Source: Undibacterium hunanense
Lineage (GTDB): Bacteria > Pseudomonadota > Gammaproteobacteria > Burkholderiales > Burkholderiaceae_D
Assembly (NCBI RefSeq): GCF_014284335.1
Contig: NZ_JACOGF010000008.1
Span: forward strand, 62,001 to 126,000
Direction of reading: 5' to 3'
Length of the DNA: 64,000 bases
Below are positions 1-64,000 of the stretch, piece by piece (the stretch's first letter is position 1; each line of letters begins with the position of its first letter). The notes under the pieces were generated by a model. That model searched no databases, was not told the DNA's origin, and saw only the letters and a list, made by a program, of their open reading frames with translations. The position numbers and the translations under genes are program-made.

Positions 1-921
1 AGCATCGAATCATTCGTCCGCAGTGCCGAAGCAGGCAGCTTTTCGCAGGCGGCGCGCAATCTGGGGCTGACGCCGGCGGCGGTCAGCAAAAATGTCGCCA
101 AGCTGGAGTCACGGCTGGGGATACGGCTGTTCCAGCGCAGCACGCGCAGCCTGGTGTTGACAGAAGCGGGTGAAGTATTCCTGGCCCAGATCAAGGGTGG
201 GCTGGACAGCATACAGGCAGCCCTTGCAAACGTTGAAAATGTCGCTGGCAAACCAGCCGGCGTATTGAAGATCAGCCTGGCACTGGCCTTTGGGCGGGAT
301 TATGTCTTGCCAGCCGTGAATGATTTCGTCACGACTTACCCCGACGTCATCCCCGACCTGCATTTTGACAACCGCAGCGTGGACCTGATCGCCGAAGGCT
401 TTGATGTCGCCATCGGTGGCGGCATAGAGTTGGTGCCCGGCGTGATTGCGCGTGAAATCGGGCGCGCCCATGTGATACCGGTTGCGTCACCGGCTTATCT
501 GGCTACCCATAAGATACCAGCCAAGCCTGCTGACCTGGCGACACTGGACGGCATCATCCGACGTTCACCGCAAAGCGGCAGGTTGCGATCATGGACCTTG
601 CGCAATGCAGCAGGTGAAGAGGCTGCGATGGAATTAAAAACGCGCATCATCATGGATGACCCCGAGGCCATGTGCCGCGCTGCCTTGCTGGACATGGGTG
701 TGGCCATGGTGCCGCGACTGCATGCCCTGCCCTATCTGGAAAGTGGTACGCTGGTGCGCGTGCTGCCAGCCTGGCATGCGGATATCGGCCCGATTTCACT
801 GTACTACGCCAGCAGTAAACTGATGCCTGCCAAGACCCGGCTGTTTGTCGATTTCATCCTCATGCGCTTCAGGGAACTGGATATCGCCGGCAAGTTTTCT
901 GCCTTGCCACGAAAAAAATAA
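1..921 (+). CDS. LysR-family transcriptional regulator, 5' end outside the window
   Basis: The reading frame is open from base 1, so the start and first residues are missing. The visible N-terminus is a LysR winged helix-turn-helix (SFSQAARNLGLTPAAVSKNV, then a run like FQRSTRSLVLTEAGE), followed by a LysR substrate-binding domain that ends at the TAA before position 922. The length is about the family norm of 300 residues less a short N-terminus. Such proteins bind a small co-inducer and control a divergent or unlinked target. The target is not visible because the 5' side is cut off. The family is certain, the regulon unknown. Confidence 0.93.
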   Translation, partial: SIESFVRSAEAGSFSQAARNLGLTPAAVSKNVAKLESRLGIRLFQRSTRSLVLTEAGEVFLAQIKGGLDSIQAALANVENVAGKPAGVLKISLALAFGRDYVLPAVNDFVTTYPDVIPDLHFDNRSVDLIAEGFDVAIGGGIELVPGVIAREIGRAHVIPVASPAYLATHKIPAKPADLATLDGIIRRSPQSGRLRSWTLRNAAGEEAAMELKTRIIMDDPEAMCRAALLDMGVAMVPRLHALPYLESGTLVRVLPAWHADIGPISLYYASSKLMPAKTRLFVDFILMRFRELDIAGKFSALPRKK

Positions 922-1005
922 ACGCTGGCGGTGGATATGTTCGCCATCCCTGCCTGCCTATGAGAAAATGCAGGCATTCGCCATTTTTCTATTGCCGCCC
1001 ATCCT

Positions 1006-1716
1006 GTGAAACCCAGCAAGCCAGATATTCCAGCCTTTCAAGTGATCAAAGATACCCTGCTGAAAGAAATCCAGGCAGGCAAATGGAAAGAAGGTGACGC
1101 CATTCCGGCTGAAACCACGCTGGCTGGCCAGTTCGGGGTGTCACGCATGACAGTCAACCGTGCCATCCGTGAATTAACCAGCGAGCAGATACTGACGCGC
1201 ATACAGGGTTCCGGCACCTATGTGGCGCAACAAAAATACCAAGCCACGCTGGTGGAAATCAAAAGCATCGCCGAAGAAATCCGTTCTCGCGGCCATGCCC
1301 ATCGTAGCGAATTACATGAACTGAAGGCGGAAGCCGCGACCGAATTGCTGGCCGCAGAATTCCAGGTCAAGGCCGGGCACCCGCTGTTTCATTCCGTCAT
1401 CGTCCATTTTGAAAACGAAGTGGCAATACAGGTGGAAGATCGCTGGGTCAATTCCAGCGTGACGCCGGAATACCTGCAACAGGACTTCAGCACCATGACA
1501 CCGAATGAATACCTGGTCGCGGTCGCCCCGCTGCAAGGCGTTGATTACCGCATCGAAGCCGTGCTACCCACCAGACTGATCGCCGACATGCTGCATATTC
1601 CAGCCAAAGAAGCCTGCCTGGTCCTGCACAGAAAAACCCGCTCACAAGGCATGATCGCCACCAGCGTCACCATGTGGCATCCGGGTAAGCGTTATCAATT
1701 TGCGGGTAGTTTTTGA
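1006..1716 (+). CDS. hutC: GntR-family regulator with UTRA domain, HutC-like
   Basis: This is a 236-residue protein. Residues about 8-75 form a GntR winged helix (QFGVSRMTVNRAIREL) and residues about 95-230 a UTRA ligand domain. The C-terminal half carries features I associate with the histidine-utilisation repressor: VEDRWVN, a TPNEYL stretch, LVLHRKTRS, and a final HPGKRYQFAGSF-type tail. HutC binds urocanate and represses hut genes. The start is GTG at 1006; no strong ribosome-binding site is visible. No hut enzyme gene is in the window, so the assignment rests on sequence resemblance alone, and the regulated genes may lie to the left or elsewhere. Confidence 0.75.
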   Translation: MKPSKPDIPAFQVIKDTLLKEIQAGKWKEGDAIPAETTLAGQFGVSRMTVNRAIRELTSEQILTRIQGSGTYVAQQKYQATLVEIKSIAEEIRSRGHAHRSELHELKAEAATELLAAEFQVKAGHPLFHSVIVHFENEVAIQVEDRWVNSSVTPEYLQQDFSTMTPNEYLVAVAPLQGVDYRIEAVLPTRLIADMLHIPAKEACLVLHRKTRSQGMIATSVTMWHPGKRYQFAGSF

Positions 1717-1720
1717 CTGC

Positions 1721-1977
1721 AAGACCTCTCAACACAGAGACACAGAGGGGGCACAGAGAAAATCTTTAAGATGTATATGTTGGTAAAGAAATTTTGCATG
1801 AAAAGGACTGACATTGAGATGTAGATTGAGAATTAGTTCTTCTCTGTTTCACTCTTTCATGTAGTAAGGAATTCAAGCAACATATTGCTTGCTTACGAAA
1901 TAATGATCTTTTGCAAAAGATTTTCTCTGTGCCCCTCTGTGCCCCCTCTGTGTCTCTGTGTTGAGCTTTCCGGTCTT
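1721..1977. repeat. Intergenic element with long ACACAGAG-type inverted ends, copy 1
   Basis: The 257-bp stretch begins AAGACCTCTCAACACAGAG and ends with the near inverse CTCTGTGTTGAGCTTTCCGGTCTT. The arms continue inward as short CACAGAG repeats; the right arm has one more internal unit than the left. The middle is AT-rich and non-coding. A second copy with the same termini and an unrelated middle lies at 43498-43740. It could be a small non-autonomous mobile element or a structured intergenic repeat. It fills most of the gap between the GntR gene and the next gene. Confidence 0.7.
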
Positions 1978-2134
1978 AAATATTTCGACCACCATGTCAC
2001 CCAAATCACCTTCAGCCGCGTTATACATTAATAATTTGGCACATACGGTAACCAACTGGTAACACCTCAAACAGGCTGGCAAGTTAAAATGCTGGCTACG
2101 CAGCGATTTGCTGGAATTGCAAGAAAGACACATC

Positions 2135-2332
2135 ATGGCGAAAAAAGATGAACTGGATCCCGAAACCGAGGCGCTGATTGCCTGGTGTACGGAAGTGGAA
2201 GGCTTTCTGGTTGCCGGTGGTGCCACTGTGCATCAGGCACAGGATCACATAGAAGAACAGATCGAGTGGTTCACGGACTTGTTCTTTGATGGACTCAGCC
2301 CGGAAGAAGCCGCCAAAGAAGCACTGGCCTGA
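2135..2332 (+). CDS. Small acidic protein, family not recognised
   Basis: This is a 65-residue protein rich in Asp and Glu with one Cys and two Trp. It has no signal peptide or membrane segment and is probably helical (the middle resembles VHQAQDHIEEQIEWFTDLFF). I chose the ATG at 2135, behind an AAGAAAG stretch. An in-frame upstream start at 2108 is possible but adds unlikely residues. It is followed closely by a lipoprotein gene on the same strand, so the two may be co-transcribed. I do not recognise a function. Confidence 0.7.
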   Translation: MAKKDELDPETEALIAWCTEVEGFLVAGGATVHQAQDHIEEQIEWFTDLFFDGLSPEEAAKEALA

Positions 2333-2396
2333 CAGCGACAGTTCGTCAACCTGCATTCATGCAGCATCATGCCGTCAACGAAATAAAAGAATTGAA

Positions 2397-3044
2397 ATGA
2401 AGATGATTCACCGTTTTGTATTACTACCCGTCGTACTGTGCCTGGCTACTTTGAGCGCCTGTTCGACAACGAACAAGCATACAGGTATCCAGCATGAAGA
2501 ATTTGGTGCTACCGGTGTATTTACCCGCAGCTTTCCCGGCAGCGAAAAAACTGCCTGCGAGTCGGCCCGCCGGGCTCTGCTGAGCCAGGGCTATGTCATC
2601 AGTGATTGGAAACCCTCCGTCCTCAAAGGCCGCAGAAAATACCAGCCGGATGCCGATGTGCACGCAGAGATCGAATTTAATGTCGTCTGCGTCGCCGACA
2701 GCAAGGGCAGCAATAGCACCACCGTGTTTGCGAATGCCATACGTGACCGTTATTCCTTAAAGAAAAGCAATACTTCGGCCAGTATCGGTGTCAGCGCCAT
2801 TGGTTCGGTATCCCTGCCGTTTGGCTCTACCGATGATGCGCTGGTCAAGGTCGCCAGTGAAACCATACCCACTGGCCAGTTCTATGAACAATTCTTTGAG
2901 CTGGTGGAACGTTATCTGGACAGCGTACCTTACATACCTGATACCGAAGAAGACAAGAAGACCGTCGCGACACCGGCACCTGCAACGCAGGCTGCCACAC
3001 CGGTGACACCACCGGAAACCGTCGTCAAGCAATCAGATGAATAA
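2397..3044 (+). CDS. Lipoprotein resembling DUF2242
   Basis: The 215-residue product starts with a lipoprotein signal peptide; the lipobox LSAC places the acylated cysteine at residue 22. The body (TRSFPGSEKTACESARRALL, then a beta-rich region) resembles DUF2242 lipoproteins of Burkholderiales. The last 30 residues are a Pro/Thr/Ala-rich low-complexity tail. I chose the ATG at 2397 because it puts the signal peptide at the N-terminus; the frame is open further upstream to 2286 inside the preceding gene. Outer- or inner-membrane location is not decided. The function is unknown. Confidence 0.8.
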   Translation: MKMIHRFVLLPVVLCLATLSACSTTNKHTGIQHEEFGATGVFTRSFPGSEKTACESARRALLSQGYVISDWKPSVLKGRRKYQPDADVHAEIEFNVVCVADSKGSNSTTVFANAIRDRYSLKKSNTSASIGVSAIGSVSLPFGSTDDALVKVASETIPTGQFYEQFFELVERYLDSVPYIPDTEEDKKTVATPAPATQAATPVTPPETVVKQSDE

Positions 3045-3065
3045 GCGATAAAGCAGATAAAACCC

Positions 3066-3281
3066 ATGCAAGCCGATGACCTGCAACGCCTGTTGAGTTT
3101 CAAGATGCCTTATGGTAAATACAAGGACACGGTCATTGCCGACCTGCCCGGCCATTATCTGGGCTGGTTTGCCCGCGAAGGTTTTCCTAAGGGCGAGATA
3201 GGCCGTCTGCTGGAATTGATGTACGAGATCGACCACAATAACCTGGGTGAACTACTGGTGCCACTGAGGAAGAAAACCTGA
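3066..3281 (+). CDS. DUF3820 family protein
   Basis: The 71-residue protein carries the DUF3820 signature: MPYGKYKDTVIADLPGHYL near residues 14-32, then GWFAREGFPKGEIGRLL. Related domains occur at the C-terminus of exonuclease-like proteins and as stand-alone small proteins; some were described as quorum-sensing-regulated factors. The gene lies 21 bp after the lipoprotein gene and is followed by a clear terminator. No catalytic residues can be assigned from sequence. Confidence 0.85.
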   Translation: MQADDLQRLLSFKMPYGKYKDTVIADLPGHYLGWFAREGFPKGEIGRLLELMYEIDHNNLGELLVPLRKKT

Positions 3282-3302
3282 CTATTCAGGGCAACATCAG
3301 GC

Positions 3303-3361
3303 GGCCTGTGACAGGCCGGAACGACAAAAGGCAGACATGTCCAACATGCCTGCCTTTTTTA
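3303..3361 (+). terminator. Perfect hairpin followed by a rho-independent terminator
   Basis: GGCCTGTgACAGGCC (3303-3317) is a perfect hairpin. It is followed by an AAAGGCAG..CTGCCTTTTTT stem-loop with a T run (3327-3361). It ends the plus-strand transcript and separates it from the minus-strand gene that ends at 3378. Confidence 0.85.
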
Positions 3362-3377
3362 AGTCCAGCAAAAAAAC

Positions 3378-3776
3378 TTAGTTCGTTTTGGTAACGTCTT
3401 TGCTTTGACGCTTGCCTGCAGCAGTTGCTGGCAGGAATTTCATCGGGTCATTGACGCCTGCCGCATAGGCAGTCACCATGCTGCGCTGCCTGAGGCAGGA
3501 AGCGCTCAGTACGGCTGCATCCGGTGCAGAGTTGCTGCAGACTTGCAAGTCCTTGACGGTATCCAGAGGAATACCCGCAGCAGCCGCTACGGAAACGATG
3601 GATTGTGGATTGGCGCCGCTGGCAACCAGGCTGTCTACCGTTGCCTGCAGATTGGAACTGCTGGTCAGCGCAGTGAAGATACCGTCGACAGAAGTGTCCA
3701 CGCCTTCAGCACAGGCAACTGACAAACCACCGGCCAAAGCCAGACCAATAAGTGTGTTCTTAAGCATTTTTTTCAT
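3378..3776 (-). CDS. Small secreted protein of unknown function
   Basis: The 132-residue product starts MKKMLKNTLIGLALAGGLS and has a signal peptide with a likely signal-peptidase-I site after ACA near residue 25. The mature part is Ala/Ser/Val-rich with two cysteines (VCSNS and SCLRQ) that could form a disulfide. I chose the ATG at 3776 because a GGGGGA purine run lies just upstream; an in-frame ATG at 3791 would precede it. I see no known domain. It lies downstream of the borosin-like methyltransferase on the same strand, but about 190 bp away, so a link is not shown. Confidence 0.75.
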   Translation of the reverse strand: MKKMLKNTLIGLALAGGLSVACAEGVDTSVDGIFTALTSSSNLQATVDSLVASGANPQSIVSVAAAAGIPLDTVKDLQVCSNSAPDAAVLSASCLRQRSMVTAYAAGVNDPMKFLPATAAGKRQSKDVTKTN

Positions 3777-3966
3777 AGTATCCCCCAACATGTCGACAAA
3801 CCATTTTGTCTTCCGCAGCCAATTCTAAATAAGAGCAAATCAAATTGAAAGCGCTTATTTGTAACCTGGAAAGTATTTTTAAATGAAATTTGTTAAATCA
3901 TTTACGAAAATTTCCATGTGGCAATAAAACACAATGAAAAACAATAAAACCTTGTCTCTTCTACTA

Positions 3967-4794
3967 TCAGGCTACCTGCTGGGCGAGATTTCTTTGTGCC
4001 GCCAATGCGTTCAACTGATCAATCACGGCCTGGTCTTTTTCCATCGTTTTTGCCGGTGGTATCACCAGGGTCGTGACTTGCCGGAAAGCGGCGTTTGGCA
4101 AATCGCGCATCAACAGTTTTTCCTTGCGCGTTTTTTCCATCGGATCGGTGGCGGCCTCATACAGTATCACTTCATGATCGAGCGGGTAGCTGCGGCTGAG
4201 TTTGTCCACCACGATCTGCAAGTGTGCAGGCTCAGTGTCAAAACGTTTCAGGCTCAGATCGCCGGCTATGCCTATCTGCCATAAGATCAGCAGTGCCGTC
4301 GGGTCTATCTGCTTTTGATAAATCATGAACTGCGTGCTTTCCATGGATTGCATGCCACTGTTGGCAGGGTCTATACCCAGGTCTGCCACCAGGCAATCCA
4401 GTGCCGAGATGCCTGGCTCCATGTGCGCGTCAAAACCTTCGGCACGTGCATCGGCTATCGCCATATGCGAGATGCAGGCAAAAATGCCGGGGTGACCATA
4501 AAAGGCTGCACACACTTTCTTACCGGCCCTGACTTCTTTCAGGATGGTATCGGCCATGCGACGATAGGTATCACGACGGGTCTTGCCGTCCACTTTAGTA
4601 TCGTCATAATGATCGTTGAGGCAGACATATTCTTTGGCAACACCTTGTAGCCATTTACGGGTAAAGACGTTCGGTATCGCTGCAATCACGATATCAAAAG
4701 TTTCAATATAACTTTGCGCAATGGGCGTCAGTTGCCCTCCCATACGCATGCCGGTACCTACACAGACCAGTGAACCTTGAGTTTGATTTGTCAT
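3967..4794 (-). CDS. Borosin-type SAM-dependent peptide alpha-N-methyltransferase homologue
   Basis: The 275-residue protein has the tetrapyrrole-methylase-like fold. GSLVCVGTGMRMGGQLTPIA near residues 7-26 is the SAM-side loop, and FYGHPGIF lies at about 98-105. Borosin methyltransferases N-methylate backbone amides of a precursor peptide using conserved Tyr/Arg residues; here Y63, R73/R74 and Y77 lie in the matching segment (DHYDD, KTRRDTY). Unlike fungal OphA-type enzymes, no core peptide is fused at the C-terminus, so this would be a split type acting on a separate precursor. Candidate precursors lie just upstream (4936-5210) and at 7255-7464. The start ATG overlaps an upstream stop in an ATGA arrangement. 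The family call is by pattern recognition and has not been tested by search. Confidence 0.82.
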   Translation of the reverse strand: MTNQTQGSLVCVGTGMRMGGQLTPIAQSYIETFDIVIAAIPNVFTRKWLQGVAKEYVCLNDHYDDTKVDGKTRRDTYRRMADTILKEVRAGKKVCAAFYGHPGIFACISHMAIADARAEGFDAHMEPGISALDCLVADLGIDPANSGMQSMESTQFMIYQKQIDPTALLILWQIGIAGDLSLKRFDTEPAHLQIVVDKLSRSYPLDHEVILYEAATDPMEKTRKEKLLMRDLPNAAFRQVTTLVIPPAKTMEKDQAVIDQLNALAAQRNLAQQVA

Positions 4795-4914
4795 AGACTT
4801 TTCAATAAATTAACTTTAAAGAGTGCAGCATATTGGATTTGGCCCATGAGCGAAGCAAGCAGTGTTGTCTCGCTCATTTTTTTGACTATTTCCCGCACAT
4901 TTATTTTGCAGTGA

Positions 4915-4949
4915 GAGAAAACAACAAAACCATCATCAGGCAATGATGG
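4915..4949 (-). terminator. Terminator at the 3' end of the second precursor frame
   Basis: On the minus strand CCATCAT-TGCCTG-ATGATGG forms a 7-bp stem followed by TTTTGTTGTTTT. The stem overlaps the stop codon of the restored precursor frame (4936-4938), which supports that frame as the original gene end. Readthrough would be needed for the methyltransferase gene downstream. Confidence 0.6.
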
Positions 4950-5210
4950 CTTCTTCTTCAAAACGCATACTGCTACCAACCAGATCGAACGGCGCTTCTG
5001 TTGTATCGAGTGAATCGAAGCCCTTGAAGGGGATATCGAGGAAAGCAGAAATTTTTTCCTGCCCTGCATCAACAAGACCGCCTGCTCGTCAACCGATAAA
5101 CCAAAATCGTGGGTCGCCTGGTACGGATCCTGTTTATTTGCATGAATCAGGTCAGCATTTGCATCCAAGAACCTGTTTGCGATCTTACTGCGCGTGTGTG
5201 ATCGTGGCAC
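4936..5210 (-). pseudogene. Second borosin-precursor-like gene, broken by a one-base frameshift
   Basis: From GTG at 5210 the frame reads NRFLDANADLIHANKQDPYQ, then DFGLSVDEQAVLLMQG. This matches the intact precursor at 7255-7464 (DPNAAMADFGLTPEEQTAVLSG). The frame is then lost at ATGCAGGGCAGGAAAA near 5058. Inserting one base restores QEKISAFLDIPFKGFDSLDT and a C-terminal tail ending RFEEEAIIA at a TGA (4936-4938), about 91 residues in all. The unshifted frame instead runs on to 4791 as a basic, non-homologous tail that happens to overlap the methyltransferase start (ATGA). A natural mutation, programmed shifting or a sequence error are all possible. The 5' end is uncertain because no ribosome-binding site precedes the GTG. 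Confidence 0.65.
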
Positions 5211-5468
5211 ATGTGCTGCTAAAAATGCTCATGCAATGTAGTACATTCCGCTTTTTGTGCTGCGCTTAGTTACTCTTATCACGCTGACCCACGCTCGCTA
5301 CAGATCGTAAGCAGATTCTAGACGTTCAAAAAATCCAAGAGCCTGGAGATACGATTTTCCTTGATGATCAAAACATGTTGGCAGTATGGTCATCAAGGAT
5401 TTTATGCCACTTTTTTAAGCAACAAAAAACTTATTTTTACATTTTTTAACGATTTGAATTGCAAAAAA
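5211..5468. other. Non-coding gap between the diguanylate cyclase and the second precursor
   Basis: I see no gene here. A 9-bp inverted repeat (CCTTGATGA at 5359-5367 and TCATCAAGG at 5390-5398) lies about 70 bp after the diguanylate cyclase stop and could be a processing or termination structure. The rest is AT-rich and probably carries the promoter of the downstream minus-strand genes. Confidence 0.4.
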
Positions 5469-7220
5469 CTATCGATACACTGTCACACAGTTACGCCCTT
5501 CGGCCTTGGAGTTATACAAAGCCTTGTCTGCTGCTTCCAGCGTGGCGTCAAAACTTGTCAAGCCGTTACTATCTACGGTGGCAACACCAAAACTGGCTGA
5601 CAATGGAAAACGATAACCGCTAGGCTCGGTATCGATCATGGCGATAGCCATACGACAACGCTCTGCCAGTTGCAAGGCCGAAGACTGATTTGAATCCGGC
5701 ATGCAAATACCGAATTCTTCACCACCCAGACGTCCGAACAAATCTTCTTTGCGCAAATGGGTCTTGATGGTTTCACAGACATTCTTCAATACCCAGTCGC
5801 CAGTAGCGTGACCAAAAGAATCATTAATATTTTTAAACAAATCCATGTCAAACAGAATGATGCTCATGCTGCCGGTACGCATTTTGAAGGCATCATTTGA
5901 TGATGTCATGAAATGCATGCGATTCGCAGCCTGGGTCAAACCGTCTGTCTGTGAGAATTCGCGGAACTGGTTTTTCTGTTGCAGGGTCTTGATCAGCCAC
6001 AAGACCACCAACACCATGATGATGACGACAAGAATGATGACCAGCCATAAATTCTGGTTACTTTTCTTTTCCAGCTCGCGCTCAACAGCCAGGATTTTAT
6101 TTTTCTGTTCCAGCAGGCTCAGTTGATTGGCTTTATCCTGGCTATCAAATTTAACGCGCTGGTATGAAAGATTTTTATGTAGCTGATCGTCCAGTACCCG
6201 ATTTTTCAAGGCAAGTGCCGTTTCATAATACTCTAGCGCCCCGGCAAACTGCCCCTGTGCGCGCTTGACATTGGCCATGGTCTCAGCAGTTTTTTCCATG
6301 ATCTGTACGGCATTGCCTGACTTGGCGTGCTGATAGGCTTGCAGTCCGTAGCGCTCAGCCTGTTCAAGATTGCCGGTATGCAGAAACGCGCGCGCCATCG
6401 CCTCTTCCAGCATGGTCAGGTAATCCGAGCTTTGCGTGGTTTTGGAAAACTCAGTCAACAGCGCAAGCCCAGCACCTTTACCCTGCTGGTAATTACCCGA
6501 ATCAATGAGATCTATGCAGGCCAGCGTCTGCAACAACAGAGCGAAAAACTTCCGCCCTTGCGATTCACACAATGAGATAGCGTCTGGCAATAGTGATCTT
6601 GCCTTTTGTCGCTCACCTTTGAGGAAATTGATTTCCACCAGATCTCCCATGCCAACGCATCTCGAGCTACTTCTCTCGACATCAACGTCCAGTGCCAACA
6701 TCCGCTCGGCATAGACCAATGCTTCGTCATAGGCACGCAGGGAATTCAGTAAAGTGATTGCGGCCTGAAGAGTATCGACCTTGGCGATCTGATTAGTTAA
6801 TTTAGGAAGTAATATGATGCTTTCATTGATGGCCTTCAATGCTTTCTCATATTCGCCCAGGCTGGTGTAGCCGGAAGACAATTGATAAAGAAACCGGACG
6901 CGGTAATCCGGGTCTTTGACAAAACTCAAACGCGACTCCACCAGTTCGACACGCTCTTTGTGACGCCCCTTATAGCCGTACGCCGAAGCAGAAAGCAAGT
7001 AGAAGCGATTTCTTTGTGCGTCGCTAAACGTTGGCTCCAACTCGCTTAAACGAGTCATCGTAGTAGATACGATATCAGGCGCGCTTCTGATTTCTTGCCC
7101 CATCTGTGACAGCATTCCATCAACAGTGTCTGCTTCGCGTGCGGATAATTGCACACTTGCGCAAAGTCCAATAACAAGCAAAATGGCCGTGAAAAAATTT
7201 AGTTTCAAGCCTGAAATCAT
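5469..7220 (-). CDS. TPR-containing membrane diguanylate cyclase (GGDEF)
   Basis: The 583-residue protein has an N-terminal signal or anchor (residues 8-27), a periplasmic helical repeat region of TPR type (about 60-380, for example YTSLGEYEKALKAINESI), a coiled coil, one membrane helix (about 391-411) and a cytoplasmic GGDEF domain (about 420-583). The active site is intact: FDMDLFKNINDSFGH and GGEEF at 499-503. An RxxD inhibitory site lies at 490-493, so it should make c-di-GMP from two GTP with product feedback. It starts 34 bp after the stop of the precursor-like gene, suggesting co-transcription. The signal sensed by the TPR part is unknown. Confidence 0.93.
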   Translation of the reverse strand: MISGLKLNFFTAILLVIGLCASVQLSAREADTVDGMLSQMGQEIRSAPDIVSTTMTRLSELEPTFSDAQRNRFYLLSASAYGYKGRHKERVELVESRLSFVKDPDYRVRFLYQLSSGYTSLGEYEKALKAINESIILLPKLTNQIAKVDTLQAAITLLNSLRAYDEALVYAERMLALDVDVERSSSRCVGMGDLVEINFLKGERQKARSLLPDAISLCESQGRKFFALLLQTLACIDLIDSGNYQQGKGAGLALLTEFSKTTQSSDYLTMLEEAMARAFLHTGNLEQAERYGLQAYQHAKSGNAVQIMEKTAETMANVKRAQGQFAGALEYYETALALKNRVLDDQLHKNLSYQRVKFDSQDKANQLSLLEQKNKILAVERELEKKSNQNLWLVIILVVIIMVLVVLWLIKTLQQKNQFREFSQTDGLTQAANRMHFMTSSNDAFKMRTGSMSIILFDMDLFKNINDSFGHATGDWVLKNVCETIKTHLRKEDLFGRLGGEEFGICMPDSNQSSALQLAERCRMAIAMIDTEPSGYRFPLSASFGVATVDSNGLTSFDATLEAADKALYNSKAEGRNCVTVYR

Positions 7221-7254
7221 CGCTTATACCGGGAAAGTTATCGCAGCTACGTTA

Positions 7255-7464
7255 TTAATATTCAATTGAATCAAGAGCAGGAAGGTCTTCAGCAGAAATT
7301 CCCAGCAATCCAGCAACCGCTTCTTTGTCACCAGACAAAACAGCTGTTTGCTCTTCAGGAGTCAGGCCAAAATCGGCCATGGCAGCGTTAGGATCGCTTC
7401 TGTGGGCCGCCAGCGCAGCGCTATCTTTATCCAGTGTATTCAAGTACTCAAGCAGTTTAGACAT
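7255..7464 (-). CDS. Split-borosin precursor-like peptide
   Basis: The 69-residue acidic peptide (MSKLLEYLNTLDKDSAALAA, then DPNAAMADFGLTPEEQTAVL) has the helical leader layout of split-borosin precursors such as Shewanella SonA, where a conserved DP..AM..GLT.EE..AV..GD block binds the methyltransferase. The last 15 or so residues (SAEDLPALDSIEY) would be the core. There is a good ribosome-binding site (GGAAGGTGA) before the ATG at 7464. The gene heads a minus-strand series: this peptide, the diguanylate cyclase, the second broken precursor, the methyltransferase. Whether this core is methylated is inference; a stand-alone helical regulator is the alternative. Confidence 0.72.
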   Translation of the reverse strand: MSKLLEYLNTLDKDSAALAAHRSDPNAAMADFGLTPEEQTAVLSGDKEAVAGLLGISAEDLPALDSIEY

Positions 7465-7565
7465 GTTGATTCACCTTCCATTTAACTTCGTGGGTTAAGA
7501 AACGAGAGACATACTGATGAAGATTCTATTATGATTCTGTAAAAGTTGTAACAAATTTCAAGCAT

Positions 7566-9284
7566 TTACGCCATCAGGCGCAACACGGGATAACGCCGCC
7601 ATTCAGGTTCATGGAAGCGCTGGCAACGTTGAAAAATAAAATCCAGCACCGCTTCCTGTTTGTCGAGCAAGGCAGGGTTGGCTAGTTTCCACTCTTCAAA
7701 TGCCTGTTTTACCTCGGGTTCGGTGGCAAGAATCTCGCTGGCAGTGTCTTCAAATACATAGTCAGAATAAGCTTCCTTCTTTTCCAGCACACTGTTGAAA
7801 AATCCCCAGCGGAAGAAACTGTCATGCGCCTGCGGTTCCAGGGTTTCGACTATGTAACGGGCTTTGTCCTGATCCAGTGGCACCACATAATCACCTGCAT
7901 ACGCTGCCATATTCAGTGACACTGCCTGCAATTGCACGTCATCATGGAACAGATGGCCTTCATAGGCATGAGGGCGTGATGTAACAGAAAGTATCTGGTA
8001 CACCTCGGCCTGCAGGCTGCTATCTTCTTCCAGTCTGTGCATCTGCACGCCATTCCATTGCAGTCGTTCGATCACGGCACGCCAAGCTTGCGGTATCAGA
8101 TAGGCTTTTGCCTGCTGCACTCGGATGTCGGCAACGAAACGGTCATAATAGGCTATCGGTTTTTCCCAGGGCTGGCTGCGGTCATACGCCAGACGCTGGT
8201 AATTACCTAATATACTGGGTGTATATACGGCCTTGTAACCCTTGAATAAAAATTGCGAAGGCTGGTTGTGATCGATCACCCAGTGGACCGCCACCTGTTG
8301 CGGCTGGCTGGCAGCCTGACGCGCCTTCGCGCGCAGGTCCTGTATCTGCGCTGCATTGGCGACAGTAAAGGACAGCACGCTTTCCACCAGTGCACGCATG
8401 GATGCATAACGGTCGGCAAAGGGTTTCAGCATATGGGTTTCTGGCATGAAACTGATGGTGTGATGCAGAGCGGCATAGCCGGTCGAAAAGCGCGGTGTTT
8501 CCAGGAAATCTTCTATGCCATGATCTGGGCTGTCCTTGACCGGATTCACATACGGGCACGTGGGCCAGCCACGCTGTTGCATGTCGGCATAAATGGCTGG
8601 CAGCATGGTATCGCGCAAGAATGGCCCCAAACCATAGCCCAGCTTGTCGGCCTGGGTTTGTATCAGGGTCATGGTGTAATGATAGTCGGCACCATTCGAG
8701 GTATGGGTATCGACCATGACATCCGGACTCCATTCACTGAAGAAGCGGTTGAATACCTGGGCGTTTTCACTATCGCATTTGATGAAATCACGGTTCAGAT
8801 CCAGGTGCAGACTATTGCCGCGAAAGCCGAATTGTTCCGGCCCATCCTGGTTCACTCGGGATGTATTCTGGCGATTCAGACTGCCATCGACGTTATATAC
8901 CGGCACAAACAGAAAAACTGTCTGCCCCAGTGCTGCCAGGCGTTCTGGCTGGGTGCAAAAATCACGCACCAGAGCCATGCAGGCATCAATGCCTTCCGGT
9001 TCGCCCGGATGGATGCCATTGTTATTGAAAAACACCGAACGCTGTTGCTGCCGGATATGCTCACGGTCAAACACCCCGTCGGCAGTCACCACACCGGCAT
9101 GAATGGGACGGCCGCTATCCGATACCCCGATTTGCGAAAACTGCAGCACAGCAGGAAACTGCGCCGCCAGACCTTGATAAAACGCGATGCAGTCTTCCCA
9201 GCTTGTGGTCTGGTTTCGGTTGCCGGCTTCATAGGGTGTAAGAAAACTGGCAGGACTACTGGCATTCACTGACGGAGATGACAT
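7566..9284 (-). CDS. M14-family zinc carboxypeptidase-like metallopeptidase
   Basis: The 572-residue protein has the M14 zinc motif HPGE (H92, E95), then LDLNRDF near 161-167 and DTHTSNG with the third zinc ligand H194. The N-terminal 270 residues are the peptidase domain; the remaining 300 are a family-specific extension. No signal peptide is evident, so a cytoplasmic location is likely. It may act on peptides or amino-acid conjugates; the substrate is unknown. It is divergent from the lyase gene that starts at 9411. Confidence 0.88.
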   Translation of the reverse strand: MSSPSVNASSPASFLTPYEAGNRNQTTSWEDCIAFYQGLAAQFPAVLQFSQIGVSDSGRPIHAGVVTADGVFDREHIRQQQRSVFFNNNGIHPGEPEGIDACMALVRDFCTQPERLAALGQTVFLFVPVYNVDGSLNRQNTSRVNQDGPEQFGFRGNSLHLDLNRDFIKCDSENAQVFNRFFSEWSPDVMVDTHTSNGADYHYTMTLIQTQADKLGYGLGPFLRDTMLPAIYADMQQRGWPTCPYVNPVKDSPDHGIEDFLETPRFSTGYAALHHTISFMPETHMLKPFADRYASMRALVESVLSFTVANAAQIQDLRAKARQAASQPQQVAVHWVIDHNQPSQFLFKGYKAVYTPSILGNYQRLAYDRSQPWEKPIAYYDRFVADIRVQQAKAYLIPQAWRAVIERLQWNGVQMHRLEEDSSLQAEVYQILSVTSRPHAYEGHLFHDDVQLQAVSLNMAAYAGDYVVPLDQDKARYIVETLEPQAHDSFFRWGFFNSVLEKKEAYSDYVFEDTASEILATEPEVKQAFEEWKLANPALLDKQEAVLDFIFQRCQRFHEPEWRRYPVLRLMA

Positions 9285-9410
9285 AGGTTCGATAAACTCT
9301 TAAATAGTTGATGCGCGAGATTTTATCTCACAAGTAGGCTAACTGGCATGGCATACTCATGTTGGATTGAAACAATTTGCATCATGTAATGGATTGCCGG
9401 AGAACCCACC

Positions 9411-10511
9411 TTGACCGACGCCGATATTCTGGCCCTGCGCCTGCGCTGCCACACCACACTTCCGGGCCACCAGAACCTGAGCCCGGCCCAGACTTTTGCC
9501 CGCATGGCCGCCTGGTGCGAGCAGCATCAGGTGCAGCACGACACCTATGGCGAAGGTGAACTGGTGCAGGCATTTGAACAAAAAGTCGCTGCCCTGCTGG
9601 GTATGGAAGCGGGCCTGTTCTGCATGACCGGCACCATGACCCAGGTCACTGCCTTGAGATTGGCCTGTGAAGAAAGAGGCAGTGACCTGGTCGCCCTGCA
9701 TGCAAGTTCACATATCCTGGTCCATGAAAAAAGCAATTACCAGTTGCTACAGCATTTCAACGCACTACAGATCGGCAACCCGCATCGCCCCTGGTTACTG
9801 AAAGATTTGCAGGCCGTGCCGGAAAAACTGGCCGCTGCTCAGTATGAATTGCCGATGCGCGAAATCGGTGGGCAATTACCACCGTGGGAAGAACTCGAAG
9901 CCATCAAGGCCTGGTGCCGTGAAGCCGATGTCCACTTACATATGGATGGTGCCCGTCTGTGGGAAGCAGCCGCCGGATACGGACGCAGCCTGGCCGATGT
10001 TGCCCGTGGGTTCGAGACTGCCTATGTCTCCTTTTACAAAGGCATAGGCGGGCTGGGCGGTGCGATGTTACTGGGCAATGTCGAATTCATCGCCAAGGCA
10101 AAAGTGTGGATGCACAGGCAAGGCGGCAGCATCTTCCGGCGCAGCCCCTATGTGGTGTCGGCAGCCATGCAGTTTGACGACAGGCTGGCCGCCCTGCCCG
10201 CCTGCTTTGCCCGTACACAATGGCTGTTTGAAACCCTGCGCGACTACCCTGTATTCAAGACCAATCCAGCAGTACCACAATGCAATATGCTACACCTGTA
10301 CCTGCCGGTGGACAGAGATACTGCCATCACCATCCGCAACCGCATTGCGCAAGAACACGGAATATGGCTGTTCAATAACGCCGTCCACACGGCCTTGCCA
10401 GGGCAATGCATGTTTGAATGGTATGCAGGCGACAATTTACTGACCATTGATGATGCTGCGGTCAGAAATGCCTTGACCCTGCTGGCGGACGCATTGACAG
10501 CCGCTGCCTGA
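9411..10511 (+). CDS. PLP-dependent threonine aldolase / beta-eliminating lyase family protein
   Basis: The 366-residue protein is of the fold-type I family that includes low-specificity L-threonine aldolase, which cleaves threonine to glycine and acetaldehyde. Visible features are GLFCMTGTMTQVTAL for cofactor phosphate binding, HMDGARLWEA with the PLP-contacting Asp, and FYKGIGGLGGAML with the presumed Schiff-base Lys. The start codon is TTG at 9411 behind GGAGAA; no in-frame ATG near it fits better. The actual substrate could be another beta-hydroxy amino acid. A weak hairpin (AAAACCagcGGTTTT) follows the stop. Confidence 0.85.
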   Translation: MTDADILALRLRCHTTLPGHQNLSPAQTFARMAAWCEQHQVQHDTYGEGELVQAFEQKVAALLGMEAGLFCMTGTMTQVTALRLACEERGSDLVALHASSHILVHEKSNYQLLQHFNALQIGNPHRPWLLKDLQAVPEKLAAAQYELPMREIGGQLPPWEELEAIKAWCREADVHLHMDGARLWEAAAGYGRSLADVARGFETAYVSFYKGIGGLGGAMLLGNVEFIAKAKVWMHRQGGSIFRRSPYVVSAAMQFDDRLAALPACFARTQWLFETLRDYPVFKTNPAVPQCNMLHLYLPVDRDTAITIRNRIAQEHGIWLFNNAVHTALPGQCMFEWYAGDNLLTIDDAAVRNALTLLADALTAAA

Positions 10512-10692
10512 AAAACCAGCGGTTTTATCTCTTTCCACCATGTTCTGGCAGGGCCTGGCTGCTATGTTAGTCATCGCACATACAGGACTTTAATTCTTCA
10601 TTAATCTTCTATTCATTGTTTCATGTTTTTTTTAAACGTGAATGCGCATCAAGGCAAATTGCCTGCGTGCATTCACAAATGGAGGAAGAAAA

Positions 10693-11133
10693 ATGGTTAA
10701 TTTAATCAACCTGAAATCAGACAAGTTCAAGTATGACCCGAATCATTTGTTTGATACCCTGATCAAACGTCTGCATTTAAAAAACGATGCGGCCTTGTCC
10801 CGCTTACTCGATGTAGCACCACCGGTGATCAGTAAAATCCGTCATCATCGCCTGCCTATAGGTGCATCGCTGATGATCAGCATGCATGAAGCCAGTGGCC
10901 TCAGCATCAAGGAACTGCGCGCCCTGATGGGTGACAAGAGAGAAAATTTCCGGATTACTGATCTGCAACTGAAACCGATACTGGCAAACAGGTCTTCGGC
11001 CAGTACGGAACGTGCTACATCTGCAGCATCTGCAAATACGGAACATGCGGCAAATGCAAAACGTAGCTCATCGACGAATACGGAGCGCCCTGCATCGTCA
11101 AATACCAAACGTGCTCTCAGCCATCAGTATTGA
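10693..11133 (+). CDS. Helix-turn-helix DNA-binding protein with low-complexity tail
   Basis: The 146-residue protein starts at the ATG at 10693 behind a strong GGAGGAAG site. Residues about 20-80 contain a Cro/XRE-like helix-turn-helix (NDAALSRLLDVAPPVISKIR), and similar short regulators are common in Oxalobacteraceae. Residues about 97-146 are a degenerate Ser/Thr/Asn/Arg repeat (NTEH, NTER, NTKR variants). Its 3' end overlaps the 3' end of the convergent histidine-kinase gene by 17 bp. The target is unknown. Confidence 0.78.
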   Translation: MVNLINLKSDKFKYDPNHLFDTLIKRLHLKNDAALSRLLDVAPPVISKIRHHRLPIGASLMISMHEASGLSIKELRALMGDKRENFRITDLQLKPILANRSSASTERATSAASANTEHAANAKRSSSTNTERPASSNTKRALSHQY

Positions 11134-12559
11134 TCAAGTTCTGGGCAAATCTGGGAAAAACCAGCGTCAGTCGTGCACCCGGAAATTCACTGCGCGCCTC
11201 GCCATTGTCTATCCGGACATGGCCACCGTGCAGTTCGATAATGGTTTTGATGATGACCGACCCCAAGCCCAAAGAAATGCCGGATTGCCTGCTTGGTAAG
11301 CCGGCAAACATCAGACGTGTATCACGCCTTTGTCCAAAACGGGAAATGCCGTCACTGGAAATGCCAGGGCCATCGTCTTCCACCACCAGTTCCAGCGTAT
11401 CGGCAAGCACCTGTAGCCGTATGCGTACCCGACTTTGTGCATAGCTGGCCGCATTGTCAAACACATTGCGCAACAGTCTGGCAATGAGATAGGTGTCGCC
11501 ATTGATATGGCCGTTCTGCGCGCAAGATGCGTCAATCTGCAATTCGAAAGCGATCGGTTGCCCGGTCTGCTGCTGGTTATGGACGGAATGCCCGGTTTCG
11601 GCTTTCAGCAAGTCGCACAGATCCAGACTGGTGGCCTGATTCCGGTACCGTGGTTCATCAATATTGGCGATAAAGAACAGGTCATCGATCAAGCGGGTGA
11701 AATAATCCAGCTCGCTGTTGACGACGTTGAAAAATTCCTGACGTTCCTGCAGTTCCATATCATCGCCATGCACGGTCAGCGTATCAATCGCGGTGCGCAG
11801 GCTGGTCAGTGGCGTGCGCAAATCATGTCCCAGTTCCTGCAATAATTCACGCCGTTTTTTTTCGATTGCCTGCAATTGCGTGACCAGCCGCTGTATTTCA
11901 TCACCCATGGCATTAAAATGTTGCATCAGGCCGCCTATGGCATCCAGTCGGCCCGATGTAAACCGCGCTGTCAGATCACCCGCTTCCATGTTTTGTATGA
12001 CACGCCGCGCTTCGGCAGAACGACCACGCAAGTACAAAGTCAGCAATAACAGGCCCAGCAGAATAGCGGCGATCAGGGTTATCACAAACAATACGCCCAT
12101 CATCAGAAAAGCACCCCGCGCCGGGGTGCCGGGATTGTTTACCAGCAGGTAGACCGGCTCTGACGACTGCAGCCGCACGATGGCAGACGCAGCGCTGCCA
12201 GAAAAGAAACGCCCGCGCGCCACCACTTCATGGATGGCGTCAGGCTTTTTACGTTCCAGCAGGCTGGCGGGCGGTTTTTCACCCTTGACACTACTGGCAA
12301 GCACCTGATTGTCGGCATTGACGACCCACATTTCCAGCGCGATGGCCGGTGATTCGCTACGATAAGTCTGCACCCTGTGCAAGCCTTCGGCATAGTCATT
12401 CCCTTCGACGATGCGGGCGATGAACAGATACATACTGCGCTGCACTTCGTCACCGGGTCGCGTCGTCACTTCCCGGATCATCCACAGATACACCAGACTC
12501 AGCAGCACAGAAAAAAATACACTGATCACCAGAAAACGTAACCACAGGGGACGACTCAT
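11117..12559 (-). CDS. Two-component sensor histidine kinase
   Basis: The 480-residue membrane kinase has a membrane helix at about 8-28, a periplasmic sensor (about 30-150), a second helix (about 152-178), HAMP, a HisKA domain with phospho-acceptor H245 in LGHDLRTP, and an ATPase domain with DDGPGIS and GLGSVIIK. Its ATG overlaps the stop of the response-regulator gene by four bases, so the pair is translationally coupled. The stimulus is unknown. The neighbouring divergent serine-hydrolase lipoprotein is a possible target, by position only. Confidence 0.94.
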   Translation of the reverse strand: MSRPLWLRFLVISVFFSVLLSLVYLWMIREVTTRPGDEVQRSMYLFIARIVEGNDYAEGLHRVQTYRSESPAIALEMWVVNADNQVLASSVKGEKPPASLLERKKPDAIHEVVARGRFFSGSAASAIVRLQSSEPVYLLVNNPGTPARGAFLMMGVLFVITLIAAILLGLLLLTLYLRGRSAEARRVIQNMEAGDLTARFTSGRLDAIGGLMQHFNAMGDEIQRLVTQLQAIEKKRRELLQELGHDLRTPLTSLRTAIDTLTVHGDDMELQERQEFFNVVNSELDYFTRLIDDLFFIANIDEPRYRNQATSLDLCDLLKAETGHSVHNQQQTGQPIAFELQIDASCAQNGHINGDTYLIARLLRNVFDNAASYAQSRVRIRLQVLADTLELVVEDDGPGISSDGISRFGQRRDTRLMFAGLPSRQSGISLGLGSVIIKTIIELHGGHVRIDNGEARSEFPGARLTLVFPRFAQNLINTDG

Positions 12560-13290
12560 GCAGACTCCAGTTTATAACCCACGCCATAAATGGCGACGAT
12601 GCGCTCTACAGCACTGGCATCTTTCAATTTGCGCCGCAAATGACTGAGATGCGAATCGATGGTGCGATCATAAATGACATTGCTGTCTTCAAACTGATTC
12701 AGTATCTGTTCACGGGTAATGGCGTCACCATTGGCCCGCACCAACAGCATCAGTACCTCATATTCTTTCTTGCCCAGTTGCAGTGGTGTATCGCCCACAC
12801 TGACAGTGCGACGCTGGCTATCCATCCGGATGGCGCCATAGCTAATCACAGGACGGCCTGCGGTTTCCGACTGGCGCTGGCCCAGCAGACGCCGCATACG
12901 GGCGCTGAGTTCACGCAGACCGCAGGGCTTGCGTATGTAGTCATCCGCCCCGCCCTCTATGCTGGCGACTACAGCGCTTTCATCGGCCCTGGCAGACAGC
13001 ATCAATATCGGGGTGGCAGGATGCAGTACCCGCAATTGCCGGCACAGGCTAATGCCGTCACCGTCGGGCAAGCCGACATCCAGCAAGATCAGATCAAATG
13101 TCTGTTGTTGCAGCAGTTGCATGGCCGCAGCCACGCTGGCAGCATGACTGAGCGCAAAACCTTCGTAACGCAGACCCATGCTCAAGGTGCGGGCGATCAT
13201 GGGATCGTCTTCGACCAGAAGAACAGAATGGACAGGAATTGCAGGATGCATGGATGGAGAAACAAGTAGTAACAATTTAATGGCCTTCAT
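12556..13290 (-). CDS. OmpR-family response regulator
   Basis: The receiver domain has the acidic pair in LLVEDDP, the phospho-Asp in LLDVGLPDGDG (D71 from the 13290 start) and a Lys in IRKPCG. It is followed by an OmpR-type winged helix (LGKKEYEVLMLLV). The start at 13290 adds about 13 hydrophobic residues; an ATG at 13251 gives the usual N-terminus. Neither has a clear ribosome-binding site, and I find 13251 at least as likely. It is the partner of the kinase encoded immediately downstream. Confidence 0.93.
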   Translation of the reverse strand: MKAIKLLLLVSPSMHPAIPVHSVLLVEDDPMIARTLSMGLRYEGFALSHAASVAAAMQLLQQQTFDLILLDVGLPDGDGISLCRQLRVLHPATPILMLSARADESAVVASIEGGADDYIRKPCGLRELSARMRRLLGQRQSETAGRPVISYGAIRMDSQRRTVSVGDTPLQLGKKEYEVLMLLVRANGDAITREQILNQFEDSNVIYDRTIDSHLSHLRRKLKDASAVERIVAIYGVGYKLESA

Positions 13291-13397
13291 TTTGCCATAG
13301 CACGGGTAAGCGGGCCTGCTTCCATCAAAATTACAGAATTGATGACTACAGTCAGAACAAGATGTAAACCGCGTTTTTGTCCTTACTGGAGATGATC

Positions 13398-14519
13398 ATG
13401 TCTTATCCTTCTGTTTCTTCGCTGTTGATGGTCTCCACCATGGCAACTGCCAGCAGCCTGCTGAGTGCCTGCGGCGGATCTGGCAGCACAGATGCCGCCG
13501 CACCACCGGCAGCGTCCGCCACGGCTAACACTACTGGCACAACCACCGGCACAACTACTGGCACAACAACGGGCAGCGTTACCCCCCGCATTGCCGCTGC
13601 AATTGCCGCCGCCAAAACAGCCGCCGGCACCGACCCGCTGTGCAGTGTAGACAAGCTTGGTGATTTTTACTGGGAAATTGGTAACGCCACCGACAGCACA
13701 CCTGCAGTGTCCGGCGCGCAGGGTGCAGGCAGCGTGACGGCAACGACGTATTTCAACATTGCGTCTGCATCGAAGTGGATATTTGGTGCCTATGTATTGG
13801 AAAAGAAAGGCATAGACCAGGTACGCAGCAGTACCTCACTCAGCAATGGCTTGCGTTTCATGTCAGGCTATACCGGTTTTGATGAAGAAGCCTGCGTCGG
13901 CAAACTCAGCATCAATGGCTGCTTTATCGCCGGCATGGACGGTACCAGCGGCAAGACCAGCCAGCCCGACGCGACGACTATAAACCTGTTTGATTATGAC
14001 AGCGGACATGACCAGAAACTGGCCAGCGTAGACCTGGGCCTGGGCAACTTCACTGCCGCCCAGCTTGATACCGAATACCAAAACACCCTGGGTCTGAGCA
14101 AGGGTTTCAACATGGCGCCGCTAGACCCTTTGATGGCGGGTGGCATGCTGGGTACTGCCACTGACTATTCCCTGTTCCTGAAAAAAATCATGAAGCAGGA
14201 ACTCGAAATCGGTCGCTACCTGGGTGACCAGGCAGTGTGCGCACTGGCAGCAGCCTGTCCGGGCAAGGTCGTGTATTCACCCATACAATTGCTGAACGAA
14301 CCCTGGACATATTCGTACAATCACTGGGTAGAATCGGAACAGGGCAAAGGCAGCATCGACGCCTATTCCAGCCCTGGAAAATGGGGTTTTTACCCCTGGG
14401 TTTCACCCGACAGAAAATACTACGGCATCCTGTCGCGCCATGACAGGTCAACCGGTGCCTATGTCGCCTCAGTCAAATGCGGGCGGCAGATACGCAAGGC
14501 TTTCATGAATGCGCTGTAA
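13398..14519 (+). CDS. Beta-lactamase/PBP-fold serine hydrolase lipoprotein
   Basis: The product is a lipoprotein of 373 residues with lipobox LLSAC followed by a Gly/Ala/Thr linker containing several GTTT repeats. The catalytic domain has an SxxK motif in NIASASKWIFGAY and resembles class C beta-lactamase/PBP-like hydrolases. I chose the ATG at 13398 behind GGAG; TTG at 13377 and ATG at 13392 are in frame. The second and third active-site motifs (YxN, KTG-like) are not obvious, so activity and substrate are uncertain. It is transcribed divergently from the two-component system. Confidence 0.72.
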   Translation: MSYPSVSSLLMVSTMATASSLLSACGGSGSTDAAAPPAASATANTTGTTTGTTTGTTTGSVTPRIAAAIAAAKTAAGTDPLCSVDKLGDFYWEIGNATDSTPAVSGAQGAGSVTATTYFNIASASKWIFGAYVLEKKGIDQVRSSTSLSNGLRFMSGYTGFDEEACVGKLSINGCFIAGMDGTSGKTSQPDATTINLFDYDSGHDQKLASVDLGLGNFTAAQLDTEYQNTLGLSKGFNMAPLDPLMAGGMLGTATDYSLFLKKIMKQELEIGRYLGDQAVCALAAACPGKVVYSPIQLLNEPWTYSYNHWVESEQGKGSIDAYSSPGKWGFYPWVSPDRKYYGILSRHDRSTGAYVASVKCGRQIRKAFMNAL

Positions 14520-14531
14520 TTGCTGTTATCG

Positions 14532-14999
14532 CTAGCGCACTGCCACCGGAACGGCAACAAATTGCCGTTCCGCATAGGCGGTCAGGGCGACGATGCGCTT
14601 TTCTGTTTCAAGCTTGAACTTCAGGCACAGTATGGGCGTCAAAATCCATGACAGCCAGCGTGGCCTGGCGGTGATATTGTACGAGAAGCGCACACGGGTA
14701 AGCTCATCCGACAGTGCCTTGAAGTGCCAGCCACCGGCAAACTGATCGAAGATATACGGCCCGCTGATCATCTTGACGGCTGCCACTTCACTGGGCTTGT
14801 AAGATACGTATTCAATATCCATGGACAAGCCATTGCCCCCCATGCCGCGCGCCTGTGCACCTACTGCCGCCTGCGTAGCATTGATCAGATAGGCCTCACT
14901 GGTCAGCGTATCCCATGCAGCCCTGAGGGTGTAATCCTGCGTCAGGTCGAACAGATATTTGGCACTGGCATGCACTTCAAATTCATGTTTGATCAGCAT
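14532..14999 (-). CDS. SRPBCC (START-like) family protein
   Basis: The 155-residue protein opens with the typical first strand of polyketide-cyclase/START-like proteins (MLIKHEFEVHASAKYLFDLT). It continues with alternating strands and ends with the long C-terminal helix (LKFKLETEKRIVALTAYAER). Such proteins bind hydrophobic ligands in a cavity; the ligand is unknown. The gene is convergent with the serine-hydrolase lipoprotein and 61 bp from the AraC gene. Confidence 0.8.
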   Translation of the reverse strand: MLIKHEFEVHASAKYLFDLTQDYTLRAAWDTLTSEAYLINATQAAVGAQARGMGGNGLSMDIEYVSYKPSEVAAVKMISGPYIFDQFAGGWHFKALSDELTRVRFSYNITARPRWLSWILTPILCLKFKLETEKRIVALTAYAERQFVAVPVAVR

Positions 15000-15060
15000 A
15001 ATTTTTGCGTAATGATTTTGAGGTTGATAAATTTTTCTGATAAATTTTTCTGATTAATTT

Positions 15061-15852
15061 TTATGTATTCTCTGGCGAGAATTGACTTGGTGGCACACCA
15101 AAATGGCGCTTGAACATGGCGATGAAAGCACTCAGGCTATCGTAGCCCAGTTCCAGTGCAATGGCAGTCACGGCAGTCCCCGCAGCCAGTAACTCCAGCG
15201 CCAGCATCAGTCTGGCGCGCTGGCGCCAGTCAGAAAAACTCATGCCTGTTTCGTCTAAAAAATGCCGGGTCATGCTACGCGGCGCGATACCGGCCCATGT
15301 TGCCCACTCTTGCATGGACCGCGGGTCACCTGGGGTTTCCAGCAAGGCGCTGGCGACTTTCAAAAGGCGGCGGTCAGTTGGCATGGCCAGCACAAAATCC
15401 CGCTGCGGCAAACCGGCAGTTTCATCAACGATGACGGCAAGTATGCGCTCTTGAGCTGGGCTCAAATGATCACTGACACTCCAACTGGCGGCCCGCAAAA
15501 CCGACTCACGCAATAAACCGGATACGGGAAACACCTGGGTCTCTACAGGCAGCGCCGCAGAATCGCTAAGGTAAGCGCTCCAGCCGTTAAACAAATGGCT
15601 GGTTCGTAAAGCATGACGATGAAATGGCGGCAACCAGATGGCGTACCCACTGGGCACCACCAGATGCTGTTGTTCAGTAGCGATAACCAGCACACCTGAC
15701 ATTGCCGCCAGCATTTGACCACGGGCGTGGCTATGCTCTGGCGTTGTCCGCGCTTGTCCGCTACTGGTGACAGCGTAGACAACAGCGCCACCGTCCGCAT
15801 TGGCGCGGGCAGTCTCAATCAAGGGTAGTGGCTTGGCCTCAGTGCGACACAT
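15061..15852 (-). CDS. AraC-family regulator with cupin N-terminus
   Basis: An N-terminal cupin-like ligand domain (PEHSHARGQMLAAMSGVL) is followed by a double helix-turn-helix of AraC type at the C-terminus (LELGYDSLSAFIAMFKRHFG). I start at the ATG at 15852, giving 263 residues; the frame is open to TTG at 15894. It is divergent from the small gene at 15930, which is the natural candidate target. The inducer is unknown. Confidence 0.88.
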   Translation of the reverse strand: MCRTEAKPLPLIETARANADGGAVVYAVTSSGQARTTPEHSHARGQMLAAMSGVLVIATEQQHLVVPSGYAIWLPPFHRHALRTSHLFNGWSAYLSDSAALPVETQVFPVSGLLRESVLRAASWSVSDHLSPAQERILAVIVDETAGLPQRDFVLAMPTDRRLLKVASALLETPGDPRSMQEWATWAGIAPRSMTRHFLDETGMSFSDWRQRARLMLALELLAAGTAVTAIALELGYDSLSAFIAMFKRHFGVPPSQFSPENT

Positions 15853-15929
15853 ACTGGCATTATATCGCAAGCGTCTCAGGCCCATGCGGCGCAAACTTCA
15901 GCTTCCATTATTCATCAACAAGGAAAAAC

Positions 15930-16199
15930 ATGAAAGCAGAAGACATACTCCCCGACGACATCAATATTGCCCACATCAATGGGCTGAGCATCAGAAAAGG
16001 CACGGTTGCCGCATTTTTGGTGAATGCCAAGACTTACCTGAACCTGGCAACACCCGCGCTTGAACGCGATACGGCACTATCATCCGCACTGGAGGCGCTG
16101 CCAGCCTTGCAGGCACTGGGTGTTTTTGATGTGTTCATCATTGCCGACCCAGCACTGCGGGAACTGATAGCAAAACACAGCCACCAGACAGTGCGCTGA
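15930..16199 (+). CDS. Small hypothetical protein
   Basis: This is an 89-residue protein from ATG 15930 behind AAGGA. The first 30 residues (DILPDDINIAHINGLSIRKG) suggest a small beta element, followed by an Ala/Leu-rich helical region. No signal peptide or known motif is visible. It is divergent from the AraC-type gene with about 77 bp between, so it may be under that regulator. Confidence 0.65.
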   Translation: MKAEDILPDDINIAHINGLSIRKGTVAAFLVNAKTYLNLATPALERDTALSSALEALPALQALGVFDVFIIADPALRELIAKHSHQTVR

Positions 16200-16250
16200 T
16201 TATCCGTGTCGTCAATGCGCCAGATCAATGCGTCAGATCAATGCATCTGA

Positions 16251-17543
16251 TCATGGACGACGCAAGGTTGCCAGCACGGCCTTGTCGATTTTGGCGGCCA
16301 CGCCGACGCTGCGTCCCGCCAGATTGGGAATACTGAAATGAATGGCGGTACCAAATAATTGCGCGCATTCAGACAGGCTGAGTCCATAATCCTGTTGCAG
16401 CCACTGTACCATGCCACTGGTGGCAACGCGCAGCGCATCGTCCAGCGAGCCAGCCTGGCCCAGCACCATGATCTGCGTTGGGGACTCTACCCGGGGTGAT
16501 GCGACGGATTTGCCTTTGATGACATCAACGCTAAATTCCACATCCATGGAGGTTTCCAGCGCATATTGTGAGGTCTCGCCATCGCCCTGCAAGGCGTGGG
16601 CGTCACCCAGGTAAAGCAAGGCACCCGGTTGCTGCACTGTCAGGTAGACGGTATTGCCTTCGACCACTTCATTAAAATCCATATTGCCGCCAAAACGGCC
16701 TGTGTCACCAGTAGAGATGGGCGGCGAGCCATTGCCGGGGGCGACTGCCAACCCACCCAGCATGGGGCGAACTGGCAGGCTCAGCATACGCAGATTTTCC
16801 GTCGGTTTTTCCGGGCTGGCCAGGCCGCGTTCACGGTCAAGTTTCCAGCGTATAGGCTTGCCAAGATTGCCGGCCTTGGCAGCCAGACCAGGGCCCATTG
16901 CCCTGCCGACGATGCTGTCCAGACTGTCGGCATAATCACGGTTCAGACGCAGGCGTTTCAGATGGATCACCAGGGTGTCACCCGGTTCGGCCGTAGCCAC
17001 ATAAAATGGCCCGGTCTGCGGATTGCCATACAGGGCTTTGGTCACACCATGTTCATCCACACCGCCAGAATCGATGGTCTTGGTATGTACCGAATCACCG
17101 GGCCAGACCGTCAACACCGGCAAGCGATGCGGGCTGAATTCATTCGAATAATCTTTGGGCTGGAAGTCATAGACCCGCGCTGGCCCTGCCGGGCGTTCAG
17201 GCAAGCGGCGGGCGCTGAAGGCATGGCTGGCCCTGGCCTGCGGATTATTCGTATCGGGAAAATCTGCCACGCCCTGTATCACATCCTGCGTCACTGTACC
17301 GTTGTAGGTGTAGCTGGCTTTGTCCTTGTCGGTCACGATAAAGCTGATACGGCCCACATTGCGGGTACCGGCCAGGCTGTCACCGTCAAGTTGACCGTTA
17401 ATGGCATTGCCTGCTGCTTTCAGGGTCATGGCCTGGTAAGAAATATTGCCCCAGCGATCAAGCTGCAACAGCCATTGTTCTTCACCTGCTGCACGAGCCA
17501 AACATGGAACAAGAAAGACCAAAAGTATCGCGTAGCGCAGCAT
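16251..17543 (-). CDS. Exported acetamidase/formamidase family protein
   Basis: The 430-residue protein starts with a signal peptide (LRYAILLVFLVPCLARA). The body has hallmarks of FmdA/AmdA amidohydrolases: VWPGDSVHTKTIDSGG, GPFYVATAEPGDTLVIHL, and GDTGRFGGNMDFNEV followed by LYLGDAHALQGDGE. These enzymes hydrolyse formamide or acetamide to the acid and ammonia; an exported version is less usual and its substrate is unknown. I use the ATG at 17543; ATG at 17558 is also possible. Confidence 0.87.
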   Translation of the reverse strand: MLRYAILLVFLVPCLARAAGEEQWLLQLDRWGNISYQAMTLKAAGNAINGQLDGDSLAGTRNVGRISFIVTDKDKASYTYNGTVTQDVIQGVADFPDTNNPQARASHAFSARRLPERPAGPARVYDFQPKDYSNEFSPHRLPVLTVWPGDSVHTKTIDSGGVDEHGVTKALYGNPQTGPFYVATAEPGDTLVIHLKRLRLNRDYADSLDSIVGRAMGPGLAAKAGNLGKPIRWKLDRERGLASPEKPTENLRMLSLPVRPMLGGLAVAPGNGSPPISTGDTGRFGGNMDFNEVVEGNTVYLTVQQPGALLYLGDAHALQGDGETSQYALETSMDVEFSVDVIKGKSVASPRVESPTQIMVLGQAGSLDDALRVATSGMVQWLQQDYGLSLSECAQLFGTAIHFSIPNLAGRSVGVAAKIDKAVLATLRRP

Positions 17544-17690
17544 ATTTTTACCCAACAAAGAAATTAAAATGTAGCGGCAATACTAAATTATTTTTTTCTT
17601 CAGACTTCATTAAATGCGATGAACGATCAATTACTATGCACAGACTGCAAACAAACGCATATAGTTTTGCACTATCGATATTCTACGGAA

Positions 17691-18137
17691 TTATGGTTTC
17701 ACTTTATATTGACGAATTTCCCGTGCCTTCGTCAACAATTTGTCTGCACTCCAGTTCCTGGTCAGCCAAATAGTAAGTGCCTCGCCTGAGATATGCCAGT
17801 AAAGCATGCGACGGTCTTGCAAATGATCTTGATTATAATTTCTGGCGACATACCATGCTATCCTCACACCGGCAGTATCTGGCTTATCCAATAATAGAGA
17901 ATAAATATCATAAGGTGTTAAAGGTTCCAGGCGTATCGGCCCCTGTTCCCTCAGATCCATCCAAATCAACTCTTTAGTCTCGGGGGTGAGCGTAACTATT
18001 TTTGCTGGTTCAGGACGACCAGTGATGTTTGATAAACCATACATATACAAGAGCCAGGGGCAACCCAGCAACACCAGCATTATCAGGCACAATACAACTA
18101 CCAGTCTCTTAAAGAATTGGCTATATATCCAAGACAT
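17691..18137 (-). CDS. Membrane-anchored hypothetical protein
   Basis: The 148-residue protein has one N-terminal membrane helix (LVVVLCLIMLVLLGCPWLLYMY, residues about 12-33). The remaining 115 residues are probably periplasmic, with several Trp and an Arg-rich stretch. No known catalytic motif is visible. It stands alone between two unrelated minus-strand genes and is somewhat AT-richer than they are. Confidence 0.7.
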   Translation of the reverse strand: MSWIYSQFFKRLVVVLCLIMLVLLGCPWLLYMYGLSNITGRPEPAKIVTLTPETKELIWMDLREQGPIRLEPLTPYDIYSLLLDKPDTAGVRIAWYVARNYNQDHLQDRRMLYWHISGEALTIWLTRNWSADKLLTKAREIRQYKVKP

Positions 18138-18223
18138 AACGAACTCTCATTTCGATGTGTTTCCACATTGTGCACGTAATTTCAAACGGCATTTCTATTT
18201 GCGATTTCCAGAAAAAATTTCCA

Positions 18224-19570
18224 TCAAGTCGCCGCCTGCACCGCCCCGGCCTTCATCATCGCCTCTACCCGTGCGCGCACGAAGTTGATGTGACTGCGCA
18301 GGCCATACAGTTCTTCAGCATAGGATAGCGGTATGGTGATGCGGTTGACCTTTTCTTCGATTTCATCGAGGTGGCGCAACTGTCTGGCGGCCACGGCTTG
18401 CAACTCTGCCGGGTCCACGTTTTCTATCGATTGCTCGACCAGTCGCAACTGGCCATACCAGCGATAGATGCGTGAGCGTATGCGCCATACATACAGCGGT
18501 GGAATGATTTTGGACAAAGGCAGGAACAGTGCGCCCAGTGCGACCAGCACCACCCACATGCGTTCAAAGAAATTTGCAACCCAGAATGTCAGGTAACGCT
18601 GCAGCATCGGCGGGCCGTTTTTATAGAATTTTTCGGCCTCTCTTGCGACCGGGATTTCGGTGTATTTATCCGATGGAAATTCACCCTGCTTGCTGAACCA
18701 GTCCGCCCCGCTATGTATGCGCCTGGCTGCCTGTAACAGCAGTCCTATCATTGCGGGATGCAGGCTTTCATGGGCGACCAGGGTGGCGGTAGGTGCAATC
18801 AGATGATAATCGCGGGCTGGAATGTCACGACCTATATCGACTATGCCGCGTGGCAACACCACGTGTGACAGGAAAGGGAAGCGGCGCGTATAGGCTTCAG
18901 CCTGGACAAAATCAAACAGACGTATACCTGGCGTCTGCAACAGCATTTGCACCAGTGGCGAATCGCTGGCTGAACTGAAGATCAGCACATCGACCTTGCC
19001 ATCCAACAAAGCTACCGTGCCTGGCGTATCTGCCAGTTTTTGTATGCTGACGTCTTCTGCGGTCATACCGTTGACATCTAATATCTGCTCAAACAGACGG
19101 GCAACGCCGGTACCATCGGGGCCGACGTTCACAGTCTTGCCCTTGAACTGGCTGATAGTGGTGACTTCTTTGGGGCTGCGATAAAACACCCAGATCGGTT
19201 CATAAAACAGGCTGCCCAGCGAGATCAGGCCACGTTCCTGTGCCTTTGTTTCATCGGTGGAACCACTGCGGACAAAACCGATTTCAATATCAGAATCGGG
19301 GTCGCTGATACGTGCCAGATTTTCTTCCGACCCCAGAGAAGCCTGCTGGCGCAATTCGATCTGGTTCTTGGCCAGCTCTTGCGCATAGCGTTTGGCGAAA
19401 CGCTCATAGGCGCCATTGGCCTGACCGGTAGACATATCGATGATGCGTGATGGCGCCGGGTCTACCAGCCAGTAACCAACACCACAGACGATCACCACCA
19501 TCAGCGTGACCGGGCCAAAAGCGACCAGCAGATCACGCAGATTGAACAGGGTGAATTTAATCTTCTGCAT
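18224..19570 (-). CDS. TAXI-family solute-binding protein with membrane anchors
   Basis: The 448-residue protein has an N-terminal membrane helix (about 15-35) and a TAXI-type TRAP solute-binding domain (about 40-320; STGQANGAYERFA, GKTVNVGPDGTG). A second membrane helix (about 333-355) leads to a helical cytoplasmic tail. Normal TAXI proteins are free periplasmic receptors for TRAP transporters. Here the receptor is tethered at both ends and no DctM-type permease is nearby, so it may sense rather than feed a transporter. Its start overlaps the end of the CinA-like gene by 14 bp. Confidence 0.86.
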   Translation of the reverse strand: MQKIKFTLFNLRDLLVAFGPVTLMVVIVCGVGYWLVDPAPSRIIDMSTGQANGAYERFAKRYAQELAKNQIELRQQASLGSEENLARISDPDSDIEIGFVRSGSTDETKAQERGLISLGSLFYEPIWVFYRSPKEVTTISQFKGKTVNVGPDGTGVARLFEQILDVNGMTAEDVSIQKLADTPGTVALLDGKVDVLIFSSASDSPLVQMLLQTPGIRLFDFVQAEAYTRRFPFLSHVVLPRGIVDIGRDIPARDYHLIAPTATLVAHESLHPAMIGLLLQAARRIHSGADWFSKQGEFPSDKYTEIPVAREAEKFYKNGPPMLQRYLTFWVANFFERMWVVLVALGALFLPLSKIIPPLYVWRIRSRIYRWYGQLRLVEQSIENVDPAELQAVAARQLRHLDEIEEKVNRITIPLSYAEELYGLRSHINFVRARVEAMMKAGAVQAAT

Positions 19571-20363
19571 GTTTTTGTGGGGTGGGAATATAGTCAGTCG
19601 TTAGTTTCTGCAAGCCTTCCAGCATGGTGTCATAAGCGATAGCCACGTCTTGCTGGCCGCCTTTGACGCCCAGTTCTATATGCCGGCGTTCAGTTGCACT
19701 GCCGACACTGGGCAGGCTGAAGACCTTGATACCGGCATAGGTGGCTTCCAGCTCTTCCATCAGGGGAGTGAGTATGGATTCGGCGATTTCATATACCAGT
19801 ACGGATTTTTCAAATTGCACGTTCTGGTGGAACAGATGAGAAAAATGGGTATCCAGCACCCATTCCAGCATGGGCCAGGCCATGACCGGAAAACCAGGTA
19901 CAAAGAAATGATTCTGTATCGAAAAACCGGCAATCTTGTTGAAAGGATTGGGGATAATGTCCGCACCCTGCGGAAATTCACCCATCTTCAACCGGTGCAG
20001 GTTATCAGGGGTATTCAGGTCGGCCACTTCGCCTTTTTCTTTGGCGATGTCGATGATGCGTTCCTGGATCAGGAGTTTGGCCTCGGGCTGCAGGACTATC
20101 GGCAAATCCAGCGCAGCCGCCGCGCACTGGCGCGTATGGTCATCTGGTGTGGCACCGATGCCGCCGGTAGAAAATACGATGTCACCACTGGCAAAACTGC
20201 GTTTCAGGGTTGCGGTAATGCGCTCGCGGTTGTCGCCTATGTATTCGACCCAGTCCAGTTGCAAGCCGCGTGCTTTGAGCAGGGCAATGACCTTGGACAT
20301 ATGCTTGTCTTCGCGTTTGCCGGATAAAATTTCATCTCCGACTATGATCAAACCTATCGCCAC
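19557..20363 (-). CDS. CinA-family molybdopterin-binding-domain protein
   Basis: The 268-residue protein starts at GTG 20363 behind GGGGAG. It has the MoCF/CinA domain (IIVGDEILSGKREDKH, then FSTGGIGATPDDHT, and LNTPDNLHRLKMGEFPQGA). It lacks the C-terminal deamidase half of full-length CinA, so it matches the short form annotated as competence/damage-inducible protein A. The family is linked to pyridine-nucleotide recycling in some species; the role here is unknown. Confidence 0.87.
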   Translation of the reverse strand: MAIGLIIVGDEILSGKREDKHMSKVIALLKARGLQLDWVEYIGDNRERITATLKRSFASGDIVFSTGGIGATPDDHTRQCAAAALDLPIVLQPEAKLLIQERIIDIAKEKGEVADLNTPDNLHRLKMGEFPQGADIIPNPFNKIAGFSIQNHFFVPGFPVMAWPMLEWVLDTHFSHLFHQNVQFEKSVLVYEIAESILTPLMEELEATYAGIKVFSLPSVGSATERRHIELGVKGGQQDVAIAYDTMLEGLQKLTTDYIPTPQKHAED

Positions 20364-20430
20364 AATCCACTCCCCTGTTATGCATGAAGCCTCTATTGTG
20401 CGCCATTTTCGGTTTGGTGGGTAATCACGC

Positions 20431-21261
20431 TCAGTTGATCACTTGCTCCTGTAACTTCTCATGTTGTTGTCGCTGCACCTGTAGCGCATCCAGGCAATAA
20501 TGCTGGAACCATAAACCGGTAAAGACAAATACCAGCACATAAACCCAGATCGCCACAGCCGCGATGACCGGCAAAAACAGAACCGACAAGACCCCGCCCA
20601 GCCATAGCAAACCCGGCCCGGCACCAAACAGACCGGCGACAATGCCTATCGCCAGCAATGAAGGGCGATGCTGCTTCAACAGTGCGTCTCTTTCATCGGT
20701 ATCGGCATGCTGGGCCAGGGCATCGTACACCATGACGCGATAGGTCAGCCATCCCCACAGAAATGGCTGCAAGACCAGGCTGACGGGGGGTATCAGGGTC
20801 AGCGGCAATGTCAGCAGCCAGATCAGGGCAAAAATGCCGAATGATGCAAACGAATGCGCCAGGCTACCCAGCAGGCTGCCGCCATTTTTTTGTTCCAGCG
20901 TCGGGTAATGCCGCTTGCCCACATGCTGACTGATGGCAGGCATCGCAAACAGGGCGATGCAAACCAATGAAGTAAAGACCATCAGTGGCAGCAAGACCCA
21001 CATCGCCACCAGCGGCACGACCATGGTTTTAAAGGCGATCAGACCCAGCATATTGAGTACGCTGCCTGCCGCCTGGAAGCCATTGTGCTCACCAAACCAG
21101 GCCTGGATAAAGTCCATCATGCTTTGCAAGCCACACCACATGGCGCCCCCCCATAGCATCAAAGCTGCCAGGAAAGGGACAAAAGTCAGCAAGAGCATGC
21201 GGTAATGCAATTGCCCTGCTACTGCCCTGCCCCAGGCACGCATGATGGAAGCCATGTTCAT
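20431..21261 (-). CDS. EI24 domain membrane protein
   Basis: The 276-residue protein has about six membrane helices and the EI24/CysZ-like layout (AWGRAVAGQLHYRMLLLTFV at the N-terminus and FLWGWLTYRVMVYDALAQHA). CysZ relatives carry sulfate, but this broader family has no assigned substrate. It is the last gene of a minus-strand unit; its ATG overlaps the stop of the hydroxylase gene (ATGA). Confidence 0.85.
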   Translation of the reverse strand: MNMASIMRAWGRAVAGQLHYRMLLLTFVPFLAALMLWGGAMWCGLQSMMDFIQAWFGEHNGFQAAGSVLNMLGLIAFKTMVVPLVAMWVLLPLMVFTSLVCIALFAMPAISQHVGKRHYPTLEQKNGGSLLGSLAHSFASFGIFALIWLLTLPLTLIPPVSLVLQPFLWGWLTYRVMVYDALAQHADTDERDALLKQHRPSLLAIGIVAGLFGAGPGLLWLGGVLSVLFLPVIAAVAIWVYVLVFVFTGLWFQHYCLDALQVQRQQHEKLQEQVIN

Positions 21262-22238
21262 GGTTGCTGTTCCTTGTCAAAGCCTGTCATGCGTTTTAAA
21301 CCCAGCCACTGTTGTGACCAGAAACCTTCGCCATAGTTACGGTTATTACCATCCGGTGCGGGCAACTGATCACGGATGCCGGTCATGGCAAATTCTTTAC
21401 TGAACAGCGCGGTGCCAAACAGCAGATCCCAGACCGGGAACAAGACAGCAAAATTATGCCCCCCCAGCGTACCCTTGCCATTGGTTTCATGGCCTATGCC
21501 TATGGCATGGTGGGTACGGTGGTAACGCGGCGACACCAGCAGGTATTCACCGATACGGCCAAAATGAATACGCACATTGGCATGCTGCAGGCTTTGCAGC
21601 ATCTGCGATGCCATCACCAGCATCACGTACTGGCCGGGTTCAACACCAATAGCCAGGGCAATCACGCCCATGTAGATGTCACGGATAAAATCATCCAGCA
21701 GGTGGTTGCGGTTGTCGCTCCACAGATTCATGTCACGCTGGCTATGGTGCAGGCTGTGCAGTGCCCACGACCAGTTGAAGTGATGTTCGGCGCGGTGATA
21801 CCAGTAATCAAAGAAATCAAGTACGAACAGGTAGACAAAGAACAGCAAGACCGGATATTGCAGCATATCGGGCCAGATGTTTTCCAGATTGAAGGGATTG
21901 ACACCTTGCAGATGCAGCACCGCAGACGCACTGTCGAGCAAGGGATCAAGCACGAAAAACACCAGAATGGAAAACGCCCCCAGCCGATGCAGGGCGGTAT
22001 AGATGAAATCATTCCAGCGTGCATAGCGGTTCTTGATTTCGTGCACGGGTATCCAGGATTCCAGCGGACGCAGCACGATAAACAGTATGATCAGTTGCAA
22101 CACGCCGAGGATGAACCATTCGACGCCTTCGAAAGAATCTTCAACAAACTCGCCCAGCCCCAGATAAAACATCAGGGGCTGCACTATCGTTTCAAAAATC
22201 CAGGCTTGCAGATTTGTGAACAGATCAGAAATCATCAT
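21258..22238 (-). CDS. Sterol desaturase / fatty acid hydroxylase family protein
   Basis: The 326-residue membrane protein carries the histidine boxes of the di-iron hydroxylase superfamily: HRAEHH, HSLHHS and HRTHHA, with four to five membrane helices around them. The substrate is likely a lipid, but which one is not readable from sequence. The start overlaps the deacetylase stop as TAATG and the end overlaps the EI24 start as ATGA, so all three are translationally coupled. Confidence 0.9.
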   Translation of the reverse strand: MMISDLFTNLQAWIFETIVQPLMFYLGLGEFVEDSFEGVEWFILGVLQLIILFIVLRPLESWIPVHEIKNRYARWNDFIYTALHRLGAFSILVFFVLDPLLDSASAVLHLQGVNPFNLENIWPDMLQYPVLLFFVYLFVLDFFDYWYHRAEHHFNWSWALHSLHHSQRDMNLWSDNRNHLLDDFIRDIYMGVIALAIGVEPGQYVMLVMASQMLQSLQHANVRIHFGRIGEYLLVSPRYHRTHHAIGIGHETNGKGTLGGHNFAVLFPVWDLLFGTALFSKEFAMTGIRDQLPAPDGNNRNYGEGFWSQQWLGLKRMTGFDKEQQP

Positions 22239-23041
22239 TATTTTTTCGGTTGATTTAAATTACGGTAAGCAGGATGCTCACGTAGGGTAGCAAAACAAAA
22301 GGATTTTTGCTCAAGGCCGCTAATCAGCGGTTCCAGGTTTTCGGGTGCCCAGGCTTGCTTGCGTGACCAGATGCCCATGTGGGCGACAAAAATATCGCCA
22401 TCCCTGAGCTTGTCCAGCACCCGTTTGAGCAGCATGGGGTTACTGAATTTTTCACTGGGCAGTTCATCGCCAGAAAACCCGGCCGGTGCCCAGCCCACAT
22501 GCTGATATCCACAGGCCTGACCGGCTTTCAGCAAACCCGGCGTCAGCTTGCCACCCGGCGCACGCCAGTAAGGATCAAGCTTTTTACCCGTCAAGGCAAA
22601 GAAACGCTGATCGACGCGACGCAGCTCCTGGCAATACTCCTGTGCTGTCCATTGCAGGGTCTGCCCGGCCTGGGCACCAAATTGCGGCTTGACTGCTATC
22701 CGGCCGTCGGGCAGATCACCGGCAACATACACGTGGTCAAAAGTATGGGTGCCAAAGGCATGGCCTTCGTCAGCCAGGCTTTTCCAGTAGGGAGACCAGC
22801 TCATGTCGAGTGAATAATCGCCCTGCACGGTTTTTTCATTTGCCAGAAAAAACGTGGCCTTGATGTGATGCCGGCGCAGGGTAGTCGCAATCAGTTCTGC
22901 CTGTGACTGGCTACCAGTATCAAAAGTCAGATAGATCGTAGCCTTGCAGTTGCTGGCATTGGTACCAGCGGCGGCGGCAGCAGCGGCAACATGCGAGGCC
23001 ACTGCGGGCAAGCCCAGCATGGCCACCAGGGCCAGTTTCAT
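22238..23041 (-). CDS. Polysaccharide-deacetylase (NodB) family protein
   Basis: The 267-residue exported protein has a signal peptide (MKLALVAMLGLPAVASHVAA). The NodB first motif reads TFDTGS, so the second Asp, normally a metal ligand, is Thr. The second motif HTFDH and a later WRAPGG are kept. Such enzymes remove N- or O-acetyl groups from glycans. The changed motif may mean altered metal use or a non-deacetylase role. I chose ATG 23041, which leaves a 13-bp gap after the propeller gene; an upstream start at 23092 would overlap it. Confidence 0.83.
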   Translation of the reverse strand: MKLALVAMLGLPAVASHVAAAAAAAGTNASNCKATIYLTFDTGSQSQAELIATTLRRHHIKATFFLANEKTVQGDYSLDMSWSPYWKSLADEGHAFGTHTFDHVYVAGDLPDGRIAVKPQFGAQAGQTLQWTAQEYCQELRRVDQRFFALTGKKLDPYWRAPGGKLTPGLLKAGQACGYQHVGWAPAGFSGDELPSEKFSNPMLLKRVLDKLRDGDIFVAHMGIWSRKQAWAPENLEPLISGLEQKSFCFATLREHPAYRNLNQPKK

Positions 23042-23054
23042 GCGCAGCGGCAAT

Positions 23055-24029
23055 TTACATATTGCCGGCACGGTTGGCAAAATACACACCATGTGGGGAA
23101 CGCCCTACCGGTATCATCTTGATCACTTTGCGGGACGGGATATCAATCACGGCCACCTTCTTGATCCAGCGCAGGGTCGTCCACAGGGTTTTACCGTCAT
23201 CGCTGACTTCCATGCAATCCGGCCCGCCAGGTACCTGGATGTTGCCGACCATTTCCAGGGTCTGCTGGTCAAGGATATTGATTTCGTTGGACGTGCGGTT
23301 AGAAACAAAGGTATGACGCTTGTCACCCAGGGCGCGGAAATTGTGCGTGCCTTCGCCTGCCTTGATTTTCTTGACCGTTTTTTGCGTGCGCCAATCGATC
23401 ACTTCGACATAATTACTGCCCATGATACCGACCAGCAGGTATTTGTCGTCTGGCGTCATGGATATACCTGCCGGCAACTTGCCTACAGGTATAGTCCACT
23501 TGATTTTCTGGGTTGCCAGATCAATGGCAGATACCTGGTCACTGCCCTGCTGGGTAATGAAGACCGTGGTACTGGCGGCATCAAATGCCATATGGCTGGG
23601 CAACTTGCCCAGGGGCACGCGCTGCACCAGTTTCATGTCCTGGCCATCGTATTTATAAAAATCGACGCGATCAAGACGCAAAGAATTCGATACAAACCAT
23701 TTCTGGTCAGGTGAAAAGCCGATCTGGTAAGGGTCGGCAATGTCCTTCATGCGGCGTTGTATCTGCCCGGTTTTCGGGTCGAGAAACACCAGTTCATTAC
23801 CGACTGCATTGGCCACGATCAGGGACTTATTGTCCGGTGTAGCCATCAGGTGATGCGGTTCCTTGCCTACAGGAAACGTGCTGATTTCTTTATAGCTTGT
23901 CTGGTCAAGCAAGCTCACGGTCGCGTCACGTGAATTCAATACCACGACGACATTGGCCTGGACAGAGGATGCTGCAACACTGGAAAGCAAAGAAAACGCC
24001 AAAGACGACAACAAAAAACGACTACGCAT
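23055..24029 (-). CDS. Periplasmic YVTN/YncE-type beta-propeller protein
   Basis: The 324-residue protein has a signal peptide (residues 1-25) and about seven repeats of the YVTN/YncE type, for example DATVSLLDQTSYKEISTFPVG, with recurrent HHLMATPDNKSLIVAN-like turns. These propellers act as binding scaffolds and are often next to export or cell-envelope genes. It is the first gene of the unit propeller, deacetylase, hydroxylase, EI24. The ligand is unknown. Confidence 0.88.
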   Translation of the reverse strand: MRSRFLLSSLAFSLLSSVAASSVQANVVVVLNSRDATVSLLDQTSYKEISTFPVGKEPHHLMATPDNKSLIVANAVGNELVFLDPKTGQIQRRMKDIADPYQIGFSPDQKWFVSNSLRLDRVDFYKYDGQDMKLVQRVPLGKLPSHMAFDAASTTVFITQQGSDQVSAIDLATQKIKWTIPVGKLPAGISMTPDDKYLLVGIMGSNYVEVIDWRTQKTVKKIKAGEGTHNFRALGDKRHTFVSNRTSNEINILDQQTLEMVGNIQVPGGPDCMEVSDDGKTLWTTLRWIKKVAVIDIPSRKVIKMIPVGRSPHGVYFANRAGNM

Positions 24030-24536
24030 GAAAGTTACCGCAAAAAATTAAATTGAACAGGCATTTTACAGCGCATGACAATAAGGAAAGGGCTTTCCTT
24101 TCATTGTTTTTCAGATTTTTCGCTAATTTTGCGTAAAATCAAGCTGCATCATACTTGCCGAAAAGCAAAACAGGTCAAAAACTGGCAAGTAACAGTGCAA
24201 GCAGTAGTAAGCAATTGTGACAGCTCTCAACAATTGTATCGCCATCCACCATGCCGGAAACTTTTGCTCTACAATTGCGCCAGCTTTTTTGATGAGGGAA
24301 TTGCCGGGCCTGTAGCTCACACTTCGCCACCAGACGATTTGCATGCAGTTTCAACGTGCAGCAATGGTTTTCGCCTGGTGCGTCAGTACAGAGTAACATG
24401 CCCGCCAGCCCATCCCAGACCAGAGAAACAGGGTAGCAGAAAAACCCCAAGTCAGCCTGCACCTGAAAAAACCAACAATGGCGGGCGTATTAATGCGCCC
24501 TATTACTTCGCATTATCGCATTACCAAGGAAAAACC
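24030..24536. other. 507-bp gap before the FKBP gene
   Basis: The plus-strand frame of the FKBP gene is open back to 24075, but the sequence there has no coherent protein character and I read it as a leader or promoter region. No terminator, operator or repeat stands out. Confidence 0.5.
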
Positions 24537-24893
24537 ATGAGCACAATCACAACAGTCAGCGGTCTGCAATATGAAGATAAAGTCATCGGCGAAGGCGCAG
24601 AAGCGCAAGCCGGTCAACATGTCGATGTTCATTACACAGGCTGGTTGCAAAATCCTGACGGCAGCGCAGGCAAAAAATTTGATTCCAGCAAAGACCGCGG
24701 TCAGCCGTTTTCTTTCCCATTGGGCGCTGGCCATGTGATCAAGGGCTGGGATGAAGGCGTACAAGGCATGAAAGTGGGCGGTACCCGTCTGCTGACTATC
24801 CCTTCCAGCCTGGGTTACGGCCCACGCGGTGCTGGTGGCGTTATCCCTGGCAATGCAACCCTGATATTTGAAGTTGAATTGCTGGGCGTTTAA
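24537..24893 (+). CDS. FKBP-type peptidyl-prolyl cis-trans isomerase
   Basis: The 118-residue single FKBP domain catalyses isomerisation of peptide bonds before proline. Seen in the sequence: VDVHYTGWL, KFDSSKDRGQPFSF, GHVIKGWDEGVQGMKVGG and a C-terminal LIFEVELLGV strand. There is no signal peptide, so it is cytoplasmic. I chose ATG 24537 behind AAGGA; the open frame upstream is not supported. A strong terminator follows. Confidence 0.96.
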   Translation: MSTITTVSGLQYEDKVIGEGAEAQAGQHVDVHYTGWLQNPDGSAGKKFDSSKDRGQPFSFPLGAGHVIKGWDEGVQGMKVGGTRLLTIPSSLGYGPRGAGGVIPGNATLIFEVELLGV

Positions 24894-25020
24894 TCCACTG
24901 GCATCCCCAACCTTGGCAGCATGAACGATATTGGCAAACCCGGGACTGAGGTTACGGGTTTGATGCTGTATTGATCAGGTTTTCATTGCAAAATAAGTAC
25001 TAAATAAGCGTCAAACAAGC

Positions 25021-25047
25021 AAAAGCCAGGGCATGCCTGGCTTTTTT
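25021..25047. terminator. Rho-independent terminator between converging genes
   Basis: AAAAGCCAGG-gcatg-CCTGGCTTTTTT is a 10-bp stem with T runs on both strands. It can serve the FKBP gene on the plus strand and orn on the minus strand. Confidence 0.92.
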
Positions 25048-25070
25048 GCAACAAGTTTGATGAATACAGC

Positions 25071-25658
25071 TTATTCTTTAATGAAATGCTCGCGGTAGTA
25101 TTTCAGCTCTTCAATCGATTCCAGGATATCGGCCAGGGCGGTATGCTTCTGGTGTTTTTTGAAGCCGGATGCCAGTTCTGGTTTCCAGCGGCGGCACAGT
25201 TCTTTCAGGGTCGATACATCCAGATTGCGGTAATGGAAGAAGGCTTCCAGCTTGGGCATGCCGCGTGCCATGAAGCGACGATCCTGGCAGATGGTATTGC
25301 CGCACATGGGTGACTTGCCTGCGGGTACAAAGGCTTTCAGGAAGGCGATCAGGGCGACTTCTGCATCGGCTTCGGTGACGGTAGAGGCTTTGACGCGCTC
25401 AATCAGGCCCGAACGGCCATGGGTGCCCTTGTTCCAGTTGTCCATCTTGTCCAGGGTTTCATCGGACTGGTGGATGGCAAATACCGGGCCTTCGGCCAAT
25501 ACATTCAATTGCGAATCAGTTACCACTATCGCCACCTCGATGATACGATCGGTATCCGGGTCGAGGCCGGTCATTTCCATGTCCAGCCAGATCAGGTTTA
25601 ACTCGTTAGGGCGGGCCGGAATGGTCGTGTTTGTTTGAATGTCGGTCGCTTGTGACAT
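25071..25658 (-). CDS. orn: Oligoribonuclease
   Basis: The 195-residue DEDDh 3'-5' exonuclease degrades di- to pentaribonucleotides, including pGpG from c-di-GMP breakdown. The motifs are visible: DMEMTGLDP (D26, E28), [11 protein letters not shown] and the [14 protein letters not shown] block containing the catalytic His and Asp. It is divergent from the M48 peptidase gene with 27 bp between, a gene order common in Burkholderiales. The N-terminus has about 15 extra residues compared with E. coli. Confidence 0.96.
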
Positions 25659-25685
25659 AATTCTTCCTTAGCTATTACTTATCGA

Positions 25686-26960
25686 ATGTCACATTTTCCC
25701 ATGATTTCAGTCGTTTTTTCGGTTTTATTCGTTTCCTTCCTGCTATTGACGCTGGTTTTTCAGTTCTGGCTGGCTTCCCGCCATATCCGCCACATCCTGC
25801 GCAACCGTGCCGCCGTGCCTGCCCAGTTCGCTGAAAAGATCAGTCTGGCATCGCATCAGAAAGCCGCCGACTACACCATTGCCAAGACCAAGATGGGCAT
25901 CGTGATGCAGATAGTGAATGCATCGGTGCTGATCGGTTTTACCCTGTTTGGCGGGCTGCAATGGCTGTCGGTGACCCTGGTTAAACTGGCAGGCCCAGGC
26001 ATGCTGTACCAGATCAGCCTGCTGGTTGCGTTTGCCCTCATCAGCGGCATCATAGAATTTCCATTCAGTTATTACTCGCAGTTTGTGCTGGAAGAGCGCT
26101 TTGGTTTCAATAAAATGTCACGTAGTCTGTTTTTTATTGACATGGCCAAGTGGACAGGTATCAGTGTTGTCTTTGGTCTCCCCTTGGTATGGACTATTTT
26201 AAGCCTGATGGAAAAAGCTGGCAGCCTGTGGTGGTTATATGCCTGGGGCACTTTTATCGCTTTCCAGTTATTGCTTCTATTAATTTTTCCATTTGTGATT
26301 GCACCATTGTTCAATAAATTCTGGCCACTGGACAATGAAGAGGTACGTGCACGTATTGAAGATCTGAGCAAGCGCGTCAGTTTTTCACTCAAAGGCATCT
26401 TCGTCATGGATGGTTCCAAGCGCTCAGGCCACGGCAATGCCTATTTTTCCGGCTTTGGCGGTGCCAAGCGCATCGTGTTTTACGATACCCTGCTGGAACG
26501 TCTGGCCCCGAATGAAATTGAAGCCGTGCTGGCACATGAGCTGGGCCATTTCAAGCTCAAGCACATCGTCAAGCGCATGGTCGTTACATTCGGGCTGTCG
26601 CTGGTGTTTCTGGCGATACTGGGCTTTTTGAAAGACCAGGTCTGGTTTTACACCGGCCTGGGTGTAGACCCCATGCTGCTGGCCCGCAATGATGCGATGG
26701 CACTGATACTGTTCATGCTCAGTCTGCCGGTATTTACCTTTGTATTTTCACCGCTGAGTTCCATTACCTCACGCAAGCACGAATTCGAAGCCGATGCCTT
26801 TGCCGCCCAACACACCAATGCCAGCGACCTGGTCACGGCCCTGGTCAAAATGTATGACGACAATTCATCGACACTGACGCCCGATCCCTTGCATTCGGCG
26901 TTTTATGACTCACATCCTTCTGCCTCGGTGCGCATCAAGCACCTGCTGGCTGCCCAATAA
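25686..26960 (+). CDS. M48-family membrane metallopeptidase (Ste24/HtpX-like)
   Basis: The 424-residue protein has several membrane helices in the first 210 residues, the zinc motif HELGH at 284-288 and the downstream ligand Glu in KHEFEADAFA. The layout matches Ste24/CAAX-protease-type M48 peptidases. The role in bacteria is membrane-protein quality control or processing. It is followed 10 bp later by the pterin dehydratase gene. Confidence 0.93.
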   Translation: MSHFPMISVVFSVLFVSFLLLTLVFQFWLASRHIRHILRNRAAVPAQFAEKISLASHQKAADYTIAKTKMGIVMQIVNASVLIGFTLFGGLQWLSVTLVKLAGPGMLYQISLLVAFALISGIIEFPFSYYSQFVLEERFGFNKMSRSLFFIDMAKWTGISVVFGLPLVWTILSLMEKAGSLWWLYAWGTFIAFQLLLLLIFPFVIAPLFNKFWPLDNEEVRARIEDLSKRVSFSLKGIFVMDGSKRSGHGNAYFSGFGGAKRIVFYDTLLERLAPNEIEAVLAHELGHFKLKHIVKRMVVTFGLSLVFLAILGFLKDQVWFYTGLGVDPMLLARNDAMALILFMLSLPVFTFVFSPLSSITSRKHEFEADAFAAQHTNASDLVTALVKMYDDNSSTLTPDPLHSAFYDSHPSASVRIKHLLAAQ

Positions 26961-26970
26961 CGGAGACACC

Positions 26971-27321
26971 ATGATCAAGACCTCAGACTTGCTGGCGAAA
27001 AAATCCCAGCATACCGAAACCGGGCTGGACGCAGCCAGCCTGCCCAACTATTTTGCCGCCACCCCTGGCTGGACCCAGGATGGGCCACGTATCGTCAAGA
27101 CCTTTCAGTTCAAGAATTATTACGAAACCCTGTCCTTCATCAATGCGATTGCCTATGTCATCCACGCTGAAGACCATCATCCGGAAATGGTCGTCACCTA
27201 TAACCGCTGCGTCCTCAGGTTTGATACGCATACGGTAAATGATGGCAAAGGCGGTATTTCAGAAAATGATTTTATCTGCGCAGCCAAGATCAACACTATT
27301 TTTGAGCAAAGCTTTTCCTGA
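26971..27321 (+). CDS. phhB: 4a-hydroxytetrahydrobiopterin dehydratase
   Basis: The 116-residue pterin-4a-carbinolamine dehydratase has the signature FVNAIAYV-like stretch followed by [21 protein letters not shown], including the catalytic His pair. It recycles the pterin cofactor of aromatic amino-acid hydroxylases. It starts at ATG 26971 behind GGAGA, and its stop shares a base with the rsgA start (TGATG). The N-terminal 30 residues are longer than the minimal family form. Confidence 0.92.
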
Positions 27322-28226
27322 TGGCACGTGCACAAGCCCTGGTCATAGCCGCGCATGGCCGCCACTATCTGGTACAGGCCGAAATCGATGGTCAGCAACA
27401 CAAACTGCATTGCGTCACCCGTGGTAAAAAAAGTGATGTCTCTGTGGGTGACATCGTTGAATATGCGCTGACATCCAAAAACCAGGGTGTGATCGAAGCC
27501 ATCACCGAGCGCAAGACCTTGCTGTACAGATCTGATCAGTACAAATCCAAGATGCTGGCCGCCAACCTGACGCAGTTGCTGATCGTGGTGGCTACCGAAC
27601 CCAGCTTTACCGATGACCTGGTATCGCGCGCGCTGGTAGCGGCAGAATCAGCCGGTATCAAACCGCATCTGATTCTGAACAAGGTTGACGTCACCACATC
27701 CCTGCCCAAGGCACGTGAACGTGTTGGCCTGTATGCGGGCCTGGGTTACCCCGTGCATGAAGTATCCGTAAAAACCGACCCCGAAGGCACGCGCCTGCTG
27801 ATGCAAAAGCTGATGCAGGGACAAAGCACCATTCTCATCGGCCAGTCTGGCATGGGCAAGTCATCACTGATTAATTTGCTGATACCCGATGCAGAAATCG
27901 CCACCCGCGAAATCTCTGCCGCACTCGATACCGGCAAGCACACCACCACCTTCACCCGCTTGTATCACATGGATGAGAATTCCTACGTGATCGATTCACC
28001 CGGCTTCCAGGAATTTGGCCTGCATCATCTTAGCGAAGGCATGCTGGAACGCGCCTTCCCTGAATTTTTACCTCATCTGGGCCAATGCAAGTTCTACAAC
28101 TGCCACCACCACACCGAACCCGGCTGCGCCATTCTGGCTGCAGTCAAAGACGGCAGCATCTCCACCATGCGGCATGACATGTTTGAACAACTGGTGCATG
28201 AATCGAAGCAGACGGTGGGGTATTAA
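27321..28226 (+). CDS. rsgA: Small ribosomal subunit biogenesis GTPase RsgA
   Basis: The 301-residue circularly permuted GTPase assists late maturation of the 30S subunit. An OB fold (residues 1-70) is followed by the G domain in permuted order, NKVD at 120-123 before GQSGMGKS at 174-181. The zinc motif is [14 protein letters not shown] near the C-terminus. Translation is coupled to phhB. The last 300 bp of this gene reappear as a decayed copy at 29250-29637. Confidence 0.97.
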
Positions 28227-28458
28227 CAAGCAACAACAAGCAACTTGCTTCTTGAGTAGAACGAAATACCATTGATGCAAACAAATACCAAAATTTGATC
28301 TATGCTGGCTACAGCCAGGGCATTGTGAGTATTCCACTTGGTTTGACCATCTATTTCGGTAAAGGTTATACTTGCTTTGAAGCGCGTCAAAAGTTCACTC
28401 CAACGAAGCTAAAACTCATTTCATCAATAGGGATGAGTTCTAACAACAAGAGAGAAAA

Positions 28459-29223
28459 ATGGATTCTTTAAAACGACGTTTTTTATTCATTTTCCTTTCT
28501 GTGGCATTGAGTGCAACGACGTCAGCTGCAGAGCCTACGTTGACCATGCTCGTCGGCACAAGTAATGCACCCAAGATGTTTTTGAATGATGCTGAGAAGC
28601 CTGTTGGTTATTTCACCGAACTTGCACAGTTAATTGGCAGACGCGCAGGCTACAAGGTTGTGATCGTTGCGGTTCCCTGGGCACGGGCAGTGCAAATGGC
28701 GGAGCGAGGCGAAGGTGTTATTTGTAGTTTATCCAAGACACCTGAGCGTGAAATGCTTTTTAATTACTCGAATGCCGTCCTTGTCGATCGTGTGGTAATC
28801 GTCACCTTAAAGAAAAGAAACTTAGTCGCAGCGAGTTTGGCCGATTTGAAAGGTATGACCATTGGTGTAAACCGAGGGTCAAAATACGGTACAAAGTATA
28901 TTGAAGAACTTCCAATGGTAAATCTGGATGAAGATAATAGTGGCGTTTCCCGTTTGCGTAAGCTTGTATTAGGTCGAATTGATGCTGCAATTATTCCAGG
29001 TGGTGTTGCAGCCGTGACGTTTAATGCAAAAATGGCGGGAATAGACTTCAATGACTTAACTGTACAGAAAACACCTTTAGCGATAGATAAAAATTATTTT
29101 GGAATTTCCAAATCACGTCCAGACGCGAGTGATGTGTTAGGGCATCTCAATGCTGCAATTGATGCATCCATCGCAGACGGAAGCATCGAGGCAATAATGA
29201 ATAATTATGGTGGTATGCCTTAA
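28459..29223 (+). CDS. Periplasmic solute-binding protein, amino-acid ABC type
   Basis: The 254-residue protein has a signal peptide (residues 1-24) and a bacterial extracellular solute-binding family 3 fold (PVGYFTELAQLIGRRAGYKV; GMTIGVNRGSKYGTKY). No ABC permease or ATPase is adjacent, so it may supply a distant transporter or act as a sensor. It is AT-richer than its neighbours and sits between intact rsgA and a decayed rsgA 3' end, which points to acquisition. The start ATG at 28459 has AGAGAG upstream. Confidence 0.85.
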   Translation: MDSLKRRFLFIFLSVALSATTSAAEPTLTMLVGTSNAPKMFLNDAEKPVGYFTELAQLIGRRAGYKVVIVAVPWARAVQMAERGEGVICSLSKTPEREMLFNYSNAVLVDRVVIVTLKKRNLVAASLADLKGMTIGVNRGSKYGTKYIEELPMVNLDEDNSGVSRLRKLVLGRIDAAIIPGGVAAVTFNAKMAGIDFNDLTVQKTPLAIDKNYFGISKSRPDASDVLGHLNAAIDASIADGSIEAIMNNYGGMP

Positions 29224-29249
29224 CTGTAAGGGCTCACGTTTGAAACCGG

Positions 29250-29637
29250 TCATGCTCGACACAGGCAAGCCCACCACCACCTTCTCCCGCCTGCACCACA
29301 TGGATGAGCCGATGGACTCACCCTGCTTTCACCAAATTGGCCTGCACCACCTCAACAAAGGCATGCTGCCCCCGGCTGCGCGATTTTGGCCACAGTCAAA
29401 GACAGCAGCATCTCTATCATGCGGCATGACATGTTTGAACCACTAGTGGACTGTCACAGTTGAAACAGAAGTGAAAGACGTTTGCCCGGCGATCAGGGCA
29501 AGACGCAAAGCGGAGCGATAGTGAACTATCGCGAGCATTTGCAACGCAGCCATGGTCGTCGCGCAAGCGGAAGGCACTCTGTTTTCAGCTGTGACAGTCC
29601 ACTAAAGCATGAATCAAAGCAGACGGTGGGGTATTAA
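29250..29637 (+). pseudogene. rsgA: Decayed duplicate of the rsgA 3' end
   Basis: The stretch reads LDTGKPTTTFSRLHHMDE, then GLHHLNKGM, then LSCGMTCL in another frame, and finishes with DNA nearly identical to the end of rsgA (GCAGACGGTGGGGTATTAA). It matches rsgA from about 27915 to its stop, with internal deletions, frameshifts and a 161-bp inserted element (29444-29604). It is too diverged for a recent tandem copy. Confidence 0.85.
29444..29604. mobile_element. MITE-like element with 26-bp inverted ends
   Basis: The 161-bp insert starts TAGTGGACTGTCACAGTTGA and ends with its near-perfect inverse (TCAGCTGTGACAGTCCACTA). It contains an internal hairpin (GCGATAGtgaaCTATCGC) and no gene. It interrupts the rsgA remnant; CTA at both junctions may be a target duplication. 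It looks like a non-autonomous transposon derivative; the parent transposase is not in the window. Confidence 0.75.
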
Positions 29638-29761
29638 TAAAAGTTTGCCCAGGCAAGGCCGATTTACCCTGGCCAGCTAACCAGGGCCCGCTAATAATTC
29701 ATTGTTAAATGGCGCCTGCAAACTTATAATCCCTGACCTCACTATTGTCTATCTTATACCG

Positions 29762-31429
29762 ATGAAAAAATTTCGACGTGCTCTTTCCCTGGTCGCGCTG
29801 ACTCTCACTGTCACCGCCTGTGGTGGTGGTGGCGGTGGTTCCAGCGCAGGTCAAACCTCTTCAACGTCAACAGGAAATGTCAACGTTCCTGCAGTCTCCA
29901 ATGATCCAGGCCTGACACTTGATCCATCGGTTTTAACGGCTGTCGTACTTCAGGGTGATAGCCTGTCGGTACCAGTAATAGCGCACGCAAATAAAAATTT
30001 TCCTAGTTTTGTGAATATAGGAATCGTCGATACTGCCGGTGTATTAAACACCAACCCCACTATCTACGGACTGGATGCGACCACTTATCGTGCCATGTTG
30101 ACGACTTCACCCAAACTTGCTGTTGGTACCTATAGCGGCGTCATTGAAGTGCGGCTATGCAAGGACTTTGCTGTGATTTGTGCACAGCCGCATGAGGGAT
30201 CCCCCTGGAAATTACCATATTCCATAGAGGTAAGAGCTCCTAACCTGAAGACACTTTCAGCCTTACCAGGTGCGCAGGACTGGACCACGTTCCAGGGTAA
30301 CAAGGCGCATACCGGATATGTTCCGGTTAACCTCGACGTCAACAGTTTCTCGCTCCGCTTCCTGGCGAAGTCCAATATCAAAACAGCGGAATCTGACATC
30401 GTTACACAAGGTGGAATAACCAGTTTTGTAGAAAGCGACGGCTACGCTGCTACAAACGGTAACTATATTTATACAAGTGCAATCACGGCCCTCGATGAAG
30501 CTACCGGAAGCGTGAAATGGACTTTCCCGACATCCAACTACCGTTTGAATTCGCCTGCAGCAGAAAATGGCAAGGTCTACTTTGTCGGTGATGAAAACGG
30601 ACGCCAGTATTTCTCCGTGCTGGATCAGGCAAGTGGAAAGCAATTGGCAAAGGTAAACAGCTATTCAGGAACATACACCACCTACCTGGCACCAGTAGCG
30701 GATGAGCAAAGCGTAATTGTTCCTGTTAGCTTTAGTAATGGCGTGGCGAGTTTCAATCCCACGACCTTGAGTACCAACTGGCTCGGCAGCAGAGTATCTG
30801 ATTATTCTCCCAACTCGGATCGCTGGACAGCAGCAATGGATACGGATTTTACCTATGTCTATTCAAAAAACAGTTCCGCCGACAACAGTTCGGTGATGGT
30901 TGCGTTTGATAGAAAAAATGGACAAATCGCCAGTAGAGTGGCAAACCCGGACGACAAAAACAGCAATGATTCCCTGCGATCTGCTCCGGCCATCTGCAGT
31001 AATAAAAACCTGCTGATGACACGCCTGGGTTCGTATCTCACCAATTTTGATATGTCATCATCAAAAATAAAATGGGGACTAAGAGGTGAATTCAACAGCA
31101 ATCCAGTCTGTACGGGCACCACTTTTTATATCATCAATGGCAAAACCATAGAAGCACGTTCCCTGGAAAGCGGTGCCTTGCAGTGGACATGGGCTCTGCC
31201 CTCACTGGAAAACTTCGTGTTCAGCACCAGAGATACCATGCCACTCAACCTGATTTTGACCAATAACGTTTTACTCGCCACTTCCAATTCCAGTGTCTAT
31301 GCCATTGATCTGGGCACACACAAAACGGTCTGGACTTATGCAAGAAGTGGCTACCTGAGCATGTCAAAAAATGGTGTCCTGTACGTGAGGAATTTCGAAG
31401 GTTATGTAACTGCCTTCAATACACACTAG
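29762..31429 (+). CDS. PQQ-like beta-propeller lipoprotein
   Basis: The 555-residue protein has a lipobox TVTACGGGGGG (Cys at about residue 20), an N-terminal beta-sandwich-like domain (about 50-180) and a C-terminal propeller of PQQ-like repeats (ALDEATGSVKWTF, AIDLGTHKTVWTYA). No catalytic residues are evident. I chose ATG 29762; the frame is open to 29702 but the signal peptide then would be internal. It is followed by a terminator and appears to be a single-gene unit. Confidence 0.82.
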   Translation: MKKFRRALSLVALTLTVTACGGGGGGSSAGQTSSTSTGNVNVPAVSNDPGLTLDPSVLTAVVLQGDSLSVPVIAHANKNFPSFVNIGIVDTAGVLNTNPTIYGLDATTYRAMLTTSPKLAVGTYSGVIEVRLCKDFAVICAQPHEGSPWKLPYSIEVRAPNLKTLSALPGAQDWTTFQGNKAHTGYVPVNLDVNSFSLRFLAKSNIKTAESDIVTQGGITSFVESDGYAATNGNYIYTSAITALDEATGSVKWTFPTSNYRLNSPAAENGKVYFVGDENGRQYFSVLDQASGKQLAKVNSYSGTYTTYLAPVADEQSVIVPVSFSNGVASFNPTTLSTNWLGSRVSDYSPNSDRWTAAMDTDFTYVYSKNSSADNSSVMVAFDRKNGQIASRVANPDDKNSNDSLRSAPAICSNKNLLMTRLGSYLTNFDMSSSKIKWGLRGEFNSNPVCTGTTFYIINGKTIEARSLESGALQWTWALPSLENFVFSTRDTMPLNLILTNNVLLATSNSSVYAIDLGTHKTVWTYARSGYLSMSKNGVLYVRNFEGYVTAFNTH

Positions 31430-31441
31430 AACTCCCCCTTC

Positions 31442-31469
31442 TCACGACTAAACGATCACGACTAAACGA
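31442..31469 (+). repeat. 14-bp tandem duplication
   Basis: TCACGACTAAACGA occurs twice in direct succession just after the propeller gene. It is a simple local duplication with no evident role. Confidence 0.6.
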
Positions 31470-31490
31470 TCAAGTGATCAAACAAGCTTT

Positions 31491-31529
31491 TCCGGAAATC
31501 TGGCAACAAACCAGGTTTCCGGACTTTTC
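31491..31529 (+). terminator. Rho-independent terminator of the propeller lipoprotein gene
   Basis: TCCGGAAAtCTGG-caacaaa-CCAGgTTTCCGGA forms a stem of about 12 bp with one mismatch, followed by CTTTTCT. Confidence 0.75.
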
Positions 31530-31728
31530 TGCAACAGCAGAAAATCTCTATCTGTTCCGCAATCAGTATAAAAACCAGCGTTTGCGAACGAGCCCTGTTT
31601 CAGCCTCTTCTTCATCCTGCACCTCGACACCCCGGCACCTCAGTTCAGGAGATTTATCGCGCCACTTCGCTTCTATAAGCATTTCATTTAGAATAGGATT
31701 TCTGTCAACATTCCTTGAAAGCAATGTG

Positions 31729-33417
31729 ATGCACCTGTTTGCGAAAAAAGTCCTTGGCTGCCTCATCATAGCCAGCTTGAACATGGTTCCTTCATCCGCC
31801 AGCCTGGCACAGACAAAAACCACTGATCCAGCCCTCAGGCAGGCACGGGAATACTACAAGGCAGGTGACGTCGCCCGGCTTGATAAACGTTATGCAGATG
31901 CTGTGCAATTGCTGGTCAAGGCGTATGAACTTGTCCCTGCATCGCATGAACTGCCTTACGACATTGCCTGCCTGCACGCATTGAGCGGGGCGAAAGACGA
32001 TGCCTTCAAATGGCTGGATGTGGCCATCGGTGCTGGTTACCTGAATGTTGATCACATGCTTAAGGACAGCGATTTTGACAGCCTGCATGACGATCCGCGC
32101 TGGCAAAAAACAATCGAAAAAACCAGGAAAGAAGCCGCCCGGCAAGCCCGTCTTTGGTCATCACCAGTGTGGGATAGCGCTTATGCTGAACAATTGAGTG
32201 AAGACGAGAGAATAGCTGGCCTGTCCAAATTCTGGTCTGAAGTGAAATACAATTTTGTATACACCAACAAACTGATGGATTTGGACTGGGATGCCGTCTA
32301 TCTGCGTTATCTGCCCAAGGTACGCGCAGCAAAAAACACGGCAGACTATTACAAGATTCTGATGGAAATGTGCGCCTTGCTACAAGATGGACATACCAAT
32401 GTCATGCCACCAACCATCCTATACAACGATGTGTGGGGCACCGTACCGCTACGCGCCACATTGATGGAAGACAAGGTCATCATCACGGACGTGCTTGATC
32501 CTGCATTGCGCGAACGCGGCATCTTGCCCGGTCATCAGATACTGACTGCGGATGGGCAGGATATCAAAGCCTATTTACAAAAAACAGTAGCCCCCTATAT
32601 CAGTGCGTCTACCCCGCAAGACATGGATGTCCGGCTCTACAATTATGTACTGTTGCTTGGTGACCTGGACACGCCAGTGAAAATGCTTGTCGCAGACCCG
32701 CAGGGCAAGACACTTTCCATCGACATCAAGCGTATTAATACCACAACCCGGCGCAAGTTTGCGACACCCAGGCCGGCATTCAACTGGCGCATGTTAGCCA
32801 ATAATGTTGCCTACGTTGAACTCAACTCTTTTGGTGACAATACCGCGGCCAACGAATACATCAAAGCCTATGCAGAAATTGCCAAGGCAAAGGCAATCAT
32901 CTTCGATGTGAGGAAAAACGGTGGCGGTGATACTGACGTAGGCTACAGAGTATTGCAAACCCTGGGGACGCCACCCTTTGACGGCAGCCATGCCGCCACC
33001 CGCGACTATAAGCCCGCAAAGCGGGCATGGGGCGAAAAGCAAGCCATGCATGACTTTGCCGACGAAAAAAACCAGCCAGATCCAGAGCGCGCCTATCACG
33101 GCACAGTCATGGTCCTGACCAGCGCATCAACCTTTTCCGCCGCTGAAGATTTCGCCGTTGCCTTTGACAGCATGAAGCGTGGCCTGATCATTGGCGAACC
33201 TACCGGCGGAAGCACAGGCCAACCATTAATGATCAGCATGCCCGGTGGCGGCAGTGCCCGCATCTGTACCAAAAAAGACAGCTATATCGACGGCAAGGCG
33301 TTTGTCGGCGTAGGCGTACAACCTGGCAAGCTGATCCACACAAAAATAGATGACTTCAGGGCGGGCAAAGATACGCAACTCAATGCGGCACTGGCAGAGA
33401 TTGAAAAAGTCAGGTGA
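31729..33417 (+). CDS. S41-family peptidase with TPR N-terminus
   Basis: The 562-residue exported protein has a signal peptide (MHLFAKKVLGCLIIASLNMV), TPR-like repeats at about 30-120 (AREYYKAGDVARLDKRYADAV) and a C-terminal-processing-protease-like domain. The S41 core shows DVRKNGGGDTDVGY and the nucleophile region TSASTFSAAED with GEPTGGSTGQP. The start is ATG 31729 (GTG 31726 is also in frame). It is followed by an inverted repeat. The substrate is unknown. Confidence 0.87.
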   Translation: MHLFAKKVLGCLIIASLNMVPSSASLAQTKTTDPALRQAREYYKAGDVARLDKRYADAVQLLVKAYELVPASHELPYDIACLHALSGAKDDAFKWLDVAIGAGYLNVDHMLKDSDFDSLHDDPRWQKTIEKTRKEAARQARLWSSPVWDSAYAEQLSEDERIAGLSKFWSEVKYNFVYTNKLMDLDWDAVYLRYLPKVRAAKNTADYYKILMEMCALLQDGHTNVMPPTILYNDVWGTVPLRATLMEDKVIITDVLDPALRERGILPGHQILTADGQDIKAYLQKTVAPYISASTPQDMDVRLYNYVLLLGDLDTPVKMLVADPQGKTLSIDIKRINTTTRRKFATPRPAFNWRMLANNVAYVELNSFGDNTAANEYIKAYAEIAKAKAIIFDVRKNGGGDTDVGYRVLQTLGTPPFDGSHAATRDYKPAKRAWGEKQAMHDFADEKNQPDPERAYHGTVMVLTSASTFSAAEDFAVAFDSMKRGLIIGEPTGGSTGQPLMISMPGGGSARICTKKDSYIDGKAFVGVGVQPGKLIHTKIDDFRAGKDTQLNAALAEIEKVR

Positions 33418-33425
33418 TGTAACAG

Positions 33426-33463
33426 GCCCACTCTCGCCAGAAAACGCTGGTTGGCGAGTGGGC
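33426..33463 (+). terminator. Strong hairpin after the S41 gene
   Basis: GCCCACT-ct-CGCCA pairs with TGGCG-AGTGGGC across a 12-base loop. There is no T run, so termination efficiency is uncertain. Confidence 0.5.
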
Positions 33464-33492
33464 TACAAGCAAAGCAGTGTTACATGCTTGGC

Positions 33493-33585
33493 TTACATGA
33501 CTTCAATTTTCCTGCCATCCGGATCTTGGACAAGATAAATATTCTTCCCGTCTCGTTCAATCCGGGTATGGTCACCGATTTTTCA
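33493..33585 (-). pseudogene. C-terminal fragment of a VOC/glyoxalase-family gene
   Basis: On the minus strand the bases read KIGDHTRIERDGKNIYLVQD followed by PDGRKIEVM and a TAA stop. This is the typical last strand of a vicinal-oxygen-chelate protein (YLVQDPDGRKIEV). There is no upstream portion: the fragment runs straight into the 3' end of the 2'-5' RNA ligase-like gene. It is a truncated relic, and not a piece of the intact VOC gene at 35294, whose tail differs. Confidence 0.65.
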
Positions 33586-34072
33586 GCAAGACATATGTCT
33601 CCAACACCCGCCACGGGCTTGTGCCTTCTTGCTCTATCAAGTAAATGCTGGTGAAACTGATCTGTAGAGGATTGGACAGGCTGGCGGCCGCTGCCAGTGA
33701 ATTACCAGAGGCTTTCGGGTTTCTTGGGTGGGCCAGGGTCAGATGTGGGCGTTGAATCTTGATATTGTCTGAGGCCAGAATGTATTCACGCAATTGAAGA
33801 AAAGCCTGTTCTCCTTCAATGCAATGCAGTATCAGGCCATGCCCCAAAAATACTTCGGGTGCACCAAACGTCAGGGTGATGGGTGGGAATGCCAGATGTT
33901 GCAGCCTTTGCCTGATGGATGAGAAATCGACGATTTCATCTTCACGGCAAAGTGTGATGTGTGCCGGGATCAGGCTGCTTTGTACAGGATCAACAATGCT
34001 GCGCACGTGTTCCAGTTCAGCCGCAGCATGCGCTGGCACAAACATGGTCAATTGCTGTCGAATAGAAGCCAT
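33572..34072 (-). CDS. 2'-5' RNA ligase / cyclic phosphodiesterase family protein
   Basis: The 166-residue protein has the two HxT-type motifs of the 2H phosphoesterase superfamily: HITL near residue 38 and HLTL near residue 110, spaced as in LigT-like proteins. Members hydrolyse cyclic phosphodiesters or ligate RNA ends. It is upstream of the VOC fragment and downstream of the sirtuin gene on the same strand. The physiological substrate is unknown. Confidence 0.83.
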   Translation of the reverse strand: MASIRQQLTMFVPAHAAAELEHVRSIVDPVQSSLIPAHITLCREDEIVDFSSIRQRLQHLAFPPITLTFGAPEVFLGHGLILHCIEGEQAFLQLREYILASDNIKIQRPHLTLAHPRNPKASGNSLAAAASLSNPLQISFTSIYLIEQEGTSPWRVLETYVLLKNR

Positions 34073-34149
34073 GAAGAAAAATTCAATACGTTTTTAAAAG
34101 TCAATCCATCGTGGAAGTCAGGTACTTACTTTATCCTGCATTAATTTAA

Positions 34150-34851
34150 TTAGCGTGTACTAAGCCACCGCTCGCAAAGATGCGGAATAATATTGGTTGC
34201 CCGACCACGCGAGAATGTGAAGCCGAAAGGCAGGCTTTCCATGTCCAGCGCGACCAGTAACTTCTCTGCCCTGCCACGTGCGGACTTGACCAATGAAGCG
34301 GCTGGGAAGACGGTCAAGGATGTTCCCACGACCAGCACTTTGGCCGCAGTGGCTATATGTTGCCGCGCTTCGGTCATATATTGGACCTCTTCACCAAACC
34401 AGACGATATCCGGGCGAAGCTGGGTGCCGTCCTCACATAATTGCCCGATAGTGATGGGTGCATCGCCGATACGATAGCGCCTGCGGGCGTCAGATGTGCC
34501 ACGGGCATAGGTCAGTTCACCATGCACATGTATGACGTTGGTGGACCCTGCGCGTTCATGGAGGTCATCGACGTTTTGAGTAATCACAACGACTTCATAT
34601 GCCGACTGCAATTTGGCAAGTGCAATGTGTGCTTCATTGGGTTCGGCGCGAGCAGCCAGTGCGCGTCGCTCATTATAAAATTCGAGCACAAGCTCTGGAT
34701 GGGCTACCCAGCCTGCTGGGCTGGCTACTTCTTCCCACGAGTAAGATTTCCACAATCCATTTGCATCACGAAAAGTCGGCAAACCACTTTCTGCGCTAAT
34801 GCCAGAACCGGATAAAACAACGATTTTGTTGGTTTGTATTTCAGGTTTCAT
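34150..34851 (-). CDS. SIR2-family NAD-dependent deacylase lacking usual zinc cysteines
   Basis: The 233-residue sirtuin has the NAD motifs VVLSGSGISAESGLPTFRD (10-28), TQNVDDLHERAG and the catalytic HVHG. The segment between HVHG and LRPDIVWFGE has one Cys only, where class III sirtuins usually carry two CxxC pairs, so the structural zinc site is probably absent. Such forms exist in other bacteria. Its first 50 bp have a decayed twin at 37742-37797. Confidence 0.88.
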   Translation of the reverse strand: MKPEIQTNKIVVLSGSGISAESGLPTFRDANGLWKSYSWEEVASPAGWVAHPELVLEFYNERRALAARAEPNEAHIALAKLQSAYEVVVITQNVDDLHERAGSTNVIHVHGELTYARGTSDARRRYRIGDAPITIGQLCEDGTQLRPDIVWFGEEVQYMTEARQHIATAAKVLVVGTSLTVFPAASLVKSARGRAEKLLVALDMESLPFGFTFSRGRATNIIPHLCERWLSTR

Positions 34852-34875
34852 ACTACAGGCTTCAATATAATACAG

Positions 34876-34985
34876 GAAAGAAGCATCAGCTTACCATTAA
34901 CTATCCTGGCTATGTCAAGACTGTCTCCAGCCTCGCCATGAATGAATGCATACAGTTTTTCGGAAGGACTTGCATCGCCCTCTTC
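34876..34985 (-). pseudogene. Decayed 3' end of a paralogue of the gene at 37821-38171
   Basis: On the minus strand this reads GEAGDSLDIARIVNGKLML, matching the C-terminus DHEDSIDIVRTVAGRLML of the intact gene at 37821-38171. Similarity continues past the stop into the sirtuin start. Nothing of the N-terminal part remains. Together with 37742-37797 it forms a pair of diverged direct repeats. Confidence 0.75.
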
Positions 34986-35304
34986 AGTTCAAACGATGTC
35001 GACACACGTTGACAGACCAGTTTACCGTAGCTTGGTCGATCGCCGCATGAACGGGTGAGTGTGCGAGTTCTGTGACGATTCCGCTGGCGGCACGTTCACC
35101 ATCCCTGGCTGACTTCCACAGTAGCATGTCAGTCACCAGGCCATCTGCACTCTGGCAAATGCGTCGCAGAATAAAACCGGGTTGATGCTGTAGCCAGCCA
35201 TCAACATCACTGTTTGCCGCGATAAAGTCTTTCATCGTTACGCCCGCTGACAAGTAGAAAGTCGTGATTTCCATCGCTTCAGTTGCCAATGATTTAGTTG
35301 CCAT
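34984..35304 (-). CDS. Antibiotic-biosynthesis-monooxygenase-like small protein
   Basis: The 106-residue protein has an EITTFYLSAGVTMKDFIAAN first strand and helix and QPGFILRRICQ, resembling dimeric alpha-beta barrel ABM-type proteins. Start is the second of two ATGs (35307/35304) behind GGAGA, overlapping the VOC gene end by 11 bp. It is the last gene of a minus-strand unit SDR, VOC, ABM. The substrate is unknown. Confidence 0.7.
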   Translation of the reverse strand: MATKSLATEAMEITTFYLSAGVTMKDFIAANSDVDGWLQHQPGFILRRICQSADGLVTDMLLWKSARDGERAASGIVTELAHSPVHAAIDQATVNWSVNVCRHRLN

Positions 35305-35707
35305 CATTTTCTCCGTGCTGCCAACTTTTGTAGACGAACTCCAGGCTGTAGCCATCCGGGTCGCGCACATTGGCGGCGTAGTAACGCGGGTCATAATGAA
35401 GCCTCGCCCCTGGTGCACCATTGTCGGTCGCGCCAGCCGCCATGGCAGCGGCATAGGCGGCGTTCACTTCGTGCTGGTCGCGAGCGACAAATCCGACGTG
35501 TGCTGCCTGGCCTTCAACGACGCCTTCGCGTAGCCAAAAGAACACGCGTCCGTTCGCCCCGAATCCTTTCAGGTCGGGGTGGCCCGGCGGGCCGTTTTTG
35601 CCATCGTAGTCAAGGCGATTGACGATACCTAATGGTGTCAGTGCGGCAGTGTAAAAGGCGATGGAACGGTCAATGTCACTGACCGAAAGAAAGATATGAT
35701 CCAGCAT
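35294..35707 (-). CDS. VOC (glyoxalase/dioxygenase) family protein
   Basis: The 137-residue protein has the two beta-alpha-beta-beta-beta modules of the vicinal-oxygen-chelate superfamily. It opens MLDHIFLSVSDIDRSIAFY and ends with NVRDPDGYSLEFVYK. The metal-ligand positions (H4, H71-region, E125-region) look kept. It lies 18 bp after the SDR gene and overlaps the ABM-like gene. Its role could be detoxification of aldehydes or quinones, but that is inference. Confidence 0.88.
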   Translation of the reverse strand: MLDHIFLSVSDIDRSIAFYTAALTPLGIVNRLDYDGKNGPPGHPDLKGFGANGRVFFWLREGVVEGQAAHVGFVARDQHEVNAAYAAAMAAGATDNGAPGARLHYDPRYYAANVRDPDGYSLEFVYKSWQHGENDGN

Positions 35708-35725
35708 GATTTTGCCCTCTTCGTA

Positions 35726-36469
35726 TTAAATGTTGTAGCCGCCGGCAACTTCGATGGATTGCGCATTGATCCAGCCGCTGTCTTGCGTCAGCAAACCTGC
35801 AATAACGCGAGCGACATCCTCTGGTTCACCAACCCGCCCCAAAGCGGTCTGGGATGCCAGAAGTGTTTCGAATTCATCGTTCAGCCCGCCTCCGAGCTCA
35901 GTACGTATGGCACCAGGCGATACTGCATTGACGCGGATACGCCGTTCGCCAAATTCCTTGGCCATATAACGGGTGAGCACTTCCAGCCCGCCCTTGAACG
36001 CGGCGTACGGTGCCACACCCGCAGTCGCAACCCGCGTGGTTGCGCTGGTCAGGTTGACGATGCTTGCGCCCTTCTTCATCAGCGGCAGCAGTGTCTGCGT
36101 AAGAAAGAACGGCCCCTTCAGATGCACATTCATCAAATCATCGAACTGTGTTTCGGTAACGGTTTCGATGGGGTTGTACAGGCCATGGCCTGCATTGTTC
36201 ACAAGGCCAGCAAGTTCACTGCTATCCCAAACGCTGGCCAGAGTGCGCTCTACTGTACTACGGAAACCGGCAAAAGCACGCACGTCGCCAACGTCCAGTT
36301 TCAAGGCAGTGGCCTTGCCGCCAGCAGCGGCGATTTGGCCAACCACCTCTTCCGCTTTGGCCGCCTGGCTATGGTAGGTGAGGATGACGCCCAGTCCACG
36401 GCGTGCGCATTCCAGGGCAGTACTGGAGCCGATTCCGCGGCTGCCGCCGGTGATGATGACGATGTTCAT
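35726..36469 (-). CDS. SDR-family NAD(P)-dependent oxidoreductase
   Basis: The 247-residue short-chain dehydrogenase has the nucleotide motif TGGSRGIG (8-15), NNAGHG near 95 and a YAAFKGG active site whose Tyr-x-x-x-Lys is present with an upstream Ser (NLTSATT). Start at ATG 36469 is set by the Rossmann fold N-terminus. It is divergent from the AraC-family gene, with a 10-bp triple repeat between them, so it is the likely target. Confidence 0.93.
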   Translation of the reverse strand: MNIVIITGGSRGIGSSTALECARRGLGVILTYHSQAAKAEEVVGQIAAAGGKATALKLDVGDVRAFAGFRSTVERTLASVWDSSELAGLVNNAGHGLYNPIETVTETQFDDLMNVHLKGPFFLTQTLLPLMKKGASIVNLTSATTRVATAGVAPYAAFKGGLEVLTRYMAKEFGERRIRVNAVSPGAIRTELGGGLNDEFETLLASQTALGRVGEPEDVARVIAGLLTQDSGWINAQSIEVAGGYNI

Positions 36470-36546
36470 TTGTAGCTCCGAGAGATATGTAAAAGAGCCA
36501 CCATGATAGGCATCCGTGCAGAATCGGGCCTGCCATTTCATGCTCT

Positions 36547-36576
36547 AATCCTGCCCAATCCTGCCTGATCCTGCTT
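36547..36576. promoter_or_regulatory. Three direct 10-bp repeats between divergent SDR and AraC genes
   Basis: AATCCTGCCC, AATCCTGCCT and GATCCTGCTT follow each other without gap, all on one face of the helix. This is the expected form of an operator for an AraC-type dimer or oligomer. It lies 42 bp before the AraC start and 78 bp before the SDR start. Confidence 0.55.
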
Positions 36577-36617
36577 TTGCATTGCCAACACACCTCAAGC
36601 TGGGGTTTAATCTGTGC

Positions 36618-37505
36618 ATGGAACAACAGTTAAATGAACTTCGAACCCTGGCCGCTCATGCCGAAAACCGGCGTACAGAAACAGGTATTCCGCGCGTTGC
36701 CATGGTGCAGGGTGCCATTCCTGAGCACCAGCTGGCAGCCGTCTATGACCCCATGATCAATCTGATTCTTACAGGGAGCAAATCCATGACTGTAGGGGGA
36801 CGGACCCTGCATTATGATCCGGCAACCTATTTTGTGATGTCTGTTGATCTTCCCGCAGCAGGCGTGGTCCACCCGGCAGATACGGGTGCGCCCTATCTTG
36901 CTGTCAGTTTGACATTGGAAGCCAGCACGATTGCCAATCTGCTGGGCGACCTGCCTGATACTGCCAACAGGTTTAATGCAAGGGAAGCAGGTTTTTCTGT
37001 TGCGGCGGTGACGCCGGAATTACTTGATGCCTGGGTACGAATGCTGCGGCTCATGGATCATCCTGCCGATATCCCTGCGCTGGCACAGGTGTATGAGCGT
37101 GAAATTCTTTATCGCGTATTGCAGGGGCCTATGGGATGGATGCTGCGCGACATCGCCTTGCCTGATTCCGCACTTTCCAGAGTCAACCTGGCTATCCAGC
37201 AGATCCGGCGCGACTATACGCTGCCACTGCGTGTGGAAGACCTGGCGAACAGGGCTGCGATGAGCGTATCTGCGTTTCACCGGCACTTCAAGTCGGCGAC
37301 AACGCTCAGTCCGGTCCAGTATCAGAAGCAAATTCGATTGCTGAACGCCCGCACTTTGCTTGTGGCCGCCGGATACAGCGTTACCGCCGCCGCACATGAG
37401 GTAGGCTATCAAAGTTCAACTCAATTCAGCCGGGAGTATTTGCGCGAATTCGGGCAACCTCCGGGGAAAGATGCTACAAGAATTGCAAATGTACTGAGGC
37501 GTTAA
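36618..37505 (+). CDS. AraC-family transcriptional regulator
   Basis: The 295-residue protein has an AraC-type N-terminal ligand domain (residues about 25-180) and a C-terminal double helix-turn-helix (VEDLANRAAMSVSAFHRHFK; AAHEVGYQSSTQFSREYLRE). Start is ATG 36618. It is divergent from the SDR, VOC and ABM-like genes and probably controls them; the ligand may be an aldehyde or related electrophile, inferred from context only. Confidence 0.9.
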   Translation: MEQQLNELRTLAAHAENRRTETGIPRVAMVQGAIPEHQLAAVYDPMINLILTGSKSMTVGGRTLHYDPATYFVMSVDLPAAGVVHPADTGAPYLAVSLTLEASTIANLLGDLPDTANRFNAREAGFSVAAVTPELLDAWVRMLRLMDHPADIPALAQVYEREILYRVLQGPMGWMLRDIALPDSALSRVNLAIQQIRRDYTLPLRVEDLANRAAMSVSAFHRHFKSATTLSPVQYQKQIRLLNARTLLVAAGYSVTAAAHEVGYQSSTQFSREYLREFGQPPGKDATRIANVLRR

Positions 37506-37741
37506 GCAAGCCTGTCATGAAAAATATTGTATCTCTTAAGCAAATACAATCCCTACCTAAAAAAACCAGTCGTCTTCAGCGCCTTTTCTGACAAGTCAAT
37601 GAAGTGTTATGTCTTTCAAGGAAGAAGCACATTACAACTATCATAGGCATCCAAACAGCTTTGGATTTTTGTGGCATTTACCGTCTATCTCAACTGAGCA
37701 CCAAAAGAATTAATAAAGCTTCAAGGCGTCTCTATTTTTAG
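37506..37741. other. Non-coding gap after the AraC gene
   Basis: AT-rich and without a convincing gene. A 24-codon frame at its start has no recognisable feature. Confidence 0.4.
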
Positions 37742-37797
37742 AGCTAAGTCTAAACGAGATAAAACGACAATTTTTTTATTTGCATTTCAAGCTTCAT
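37742..37797 (-). pseudogene. Decayed 5' end of a sirtuin gene
   Basis: On the minus strand ATGAAGCTTGAAATGCAAAT and the following bases match the start of the sirtuin gene at 34851 (ATGAAACCTGAAATACAAAC), with stops appearing after about 15 codons. It lies just downstream of the intact hypothetical gene, in the same relative position as the intact sirtuin to the relic at 34876-34985. Confidence 0.65.
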
Positions 37798-37820
37798 GCT
37801 GCTGGCTTCAATTTAAAACA

Positions 37821-38171
37821 TCAACGAAGCATCAGCCTACCAGCAACCGTACGGACGATGTCAATGCTGTCTTCATGGTCGTCTTGCCTGCATGTATATA
37901 TCGTGCTGCCATCTGGCTTGATGGATATGCCTATCACCTTCGTATTTTCGCCACTAACCCGGCTTGCCATGACTTCTACTTTTGGGATGTCTGCCTGAAT
38001 TGCGGGAAAAATGCCATTGGCCTTCGATAGCTGTAATGCACGTTCATCCCCATCAAGGTAATAAACCCAGACCAGCATACGCGCTATCTGAAATTCATCC
38101 CTGTCCGGGTAAGAGCCTAAAGGGCCACTGAGCACACTATCCATTTCCGTTTTGAAAATCGCCCGCCACAT
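37821..38171 (-). CDS. Hypothetical protein coupled to the O-acetylation module
   Basis: The 116-residue protein (MWRAIFKTEMDSVLSGPLGS) has no signal peptide or known motif. I chose ATG 38171, which overlaps the acetyltransferase stop as TGATG; earlier in-frame starts to 38255 lie inside that gene. The C-terminal 30 residues recur as a relic at 34876-34985. It is the last member of the minus-strand acetylation unit; any functional link is by position only. Confidence 0.65.
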   Translation of the reverse strand: MWRAIFKTEMDSVLSGPLGSYPDRDEFQIARMLVWVYYLDGDERALQLSKANGIFPAIQADIPKVEVMASRVSGENTKVIGISIKPDGSTIYTCRQDDHEDSIDIVRTVAGRLMLR

Positions 38172-39313
38172 CAAGTCTTTGGTCCCAATGACGCCAGCCA
38201 TTTTTTTTCTGATACAGACAAGGGCTTGGGCAGCATGCGTTCTGGTACTTCCCAAACGACCACTTTGGGGGCCTGGGTTTTGAATTCGTTGCTATTCAGG
38301 TAGGCATAGGCTGCGCCATCGAAATCACCGCCATCCTTGGCCAGGTTGGCGACCGGCGAACCCAGGTGCTGACTGAGGAAAGGGGAGAAATTCGAAGCGC
38401 GGCTGAAGGACGTGCCTACCAGTGCCACTGGTGGCAAACCGGCGTCGCCAAACAGGTCATCACTGGCGACAGTAACGGGGGCCACCTTGCTGATCTGCGT
38501 GACTTCGGTTGCCGGGCGTACCCAGGCTGGCAAGCCTTCCAGGTTGGAGACACGCATCAGATCGCCCGAACGCTCTACCCTGGATGATTGTATGGCTTTG
38601 GGGTCGGGTGAGGCTTTGGGTTTATCTACCAGGTTCAGCGCCTGCAAATGTTCTGCCAGGGCCTTGGCGGCAGCGTTGGAACCGTGTTCATTCCAGTGAG
38701 AATCGCTGCGGTAATAGCGTTCTTCCGTCATGGCGGCCAGTGTTGGCGTAAAGTCCAGGGTATCGACCTTGCTGGCTGTCAGGATTTTTACCCAGTCGTC
38801 CACCCGTGTTGCAAAACCGGGCGGGCGATGCAGTCCACACAAATGATCATGTTCGATCCGGGTCTTGTCGGGTACGACGGCCACCACCAGTTTGATGCCG
38901 CGTTTTTGCAGATCGCTGGCAGTCTGGGTGATGATTTTTGCCCTGGCGGCGGCATTGTCGGCAGCATTGGCGAAAGGAGTCAGTTCATCCGTCAAAAACA
39001 GCCAGTCGGTACAGCCCTTGCGCACCGATACACCGGTATCGCCAGCCAGCAGCCAGGTCACGCCACGTTCAATTTTTGCGAATGGTTTGCTGAGCAGGAA
39101 GTAACTGTTCAGTTGCGCAGAAAACTGGCGGGTGGCCTCACCATCAAGCAGGCGCGTGGGATTATCAATCCCCTTCCAGCGGTCGGCAGGCACATCACGC
39201 AGAGAAGTCTGGGTCACCGCAAGGCCACCCAGCATGATGACGGCAAAGGCCGTCACCGGCAAAAAACGGGTCCAGCCGGCTTTTTTGGGATCAAAGGTAA
39301 AGCACTCACTCAT
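38171..39313 (-). CDS. Alginate O-acetyltransferase AlgJ/AlgX-like SGNH protein
   Basis: The 380-residue protein has one N-terminal membrane helix (about 17-37) and a periplasmic SGNH-like acetyltransferase domain with DSHW (catalytic Asp/His) and GTSFS (nucleophile Ser). It would transfer acetyl groups to an extracytoplasmic polysaccharide. It is encoded downstream of the AlgI-like MBOAT and AlgF homologues. Confidence 0.87.
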   Translation of the reverse strand: MSECFTFDPKKAGWTRFLPVTAFAVIMLGGLAVTQTSLRDVPADRWKGIDNPTRLLDGEATRQFSAQLNSYFLLSKPFAKIERGVTWLLAGDTGVSVRKGCTDWLFLTDELTPFANAADNAAARAKIITQTASDLQKRGIKLVVAVVPDKTRIEHDHLCGLHRPPGFATRVDDWVKILTASKVDTLDFTPTLAAMTEERYYRSDSHWNEHGSNAAAKALAEHLQALNLVDKPKASPDPKAIQSSRVERSGDLMRVSNLEGLPAWVRPATEVTQISKVAPVTVASDDLFGDAGLPPVALVGTSFSRASNFSPFLSQHLGSPVANLAKDGGDFDGAAYAYLNSNEFKTQAPKVVVWEVPERMLPKPLSVSEKKWLASLGPKT

Positions 39314-39322
39314 GATCGCCTC

Positions 39323-40720
39323 CTAAAACTGAAAATACAGGAAGGGAATGGCCTTTTGCCCGGCCAGTACCACAACGGCATAAGCAAAGGTCAGCACGGG
39401 CCAAGTCATGCTCCAGCCAGCAAAGCCCAGACCACCGCGCTTGCCGATGACCGTAGCCGGATAGACGACGCAGATCAGGCCCAGCACAAAGGTCAGCACG
39501 ATACTGGGACGCAATGCCAGAGCAATGGCGTCGCCCATGGCAACACCATGCAGGCCGAACTGACCAGCCCACAAATCCATCGCCGTCGCAAAACTATCGG
39601 ACCGGAACACGGTCCAGGCCAGCATCACAACCAGCAGGGTCAGCGTGCGGGACAGATAATTGGGCATGGATAACCCACGCTGGGTAAACATGCGGTCACA
39701 GCACAGGGCCGAGCCGTGGATGATGCCCCAGATCAGGTAATTCCAGTTTTCGCCGCCGTGCCACAGACCACCTATGGCCATTGTCAGCATCAGGTTGACA
39801 TAGGTGCGGCCCGCGCCGTGACGGTTACCGCCCAGGCTGATATACAGATAATCACGCAGCCAGGAAGACAGTGTCATGTGCCAGCGACGCCAGAAATCCT
39901 GTATCGACACGGACAGATAGGGGTTGTTGAAATTTTCCTGAAAATCGAAACCCAGCATCAGGCCCAGGCCGATTGCCATGGCGCTGTACCCGGCAAAGTC
40001 AAAATACAGTTGCAGGGTATAGGCGGCACAACCCGTCCAGGCATCGATCAAGCTTGGATTGTGCAAACCAAATGCCAGTGTGACGATGGGCGACAGGGTG
40101 TCGGCAATCAGTACCTTCATCGAAAAACCGACCATGAAGCGGCGTACACCGGCGGCAAATTTGTCGATAGAAAAAACTCGCTCGCGCAATTCAGTATCGA
40201 TGACCTTGTAACGCACAATCGGGCCAGCAATCAGATGCGGGAACATCGCCATATAGGCGCTGAAAGAAATAATGCTGTATTGCGCCGGTACGGTTTTACG
40301 CCGTACATCGACGATATATGAAATCGCATGCAAGACCGTGAAGGACAGGCCTATCGGCAACATCAGGTTTTCCCACGGGATGGTGGGCATGTCACGGCCA
40401 GTCAGGATGGTATTGAGCGAATACACCAGCATATTGGTGTACTTGTACCAGACCAGCGACGCCAGGTTAAGCACAATGGCAGCCGCCATGATGCGGGTCT
40501 TGCTGCGTTCATTGCTGGTTTTGTCGATCAAGATGGCTGCGGCCCAGGCCAAGACAGTCAGAGCAATGATCAATACCAGGAACTTTGGCGTCCACCAGGC
40601 ATAAAACAGCCAGCTCCCCACCAGCAGGGTGTGATTGCGAAACCGCTGGGGAGTGACCAGGTAGAGAGCAAAGAACAGTGGCAGGAAGAGAGTCAGGAAC
40701 TCTAAAGACGCAAATACCAT
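39323..40720 (-). CDS. algI: MBOAT O-acyltransferase, AlgI family
   Basis: The 465-residue membrane protein has about ten helices and the MBOAT core (VSIQDFWRRWHMTLSSWLRD and GGLWHGG with the essential His). It moves acetyl groups across the inner membrane to a periplasmic acetyltransferase. The N-terminus LEFLTLFLPLFFALYLV is typical. Ten bases separate its stop side from the AlgJ/X-like gene. The symbol denotes family, since no alginate biosynthesis genes are near. Confidence 0.93.
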   Translation of the reverse strand: MVFASLEFLTLFLPLFFALYLVTPQRFRNHTLLVGSWLFYAWWTPKFLVLIIALTVLAWAAAILIDKTSNERSKTRIMAAAIVLNLASLVWYKYTNMLVYSLNTILTGRDMPTIPWENLMLPIGLSFTVLHAISYIVDVRRKTVPAQYSIISFSAYMAMFPHLIAGPIVRYKVIDTELRERVFSIDKFAAGVRRFMVGFSMKVLIADTLSPIVTLAFGLHNPSLIDAWTGCAAYTLQLYFDFAGYSAMAIGLGLMLGFDFQENFNNPYLSVSIQDFWRRWHMTLSSWLRDYLYISLGGNRHGAGRTYVNLMLTMAIGGLWHGGENWNYLIWGIIHGSALCCDRMFTQRGLSMPNYLSRTLTLLVVMLAWTVFRSDSFATAMDLWAGQFGLHGVAMGDAIALALRPSIVLTFVLGLICVVYPATVIGKRGGLGFAGWSMTWPVLTFAYAVVVLAGQKAIPFLYFQF

Positions 40721-40745
40721 GGATCGTGCCTGTGCTTAGCGTGGA

Positions 40746-41405
40746 TCAGGAAGTACTGTCGCGGACAAAGAAGGTCTGACGTCCTTTTTTGCCCGGCATG
40801 ACTACAACGCTATAACGTTCACCGGCTTGCAACTGCCCCAGGTCAACGCCCTTGCCTTCTTCTTTCGCATCGCACATGGCTTGCGCTTTCAGGCTGATGG
40901 GGTTCACCAGGCGACGTTGCAGCGTAGCTGGTTTAACGGCTTCCAGTATTGGGGTATTTTTTACTGCCACATTCAGACCAGCAACGGCGCAGCTGGCATC
41001 CAGGTTCAGCAAGGCGACTGAAGAACGGCTGGCATTGAAATCCGTCGGTGTGTCCTTGATGATGACGGTTTCTATGCCTGTGCCCTTACTGATGATGGCA
41101 ACGGTGACAAATTCACCTGGCTTGGCCACCACTTCCACTGCTGTTTTTGCAGTGCCTACCTGCACATTGGCAGCCAGCTTGGCACCAGCCTTGACCGGAT
41201 AAAAACGGGACACCCTGGCGTCGCCCTGTGCTGCCAGCGCCACTTTCGCAGCGCCATTCACCACACTGGCCTTGTCTTCACTGGCATTGAGGAAACGCAC
41301 AAAGGAAGAATCCTGGGCAGGACCGGTTTCATATAAAGGATTGTCAGCGGCATGCGCCGCCACCACCAAGATAGAGCCCAGACAGGCAACGATCAGTTTT
41401 TTCAT
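40746..41405 (-). CDS. algF: Alginate O-acetyltransferase AlgF-like protein
   Basis: The 219-residue periplasmic protein has a signal peptide (MKKLIVACLGSILVVAAHA) and a body resembling AlgF (ETGPAQDSSFVRFLNASEDK). AlgF is an accessory of the polymer acetylation complex that relays acetyl groups. It lies between the SGNH gene and algI on the same strand. Confidence 0.87.
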   Translation of the reverse strand: MKKLIVACLGSILVVAAHAADNPLYETGPAQDSSFVRFLNASEDKASVVNGAAKVALAAQGDARVSRFYPVKAGAKLAANVQVGTAKTAVEVVAKPGEFVTVAIISKGTGIETVIIKDTPTDFNASRSSVALLNLDASCAVAGLNVAVKNTPILEAVKPATLQRRLVNPISLKAQAMCDAKEEGKGVDLGQLQAGERYSVVVMPGKKGRQTFFVRDSTS

Positions 41406-41428
41406 GATTAAGGGTGATCCGGTTTTAT

Positions 41429-42088
41429 TTATTTTTTAATGTTTTGCAAAACGGCTGGCGAAGAAATGGCATTGCCTATCGCCGTACCCCAGGCTTTGTA
41501 ACCAGCCAGGTCAAAATGCTGACCATCAGCCGAAGCCCATTCGCCTGGTTTGGACATGTTCAGAGAATCCACATAGGTGCAAGGCGCAACGATTTCAGAC
41601 AGGTAGCCAGACATTTCCTTGGCACGTGCAAAAGTCTTGTTGAACTTGCCGCCTTCGGTACCCCATGCAGGGCCGACCCAGACGCAGCTCACTGCATTGT
41701 TTTTAACGCCCTTGGTCAGGCGTGTCACTTGTTGCCAGATCCAGGTTTTCGGCAGTTCTGGTGCGGCATACGACGCCATGGTGTCGCCATTGACGACAAC
41801 TACCAGATTCGGTTTATATGTTTTAACCAGTTCATTAAAGGGACGGGTCACTGCATCCTGGCCAGTCTTCACTTCTACCGGACCATCCTTGATACGCGCC
41901 GCACCGCCACATGGCGATTGGCTTTTCACCATCCAGTCACCGGCGGCAACACCGCAGGCACCGAAGGAATACACGACAGCGCCCTTGCTCATCAGATCAT
42001 CATGCAGGGTCGTGATCAGATAATCAGGGGTGGACATATGGCTATCGCCAATAATCAGGACGGTAAGTCCGGCTAACAGTGCGCTCAT
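41429..42088 (-). CDS. SGNH/GDSL-hydrolase family protein of the acetylation unit
   Basis: The 219-residue protein has an N-terminal GDSH block (LTVLIIGDSHMS), a VVVNGD stretch and DGQHFD near the C-terminus as catalytic Asp/His. The start ATG at 42088 leaves only a short hydrophobic leader. First gene of the minus-strand unit SGNH, algF, algI, algJ/X-like. In cellulose-acetylation operons a comparable SGNH protein (WssF) is paired with AlgF/I/J homologues; that this is its counterpart is inference. Confidence 0.8.
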   Translation of the reverse strand: MSALLAGLTVLIIGDSHMSTPDYLITTLHDDLMSKGAVVYSFGACGVAAGDWMVKSQSPCGGAARIKDGPVEVKTGQDAVTRPFNELVKTYKPNLVVVVNGDTMASYAAPELPKTWIWQQVTRLTKGVKNNAVSCVWVGPAWGTEGGKFNKTFARAKEMSGYLSEIVAPCTYVDSLNMSKPGEWASADGQHFDLAGYKAWGTAIGNAISSPAVLQNIKK

Positions 42089-42565
42089 AATTTATCTACT
42101 TTTATTAATGCGTTGGATAACATGTGTTTGTCATATCTGCCCCACCTGCTGAAGCAATCCGGGGCCGCTGCAAAAACAAACACTATTGGTTGCAGTTTGC
42201 GGAATCGTTAAATTCTGTTAAATACGAAATCCATTTTTGTGCGTTTACTGCAATATATTTGAGTGTAAACAAATCAGTCCGCAATGCCAGTTAGTTGACG
42301 AAAATTCACAAATTGCTGACTGTATTCAAATAGGAAATGCAATAACTGTTACATGTTGAAATTCTTTATGTGGGAAATAAAATCGGCAAGTTTACAAGAG
42401 TCATTGCACATATGGCAATAAATTAATGCCTGAAAGCAAAAAACTGCGTAAAATGGACAGGATTAATCTCTACCCAGAATTTAATATGGGAAAGACGAAT
42501 TAATCCCTTATAATTAAGCAGTTATGACAAGCGGCGGCAAGCTCAACTTGCTGCCCGTTTTATTT
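42089..42565. other. AT-rich 477-bp intergenic region before argF
   Basis: No gene is visible. It holds the divergent promoters of the acetylation unit and argF; a TATAAT box is at 42509-42514. No operator or repeat is evident, and no ArgR-type box stands out. Confidence 0.5.
42509..42514 (+). promoter_or_regulatory. Probable -10 box of argF
   Basis: TATAAT lies 52-57 bp before the conventional argF start at 42566 and only 10 bp before an in-frame ATG at 42524. The matching -35 is poor. If transcription starts at about 42520, translation from 42524 would be nearly leaderless. Confidence 0.4.
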
Positions 42566-43480
42566 ATGGCTATCAAACATTTCCTGCAGTTCTCCGATTT
42601 TTCGCTGTCCGAATTTGAATACGTGATGCAGCGTGCCCGCATCATCAAGCAGCGTTTCAAGGCTTACCAGACCTATCACCCTTTGCTGGATAGAACCCTG
42701 GTGATGGTGTTCGAAAAAAATTCCACCCGTACCCGCCTGTCTTTTGAAGCCGGCATGCACCAGTTGGGCGGTGCCGCAATTTACCTCAATACCCGCGACA
42801 GTCAACTGGGCCGTGGTGAACCGGTCGAAGATGCAGGCCAGGTCATGTCGCGCATGTGCGACATCATCATGATCCGTACATTCGAACAGGAAATGATAGA
42901 GCGCTTCGCCGCCAATTCGCGCGTGCCTGTCATCAATGGACTGACCAATCAACACCACCCCTGCCAGGTACTGGCCGACGTGTTTACTTATATAGAACAC
43001 CGTGGCTCCATCACCGGTAAAAAAGTGGCGTGGATAGGTGACGCCAATAACATGCTGTATTCCTGGCTGCAGGCTGCACAGGTATTCAACTTCCACCTGC
43101 ATATTTCGACGCCCAAGGGCTATGACATGGACATGTCACAGGTCACCGCTGACAAATCACAGTACACCGTGTTTGACAGCCCGTCTGACGCCTGTGCCGG
43201 TGTGGATCTGGTGAATACCGATGTCTGGACCAGCATGGGTTATGAAGATGAAAACCAGGCACGCCTGAAAGCTTTTGATGGCTGGATCGTCGATGAAGCG
43301 AAGATGGCCCGCGCCCACCCTGACGCCCTGTTCATGCATTGCCTGCCGGCCCACCGTGGCGAAGAAGTATCTGCCGGTGTGATCGACGGCCCGCAGTCAG
43401 TCGTATGGGACGAAGCCGAAAACCGCCTGCACGTGCAAAAAGCCTTGCTGGAATTTTTGGTTGTGGGTGAAATTCGCTGA
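42566..43480 (+). CDS. argF: Ornithine carbamoyltransferase
   Basis: The 304-residue enzyme makes citrulline from ornithine and carbamoyl phosphate. The carbamoyl phosphate site STRTR (53-57), HPCQ (131-134) and the C-terminal HCLPAHRGEEV are intact. I chose ATG 42566 (MAIKHFLQFSDFSL) because other Burkholderiales enzymes start this way, though its ribosome-binding site is poor; the alternative is ATG 42524. Next on the strand is argG, after a repeat element. Confidence 0.97.
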   Translation: MAIKHFLQFSDFSLSEFEYVMQRARIIKQRFKAYQTYHPLLDRTLVMVFEKNSTRTRLSFEAGMHQLGGAAIYLNTRDSQLGRGEPVEDAGQVMSRMCDIIMIRTFEQEMIERFAANSRVPVINGLTNQHHPCQVLADVFTYIEHRGSITGKKVAWIGDANNMLYSWLQAAQVFNFHLHISTPKGYDMDMSQVTADKSQYTVFDSPSDACAGVDLVNTDVWTSMGYEDENQARLKAFDGWIVDEAKMARAHPDALFMHCLPAHRGEEVSAGVIDGPQSVVWDEAENRLHVQKALLEFLVVGEIR

Positions 43481-43497
43481 GTTTGTCATTTTAAGAA

Positions 43498-43740
43498 AAG
43501 ACCTCTCAACACAGAGGCACAGAGACACAGAGAAAAACAGGAGAAAATCTTGTCAAAATTGAGATTTAATCTACGTCAATAAAGAGTGTCTTAATTCAAT
43601 GTCTCTGTAATCGTTTTATATTGGAAGCGGCAAGATCAAATTAAGAGTAATCGTAGGAGCTAAGTCGCAGATAAATGTATGATGTTTTTCTCATGCCTTT
43701 CTCTGTGTCTCTGTGCCTCTGTGGTGAGCTTTTAGGTCTT
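43498..43740. repeat. Intergenic element with ACACAGAG-type inverted ends, copy 2
   Basis: The 243-bp element starts AAGACCTCTCAACACAGAGG and ends CTCTGTGGTGAGCTTTTAGGTCTT. The ends match copy 1 at 1721-1977; the middle does not. It occupies nearly the whole argF-argG gap, so argG is transcribed through or from within it. Confidence 0.7.
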
Positions 43741-43774
43741 CAGCATAAAGTTAGTTTAATTTTGAAAGCACATC

Positions 43775-45007
43775 ATGAGCGATATTAAAAAAGTCGTCCT
43801 CGCCTATTCGGGCGGTCTGGATACCTCTGTCATTTTGAAATGGCTGCAAGATAATTATCAGTGCGAAATCGTCACCTTTACCGCCGACCTGGGCCAGGGC
43901 GAAGAATTGGAACCGGCGCGTGCCAAGGCCATCAAGTTCGGTATCAAACCTGAAAACATCTATATTGATGATGTGCGTGAAGAATTCGTGCGCGATTTCG
44001 TGTTCCCTATGTTCCGCGCCAATACGATTTATGAAGGTGAATACCTGCTGGGCACTTCCATCGCCCGCCCGTTGATCGCCAAACGCCTGATCGAAATCGC
44101 CAAAGAAACCGGTGCCGATGCCATTTCCCACGGCGCGACCGGCAAAGGCAATGACCAGGTTCGTTTCGAACTGGGTGCATATGCCCTGATGCCAGGCGTC
44201 AAGATCATCGCCCCGTGGCGTGAATGGGATTTGCTGTCCCGCGAAAAACTGATGAAATATGCAGAAGATGCAGGCATAGACATCGACCAGAAGCATAAGA
44301 ACGGTGGCGCCCCCTACTCCATGGATGCCAACCTGTTGCACATCAGCTTTGAAGGCCGCCACCTGGAAAACCCAAGTGCCGAAGCCGAAGAATCCATGTG
44401 GCGCTGGACCGTCAGCCCGGAAGCAGCACCAGATCAGCCAGAATACCTGGACGTAGAATTTGAACGCGGCGACATCGTCGCGCTGAATGGCGTACGCATG
44501 TCGCCAGCAACGGTGCTGACAGAACTCAATCGCCTGGGTGGTAAGCACGGCATTGGCCGTCTGGACCTGGTTGAAAACCGCTACGTTGGCATGAAATCAC
44601 GCGGCTGCTACGAAACCCCGGGTGGCACCATCATGCTGCGCGCCCACCGCGCCATTGAATCCATCACCCTGGACCGTGAAGTCGCCCATCTGAAAGATGA
44701 CCTGATGCCACGTTATGCCAGCATGATCTATAACGGCTACTGGTGGGCACCAGAGCGCGTCGCGCTGCAAACGCTGATCGACCACACCCAGCACACCGTC
44801 AATGGCTGGGTACGCCTGAAACTGTACAAGGGCAATGTCATCACCGTGTCGCGCGATTCCAAAACCGATTCGCTGTTCGACATGAACATCGCAACCTTTG
44901 ATGAAGATGGCGGCGCCTACAACCAGGCAGACGCTGGCGGCTTCATCAAGCTGAATGCATTGCGCATGCGTATTGCTGCCAATGCCCGCGCAAAACGCGG
45001 TCAGTAA
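43775..45007 (+). CDS. argG: Argininosuccinate synthase
   Basis: The 410-residue enzyme condenses citrulline and aspartate with ATP to argininosuccinate. The N-terminal ATP-binding motif AYSGGLDTS (about 10-18) and the later [14 protein letters not shown] are intact, and the length is normal for the family. It follows argF in pathway order. A strong terminator lies after the stop. Confidence 0.98.
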
Positions 45008-45030
45008 TCTTTTAGACTTTTATCTATTCC

Positions 45031-45065
45031 AGACCCGCTCATTGATTTGTGCGGGTCTTTTTTTT
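45031..45065 (+). terminator. Rho-independent terminator of argG
   Basis: AGACCCGC-12-base loop-GCGGGTCT is followed by a run of eight T. Confidence 0.92.
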
Positions 45066-45079
45066 CGGAGCTATCCAGC

Positions 45080-45394
45080 ATGTCTACCCAATTTGATCAA
45101 GTCAGCGTCGTCAAAAAAGCCAATCTGTATTTCGACGGCAAATGCGTATCCCACACCGTGTTGTTTGCTGACGGCAGCAAAAAAACCATAGGCGTGATCT
45201 TCCCATCCAGCCTGGTATTCAACACCGCTGCCGCAGAAATCATGGAACTGAACGCCGGCAAATGCCGCATCCGCCTCAAAGGTGAAGTAGAATGGGCCAC
45301 CTACGAAGGCGGCCAACAATTCAATGTACCGGCCAATTCCAGTTTTGAAATTGAAACCATTGATACGCTGGATTACGTTTGCCACTTTGTATAA
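45080..45394 (+). CDS. ppnP: Pyrimidine/purine nucleoside phosphorylase (DUF1255)
   Basis: The 104-residue cupin-like protein matches the PpnP family: [31 protein letters not shown], and [18 protein letters not shown]. PpnP phosphorolyses several nucleosides to base and ribose 1-phosphate. Start ATG 45080 is behind CGGAG. It is a single-gene unit after the argG terminator. Confidence 0.93.
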
Positions 45395-45401
45395 ACGTCG
45401 G

Positions 45402-45435
45402 TTTTGCAGGAAGCAATACCGCGCTTCCTGCAAAA
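45402..45435. terminator. 13-bp perfect hairpin after ppnP
   Basis: TTTTGCAGGAAGC-aataccgc-GCTTCCTGCAAAA is a perfect stem between ppnP and the convergent DUF4157 gene. There is no T run beyond the stem, so it may act as an RNA end stabiliser more than a classical terminator. Confidence 0.55.
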
Positions 45436-45542
45436 TAAGGAAAACAATTTCCAGCAAACTGGTTTTGCCCTCTGATTGCAGTATCCTTATCGGAAGTGTC
45501 TTAACCTGTTGATGAAATAGAAAAAACTGGAGCTTGGCGCTC

Positions 45543-48500
45543 TTATCCCAACCATTTCAATGCAGGTGCGTACATCCAGTTCTCCAGCAAGGATTTTTCA
45601 CTCTTATGAAAAAGGTCCAGATGTAAATTATGATGGTTGGTATATAGCCACTTGAACTTTAATACATCTTTAGAGTGATCAGGTTGCAGATCCCCGGATT
45701 TGAACTGATTTCCTTTTGAGATATGGCTATTAATGAGCTGCTTGACACCCATTGACAATAAATAGCCATTTTTGACCCAGCCCAGTGGGCTTGCATTCTT
45801 CCATTTCAGGAATATCTGCTGTTCTTCATTATTGTATTCATCATAGTTCAACTGTTTTGACTCAATCAGCCTATAGAGTCTGACAAATTCGTTTACCGTG
45901 CCAACATCTTCCGTACCATCCAAGATGAAAAAACCTTGGCAATGATGATTGATAAAAGCCCTTACCTCTAACGGCAGTTTGTTGGCGATTACCTCGTCAT
46001 TATCATCATCGATCACTTCTATTTTTTTACGTTTTCGTATCGGTCCGTCACTGTTTCTTTTGCGTTTTCTTATTTCAACAGATTCTTTTTCCTCCTTTTT
46101 TATTCTTCTGTTGAACCTGCGTTCAAATTTTTCTGTCTCCTCCAGACTGCTATCCAATAAAAACTTAAACCCTTCTTCAAGAATATTCGCAGTACCATCA
46201 ACGCTATCTATCTTTTTGAATTCCAGTAAAGTCCGTCCGATAACTTTCGTACTTGGATTCTTTTTCAAGTTTTGCATAACGCTTTGACGCTTCATGACAA
46301 GTTTCATGTCAGATTGGTTACTCACCTTTTCTCTCGTCAAACGTCTTTTCTCTCTTTTTACTTTTTTATATTTGAGACTTATTTCATCATTCTCCGATTT
46401 CAGTGACTTATTCTCTGAGGGTAAATTTTTCACATAAGTGTCATATTCAGACAATAGCCGTATCCCGATGTCGGGTGACTGCTCGACCAGGTCCATATCC
46501 ATGATATCGAAACCTGGATGTAGCTGATGGCTTGAAATAAATTCAGTGAGGCCCAGACGATCAGTCTCGCCAAGATTATGAATAAAATGTTTGATCGCTG
46601 TTGGCCTGTCCTTGTGATACTTGTCGGTATCTTTGACAATATTTCCGACGCCTTTGGTATCTTTATATAAACGTTCTTTAACAGATACTTTGTCGCCATC
46701 AATTTTTTCATTTTTTAAAACAACAAATCTGTCTTCCACTTTATTATTCGAATAGGACAAGCGCAAATGCACCGTCCAATCGCGCACCAGATAATCCTCA
46801 GTCTCAAGTAACAAGGCCGATGTTTTAACCCATGAAAACAAGTCTTTCATGGTGTAATCCTGATAGTTAATACTCCAGGTCTGGATCGCGGTTTTTACAT
46901 TAACCGGTACATTCTTGTCTTTTAAAACATCGTCAAGCGTAGTGGACTGGTAGCTAACAGCATCTGTGGTTTTTACCTGGTTCCAATAGTTAAGCGCACT
47001 TTCCCAGAGCAAGGTATTTGATCTAGGCCCAGTCTGTGCACCAAGTTCTGTTGTATATTCAATTTTGTTATATGTCGGCGTAACCTGTTTGGAATGTTCA
47101 TCTGTCATCTGCCCAACAGCGTCTTTCAAGTAATGCTCGATACCCGCTTCATGTTCTTTATTGCGATTATCTTTGAGTGGTGACAAGTTGTAATTTTTGG
47201 CGACCCCGCCAACATGATCGTTAAGCAAATGACCTTTGATGTAATAAGCACTTCCACCATCTTTGACGCGACTTTCATAAAACCAGTCTATCGGTGTTTT
47301 GATGATTGACCCGCTACCTTTCATCATCGTATAGCCAGGAAAGTAAGTGGCATGCACCCTGGTACCCGTGTTGTACTGACTTTCAGTGCTCCAAACAGGA
47401 ATGGAAGGTTTTATATCTGGACTTTGCGCTTTGTTATATACATATTCGGCAAATGCATTGACTATATCTCTGTCTGCAGATGCAGTCGTCGGGTCTTCTC
47501 CGTCAAGTCGTTTTGCTGCGGCTTCAGCATTTAACCTTAAGCTATTTAACTTACTTTTGTTAAACTTACCCAAGCTGATTTTGTCAAGTCTGTTTTTGAC
47601 AAATTTTTGCCAGTTATCGTTGTGTTGCTTGGTAAGTGATGGAAGAGAAGAATGATCGATCCCAAATCCTTCTTCGCTTTTCTTTTGTCCATAATAGAAA
47701 TCTTTTATCTTCAGAATCCATTTGGACAGGTATTCAATATCGTAGCTCTTGATGGGTTTCTTTATTTCAACCTTTGTAGGGTCTTTTGCACTAAGTTTGG
47801 TTGGATAGTGATTGGATACCATAGTCAAATACGGATCAATCAGGTCGTGCACTTCCCGCAATTCCAACGCCTGCACTGCATCGGGATAATTATTAAGTGC
47901 AACTTTCATATCCCTCATGGTGCTATGACCATCAAATTTGAGCTGGACAGATGTTGCAGCCAATTTGCCACCCTGATTATGGGAAGCTGGCGACTCCAAA
48001 GCACTGTTGTCTGCACGCTGCAAAGAAGCTACTGAAGCACCATGCGTCAAAGCACGCGCCCCCATGACATCTGCCTCTGCCTCAAGCCCTCTGTCATCAT
48101 TTACCGGCACGTTACCCTTCATCTGCGTAGTGGGCAATACCCGCCCCTGAGCTTGTTGCACCACGTGCCAGGCTTCATGCGGCAGGTGTTGCTCCTGGCC
48201 TGGTGCAAGATGTATGTCGCTTCCGCTTGCAAAAGCATGGGCTTGCAATTGTGCGGGCTGTGCCGAGTTGTAATGCACATGAACATGGTCCATGCTCAGA
48301 CCTGACAGATTTTCTATGCCCGCCTTGAGCTGGTTGGGAAGACCAGTATTATTTGGCTTAAGAACTGGTGTCGCAGGGTTAGCGTTTTTTTGCTGTGAGG
48401 CCAGATTGTGCTGTAACTGACTTGTATGCTGATTGGCTAGCGCCTGTATGCCAGCCAACCGGCTTGCTTGCGGGCTCAGATTTGCCTGCTGTTGCGCCGC

Positions 48501-48686
48501 CTTTAACTGCAAGGCACGAGAACTATTATTTGCAAGAGTCTGTATTTGTCGCTGTGCAGTTGCCTGAGGGCGATCGTCTTGAAAATTTACCACGGCGTCG
48601 CTACTTTGCCGCACTTCTGAAGCATTCAGTTGAGTGGCTTGCGTACCATTGTTCTTGTTAGATGCATGCTTGGCGTAGCTGGACAT
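45543..48686 (-). CDS. DUF4157 (eCIS-core) protein with nuclease-like central motif
   Basis: The 1047-residue protein starts at ATG 48686. Its N-terminal 115 residues are Gln/Asn/Ala-rich linker. Residues about 116-190 are a DUF4157 domain with HEAWH (170-174) and LEAEADVMGARA, found in cargo of extracellular contractile injection systems and polymorphic toxins. Residues about 480-513 read YYIKGHLLND followed by NLSP and NKEHE, like DNA/RNA non-specific endonuclease motifs. A basic coiled coil follows (about 790-850), then a Lys/Arg-rich stretch and an unassigned C-terminus. The GC content falls sharply after residue 250. No contractile-injection structural gene or immunity gene is visible, so delivery and toxicity are inference. 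Confidence 0.8.
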   Translation of the reverse strand: MSSYAKHASNKNNGTQATQLNASEVRQSSDAVVNFQDDRPQATAQRQIQTLANNSSRALQLKAAQQQANLSPQASRLAGIQALANQHTSQLQHNLASQQKNANPATPVLKPNNTGLPNQLKAGIENLSGLSMDHVHVHYNSAQPAQLQAHAFASGSDIHLAPGQEQHLPHEAWHVVQQAQGRVLPTTQMKGNVPVNDDRGLEAEADVMGARALTHGASVASLQRADNSALESPASHNQGGKLAATSVQLKFDGHSTMRDMKVALNNYPDAVQALELREVHDLIDPYLTMVSNHYPTKLSAKDPTKVEIKKPIKSYDIEYLSKWILKIKDFYYGQKKSEEGFGIDHSSLPSLTKQHNDNWQKFVKNRLDKISLGKFNKSKLNSLRLNAEAAAKRLDGEDPTTASADRDIVNAFAEYVYNKAQSPDIKPSIPVWSTESQYNTGTRVHATYFPGYTMMKGSGSIIKTPIDWFYESRVKDGGSAYYIKGHLLNDHVGGVAKNYNLSPLKDNRNKEHEAGIEHYLKDAVGQMTDEHSKQVTPTYNKIEYTTELGAQTGPRSNTLLWESALNYWNQVKTTDAVSYQSTTLDDVLKDKNVPVNVKTAIQTWSINYQDYTMKDLFSWVKTSALLLETEDYLVRDWTVHLRLSYSNNKVEDRFVVLKNEKIDGDKVSVKERLYKDTKGVGNIVKDTDKYHKDRPTAIKHFIHNLGETDRLGLTEFISSHQLHPGFDIMDMDLVEQSPDIGIRLLSEYDTYVKNLPSENKSLKSENDEISLKYKKVKREKRRLTREKVSNQSDMKLVMKRQSVMQNLKKNPSTKVIGRTLLEFKKIDSVDGTANILEEGFKFLLDSSLEETEKFERRFNRRIKKEEKESVEIRKRKRNSDGPIRKRKKIEVIDDDNDEVIANKLPLEVRAFINHHCQGFFILDGTEDVGTVNEFVRLYRLIESKQLNYDEYNNEEQQIFLKWKNASPLGWVKNGYLLSMGVKQLINSHISKGNQFKSGDLQPDHSKDVLKFKWLYTNHHNLHLDLFHKSEKSLLENWMYAPALKWLG

Positions 48687-48936
48687 GGAGATTTTTCGAC
48701 TAAACAGTTTCTCGGGACAAGCTACCGAGTAGATAACATTTAAGAAAGTATTCCTGATAACACAAAGACTTGTCAATCAGGTTTTATTTTGTGATCAGAT
48801 TACCACTCAGAAATTAGTAGCTGGTGTGCTGTTTAACAAAATGACAGGCAAAAAAATAGCCTGCTATATTTGTATAGCAAGCCATTTTTACATTCATCGT
48901 TTTCTGATCAGGTTTATTGTCGCTTCTGAGCGATTC

Positions 48937-49548
48937 TCAACGCTTTCTTTTATACGAAGCTTCACTGGCAGAAGGATCGGGTAATCCCAGCAAACGGTAT
49001 TCAATGCCTTTGGCATCTGCCTGCGGTATTTTTTCGCTGAAATTGTTTTTCAGATAGTTCCACATATCTTTTTGCAATACCTCGCACTGGAGAACGGCGC
49101 GGCTTTTGTTGACGTAGCGGTGGCTGTATTCCAGATCATCTGCGTCTGGCGTTTGTTCACGGCTGTAGCGGTTATCGCGGTAGGTTTTCTTGTAGCCGGT
49201 GTCGGCTTCCGCATTGCTATCCTTGATAAATTTGTTCGTCGGTGATTCGCAATTTTCCTTGAAATTGGTCATGAGCACGCTGTCAACGCTGGTACTACAT
49301 TGCTGATAACGATGTGTCAGCACCCAGCAGCTTTTACCGGTATCTTTTTCTTTTTGCAAAGAGCTGATCTTGCGCAAGGCACCATCGCTTTTCACTTCAG
49401 TGGCGACAGCGCCGACTTTGGCGTTGCAGGGCTGGTCGGTATAGATCGTTTCGCCTGTGCTGGTGACGCATTTACGAACTTCGGCATGTGCAGCGCCAGA
49501 CGCGAAAATACTCAGACAAAAAATGGCAGACAGCAGTGATTTATTCAT
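48937..49548 (-). CDS. DUF4124-type periplasmic protein
   Basis: The 203-residue protein has a signal peptide (MNKSLLSAIFCLSIFASGAAHA) and then a DUF4124-like segment (EVRKCVTSTGETIYTDQPC). The rest is polar and Cys-containing, without known motifs. I chose ATG 49548 because of the signal peptide; the frame stays open upstream through a 9-bp tandem repeat that would encode Asn-Cys-Leu units, which I do not regard as translated. Confidence 0.78.
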   Translation of the reverse strand: MNKSLLSAIFCLSIFASGAAHAEVRKCVTSTGETIYTDQPCNAKVGAVATEVKSDGALRKISSLQKEKDTGKSCWVLTHRYQQCSTSVDSVLMTNFKENCESPTNKFIKDSNAEADTGYKKTYRDNRYSREQTPDADDLEYSHRYVNKSRAVLQCEVLQKDMWNYLKNNFSEKIPQADAKGIEYRLLGLPDPSASEASYKRKR

Positions 49549-49571
49549 GAGGCAGTTTTTATAAGTCGGTA

Positions 49572-49623
49572 GGCAATTCAGGCAATTCAGGCAATTCAGG
49601 CAATTCAGGCAATTCAGGCAATT
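49572..49623. repeat. 9-bp tandem repeat (GGCAATTCA), about 5.8 copies
   Basis: Five exact copies of GGCAATTCA plus seven bases of a sixth. It sits 24 bp before the DUF4124 gene start, in its leader or promoter region. The unit is a multiple of three, so copy number change would not shift any frame but would change spacing. Confidence 0.9.
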
Positions 49624-49644
49624 ACATTTTATTTCAAAAAACAC

Positions 49645-50051
49645 TTTGCTCTTTACCTATGTGGAATGTTAAGAAATTATAATTCAGGCCCCTATCCTGG
49701 CATACATAAATTTCCATTTATTTGCATTCTCGACATCACAATTTTGTCACTTCTTGCATGTGCAGATGCTGAACCTTTCTGCCTATGCCCGCCTGCACTT
49801 GATCAGGCATCTATCAAATTTCCCCTATGGCAACAAATCAGCAAATTCCATCAGGTTCAGGCTCAAGCCGCTCGCCGCTTAATATAGGGTCACCATCGTC
49901 ACAAGCTTGTCATTAAGCAACTTTACAATCCTCGACTACTGGATATGGCTAATTTTTCTATTCTTTAGCGTCATACAACAGTCTTCTATCCGTACCACGC
50001 GCCGGCACAAATGACATAGCTGTGCCCATCAAACCTGTGACAGGAACTACC
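49645..50051. other. 407-bp non-coding region
   Basis: Contains no convincing gene. It should hold the promoter of the metallophosphoesterase gene, but I cannot define boxes with confidence. A 73-codon frame (49666-49887) lacks a ribosome-binding site and protein character. Confidence 0.4.
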
Positions 50052-52211
50052 ATGAATCTTCGTTTTTTAAATGAAGGCAGAGCTGCAAAGCAATTGCTTT
50101 CATTCTGCTTGCCGCTGGCATTGATTGCCTGCGGTGACAGCAAAGATACAGCAGCACCAGCAACCGAGGCTGAAACACCTGCTGTTGCCGTCATGTCTGA
50201 CGTGCATTTTGAAAATGTCTACGGTGACCTTAAGAATGCCAAGTTTTCTGGTATCCCGACCGGTGACGGCAAATTTGCGACCATCCGTACCATGTATGCG
50301 CAATTGACCTCTACCCGCCTGTTTAACGAAAACTATTTTGCTTTCCGTGGTGCGCTGGATGATGCGTATGCGCGTGGCATACGGCTGGTTGCTTTGTCAG
50401 GCGATTATTCGGATGATGCGCAGCCAGTGAATATTGATGGCATAGCGGCGATCCTGAAGGAATACCAGACCAAAGGCATGCGTTTCTTTATCGCCCCTGG
50501 CAATCATGACCCAAATGAACCTTATGATGATGACGAAGCTGGCAAAAGCGACTTTCTGACAGCAGAAGGTAAAGAGCAAAAAGTCTTTGCGGTCAATTAT
50601 TCTGGCTGTAAATCGCTGGACCCCACGGTGGCCTGTACCAACCAGTTGATGGAGCTGGGCTATGAAAAGCTCATCGCCCAACTGGGTGAGTTTGGCTACA
50701 TGCCCAACAAGGCTGACGTGTATTGGGAAACCCCATTTTCCAACTATGGCAGCGCTGCATATAGCTATGATGCAGCTGTCACCAGCGCCGATGTGAAAAA
50801 TCGCCAGTTTGAAATTTGCGCCGAAGGCGAAGGTGGCAGTTACAAGGCCGACGGTGAAAAAACCCTGGGCAAATCCTTTACCAAATGCACCAGCATTATC
50901 GATTCCAGCTATCTGGTGGAGCCTGTCAAGGGTGTATGGTTATTGTCAATTGATGCCAATGTCCACATCCCCAACAGCGCATTTGACCCGGTCAATGCCA
51001 AGGCATTCAAAGGTTTTGACGGTGCAGGCAATGCTGGCTGGAACAAGGTGCTGACGCATAAAAAGCACTTGCTGGCGTGGATCAAGACCGTTACCGCACG
51101 CGCAAAGTCGCAGGGCAAGCGCCTGATTGCGTTCTCGCATTATCCGACCATGGATTTTTATGCGAATCAGACCGATGCCATGAAAGCCGTCTTCAAATCT
51201 GGCGCCTTCCAGGTGACCCGCGTGCCGGACCTGGCCACGACCACGGCACTGGCAGCAACCGGCATGCAGTTGCATATGGGTGGCCACATGCATTTCAATG
51301 GCACCAATGACTATAAGGATGCGTCCGGTAATTATTTCGTCAATGTGCAATCGCCGTCATTAGCCGTATTTGGTGCCGCCTACAAGATCGTCAAATACAA
51401 AGACCAGGATACTGTCGATATCGAAACCGTGTCGCTGAACAATGTGGCACGTTATAACGAACTCTTCAAGTATTACCAGACCGAGTACGATTACCTGCAA
51501 AACAGCAGCCTTGCTGCCGATATCAGCAAGCGCTGGAGCAAGGATATTCTTGCCACCAAATCCTACGGCGAATTTACCCGCTTCTATTTTGGTGAACTGT
51601 CGCGCCTGCGCTTCATGGATGAATACTGGCCTTGCGAAATGAAAGAAGCTGCTTCCAGCCTCGATGCAAAACAGATGCTGATCCTGTCGCAATTGCAAAC
51701 CCAGGTCACTTTCGCGCAATTGAAAGACATCCCCGGTGTCTTGCCTTTAACAGCCACCTGTATGTCTAAAGGCAGCGTCAGCGGCACACCGGTATCTGCC
51801 AGCCAGTTGACGGCTGACTGGACTGTGGCAACGGCCAAAGCGACACAGCTGGCCACCGCCGCAGGTTACAAACTGGATGATTTTGCCAAAATAACGGCAT
51901 ATGAGTTTTATGGTGACTTCCACCGTACCGTGTATGCGGGTGAACTGGCCTTGCGTGATATGGGTACAGACAGGGTCAAGCAGTACAAGGTGCTGATGAA
52001 TGCCTTCCCTGCCAGCCCTGCTGCCATCAGTGTGCTGGATGGCAAACCCTCAGACCAGAATCCGGTCAATGTGGTTTTCCAGAATCAGTTCAAGCAGGTA
52101 TTCAGTATTTTGAAAGGACTGGGATCAGGCAAGCCTAGCGATCGTTTCACCGTCAACTTCAAGACACAGACGTTGACGAATACCAATACCAGCTCGGCCA
52201 GTTTTAACTAA
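50052..52211 (+). CDS. Calcineurin-like metallophosphoesterase lipoprotein
   Basis: The 719-residue lipoprotein has lipobox LIACGD (Cys about 26) and a metallophosphoesterase domain with the motif set DVH (about 48), SGDYSDD, GNHD, FSHYP and GGHMH. The last 300 residues are a helical extension without known domains. Start ATG 50052 is behind CAGGAAC. The substrate is unknown; many exported relatives hydrolyse nucleotides or phosphodiesters. Confidence 0.87.
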   Translation: MNLRFLNEGRAAKQLLSFCLPLALIACGDSKDTAAPATEAETPAVAVMSDVHFENVYGDLKNAKFSGIPTGDGKFATIRTMYAQLTSTRLFNENYFAFRGALDDAYARGIRLVALSGDYSDDAQPVNIDGIAAILKEYQTKGMRFFIAPGNHDPNEPYDDDEAGKSDFLTAEGKEQKVFAVNYSGCKSLDPTVACTNQLMELGYEKLIAQLGEFGYMPNKADVYWETPFSNYGSAAYSYDAAVTSADVKNRQFEICAEGEGGSYKADGEKTLGKSFTKCTSIIDSSYLVEPVKGVWLLSIDANVHIPNSAFDPVNAKAFKGFDGAGNAGWNKVLTHKKHLLAWIKTVTARAKSQGKRLIAFSHYPTMDFYANQTDAMKAVFKSGAFQVTRVPDLATTTALAATGMQLHMGGHMHFNGTNDYKDASGNYFVNVQSPSLAVFGAAYKIVKYKDQDTVDIETVSLNNVARYNELFKYYQTEYDYLQNSSLAADISKRWSKDILATKSYGEFTRFYFGELSRLRFMDEYWPCEMKEAASSLDAKQMLILSQLQTQVTFAQLKDIPGVLPLTATCMSKGSVSGTPVSASQLTADWTVATAKATQLATAAGYKLDDFAKITAYEFYGDFHRTVYAGELALRDMGTDRVKQYKVLMNAFPASPAAISVLDGKPSDQNPVNVVFQNQFKQVFSILKGLGSGKPSDRFTVNFKTQTLTNTNTSSASFN

Positions 52212-52223
52212 GAACGTAGTTAA

Positions 52224-52265
52224 AATATCCCCGTTAGCCTTTTGCGCTAACGGGGATATTTTTTC
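52224..52265 (+). terminator. Rho-independent terminator of the phosphoesterase gene
   Basis: AATATCCCCGTTAGC-cttttgc-GCTAACGGGGATATT is a 15-bp stem followed by a T run. Confidence 0.95.
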
Positions 52266-52301
52266 AGCAATTTTCTTTACTGCACCGAGTGGGTCTGAAT
52301 A

Positions 52302-52814
52302 CTATTTCTTGCGCGCGGCCTGATACGCTTCTATCTGCGGCAGCAATGCTGCCCGCCTTGCCAGGCTGCTGGCTGACCAGTATTGTGTGCGGTCATAGTA
52401 TTCGGCAAATACGGGTATGTCCCCGGCCAGGTTGACCCAGGGTTGTCTGGATTCGGTAAAAATATGCATATCGGGTGGCAAATGATCGGGCTGATCCAGT
52501 GTGCCGACGCGCACAAATTTCATCAGCGGGCCAGCGCCTGCATAGTTGCTCCAGACGGCAATTCTACATTGCGGGCAACGGGCAATTTGTTGCCCGGCAC
52601 CGCTGTTTGACGGGGTATCGACCACGTCTGGTTCACCGCCCAGGTTGAGCACCTGTTCAGCTTCTATCATGGCATTGAGGGCGAATGCTGCGCCGCTTTC
52701 ACGTTGACACCAGCGGCAATGGCAGCAATGCACAACCAGTGGTGCCATCAGCATGCGATAGCGTATGTGCCCGCAATCGCAGCCACCTTCCAAAGGAAAT
52801 ACCGATGTTGTCAT
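52302..52814 (-). CDS. GFA-family (CENP-V/Gfa-like) zinc protein
   Basis: The 170-residue protein has the cysteine set of glutathione-dependent formaldehyde-activating-like proteins: GGCDCGHIRY, CCHCRWCQ and CPQC. It binds zinc; formaldehyde-glutathione chemistry is known only for some members, so the reaction here is not assigned. Start ATG 52814. It is divergent in orientation from the preceding gene and stands alone. Confidence 0.9.
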   Translation of the reverse strand: MTTSVFPLEGGCDCGHIRYRMLMAPLVVHCCHCRWCQRESGAAFALNAMIEAEQVLNLGGEPDVVDTPSNSGAGQQIARCPQCRIAVWSNYAGAGPLMKFVRVGTLDQPDHLPPDMHIFTESRQPWVNLAGDIPVFAEYYDRTQYWSASSLARRAALLPQIEAYQAARKK

Positions 52815-52881
52815 GATGCCTGCCCTGTTCAGAAAATGGCAGATGAAACAGTGCTAGTGGACTATTCCACCTGCATGTTCA

Positions 52882-53037
52882 TCAAAAAATATTAAAACGC
52901 CCCAAACCCAGTATGCCCACCAGGCCCACAACGATGAGATACAAAGCCACAATAAAACTCACCAGCTTGGGTTTAACCAGGATACAAAGACCGGCTACCA
53001 GAGCCAGAACAGGCATGAGGGAAAGATGGATATTCAT
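52882..53037 (-). CDS. DUF3096 small membrane protein
   Basis: This 51-residue protein (MNIHLSLMPVLALVAGLCIL at the start, then FIVALYLIVVGLVGILGLG) has two membrane helices and matches the DUF3096 pattern of an IxLxPLxAxxAGxxIL helix, a short positive loop and a second Gly-rich helix. No clear ribosome-binding site precedes the ATG at 53037. The function is unknown. Confidence 0.8.
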   Translation of the reverse strand: MNIHLSLMPVLALVAGLCILVKPKLVSFIVALYLIVVGLVGILGLGRFNIF

Positions 53038-53172
53038 GAATAATCAGTCAGAAAATAAAAAGAAATAATGAACTACATGGCCTGTAAAGCCAGGCACCCA
53101 TGTTAACGCGGCTGGATTATTTTTGCTTAAAAACTTGCTGTGGCATGTATAGCATGCAGCATCAGAGACCCA

Positions 53173-53691
53173 TCAATCCTTGCTGGCAAAGAATTCGTCA
53201 TAGGCTTGCGCCGTGAAACCCTGTATGCGCTTGTTACCGGCCAACATCAGCGGTATGCCGCCACCACCACCGGCTTCGGCAAACGCTGTCTTGCCGTAAC
53301 TGGTGTCAATATCCACTTCACGATATGAGATGCCTTTGCCCGACAGATAGGATTTGGCCTGCTTGCAGTAACCACACCGACTGGCGGAATACAGCACAGG
53401 CTCTTTCCCGGCAGTTGGGCTGGGAGCAGAACGTGCTTTTTTCAGGCGTTCAATATAAGACAGGCTGGATGCAGGGATTTCGCTACTGGGCTGGTCCTTG
53501 AACTGCATGACTTTTTCCAGACGGCCTTCTTTGGGTGGCTGGTCGCTGAACACGACGCGCCCGTCTGGCGACACGGATTTATACACGGTGCCAGCCAGCG
53601 CGACAGAGGTCAGGCCAGAAACCAAAACAAGCAGAAATAGTCGTTTCAATGGGCGCAAGCCAGGCTCTCCATCAGGTAACAAGCTGCGCAT
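53173..53691 (-). CDS. DUF4124-glutaredoxin fusion protein, exported
   Basis: The 172-residue protein has an N-terminal membrane or signal segment (LKRLFLLVLVSGLTSVALA), a DUF4124 domain (VYKSVSPDGRVVFSDQPP) and a glutaredoxin-like domain with the redox motif CGYC and GGGGGIPLML (cis-Pro). It is predicted periplasmic, so it would take part in disulfide handling there. The start at 53691 gives 15 residues before the signal and is uncertain; no good ATG lies closer. Confidence 0.85.
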   Translation of the reverse strand: MRSLLPDGEPGLRPLKRLFLLVLVSGLTSVALAGTVYKSVSPDGRVVFSDQPPKEGRLEKVMQFKDQPSSEIPASSLSYIERLKKARSAPSPTAGKEPVLYSASRCGYCKQAKSYLSGKGISYREVDIDTSYGKTAFAEAGGGGGIPLMLAGNKRIQGFTAQAYDEFFASKD

Positions 53692-53899
53692 TCATCTTGC
53701 GCAGGGGGCGGGGGCGGATGCAGATTGATTTGATCTGCCTGTCTTGCGGGTAAGACAGCAGTATGATCATGACACATTTGCAAAGGTCTTACAAATGCGT
53801 ATTGATGCATATTGGCGGCAAGCCGCAGCACTACCGAAAATCCTATTCAATAGTATGGCGGCGGCTTGAGTGAAGCAGGAAGCAGGAAGCTGAAAAACC

Positions 53900-55168
53900 T
53901 TACTGGCGAATCACACACTTCTGCAATGCCGGCAAGGGCACTGCATGGGCCATGGCGCGAAGACCTGCTGTTGATGGATGCAGGAAATCGCCCGTGTCAT
54001 ATTCCTTGCGCATGCGTTCCACCTGTGCTGGATCACGAATGGCGGCATCGAAATCAGCCACGGCATCAAACACGCCAGATGTGCGTATCCAGCTATTGAT
54101 AGCCTGGCGGTCTTCTTCATTGGATGCATTCGGACGATAGTAGTCACTGCCCATATATGGGGTGATGGTCGCACCAATGACGCAGATGCCGTGTGCATGG
54201 GCACGTTCCACCAGTTGAATATGGGCGGTCAGCAAGTCTTCGATGATCTTTTTGCGCGCTTCCGGCACGTCGTCGCCATTGCGGTGCTGCCCACCCAGAT
54301 CATTGACGCCTATCATGACGATGGCATGCGTGACACCACTGCGGGCAATCACGTCGCGTTCAAAACGGGATGCCAGGTTGGGGCCGGTACCGTCGCGCAG
54401 CATGCGTCCACCACCTATGCCAGCATTGATCACACCCATGGCTGGTGCGCCTTCCCTGATCAAACGGGCGGACAACTGGTCTGGCCAGCGATCATTGCCA
54501 TCGGTGGTGGAACCAGCACCATCGGTAATCGAATCGCCTATCGCCACCACGGCACCGACGCTACGCGGTGCCTGCACTTCGACATCGGCAATCTGGTACC
54601 AGTGTGCGACCTTGCCGGCATCAGCCCAGGCCGATTCCAGAATGCGGTTGCCCTTGATATAAAAGCTGTTGGCGCGTGAACCCGGGTGGCTGGTCTGGCG
54701 TACCGGTTCGCCCTTGAAATACATGGAAATGGCCAGATCCGATGCTGCGGCATGTGGCAAGTTCACCGGGTCGCTATAGTATTCGGCACCTGCCGGTATC
54801 ATGACATTGTTGCGACCGGCAAACTTCAATTGTTGCAGACTGGATGCCTCCACATCGGTCTTGCCTGCAGCAACCGCGCGGGCCAGACTCGCAGCTTCGA
54901 TAAACAGCGGCGTCGTGCCATACACATTACTGAAGCGCACGCGCACACGGCTGCCACCCAGCGTGACGCGCACAATCTGGCGCAGGCTGGATTCGCGCCA
55001 GCGCTCTGCGGGCAACATATTGTCCGGCTCCGGCACTTGTTGGGCCGTACCCCAGGATGCTACCCAGTGCACATCTGCCGCCGCAGCGCTGGCAACAGCA
55101 GAAGTAACAGCGAGGGGCAAGGCGATTGCCAGCAGCGTGGCTGACCATAATTTTTTTGCTTGTCTCAT
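53900..55168 (-). CDS. Exported SGNH/GDSL hydrolase, probable carbohydrate esterase
   Basis: The 422-residue protein has a signal peptide (MRQAKKLWSATLLAIALPLA) and an SGNH domain with GDSITDG, NAGIGGGRML (Gly block), GVNDLGG (Asn block) and DFLHPSTAG (catalytic Asp/His). The family includes acetyl-xylan and rhamnogalacturonan acetylesterases. Start ATG 55168. Third gene after GH115 and the enolase-type dehydratase on the same strand (37 bp after the latter), which favours removal of acetyl groups from xylan, by inference. Confidence 0.88.
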   Translation of the reverse strand: MRQAKKLWSATLLAIALPLAVTSAVASAAAADVHWVASWGTAQQVPEPDNMLPAERWRESSLRQIVRVTLGGSRVRVRFSNVYGTTPLFIEAASLARAVAAGKTDVEASSLQQLKFAGRNNVMIPAGAEYYSDPVNLPHAAASDLAISMYFKGEPVRQTSHPGSRANSFYIKGNRILESAWADAGKVAHWYQIADVEVQAPRSVGAVVAIGDSITDGAGSTTDGNDRWPDQLSARLIREGAPAMGVINAGIGGGRMLRDGTGPNLASRFERDVIARSGVTHAIVMIGVNDLGGQHRNGDDVPEARKKIIEDLLTAHIQLVERAHAHGICVIGATITPYMGSDYYRPNASNEEDRQAINSWIRTSGVFDAVADFDAAIRDPAQVERMRKEYDTGDFLHPSTAGLRAMAHAVPLPALQKCVIRQ

Positions 55169-55205
55169 GTATTTTCTCTTTTTTATTGGTACTAACAGTA
55201 TTTCA

Positions 55206-56513
55206 TTAAAACCGTGGGCTGGCACCTTTGAAATCAGGATCATATTTGCGCATCTGTCCCAGGTCGTCACGGTTGCGTATGCCGCATTCCAGATATTGCT
55301 GATGTAGTACCGCCAGTTTGACCTGGTCAATTTCCACACCCAGTCCAGGCGTAGTCGGTACCGGCACCGAACCATCAACAAAGCGCACCCGCCCACCCTT
55401 GATGACATCTTCTTCCTGCCAGGGGTAATGGGTATCGCACGCATAGGTCAGGCCAGGAATGACAGCCGCCACATGGGTCATGGCCATCAAGCTGATGCCA
55501 AGGTGAGAATTTGAATGCATGGACATGCCCATGCCAAATACCTCGCACATGCGCGCCAGTGACACCGTGGCACGCAGGCCGCCCCAGTAATGGTGATCAG
55601 AAAGCAGGATTTCGACTGCATGGGTTGACGCATTGCGCTTGAATTCTTCCATCGTCGTGACCACCATATTGGTGGCAAGTGGCGCATCGCAATGCCTTGC
55701 CAGTTCGGCCATGCCTATCTGACCGGGGGTCGGGTCTTCATAATATTCAAGCAGATCATCCAACTCTTTCGCCGCAGCGATACTGGTTTCCAGCGACCAG
55801 TTGGCGTTCGGGTCCAGCCGCAATGGCAAGGTCGGGAAAGCCTCACGCAGTGCCTTGATGGCGGCAATTTCCTGCACCGGTTCCATCACGCCACCTTTCA
55901 GTTTGATGCTTTTAAAACCGTATTGGGCAATCATGGTCTGTGCCTGCCTGACGATCTGGTCTGGTGTCAGCGCCTCGCCCCAGGCATCAGCCGGATAAGG
56001 GTTGTCTACGTGTTTGGCGTATTTGTAAAACAGATAGGCGCTATACGGTACCGCATCGCGAACGGTACCACCCAACAGGTCGCAAACAGACAAACCCAGT
56101 ATCTGGCCCTGCAAATCCAGCATGGCCACTTCCAGCGCGCTGATGACCTTGTCGGCATTTTTATTGGTATGCGAGCCGGGTGCCAGTTCTATCTGCACCC
56201 CTGCCCCGCCACCGGTAGAGACGATGTTTTTGCGTACACGTACTTCCATGGAGTTCAGGTCAAATGGCGTCAGGTCTGCCAGCAAGGTTTTGGCTTGTTC
56301 CAGCACCTTCAGCATGGGCTGGTCGCCATAGGTTTCGGCAATACCGACGCGACCATCGGCAATTTCGATTTCTATGATGCTGCGCAGTGCCCATGGTTCA
56401 TGAATACCGCTGGCATTGAGCAAAGGTGGGTCACGAAACGCGATCGGCGTCACACGCACCTGGCGTATCAACATAGTGGCATTGCGAATGGTCTGATTCA
56501 TTTTCTTACCCAT
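55206..56513 (-). CDS. Enolase-superfamily sugar-acid dehydratase, glucarate-dehydratase-like
   Basis: The 435-residue protein has the mandelate-racemase-subgroup barrel. It keeps KLKGG with the catalytic Lys, a DPNANW metal ligand, and MHSNSHLGISLMAMTH, which is characteristic of glucarate dehydratase and its relatives. Glucarate dehydratase makes 5-keto-4-deoxyglucarate. Located between GH115 and an esterase, it may act on a (4-O-methyl-)glucuronate-derived acid. The exact substrate is not settled by the sequence. Confidence 0.87.
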   Translation of the reverse strand: MGKKMNQTIRNATMLIRQVRVTPIAFRDPPLLNASGIHEPWALRSIIEIEIADGRVGIAETYGDQPMLKVLEQAKTLLADLTPFDLNSMEVRVRKNIVSTGGGAGVQIELAPGSHTNKNADKVISALEVAMLDLQGQILGLSVCDLLGGTVRDAVPYSAYLFYKYAKHVDNPYPADAWGEALTPDQIVRQAQTMIAQYGFKSIKLKGGVMEPVQEIAAIKALREAFPTLPLRLDPNANWSLETSIAAAKELDDLLEYYEDPTPGQIGMAELARHCDAPLATNMVVTTMEEFKRNASTHAVEILLSDHHYWGGLRATVSLARMCEVFGMGMSMHSNSHLGISLMAMTHVAAVIPGLTYACDTHYPWQEEDVIKGGRVRFVDGSVPVPTTPGLGVEIDQVKLAVLHQQYLECGIRNRDDLGQMRKYDPDFKGASPRF

Positions 56514-56558
56514 GTATAAAAATGGTTTTCATTTGATTTTGCGACAGCCTCCTGGCGC

Positions 56559-59447
56559 TTATTTCCTGGTGCTTTCCTTTGGCCCCAGATAGCTTGCAAA
56601 CAAGCCGCCGGTATTCATGACTATGCGCTCCAGCGTAAGGCCTGCGTCCAAGCTGTACAGGCGTATGCGATGCAGGCCCGCTTTGGCGATGTGGTGCCGG
56701 CTGGTAATTTTACGCATCTCGTCCTTCACCGACTCTTCCCAGGCCTTTAAACTCATGTCTTTGACTATATTGAATACCTGTGGTTTTTCATCATCAACGG
56801 CAATCGCAAAACGCAGACCTGGCCCTTCGGCAAAAGGCAGGCTGGGTGCAAAAATTGAGTCTATGCTGACATCACCGGTGGAATACAGGTAAGCCGTGTA
56901 TTCCAGATAAGGAGCCTGGCTCAGGTCAGTAAAATGCCTGTCGCTGCGGGGGAACACCGCCATCGACGACAAATGCCGCCCGTGTTCCGGGATTTTTTGC
57001 CAGGAAAACTGACCCGCGTTTCTGCTATTGCTATAGTGTTCTGCCTCTATCGTCACATTGCCATCTGATTCGACAAAGCCTTTGAAATCCTGCGGCAGCG
57101 GCGCCACATTCAGGGCTGATACTTTAATGTTGGCACTGCCCCAGCCTGTACCTTTGATATCAACCATGCCTTCAACCTTGCCCATGGGCAGCTTACTCCA
57201 GTCAATTGATACCTTGATAGTCTGGCTACCCACCACCTGGCCGCTGCTATCGCTAAGAACAATCCACGGCGCGCTGGCCTTGGCGGTGTACTTGAATGGC
57301 TTGGTTCCCTTGTTAAACACCGTGATAGTGCGCTGCTGTTTTCCAAAAGGGTCAAAACGCGCCAGTTGATAATTGCCCTGGTGCGGCCAGACAGATGCGG
57401 CATTCTGTGGCCAGGCAGGTTCGATGTCTTCCACTGCCACGCCCATATCCGCACCATTGTGTGGCTGCAAGTCATACAGCAAAGGCATGGTGTTGGCGGC
57501 GGGCTGGTCCCAGTGAATGTAGCCGATATGGGTCTGGTCCATGAAATGCTGCCACTTGCCCCCGCTCAGCTCGGTATCATACTGACGCTGCAAATCGGCA
57601 TCCGCCTTGAACAGGGCACGGGCCTGCGCGGCATAATCATTTGCATTGGACCGCCCCTGTCTGGCATACAAACGGTTCTTGCCCACCATGTTGTACATCT
57701 CGGTAACGATGGCACTGGCTTTTACCGGATGCAGCACCAGTTGAAAAAACGCGTCTTTGTATTCTGCTGGCATTTTTGCGTACAAGGCTTCTGCCCGGCT
57801 GCGCAAATCCCTGATCTCTGCCGTGACGCGATCAGCTTCATCGTAATGCAACTGGCTGTAGGTAGTGGCGTCTTGCAGCTCTGGCTTGCGGCGGTAATTA
57901 TGGCGCGAATAGCCCGTCATCAAGGTAGCGATTTCTTCGGCATGTTCTGCGCCAAATTCACGCTCTGCCCATAGCTTGCCAAATTCTGGCAGGCGTTCTT
58001 TCGGCCATTTTTCCGGGTTCCAGGCCATGCGCAAGAAAAACTCTATGGGATATTCCATAGGTTTTAAATCGCCGACATTGACGATCCAGATCTGTCTGGC
58101 ATCAAACTGATAAGCCAGATCCATCTGCTCCCATACCTTGGCGATGGAATTGGTATTGATCCAGCGATAAGAACGCGGGCCACCGACATAATCAAAGTGG
58201 TAGTAGACACCGGCACCACCGGCGCGCTTGCGCTCTTCCGGCTTGGGCAGGCGGCGGATATTGCCCCAGTTATCATCGCACCACAGCAAGGTCACGTCAT
58301 CTGGCACACGCATACCTTTTTCATAGTAAGCCTGCACCTCTTTATACAAGGCCCAGACCTGTGGCACTTCCGTGGCTGGTTTGGCGTACACCTTGCTGAT
58401 GATCTGGCGCTGGTCTTTGACGATGTTTTCCAGCAGCGAGATATTTTCGCTTTCCGACATCGGTTCATCACCATCACCGCGCATGCCTATGGTGATCAAA
58501 CTTTCCTGGTTCTTGTTACGGGCGACGCCGCCTTCCCAGAAGGGGTAGAGTTTGGCCTTATTGCTCTGGTAATCCCATTTGCCGTTTTCTGCCGTCCATT
58601 CCTTGTGGGCGCGCATCATCGGTTCGTGATGCGAAGTACCCATGATGATGCCGACTTCATCCGCCAGGAAGCGATTCTGTTCATCATCGACATTAAAGGC
58701 ATTGTTCCACATGGCTGGCCACAGATAATTGGCCTTCAGGCGCAGCAGCAATTCAAACACCTTGCCATAAAACTGCTGATTGTAATTGCCGTAATTTTTG
58801 GCGACCCAATTCGTCAGTGCCGGTGCTTCATCATTCAAAAAGATGCCACGATATTTGATTTTGGGAATTTCCTGTACCAGTGTATTTTTCCGGATAGCAA
58901 TGCTGCTCTTCTTTTTCAAAGGCACATCAGCCCACCAGTACCAGGGCGACACACCGATCTGTTCAGACAGGTCATACACACCGTACGCACCACCGCGTTT
59001 ATTGGCACCGATAATCACCAGCGCCTGCGCCACATCCGGCAGAGGGTTTTGCACCGTCACCAGTTGATAGGCATCCCACTGGTTCGCAATACCGCTGACA
59101 TCAATTTTATGCGCCGCAATCAACTGATCAATCAGCTTGCTTTTACCTATGGTGCCGACGATGACAGCCTGGCCCTTCAAGGCCAATGCATCATTGGTAA
59201 TAACAGGTTTTTTACCGCCAATGCTTTCTATGTCTTTTTGCAGATTACCTACCGCACGTTGAACACTCGCATAATCACCCGTATCCACATACAGGCTGGC
59301 CGTACTGTTGGCACCAACCAGGACCACATCGCCCGCCTGTCGTGTTTGGCTGATATAGCTTTTTTCGCCAAGGGCAAAACAGCTATTGCTCACCAGCATA
59401 AAAAAACCGGCAACAGCAAACACCAGCCTTGAAATTTTTCTGTTCAT
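56559..59447 (-). CDS. GH115-family xylan alpha-1,2-glucuronidase
   Basis: The 962-residue protein has a signal peptide (residues 1-26) and matches the GH115 architecture. An N-terminal domain (30-180) is followed by the catalytic barrel with KYRGIFLNDEAPAL, NYLWPAMWNNAF, GTSHHEPMMRAHKEW and MRGDGDEPMSE, and then beta-rich C-terminal domains. GH115 enzymes release (4-O-methyl-)glucuronic acid from xylan. It is the first gene of the three-gene minus-strand unit; 45 bp separate it from the dehydratase gene. Confidence 0.93.
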   Translation of the reverse strand: MNRKISRLVFAVAGFFMLVSNSCFALGEKSYISQTRQAGDVVLVGANSTASLYVDTGDYASVQRAVGNLQKDIESIGGKKPVITNDALALKGQAVIVGTIGKSKLIDQLIAAHKIDVSGIANQWDAYQLVTVQNPLPDVAQALVIIGANKRGGAYGVYDLSEQIGVSPWYWWADVPLKKKSSIAIRKNTLVQEIPKIKYRGIFLNDEAPALTNWVAKNYGNYNQQFYGKVFELLLRLKANYLWPAMWNNAFNVDDEQNRFLADEVGIIMGTSHHEPMMRAHKEWTAENGKWDYQSNKAKLYPFWEGGVARNKNQESLITIGMRGDGDEPMSESENISLLENIVKDQRQIISKVYAKPATEVPQVWALYKEVQAYYEKGMRVPDDVTLLWCDDNWGNIRRLPKPEERKRAGGAGVYYHFDYVGGPRSYRWINTNSIAKVWEQMDLAYQFDARQIWIVNVGDLKPMEYPIEFFLRMAWNPEKWPKERLPEFGKLWAEREFGAEHAEEIATLMTGYSRHNYRRKPELQDATTYSQLHYDEADRVTAEIRDLRSRAEALYAKMPAEYKDAFFQLVLHPVKASAIVTEMYNMVGKNRLYARQGRSNANDYAAQARALFKADADLQRQYDTELSGGKWQHFMDQTHIGYIHWDQPAANTMPLLYDLQPHNGADMGVAVEDIEPAWPQNAASVWPHQGNYQLARFDPFGKQQRTITVFNKGTKPFKYTAKASAPWIVLSDSSGQVVGSQTIKVSIDWSKLPMGKVEGMVDIKGTGWGSANIKVSALNVAPLPQDFKGFVESDGNVTIEAEHYSNSRNAGQFSWQKIPEHGRHLSSMAVFPRSDRHFTDLSQAPYLEYTAYLYSTGDVSIDSIFAPSLPFAEGPGLRFAIAVDDEKPQVFNIVKDMSLKAWEESVKDEMRKITSRHHIAKAGLHRIRLYSLDAGLTLERIVMNTGGLFASYLGPKESTRK

Positions 59448-60081
59448 ATCGGTTTCAGTCCCTATTCATCTGCATGAAAATCGGCTCGCCAAGCCACCAC
59501 ATCACTGGCAACTGGCTATGTAAATTGAGTTTTGAAAACAGATGAAATGAACACAAACAGCAACCTGAGCATGTCGCAGGGTGCCTTGCCGTTCATTTTG
59601 GGCATTTTTGTCTCAATTTTATTTTAATTTTTCGCTACAAATCACGCCGGCTATCATTCGGAACAGACTATACGGCAAGTCTGCCTGCAAACGAAGGCCA
59701 TGAATTTGTGCAGGATAAAGAATGCCCGCAGTCGCGCTGTTAGGCAATTATGAAACTCACCAATCATGGGCATGATTACGCGCAGCAACTGCCGACGCCA
59801 TCAAATTGATGGGGCGATGGCAGTTCAGCTAAGGTGTGGTGGAGAAATGGGTGATATGTTTGATAAAAACCGTTTCAAGCGCCCCTCCAAGGGGATGATG
59901 CTACAAGCTGCTCAGTGGGCAGCCTGGGATAGGTTTCTGTCACAAATTCATTGCCGTCAATTGACCGAAACCCATCCCCACCCTAACCCTCCCCTTGAAA
60001 GGGAGGGAATGCACCAGTCATTTTGTGTCAGACACATTATTCCGGATGTCGACGAAGCGGCGAAGCGGCGCAAAGATCTGG
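59448..60081. other. 634-bp intergenic region upstream of GH115
   Basis: Presumably holds the GH115 promoter (AT-rich part 59448-59640), but no operator is identified. At 59968-60007 there is a CATCCCCACCCTAACCCTCC / GAAAGGGAGGG inverted sequence, a widespread intergenic repeat type whose spurious translation reads PHPNPPLEREG. No gene is supported. Confidence 0.5.
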
Positions 60082-60483
60082 CTACTTTGCCGGAAGAATA
60101 CCGACCAATATCTGACGCACCGCGCCATGCGCCATCACCACGTCAGGCGAATCATGCAGCAGCGCGTTGTACCTGGCACGAAATTCCATATCGCCTTTTT
60201 CATTCGGGCCTATCAGCTCTTCGATGGCAGTACGAAACGCAAAGGCTTCGGCCGCGCTGATGTCTTTTTCATCGCCCAGACGTTCATCCATCTCCGTCAT
60301 CAGGCTGGATAATTTCTGTATCCAGGCAAAATGCGGGTGATTCACCACCAGATGCAAATGCTCCAGCGGGCTACCCACCGCACCAAAATATTGCGTTTCC
60401 ACTTCTATCAAGCGCTTATGCAAATCACGCAGCGCCCGGCCCAGGCTGGTCAATTGTGTGCGTAGTGACAGTTCCGAATTCAT
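60082..60483 (-). CDS. Hypothetical helical protein
   Basis: The 133-residue soluble protein (LGRALRDLHKRLIEVETQYF) is predicted almost entirely helical, with ASP/GLU-rich stretches. Similar short proteins occur in other Burkholderiales but I know no function. Start ATG 60483. It is 180 bp downstream of ubiG on the same strand. Confidence 0.75.
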   Translation of the reverse strand: MNSELSLRTQLTSLGRALRDLHKRLIEVETQYFGAVGSPLEHLHLVVNHPHFAWIQKLSSLMTEMDERLGDEKDISAAEAFAFRTAIEELIGPNEKGDMEFRARYNALLHDSPDVVMAHGAVRQILVGILPAK

Positions 60484-60663
60484 TGCGGTACCCTTTCATG
60501 TAGGAAGCCATGGTCTGTCAAGCAGTCACCATCACTTCATGAAGAATATGCTGCCACTTGTCATCAAATCAACCCTGCTCCTGGTATGGACTCTTTGGGA
60601 TTTTGCTGTGACTTTGTCACATCTGACCTGAACTATCTTTTATCCATTCAAGCCTGAACAATT

Positions 60664-61389
60664 TCATGGCTTCAGTGGCTTCTGCATGGCCAGCAAGTAC
60701 CCTACTCCCATGTAACCATGCAAGCGGAAGTGTTGCGTCAAAGGGTTATAGCCCAGACCGCGCTTGTCCTGCAGTACCAGGCCTGCACTATTTGCCATGG
60801 ACAGCAATTCTGCCGGTTTGATAAAGCGCGCATATTGATGCGTGCCGCGGGGCAGGATGTTCATGATGTACTCGGCTGCCGCAATAGCCATTGCATAGCT
60901 CAGCGGATTACGATTAATGGTGGAAAAGAATACCCAGCCACCCGGCCTGACCATGTCTGTGCAGGCCTGAATGACGGCTACCGGAGATGGCACGTGCTCC
61001 AGCATTTCCATGCAGGTGACAACATCGTATTGCCCTGCTTGTTGCTGCGCCCAGGTTTCTGCGCTGCTTTTGGCGTAGCGCACATCCACGCCCTGGGCCT
61101 GCGCATGCCATTGTGCGATCTGCAAAGGCTTGTCAGCCAGGTCTATGCCTGTCACGTTCGCTCCTCTATGCGCCATTGATTCCGCCAATATGCCACCGCC
61201 GCAACCTACATCCAGCACCTGTTTTCCGGCCAACTGTACAAGACTGTCTATCCACTCCAGCCTGTGCGGATTAATTCTGTGCAAGGGTTTGAATTCTGAA
61301 TTTTCATCCCACCAGCGATTGGCCAGTTTATTGAAGCGAGCCAATTCGGCTGGGTCGGCATTACTTTCTGTGGTTTGTGTAGCGTTCAT
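60664..61389 (-). CDS. ubiG: Bifunctional ubiquinone O-methyltransferase UbiG
   Basis: The 241-residue SAM-dependent enzyme catalyses both O-methylations of ubiquinone synthesis. Seen: LANRWWDENSEFKPLHRINP, the SAM motif VLDVGCGGGILAE, CMEMLEHVPSP, and FFSTINRN. Start ATG 61389 behind GAGAAC; a longer frame to 61470 is not needed. It follows the DCC gene by 34 bp. Confidence 0.96.
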   Translation of the reverse strand: MNATQTTESNADPAELARFNKLANRWWDENSEFKPLHRINPHRLEWIDSLVQLAGKQVLDVGCGGGILAESMAHRGANVTGIDLADKPLQIAQWHAQAQGVDVRYAKSSAETWAQQQAGQYDVVTCMEMLEHVPSPVAVIQACTDMVRPGGWVFFSTINRNPLSYAMAIAAAEYIMNILPRGTHQYARFIKPAELLSMANSAGLVLQDKRGLGYNPLTQHFRLHGYMGVGYLLAMQKPLKP

Positions 61390-61423
61390 GGTGTTCTCAA
61401 TAGTGAAATGATTTTTTCTGGTA

Positions 61424-61828
61424 TTACCAGTGACCACGCCTGCGATTCCAGCGGTACAGGTACTTGGCAACGCAGTTATACAAAGGCCGGGTCAGGAAAC
61501 CCATGCGTAAAGTCAACCAGGCCAGCCAGCGCCTGCCTTTTGTCTCCGACCACAATGCAGCCAGGGCCTGCTCACCAACCAGGATGTCGCCGTTGGCATG
61601 TCGAACATGCAGGCGCTCACGAACGGCTTCAAGTTCACCGTTTATTTCAGCCACTGCATCAGGCTGGCTATGCACATCCACCCAGTTGATATTGCATGCC
61701 TGCATGCGTTGACGCTGATCACGGATACCAGCATCACATACCGGACAGGCACTGTTGTAGTACACCGTCGCAATGCCTGTCGGGCTTTTGTCAGATTCCA
61801 TGATGTTCGATCTATCGTCAAAGTTCAT
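61424..61828 (-). CDS. DCC-family thiol-disulfide oxidoreductase
   Basis: The 134-residue protein has the DCC motif region YYNSACPVCDAGIRD with a CxxC pair, and a C-terminal LTRPLYNCVAKYLYRWNRRR. The family (DUF393) is presumed redox active, substrates unknown. It is the first gene upstream of ubiG on the minus strand and is divergent from an SdpR-type repressor gene, with a palindromic site between them. Confidence 0.88.
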   Translation of the reverse strand: MNFDDRSNIMESDKSPTGIATVYYNSACPVCDAGIRDQRQRMQACNINWVDVHSQPDAVAEINGELEAVRERLHVRHANGDILVGEQALAALWSETKGRRWLAWLTLRMGFLTRPLYNCVAKYLYRWNRRRGHW

Positions 61829-61846
61829 GGAATAAGAATATACTAT

Positions 61847-61873
61847 ATTTAGCTAAATGTCTAATTAACTAAA
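61847..61873. promoter_or_regulatory. Palindromic operator candidate between the DCC gene and the ArsR-type gene
   Basis: ATTTAGCTAAAT (61847-61858) is a perfect 12-bp palindrome; TTAACTAA (61866-61873) repeats its core TTAGCTAA at a 17-bp step. It lies 19 bp before the DCC start and 60-86 bp before the regulator start, in an AT-rich promoter. Binding by the adjacent regulator is inference. Confidence 0.5.
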
Positions 61874-61932
61874 TAACTTCAATAAATTGCAGCGAAATGC
61901 TATGATGAATCATTAAGATCATTCAGTTGCGT

Positions 61933-62247
61933 ATGGAAAAAATATTTGAAGCTCTGGCATCGACGCCGCGCCGGAAAATCCTGGCTTACCTATCGGAGAC
62001 AGAATTGTCTGCTGGTGAAATTGCTGCGCGCTTTGAAATGACCAAACCATCCCTGTCAAAGCACTTGCGCATACTGGAATCAGCAGGACTGATCGCCAGC
62101 GACAAGCGCGGGCAATTTGTGTTCTACCGTCTGCAAAGCGACAACCTGGCAAACACCCTGGCCTCTTTCATGCAGGCCGTATGCCCAGTATCCAAAGGTT
62201 TGAAAAAAGAAAGCGAAGCTTTGGCGGTAAAAAAACAGGCGAAATAG
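61933..62247 (+). CDS. ArsR/SdpR-type winged-helix repressor
   Basis: The 104-residue winged-helix protein (EALASTPRRKILAYLSETEL, SAGEIAARFEMTKPSLSKHLRI) matches the ArsR family, closest in style to SdpR autorepressors. No metal-binding cysteines of ArsR type are visible. Start ATG 61933. It is divergent from the DCC gene and probably regulates itself and that gene. Confidence 0.87.
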   Translation: MEKIFEALASTPRRKILAYLSETELSAGEIAARFEMTKPSLSKHLRILESAGLIASDKRGQFVFYRLQSDNLANTLASFMQAVCPVSKGLKKESEALAVKKQAK

Positions 62248-62449
62248 TATGAGAACTGCTGCACCAGACCAAGTTTAAGTGAGCACTTCATATTGTTCTT
62301 CATCGATAAAATGCACTTTTTGGATGTCAAAATAATTTCAGCTTCTGAGAAATCAAATTCAGTAGCTTGGCTTTCCCTCGCATGTATATCCACTCATCAT
62401 TTAATCTTTTACAATTTAAATAGGGTTTTTATTTCAAAGACTTAATTTG

Positions 62450-63541
62450 TTAATTTTTCTTAGGCTTAACAACGGCATAGCAAAAGTCGCTGTCTAGAAC
62501 CTTATTCTCCACAAGAAGCTGTTCTTGTAAAAAAATCAGCCGTAATAATGTCGCATCTAACTCTTTGTCAGTATCGAAATTTGCCATGATATGGTTCATA
62601 AGCAAATGCAGTATGGTGCCACCATATCTCTTTAATTCAACAACATCGAAATATTGTTCGACTTTAGGAATAATCTCACTAGAATTGATCGCTTCAGAAG
62701 GATCCATGTCGATCATCTCTTTTATCGTTGGCCTTTGAATTTCATCCAAAATAGAACCAGTAAAAGCGCTGAGGCGATATTTTTCAGGAAGAGTTTGTAA
62801 GATTCTGTTTGTGATTGATAGTTGTAGCTCAGTCCACTGAAATCGCGTTGGTCCTATGTATTCATTGAACATGAATACACCGCCAGGTTTCAAGGCACGA
62901 GATATCTGAGCGAAAATATGATCAAAGTCTTCAAAATGATGCAAAGACATTTTTGCTACGATGAAATCATAGCTATTCGCCTCCAATTTAATTTTATCAA
63001 TATCCGCTACGTTGTAGTGAATTCGATTTGAGCAACCGTTTTCGACGGCTAGTCGCTTTGCCAAATTGATTGATTCTGGACTCGCATCAAAAGCATCAAT
63101 AGTCTCCGAAGCATTTAACCCAATTAAAGCGCGCTCTAAATTTCCCCCTCCACAGCCCAAACTCAGCGCACGTTTCACAGGCATATGTGGCAGATGTTCA
63201 GTAAAAAAATGTTGGAGATAGTAAATTGATCGATCCCCCGATACACTCGGCCTTATATGCTCGACTTCGATGAACTCCCAGTCAAGCCATCCTTTCAAAA
63301 CCTTACTTTCAACTAATTTGACATGATTATCCCAGTGTACGGTATTCTCATTTGCGACTACATCAACATGGGCAACAATCGGTGCTTGACATTGCTTAGT
63401 GCGATATTGATGGACGGCACTTTGGATTCCTCTGTGGATAAAAGTACCGGAAAAGACCGTTTTGACCAACATAAACCCAAACGGCCATTTGCTTAAATAA
63501 AAATGCAACTGCGCGAGAGCATAATTTTTTGATGATTTCAT
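62450..63541 (-). CDS. Class I SAM-dependent methyltransferase, AT-rich
   Basis: The 363-residue protein has a Rossmann-type methyltransferase domain at about 120-250: RALSLGCGGGNLERALIG (SAM motif), AFDASPESINLAKRLAVENG, ADIDKIKLEANSYDFIVAKM, and LKPGGVFMFNEYIG. The flanking N- and C-terminal regions are unassigned. It is clearly AT-richer than the genes to its left, suggesting horizontal gain. The substrate is unknown. Confidence 0.87.
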   Translation of the reverse strand: MKSSKNYALAQLHFYLSKWPFGFMLVKTVFSGTFIHRGIQSAVHQYRTKQCQAPIVAHVDVVANENTVHWDNHVKLVESKVLKGWLDWEFIEVEHIRPSVSGDRSIYYLQHFFTEHLPHMPVKRALSLGCGGGNLERALIGLNASETIDAFDASPESINLAKRLAVENGCSNRIHYNVADIDKIKLEANSYDFIVAKMSLHHFEDFDHIFAQISRALKPGGVFMFNEYIGPTRFQWTELQLSITNRILQTLPEKYRLSAFTGSILDEIQRPTIKEMIDMDPSEAINSSEIIPKVEQYFDVVELKRYGGTILHLLMNHIMANFDTDKELDATLLRLIFLQEQLLVENKVLDSDFCYAVVKPKKN

Positions 63542-63892
63542 AAAAGCTTGAATTTCTCATTTAGGTTGATGCAAACTTGGCTCGTAAAGATTAGTTGATT
63601 GATTTATTAACATTATAAGACTAAAAGAAGGTGGAACTTGAATTTAAAACAACTAATAAATCGAATTAAGCGTTCTTATCAGTTCTACATGCATATATAT
63701 CCGTCGTTAAGTTTGGTCTTGTTGGACTTCGACTAATTCGGTAGGCATTTAATAATGTCAAAAACTGAGAAGGATGTACATCATGAGAAAAAGTGGCTTT
63801 GCAGATGAATTCAAAGCGGAAGCTATCTAGCAGATACAATGCGCTTTTAGGATAGAAGCAACCGTATAAGTAATTAACCAGACGATCAATCC
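63542..63892. other. AT-rich region with gene fragments
   Basis: Besides the transposase fragment, a 32-codon frame (TTG 63638 to TAA 63736) follows an AAGGTGGAA site and reads MNLKQLINRIKRSYQFYMHI. It may be a truncated gene or chance. No complete gene is visible. Confidence 0.4.
63783..63830 (+). pseudogene. IS3-type transposase orfA N-terminal fragment
   Basis: MRKSGFADEFKAEAI followed by a stop codon matches the start of IS3-family helix-turn-helix transposases (MRKS.F..EFKAEAI.Q). Only this short N-terminus survives; the following codons include QIQ but decay at once. Confidence 0.6.
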
Positions 63893-64000
63893 ATGATAAA
63901 TAAAAATATACTAGCAGTTCTGTTTATTGCCTTGATTCCATTTTCTGAATGCTTAGGCCAGGATGTAAGCGAAATTAAATCCCAAAACACGCCAATACAA
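63893..64000 (+). CDS. Secreted protein, N-terminal part only
   Basis: The frame starts ATG 63893 and runs off the window. Its first 20 residues (MINKNILAVLFIALIPFSEC) form a signal peptide, possibly a lipoprotein type or with cleavage after CLG. The remaining 16 residues give no family. AT-rich like its surroundings. Confidence 0.6.
   Translation, partial: MINKNILAVLFIALIPFSECLGQDVSEIKSQNTPIQ

Follow-up and report, generated by a model that had tools for sequence, protein, structure and literature searches.

The window, a 64,000-nucleotide stretch of Undibacterium hunanense DNA, carries on its minus strand a locus which, as far as sequence comparison can assign it, is a type-IV-like split-borosin cassette composed of a precursor peptide (P1), a TPR-transmembrane-GGDEF sensor, and a SonM-type enzyme. 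The cassette, a second precursor (P2), and two flanking genes are arranged as follows.

3378..3791, minus strand: small protein with a signal-peptide-like start and no Pfam family
3967..4794, minus strand: SonM-type backbone (alpha-N) methyltransferase of 275 amino acids, assigned from the match to SonM and from active-site residues
About 4936..5192, minus strand: P2, a decayed second precursor with its start codon lost and its frame broken, assigned from a DNA alignment with five intact relatives
5469..7220, minus strand: TPR/transmembrane/GGDEF diguanylate cyclase of 583 amino acids, assigned from Pfam, hydropathy, motifs, and linkage
7255..7464, minus strand: P1, an intact SonA-like borosin precursor with an open frame of 69 amino acids, assigned from the match to SonA and an AlphaFold model
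7566..9284, minus strand: M14 zinc carboxypeptidase-like protein (Pfam M14, 47.7 bits)

The methyltransferase is a stand-alone frame of 275 amino acids with no precursor fused to it; the frame is open and contains both RRDTY and YGHPG, as a preliminary description of this DNA had stated. The comparison of 3967-4794 with SonM proposed there gave an E value of 1.2e-82 against SonM in the PDB, with residues 7 to 261 matched over nearly the full length of SonM at 51% identity over 255 amino acids. The SonM active-site and lock residues named in PMC8429565 (Y58, R67, Y71, Y93, F99, and W166) correspond to Y63, R73, Y77, Y99, F105, and W172 of the window enzyme, and all six were invariant in an alignment of 10 enzymes. 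A match to PF00590 (77 bits) was also obtained, but a tetrapyrrole methylase or another PF00590 enzyme lying beside unrelated small frames is scarcely credible: of the NCBIfam models for CobI/CobJ/CobM and YabN, the best scored 47.3 bits where the cut-off is 525, the remaining tetrapyrrole-methylase/YabN models listed scored 16 to 21 bits against cut-offs of 163 to 391, and the SonM match includes the catalytic residues. The grouping with tetrapyrrole methylases that had been raised as a counter-reading was therefore not found. By analogy with SonM, the enzyme is expected to N-methylate the backbone of P1.

P1 is, as previously described, an open frame of 69 residues with the borosin leader pattern. 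It matched SonA in the PDB over residues 1 to 58 (E value, 1e-4) and is laid out as a five-helix borosin-binding domain (residues ~1 to 54) followed by a short variable core ending in PALDSIEY. The AlphaFold model (mean pLDDT, 83.6) places helices at residues 3-13, 15-23, 25-32, 36-44, and 47-54, with a short one at 63-67. By gap-free numbering, A63 and D65 of P1 align to L63 and I65 of SonA, where methylatable core residues would be expected, and an acidic site is atypical; no signal peptide was evident in P1. The PDB matches, together with the recurrence of the enzyme and P1 within the genus, indicate that neither frame is a product of chance, and the earlier assignment of a split-borosin enzyme with a separate precursor is upheld by the matches to SonM and SonA, the conserved residues, and the leader model.

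The second, frameshifted peptide reported earlier is present in two reading frames, with the leader in one and the C-terminal half in another, and a weak precursor-model match was found at G000:C97:67001-67174; it is a pseudogene, however, rather than a merely frameshifted peptide. Set against intact copies from five relatives, P2 has lost its start codon, and its frame is disrupted twice, once close to the start and once more at a short A run. Because of these several lesions, P2 is a decayed gene and not the result of one sequencing slip. A programmed frameshift was considered and is not favored, since the start codon is also gone and the frame of the relatives is uninterrupted. Two precursors beside one enzyme had been regarded as an uncommon arrangement, and this view did not hold. 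More than one precursor was present in 16 of the 80 named loci (the best 80 of 573 confirmed, a set that overlaps the same-genus set), so multiple precursors are not rare. P2-type precursors stand before the enzyme and not before the sensor.

Between the two peptides lies the 583-amino-acid frame at 5469-7220 on the minus strand, which the preliminary description overlooked.

No other part of the locus is as informative as the TPR-GGDEF gene, which begins 34 nucleotides past P1 and whose product scored 129.5 bits against the Pfam GGDEF model (cut-off, 23.8) and 38.5 bits against TPR_2. Hydropathy indicated a hydrophobic segment at the N terminus and a second membrane segment ahead of the GGDEF domain, so that the TPR region is probably periplasmic. 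The GGDEF domain has a GGEEF motif and an RxxD I-site, and from these motifs the protein is expected to make c-di-GMP. A conserved cysteine pair, C188 and C218 in the window sensor, lies in the TPR region. Ahead of GGDEF, a pair spaced 28 to 31 residues apart was found in all 97 TPR-GGDEF frames of the named loci (best 80 of 573) and was absent from both of two unlinked TPR-GGDEF controls.

Among same-genus genomes, the cassette comes and goes as a unit. The enzyme was found in 19 of 43 genomes, and the cyclase (E value of ≤1e-60) was present in 18 of these 19 and in none of the 24 that lack the enzyme (Fisher P value, 3e-11). The precursor model likewise matched in 19 of the 43 genomes, comprising 18 of the 19 with the enzyme plus G025, in which the contig stops 420 nucleotides past the precursor; in G033, the enzyme-bearing genome without a cyclase, the contig ends inside the enzyme gene. 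Counted apart from the window, the enzyme and P1 were each present in 18 further same-genus genomes, with 17 common to both.

The linkage extends well beyond the genus. In a phylum-wide draw, a TPR sensor adjoined 16 of 17 enzyme loci, the window included; 13 of these sensors carried GGDEF and 3 were hybrid histidine kinases. Among the named loci (best 80 of 573), a recognizable precursor was present in 79 of 80 and a TPR gene lay on the strand of the enzyme in 79 of 80. In the same set (best 80 of 573), 83 of 97 precursors directly preceded a TPR-GGDEF gene and 2 more preceded a TPR-only frame, while for 14 of the 97 sensors the previous recognized frame was no precursor; L154 is among these 14 solely as a result of overlapping stop-to-stop frames. 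Two or three precursor-sensor pairs occurred in 7 of the 80 loci (best 80 of 573). The models used to recognize precursors, TPR regions, and GGDEF domains derive from the loci of this study, and unlike precursors, such as that of L182, were consequently missed. Likewise, "TPR" calls often rest on the study's own model, with Pfam detecting no such domain in L179 or L081 and scoring it below threshold in L182 and in the second sensor of L099. The precursor and sensor of L179 are encoded on the strand opposite that of its enzyme. Across 70 rows, the gene order was either enzyme-precursor-sensor or precursor-sensor-enzyme, with the precursor ahead of the sensor in both, and parsimony on the enzyme tree required at least two changes of order. 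In the genome that contains SonM itself (100% identity, 254 amino acids), the order is SonM-SonA-TPR-GGDEF, and the sensor beside SonA is 26% identical to that of the window over 587 columns.

The sensor was not seen beside the examined enzymes at 31 to 39% identity. A family-level draw recovered the enzyme in 28 of 392 genomes, 19 from the genus and 9 others. Among the five of these nine whose neighborhoods were opened, L064 to L066, with enzymes 67 to 75% identical, carry the cassette, and L067 and L068 (34 to 39% identity) are without a TPR sensor; the other four enzymes are 34 to 35% identical. In a class-level draw, 9 of 369 genomes matched, the window's own included, and three of the other eight (G758, G679, and G739) had a TPR sensor; in the remaining five, L072 to L076 (31 to 38% identity), our models detected none. 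L091 has a precursor and enzyme without a TPR sensor, and its neighbors on the opposite strand encode a GAF-GGDEF-EAL protein and a Cache hybrid kinase. A Pfam scan of 20 neighboring frames of at least 350 amino acids from L067, L068, L072 to L076, L184, and L091 returned no protein combining TPR with GGDEF or a kinase; in L074, a TPR protein without an output domain lies ~4 kb away.

Both flanking genes are probably chromosomal neighbors outside the cassette. Of six same-genus regions that lack the cassette and were opened, three contain a relative of the 3378-3791 protein. The M14 protein is not favored as a maturation protease: all eight enzyme-free genomes of the genus that were checked encode it, and the 15- to 16-kb stretches L039 and L041 gave no match to M14. 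The cassette itself showed neither an exporter nor a protease, Rfam gave no match across 3300-9400, and promoter and terminator scans were near chance level.

Because the trio recurs in many other bacteria, its distribution suggests that the sensor reads the peptides as signals. We hypothesize, at about even chances, that the methylated peptide acts as the ligand for its paired, probably periplasmic TPR sensor and thereby sets c-di-GMP. On the model of SonM and SonA, the enzyme would dock the five-helix leader of P1 and N-methylate backbone amides in the short C-terminal core. A protease would then free the core from the leader, and the core would be exported to the periplasm, where the sensor whose gene immediately follows that of the precursor may bind it through its TPR domain. 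Binding would alter how the cytoplasmic GGDEF domain synthesizes c-di-GMP. The comparisons show the homology of enzyme and leader, the conserved active-site residues, the co-presence of the three genes, and a precursor and sensor that stay adjacent even where the gene order, the output, or the number of copies differs. Weighing against the ligand reading are the placement of P2-type precursors, the 14 sensors with no precursor as the preceding recognized frame, L091, and the apparent lack of an exporter or protease in the cassette and of a signal peptide in P1.

Covariation of core and TPR sequences gave mixed results. In 25 betaproteobacterial cassettes (excluding the broken or cut cassettes L042, L044, and L046), the partial correlation of core with TPR given the enzyme was 0.53 (P = 0.0002) and that of core with enzyme given TPR was −0.05. 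In 69 pairs from L092 to L156, core and TPR given the enzyme were at r = 0.07 (P = 0.09), with r = 0.26 for core and enzyme given TPR and r = 0.36 for core and GGDEF given TPR. The 44 of these pairs with a core cysteine gave r = 0.21 for core and TPR (P = 0.004; rank r = 0.16, P = 0.05). Within Undibacterium, with ranks and a host-gene clock, the correlation was weak (r = 0.32, P = 0.02), falling to r = 0.21 (P = 0.12) with one row removed. Leader and TPR given the enzyme correlated at r = 0.44 in the 25-cassette set and r = 0.47 in the 69-pair set, and at r = 0.55 given host gene and enzyme in the Undibacterium set. Partial Mantel tests are lenient for related sequences, and the precursor and the TPR end are DNA neighbors. 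Coevolution of core and TPR was not accepted as proof of the ligand hypothesis because it was absent in the larger set.

The gene linkage would also fit a pathway regulator, and it is possible, if rather unlikely, that the TPR-GGDEF protein reads some other envelope cue and that its c-di-GMP governs how an externally acting borosin, e.g., an antimicrobial, is produced or released. Tight linkage is equally expected under such control, the cores vary strongly between species as those of antimicrobial RiPPs do (mean identity of 0.23 in the 25-cassette set), and in the 69-pair set the core tracks the enzyme and GGDEF above TPR. Pathway control leaves unexplained, however, why the precursor directly precedes most sensors in both gene orders, why precursor-sensor pairs have multiplied beside one enzyme, and why a histidine kinase can occupy the same place; moreover, a Pfam scan of nine window proteins revealed neither an immunity gene nor an export gene. 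An improbable alternative is that the precursor is a protein partner, with the whole methylated precursor or its leader binding the TPR protein and no free peptide signal being made. The divergence of the leader also tracks TPR in all three sets, and the TPR-GGDEF protein RcbB is de-repressed by a protein, RcbA (PMC12282931), but the P1 leader has no evident signal peptide where the TPR region is apparently periplasmic, and the SonA leader is bound by SonM (PMC8429565). Still less probable is that an old split-borosin pathway and a TPR sensor gene were simply co-inherited as operon neighbors with no functional tie. Conserved operons can persist by descent, and the examined enzymes at 31 to 39% identity have no TPR sensor nearby; against this, the linkage survives order changes, output swaps, pair duplication, and presence or absence as a unit.

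Enzyme and precursor are likewise separate in split borosins of types V to X. The closest known system is SonM/SonA of Shewanella oneidensis (PMC8429565; PDB 7LTC and others), a type IV split borosin, which shares with the window a separate precursor of ~70 amino acids, the five-helix domain, and an adjacent TPR-GGDEF gene. The two differ in gene order (precursor-sensor-enzyme in the window and enzyme-precursor-sensor in Shewanella), in the core, PALDSIEY being unlike that of SonA, in the decayed second precursor of the window, and in the position of the window enzyme in another clade of the enzyme tree. GGDEF has already been mentioned in a borosin figure: the legend of Figure 1 of PMC11395268 explains it as a label in the cluster drawing and gives no function, TPR sensor, or pairing rule for it. 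A precedent for TPR gating is the TPR-GGDEF cyclase RcbB of Vibrio vulnificus, in which the TPR domain keeps the fused cyclase repressed until a same-operon partner relieves the repression (PMC12282931). That partner, RcbA, is a TPR protein and not a RiPP precursor or peptide, and the main text of the paper contains neither "methyltransferase" nor "precursor" (PMC12282931). Our literature search found no paper joining borosins with a diguanylate cyclase, a peptide pheromone with a periplasmic TPR-GGDEF protein, or RiPP backbone N-methylation with c-di-GMP signaling.

The RRNPP receptors of Gram-positive bacteria (Rap, NprR, and PlcR) are cytoplasmic TPR proteins that bind reimported, unmodified peptides. 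As in the cassette, the peptide gene adjoins that of the TPR protein which would read it, but RRNPP receptors lack a membrane segment, whereas TPR domains of the window type are joined through one to GGDEF or a histidine kinase. We tentatively suggest, at somewhat less than even probability, that backbone-N-methylated ribosomal peptides form a Gram-negative signal family with dedicated TPR membrane receptors of GGDEF or histidine kinase output, that one methyltransferase matures several such pairs, and that SonA, the first split borosin to become known, is the signal for the cyclase encoded behind it. Genes for enzyme, precursor, and sensor lie side by side in S. oneidensis MR-1, for which the structure of the enzyme with its precursor has been solved. 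Should the peptide prove to be the ligand of the neighboring TPR cyclase, bacterial borosins would gain a role and c-di-GMP signaling would gain a gene-encoded class of ligands.

The preliminary description had placed a 275-residue methyltransferase and a 69-residue precursor on the minus strand, and both frames were confirmed as open. Between them lies a 583-aa frame that it did not mention, 34 nt from P1 and 674 nt from the enzyme. The assembly comprises 6.28 Mb in 108 contigs, and the locus is laid out as follows.

Features of the cassette
3967-4794, minus strand: enzyme, 275-aa open frame, SonM-type
About 5192-4936, minus strand: remains of the second precursor (P2), leader and tail in separate frames
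5469-7220, minus strand: middle gene, 583-aa frame with TPR and GGDEF, between the enzyme and P1
7255-7464, minus strand: precursor P1, 69-aa open frame, SonA-like

The cassette itself contains no recognisable protease or transporter. At 3378-3791 (minus strand) lies a gene for a small protein that has no Pfam family and starts like a signal peptide; a relative adjoins the cassette in many loci of Undibacterium and was also present in three of six cassette-less regions that were opened.

Pfam placed the enzyme only in the broad TP_methylase family (77 bits), and a tetrapyrrole methylase or YabN identity was rejected, as all listed NCBIfam models fell far under cut-off. The search of 3967-4794 against SonM that had been proposed earlier returned SonM as the best match among solved structures (E 1.2e-82; 51% identity across 255 residues), followed by the fungal dbOphM, OphA, and MroMA, and the listed NCBIfam models gave no grouping with tetrapyrrole methylases. 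The SonM residues Y58, R67, Y71, Y93, F99, and W166 discussed in PMC8429565 correspond to Y63, R73, Y77, Y99, F105, and W172, which are invariant in 10 aligned enzymes, and the RRDTY and YGHPG features noted previously map to these SonM-equivalent sites. Residues 1-58 of P1 match SonA (E 1e-4). AlphaFold (16-row alignment; mean pLDDT, 83.6) predicted helices at 3-13, 15-23, 25-32, 36-44, and 47-54 and a short one at 63-67, an arrangement close to the five-helix borosin-binding domain of SonA 1-53 (PMC8429565). Under gap-free numbering, the methylated L63 and I65 of SonA correspond to A63 and D65 of P1. The precursor C terminus is short and species-variable: across 25 cassettes the core has a mean identity of 0.23, compared with values of 0.61 and 0.75 for leader and enzyme, respectively. 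The enzyme and P1 are a true member of the type-IV-like split borosins, with methylation itself predicted from sequence.

An open second precursor frame lies between sensor and enzyme in five same-genus loci (L027, L028, L029, L030, and L034). Compared with these relatives, P2 lacks the start codon and has a broken reading frame, and it is therefore decayed; the second, frameshifted peptide of the preliminary description is thus present as remains with leader and tail in different frames, but as a decayed gene. Its view that two precursors beside one enzyme would be uncommon did not hold: among the named loci (the best 80 of 573 confirmed enzyme loci), a precursor was recognisable in 79, and 16 have at least two. 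A third precursor-like frame (L045:6144-6410) lies far from the cassette on contig C17 of the same genome, at 104188-104385, flanked by a DUF4214 protein and an alpha/beta hydrolase; it is 48% identical to P1, its core ends DSIEIFPNPNPV, and no enzyme or sensor match occurred within the 13 kb fetched around it.

The product of the 5469-7220 gene combines TPR repeats with a GGDEF domain carrying GGEEF and an RxxD I-site. Hydropathy indicated an N-terminal hydrophobic segment and a strong membrane segment ahead of the GGDEF domain, and the TPR region is therefore probably periplasmic. Across 43 same-genus genomes, the enzyme was found in 19, the precursor in 19, and the cyclase (E <= 1e-60) in 18, the sets differing only in G033, whose contig stops inside the enzyme and which yielded neither precursor nor cyclase, and G025, whose contig stops 420 nt past the precursor. 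At this threshold the cyclase was missing from all 24 enzyme-less genomes (Fisher p 3e-11). The surroundings of the M14 gene, which neighbours the cassette at 7566-9284 (minus strand), were inspected in six of these genomes. In L234 and L235 about 160 nt separate this gene from those bordering the opposite side of the cassette in the window, so the cassette is cleanly absent there; the remaining four regions were rearranged or had longer gaps. One same-genus cassette (L042:5367-7070, genome G015) is decaying, with a precursor without a start, a sensor in two frames, and an enzyme still open.

The linkage extends beyond the genus. A phylum draw of 398 genomes yielded 17 enzyme loci in 15 genomes, and a TPR sensor adjoins the enzyme in 16 of these loci, the window counted; its output is GGDEF in 13 and a hybrid histidine kinase in 3 (L181, L183, and L071). 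For L182 and L179 the TPR assignment rests on the model built in this study; L179 has precursor and sensor on the strand opposite to the enzyme, and in L182 a small frame between enzyme and sensor was unrecognised as a precursor. The exception is L184 (1177-aa frame, 38% identity). In 79 of the 80 named loci a TPR gene shares the strand of the enzyme, and in 77 of these it carries GGDEF; in L092 and L101 the TPR frame runs to the contig end. The sole exception, L091 (6889-14337), has precursor and enzyme but lacks a TPR sensor; upstream it is flanked by a divergent GAF-GGDEF-EAL gene, and downstream a Cache-HAMP hybrid histidine kinase is encoded on the other strand. Directly after the 97 precursors of the named loci came a TPR-GGDEF gene (83), a TPR-only frame (2), the enzyme (6), another precursor (4), or nothing (2: L092 and L154, where the stop-to-stop sensor frame starts ahead of the precursor). 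Conversely, the previous recognised frame was a precursor for 83 of 97 TPR-GGDEF frames. For the examined enzymes at 31-39% identity (L067, L068, L072-L076, and L184), neither our models nor Pfam scans of large frames nearby revealed such a sensor, and the tie is therefore limited to one part of the enzyme family. Precursors beside TPR hybrid histidine kinases were seen at L070:7477-10793, L181:7918-11916, L183:199-4499, and L071:6778-11128; these kinases have HisKA, HATPase, and receiver domains, with Hpt in two, and L070 has both sensor kinds around a single enzyme.

Searching the window's genome with the sensor alignment gave 49 matches (threshold, E <= 1e-20). Of the matches listed, the window gene was the only strong full-length one (E 3e-251), and the next TPR-GGDEF protein, on contig C12, scored 2.5e-53. 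G1099 has two enzyme loci, and its three strongest full-length matches map to them; for G041, an enzyme-less genome, none of the matches listed spans the TPR part. Every one of the 97 TPR-GGDEF frames in the named loci has a Cys pair ahead of the GGDEF domain (spacing of 30 in 88, 29 in 5, 31 in 3, and 28 in 1), and the pair is invariant in 34 aligned sensors. It is absent from two unlinked control TPR-GGDEF proteins (L281 and L282), which had neither precursor nor enzyme within the 9-10 kb retrieved around them, and from three of four precursor-adjacent TPR histidine kinases, L070 having it.

The founding locus has the same neighbour. In G1191, which carries SonM (100% over 254 aa), the order at L280 is SonM, SonA, and immediately afterwards a 596-aa TPR-GGDEF frame, which shares 26% identity with the window sensor across 587 columns, starting near the first residue. 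The words GGDEF, cyclase, TPR, and operon are absent from the main text of PMC8429565. The Figure 1 legend of PMC11395268, on borosin architectures, explains a GGDEF label; some borosin type has thus already been depicted with a GGDEF neighbour or domain, and we do not claim the linkage as such to be new; the accessible part of that paper gives no function for it. Precursor-sensor pairing, histidine kinase variants, and the idea of a receptor were not found in the literature searched, the papers defining types V-X lying outside that search.

The main rival to a ligand-receptor pair is that the cyclase regulates the borosin pathway rather than reading its product. Several observations argue for the pair. 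The gene order is enzyme-precursor-sensor in most gammaproteobacterial loci and precursor-sensor-enzyme in betaproteobacterial loci, L100, L180, and L070; by parsimony on the enzyme tree (70 rows, 35 loci dropped at random, long-branch warning for L070 and L180) the enzyme changed position at least twice, and precursor-sensor adjacency was kept. Seven of the 80 named loci (L084, L105, L123, L131, L137, L143, and L152) hold two or three precursor and TPR-GGDEF pairs, in six cases beside one enzyme; the enzyme is doubled too in L123, and the second sensor of L143 is split across two frames. The output domain switches between GGDEF and histidine kinase while TPR and precursor persist. In RcbB of Vibrio vulnificus, a TPR domain is reported to be able to gate a fused cyclase (PMC12282931). 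Covariation is suggestive only. Among 25 cassettes from betaproteobacteria, core divergence tracks the TPR domain (r 0.53, p 0.0002 given the enzyme; r 0.39, p 0.0004 given GGDEF), and given TPR it tracks neither the enzyme (r -0.05) nor GGDEF (0.07). With a host gene as clock, 15 Undibacterium rows gave r 0.66 and rank r 0.32 (p 0.02), falling to rank r 0.21 (p 0.12) with one row removed. The signal was gone in 69 pairs of L092-L156 (r 0.07, p 0.09), where the core given TPR better tracked the enzyme (r 0.26) and GGDEF (r 0.36). In 44 of these pairs the aligned core region has a Cys, often in a VVCxxxPAE-like context, and a long acidic tail comes after it, a pattern that sets them apart from SonA and P1; within this subset r was 0.21 (p 0.004; rank p 0.05). 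Leader divergence likewise tracks the TPR domain, which plain linkage could explain. The conserved logic of the cassette of precursor, TPR sensor, and enzyme points to peptide signalling through c-di-GMP.
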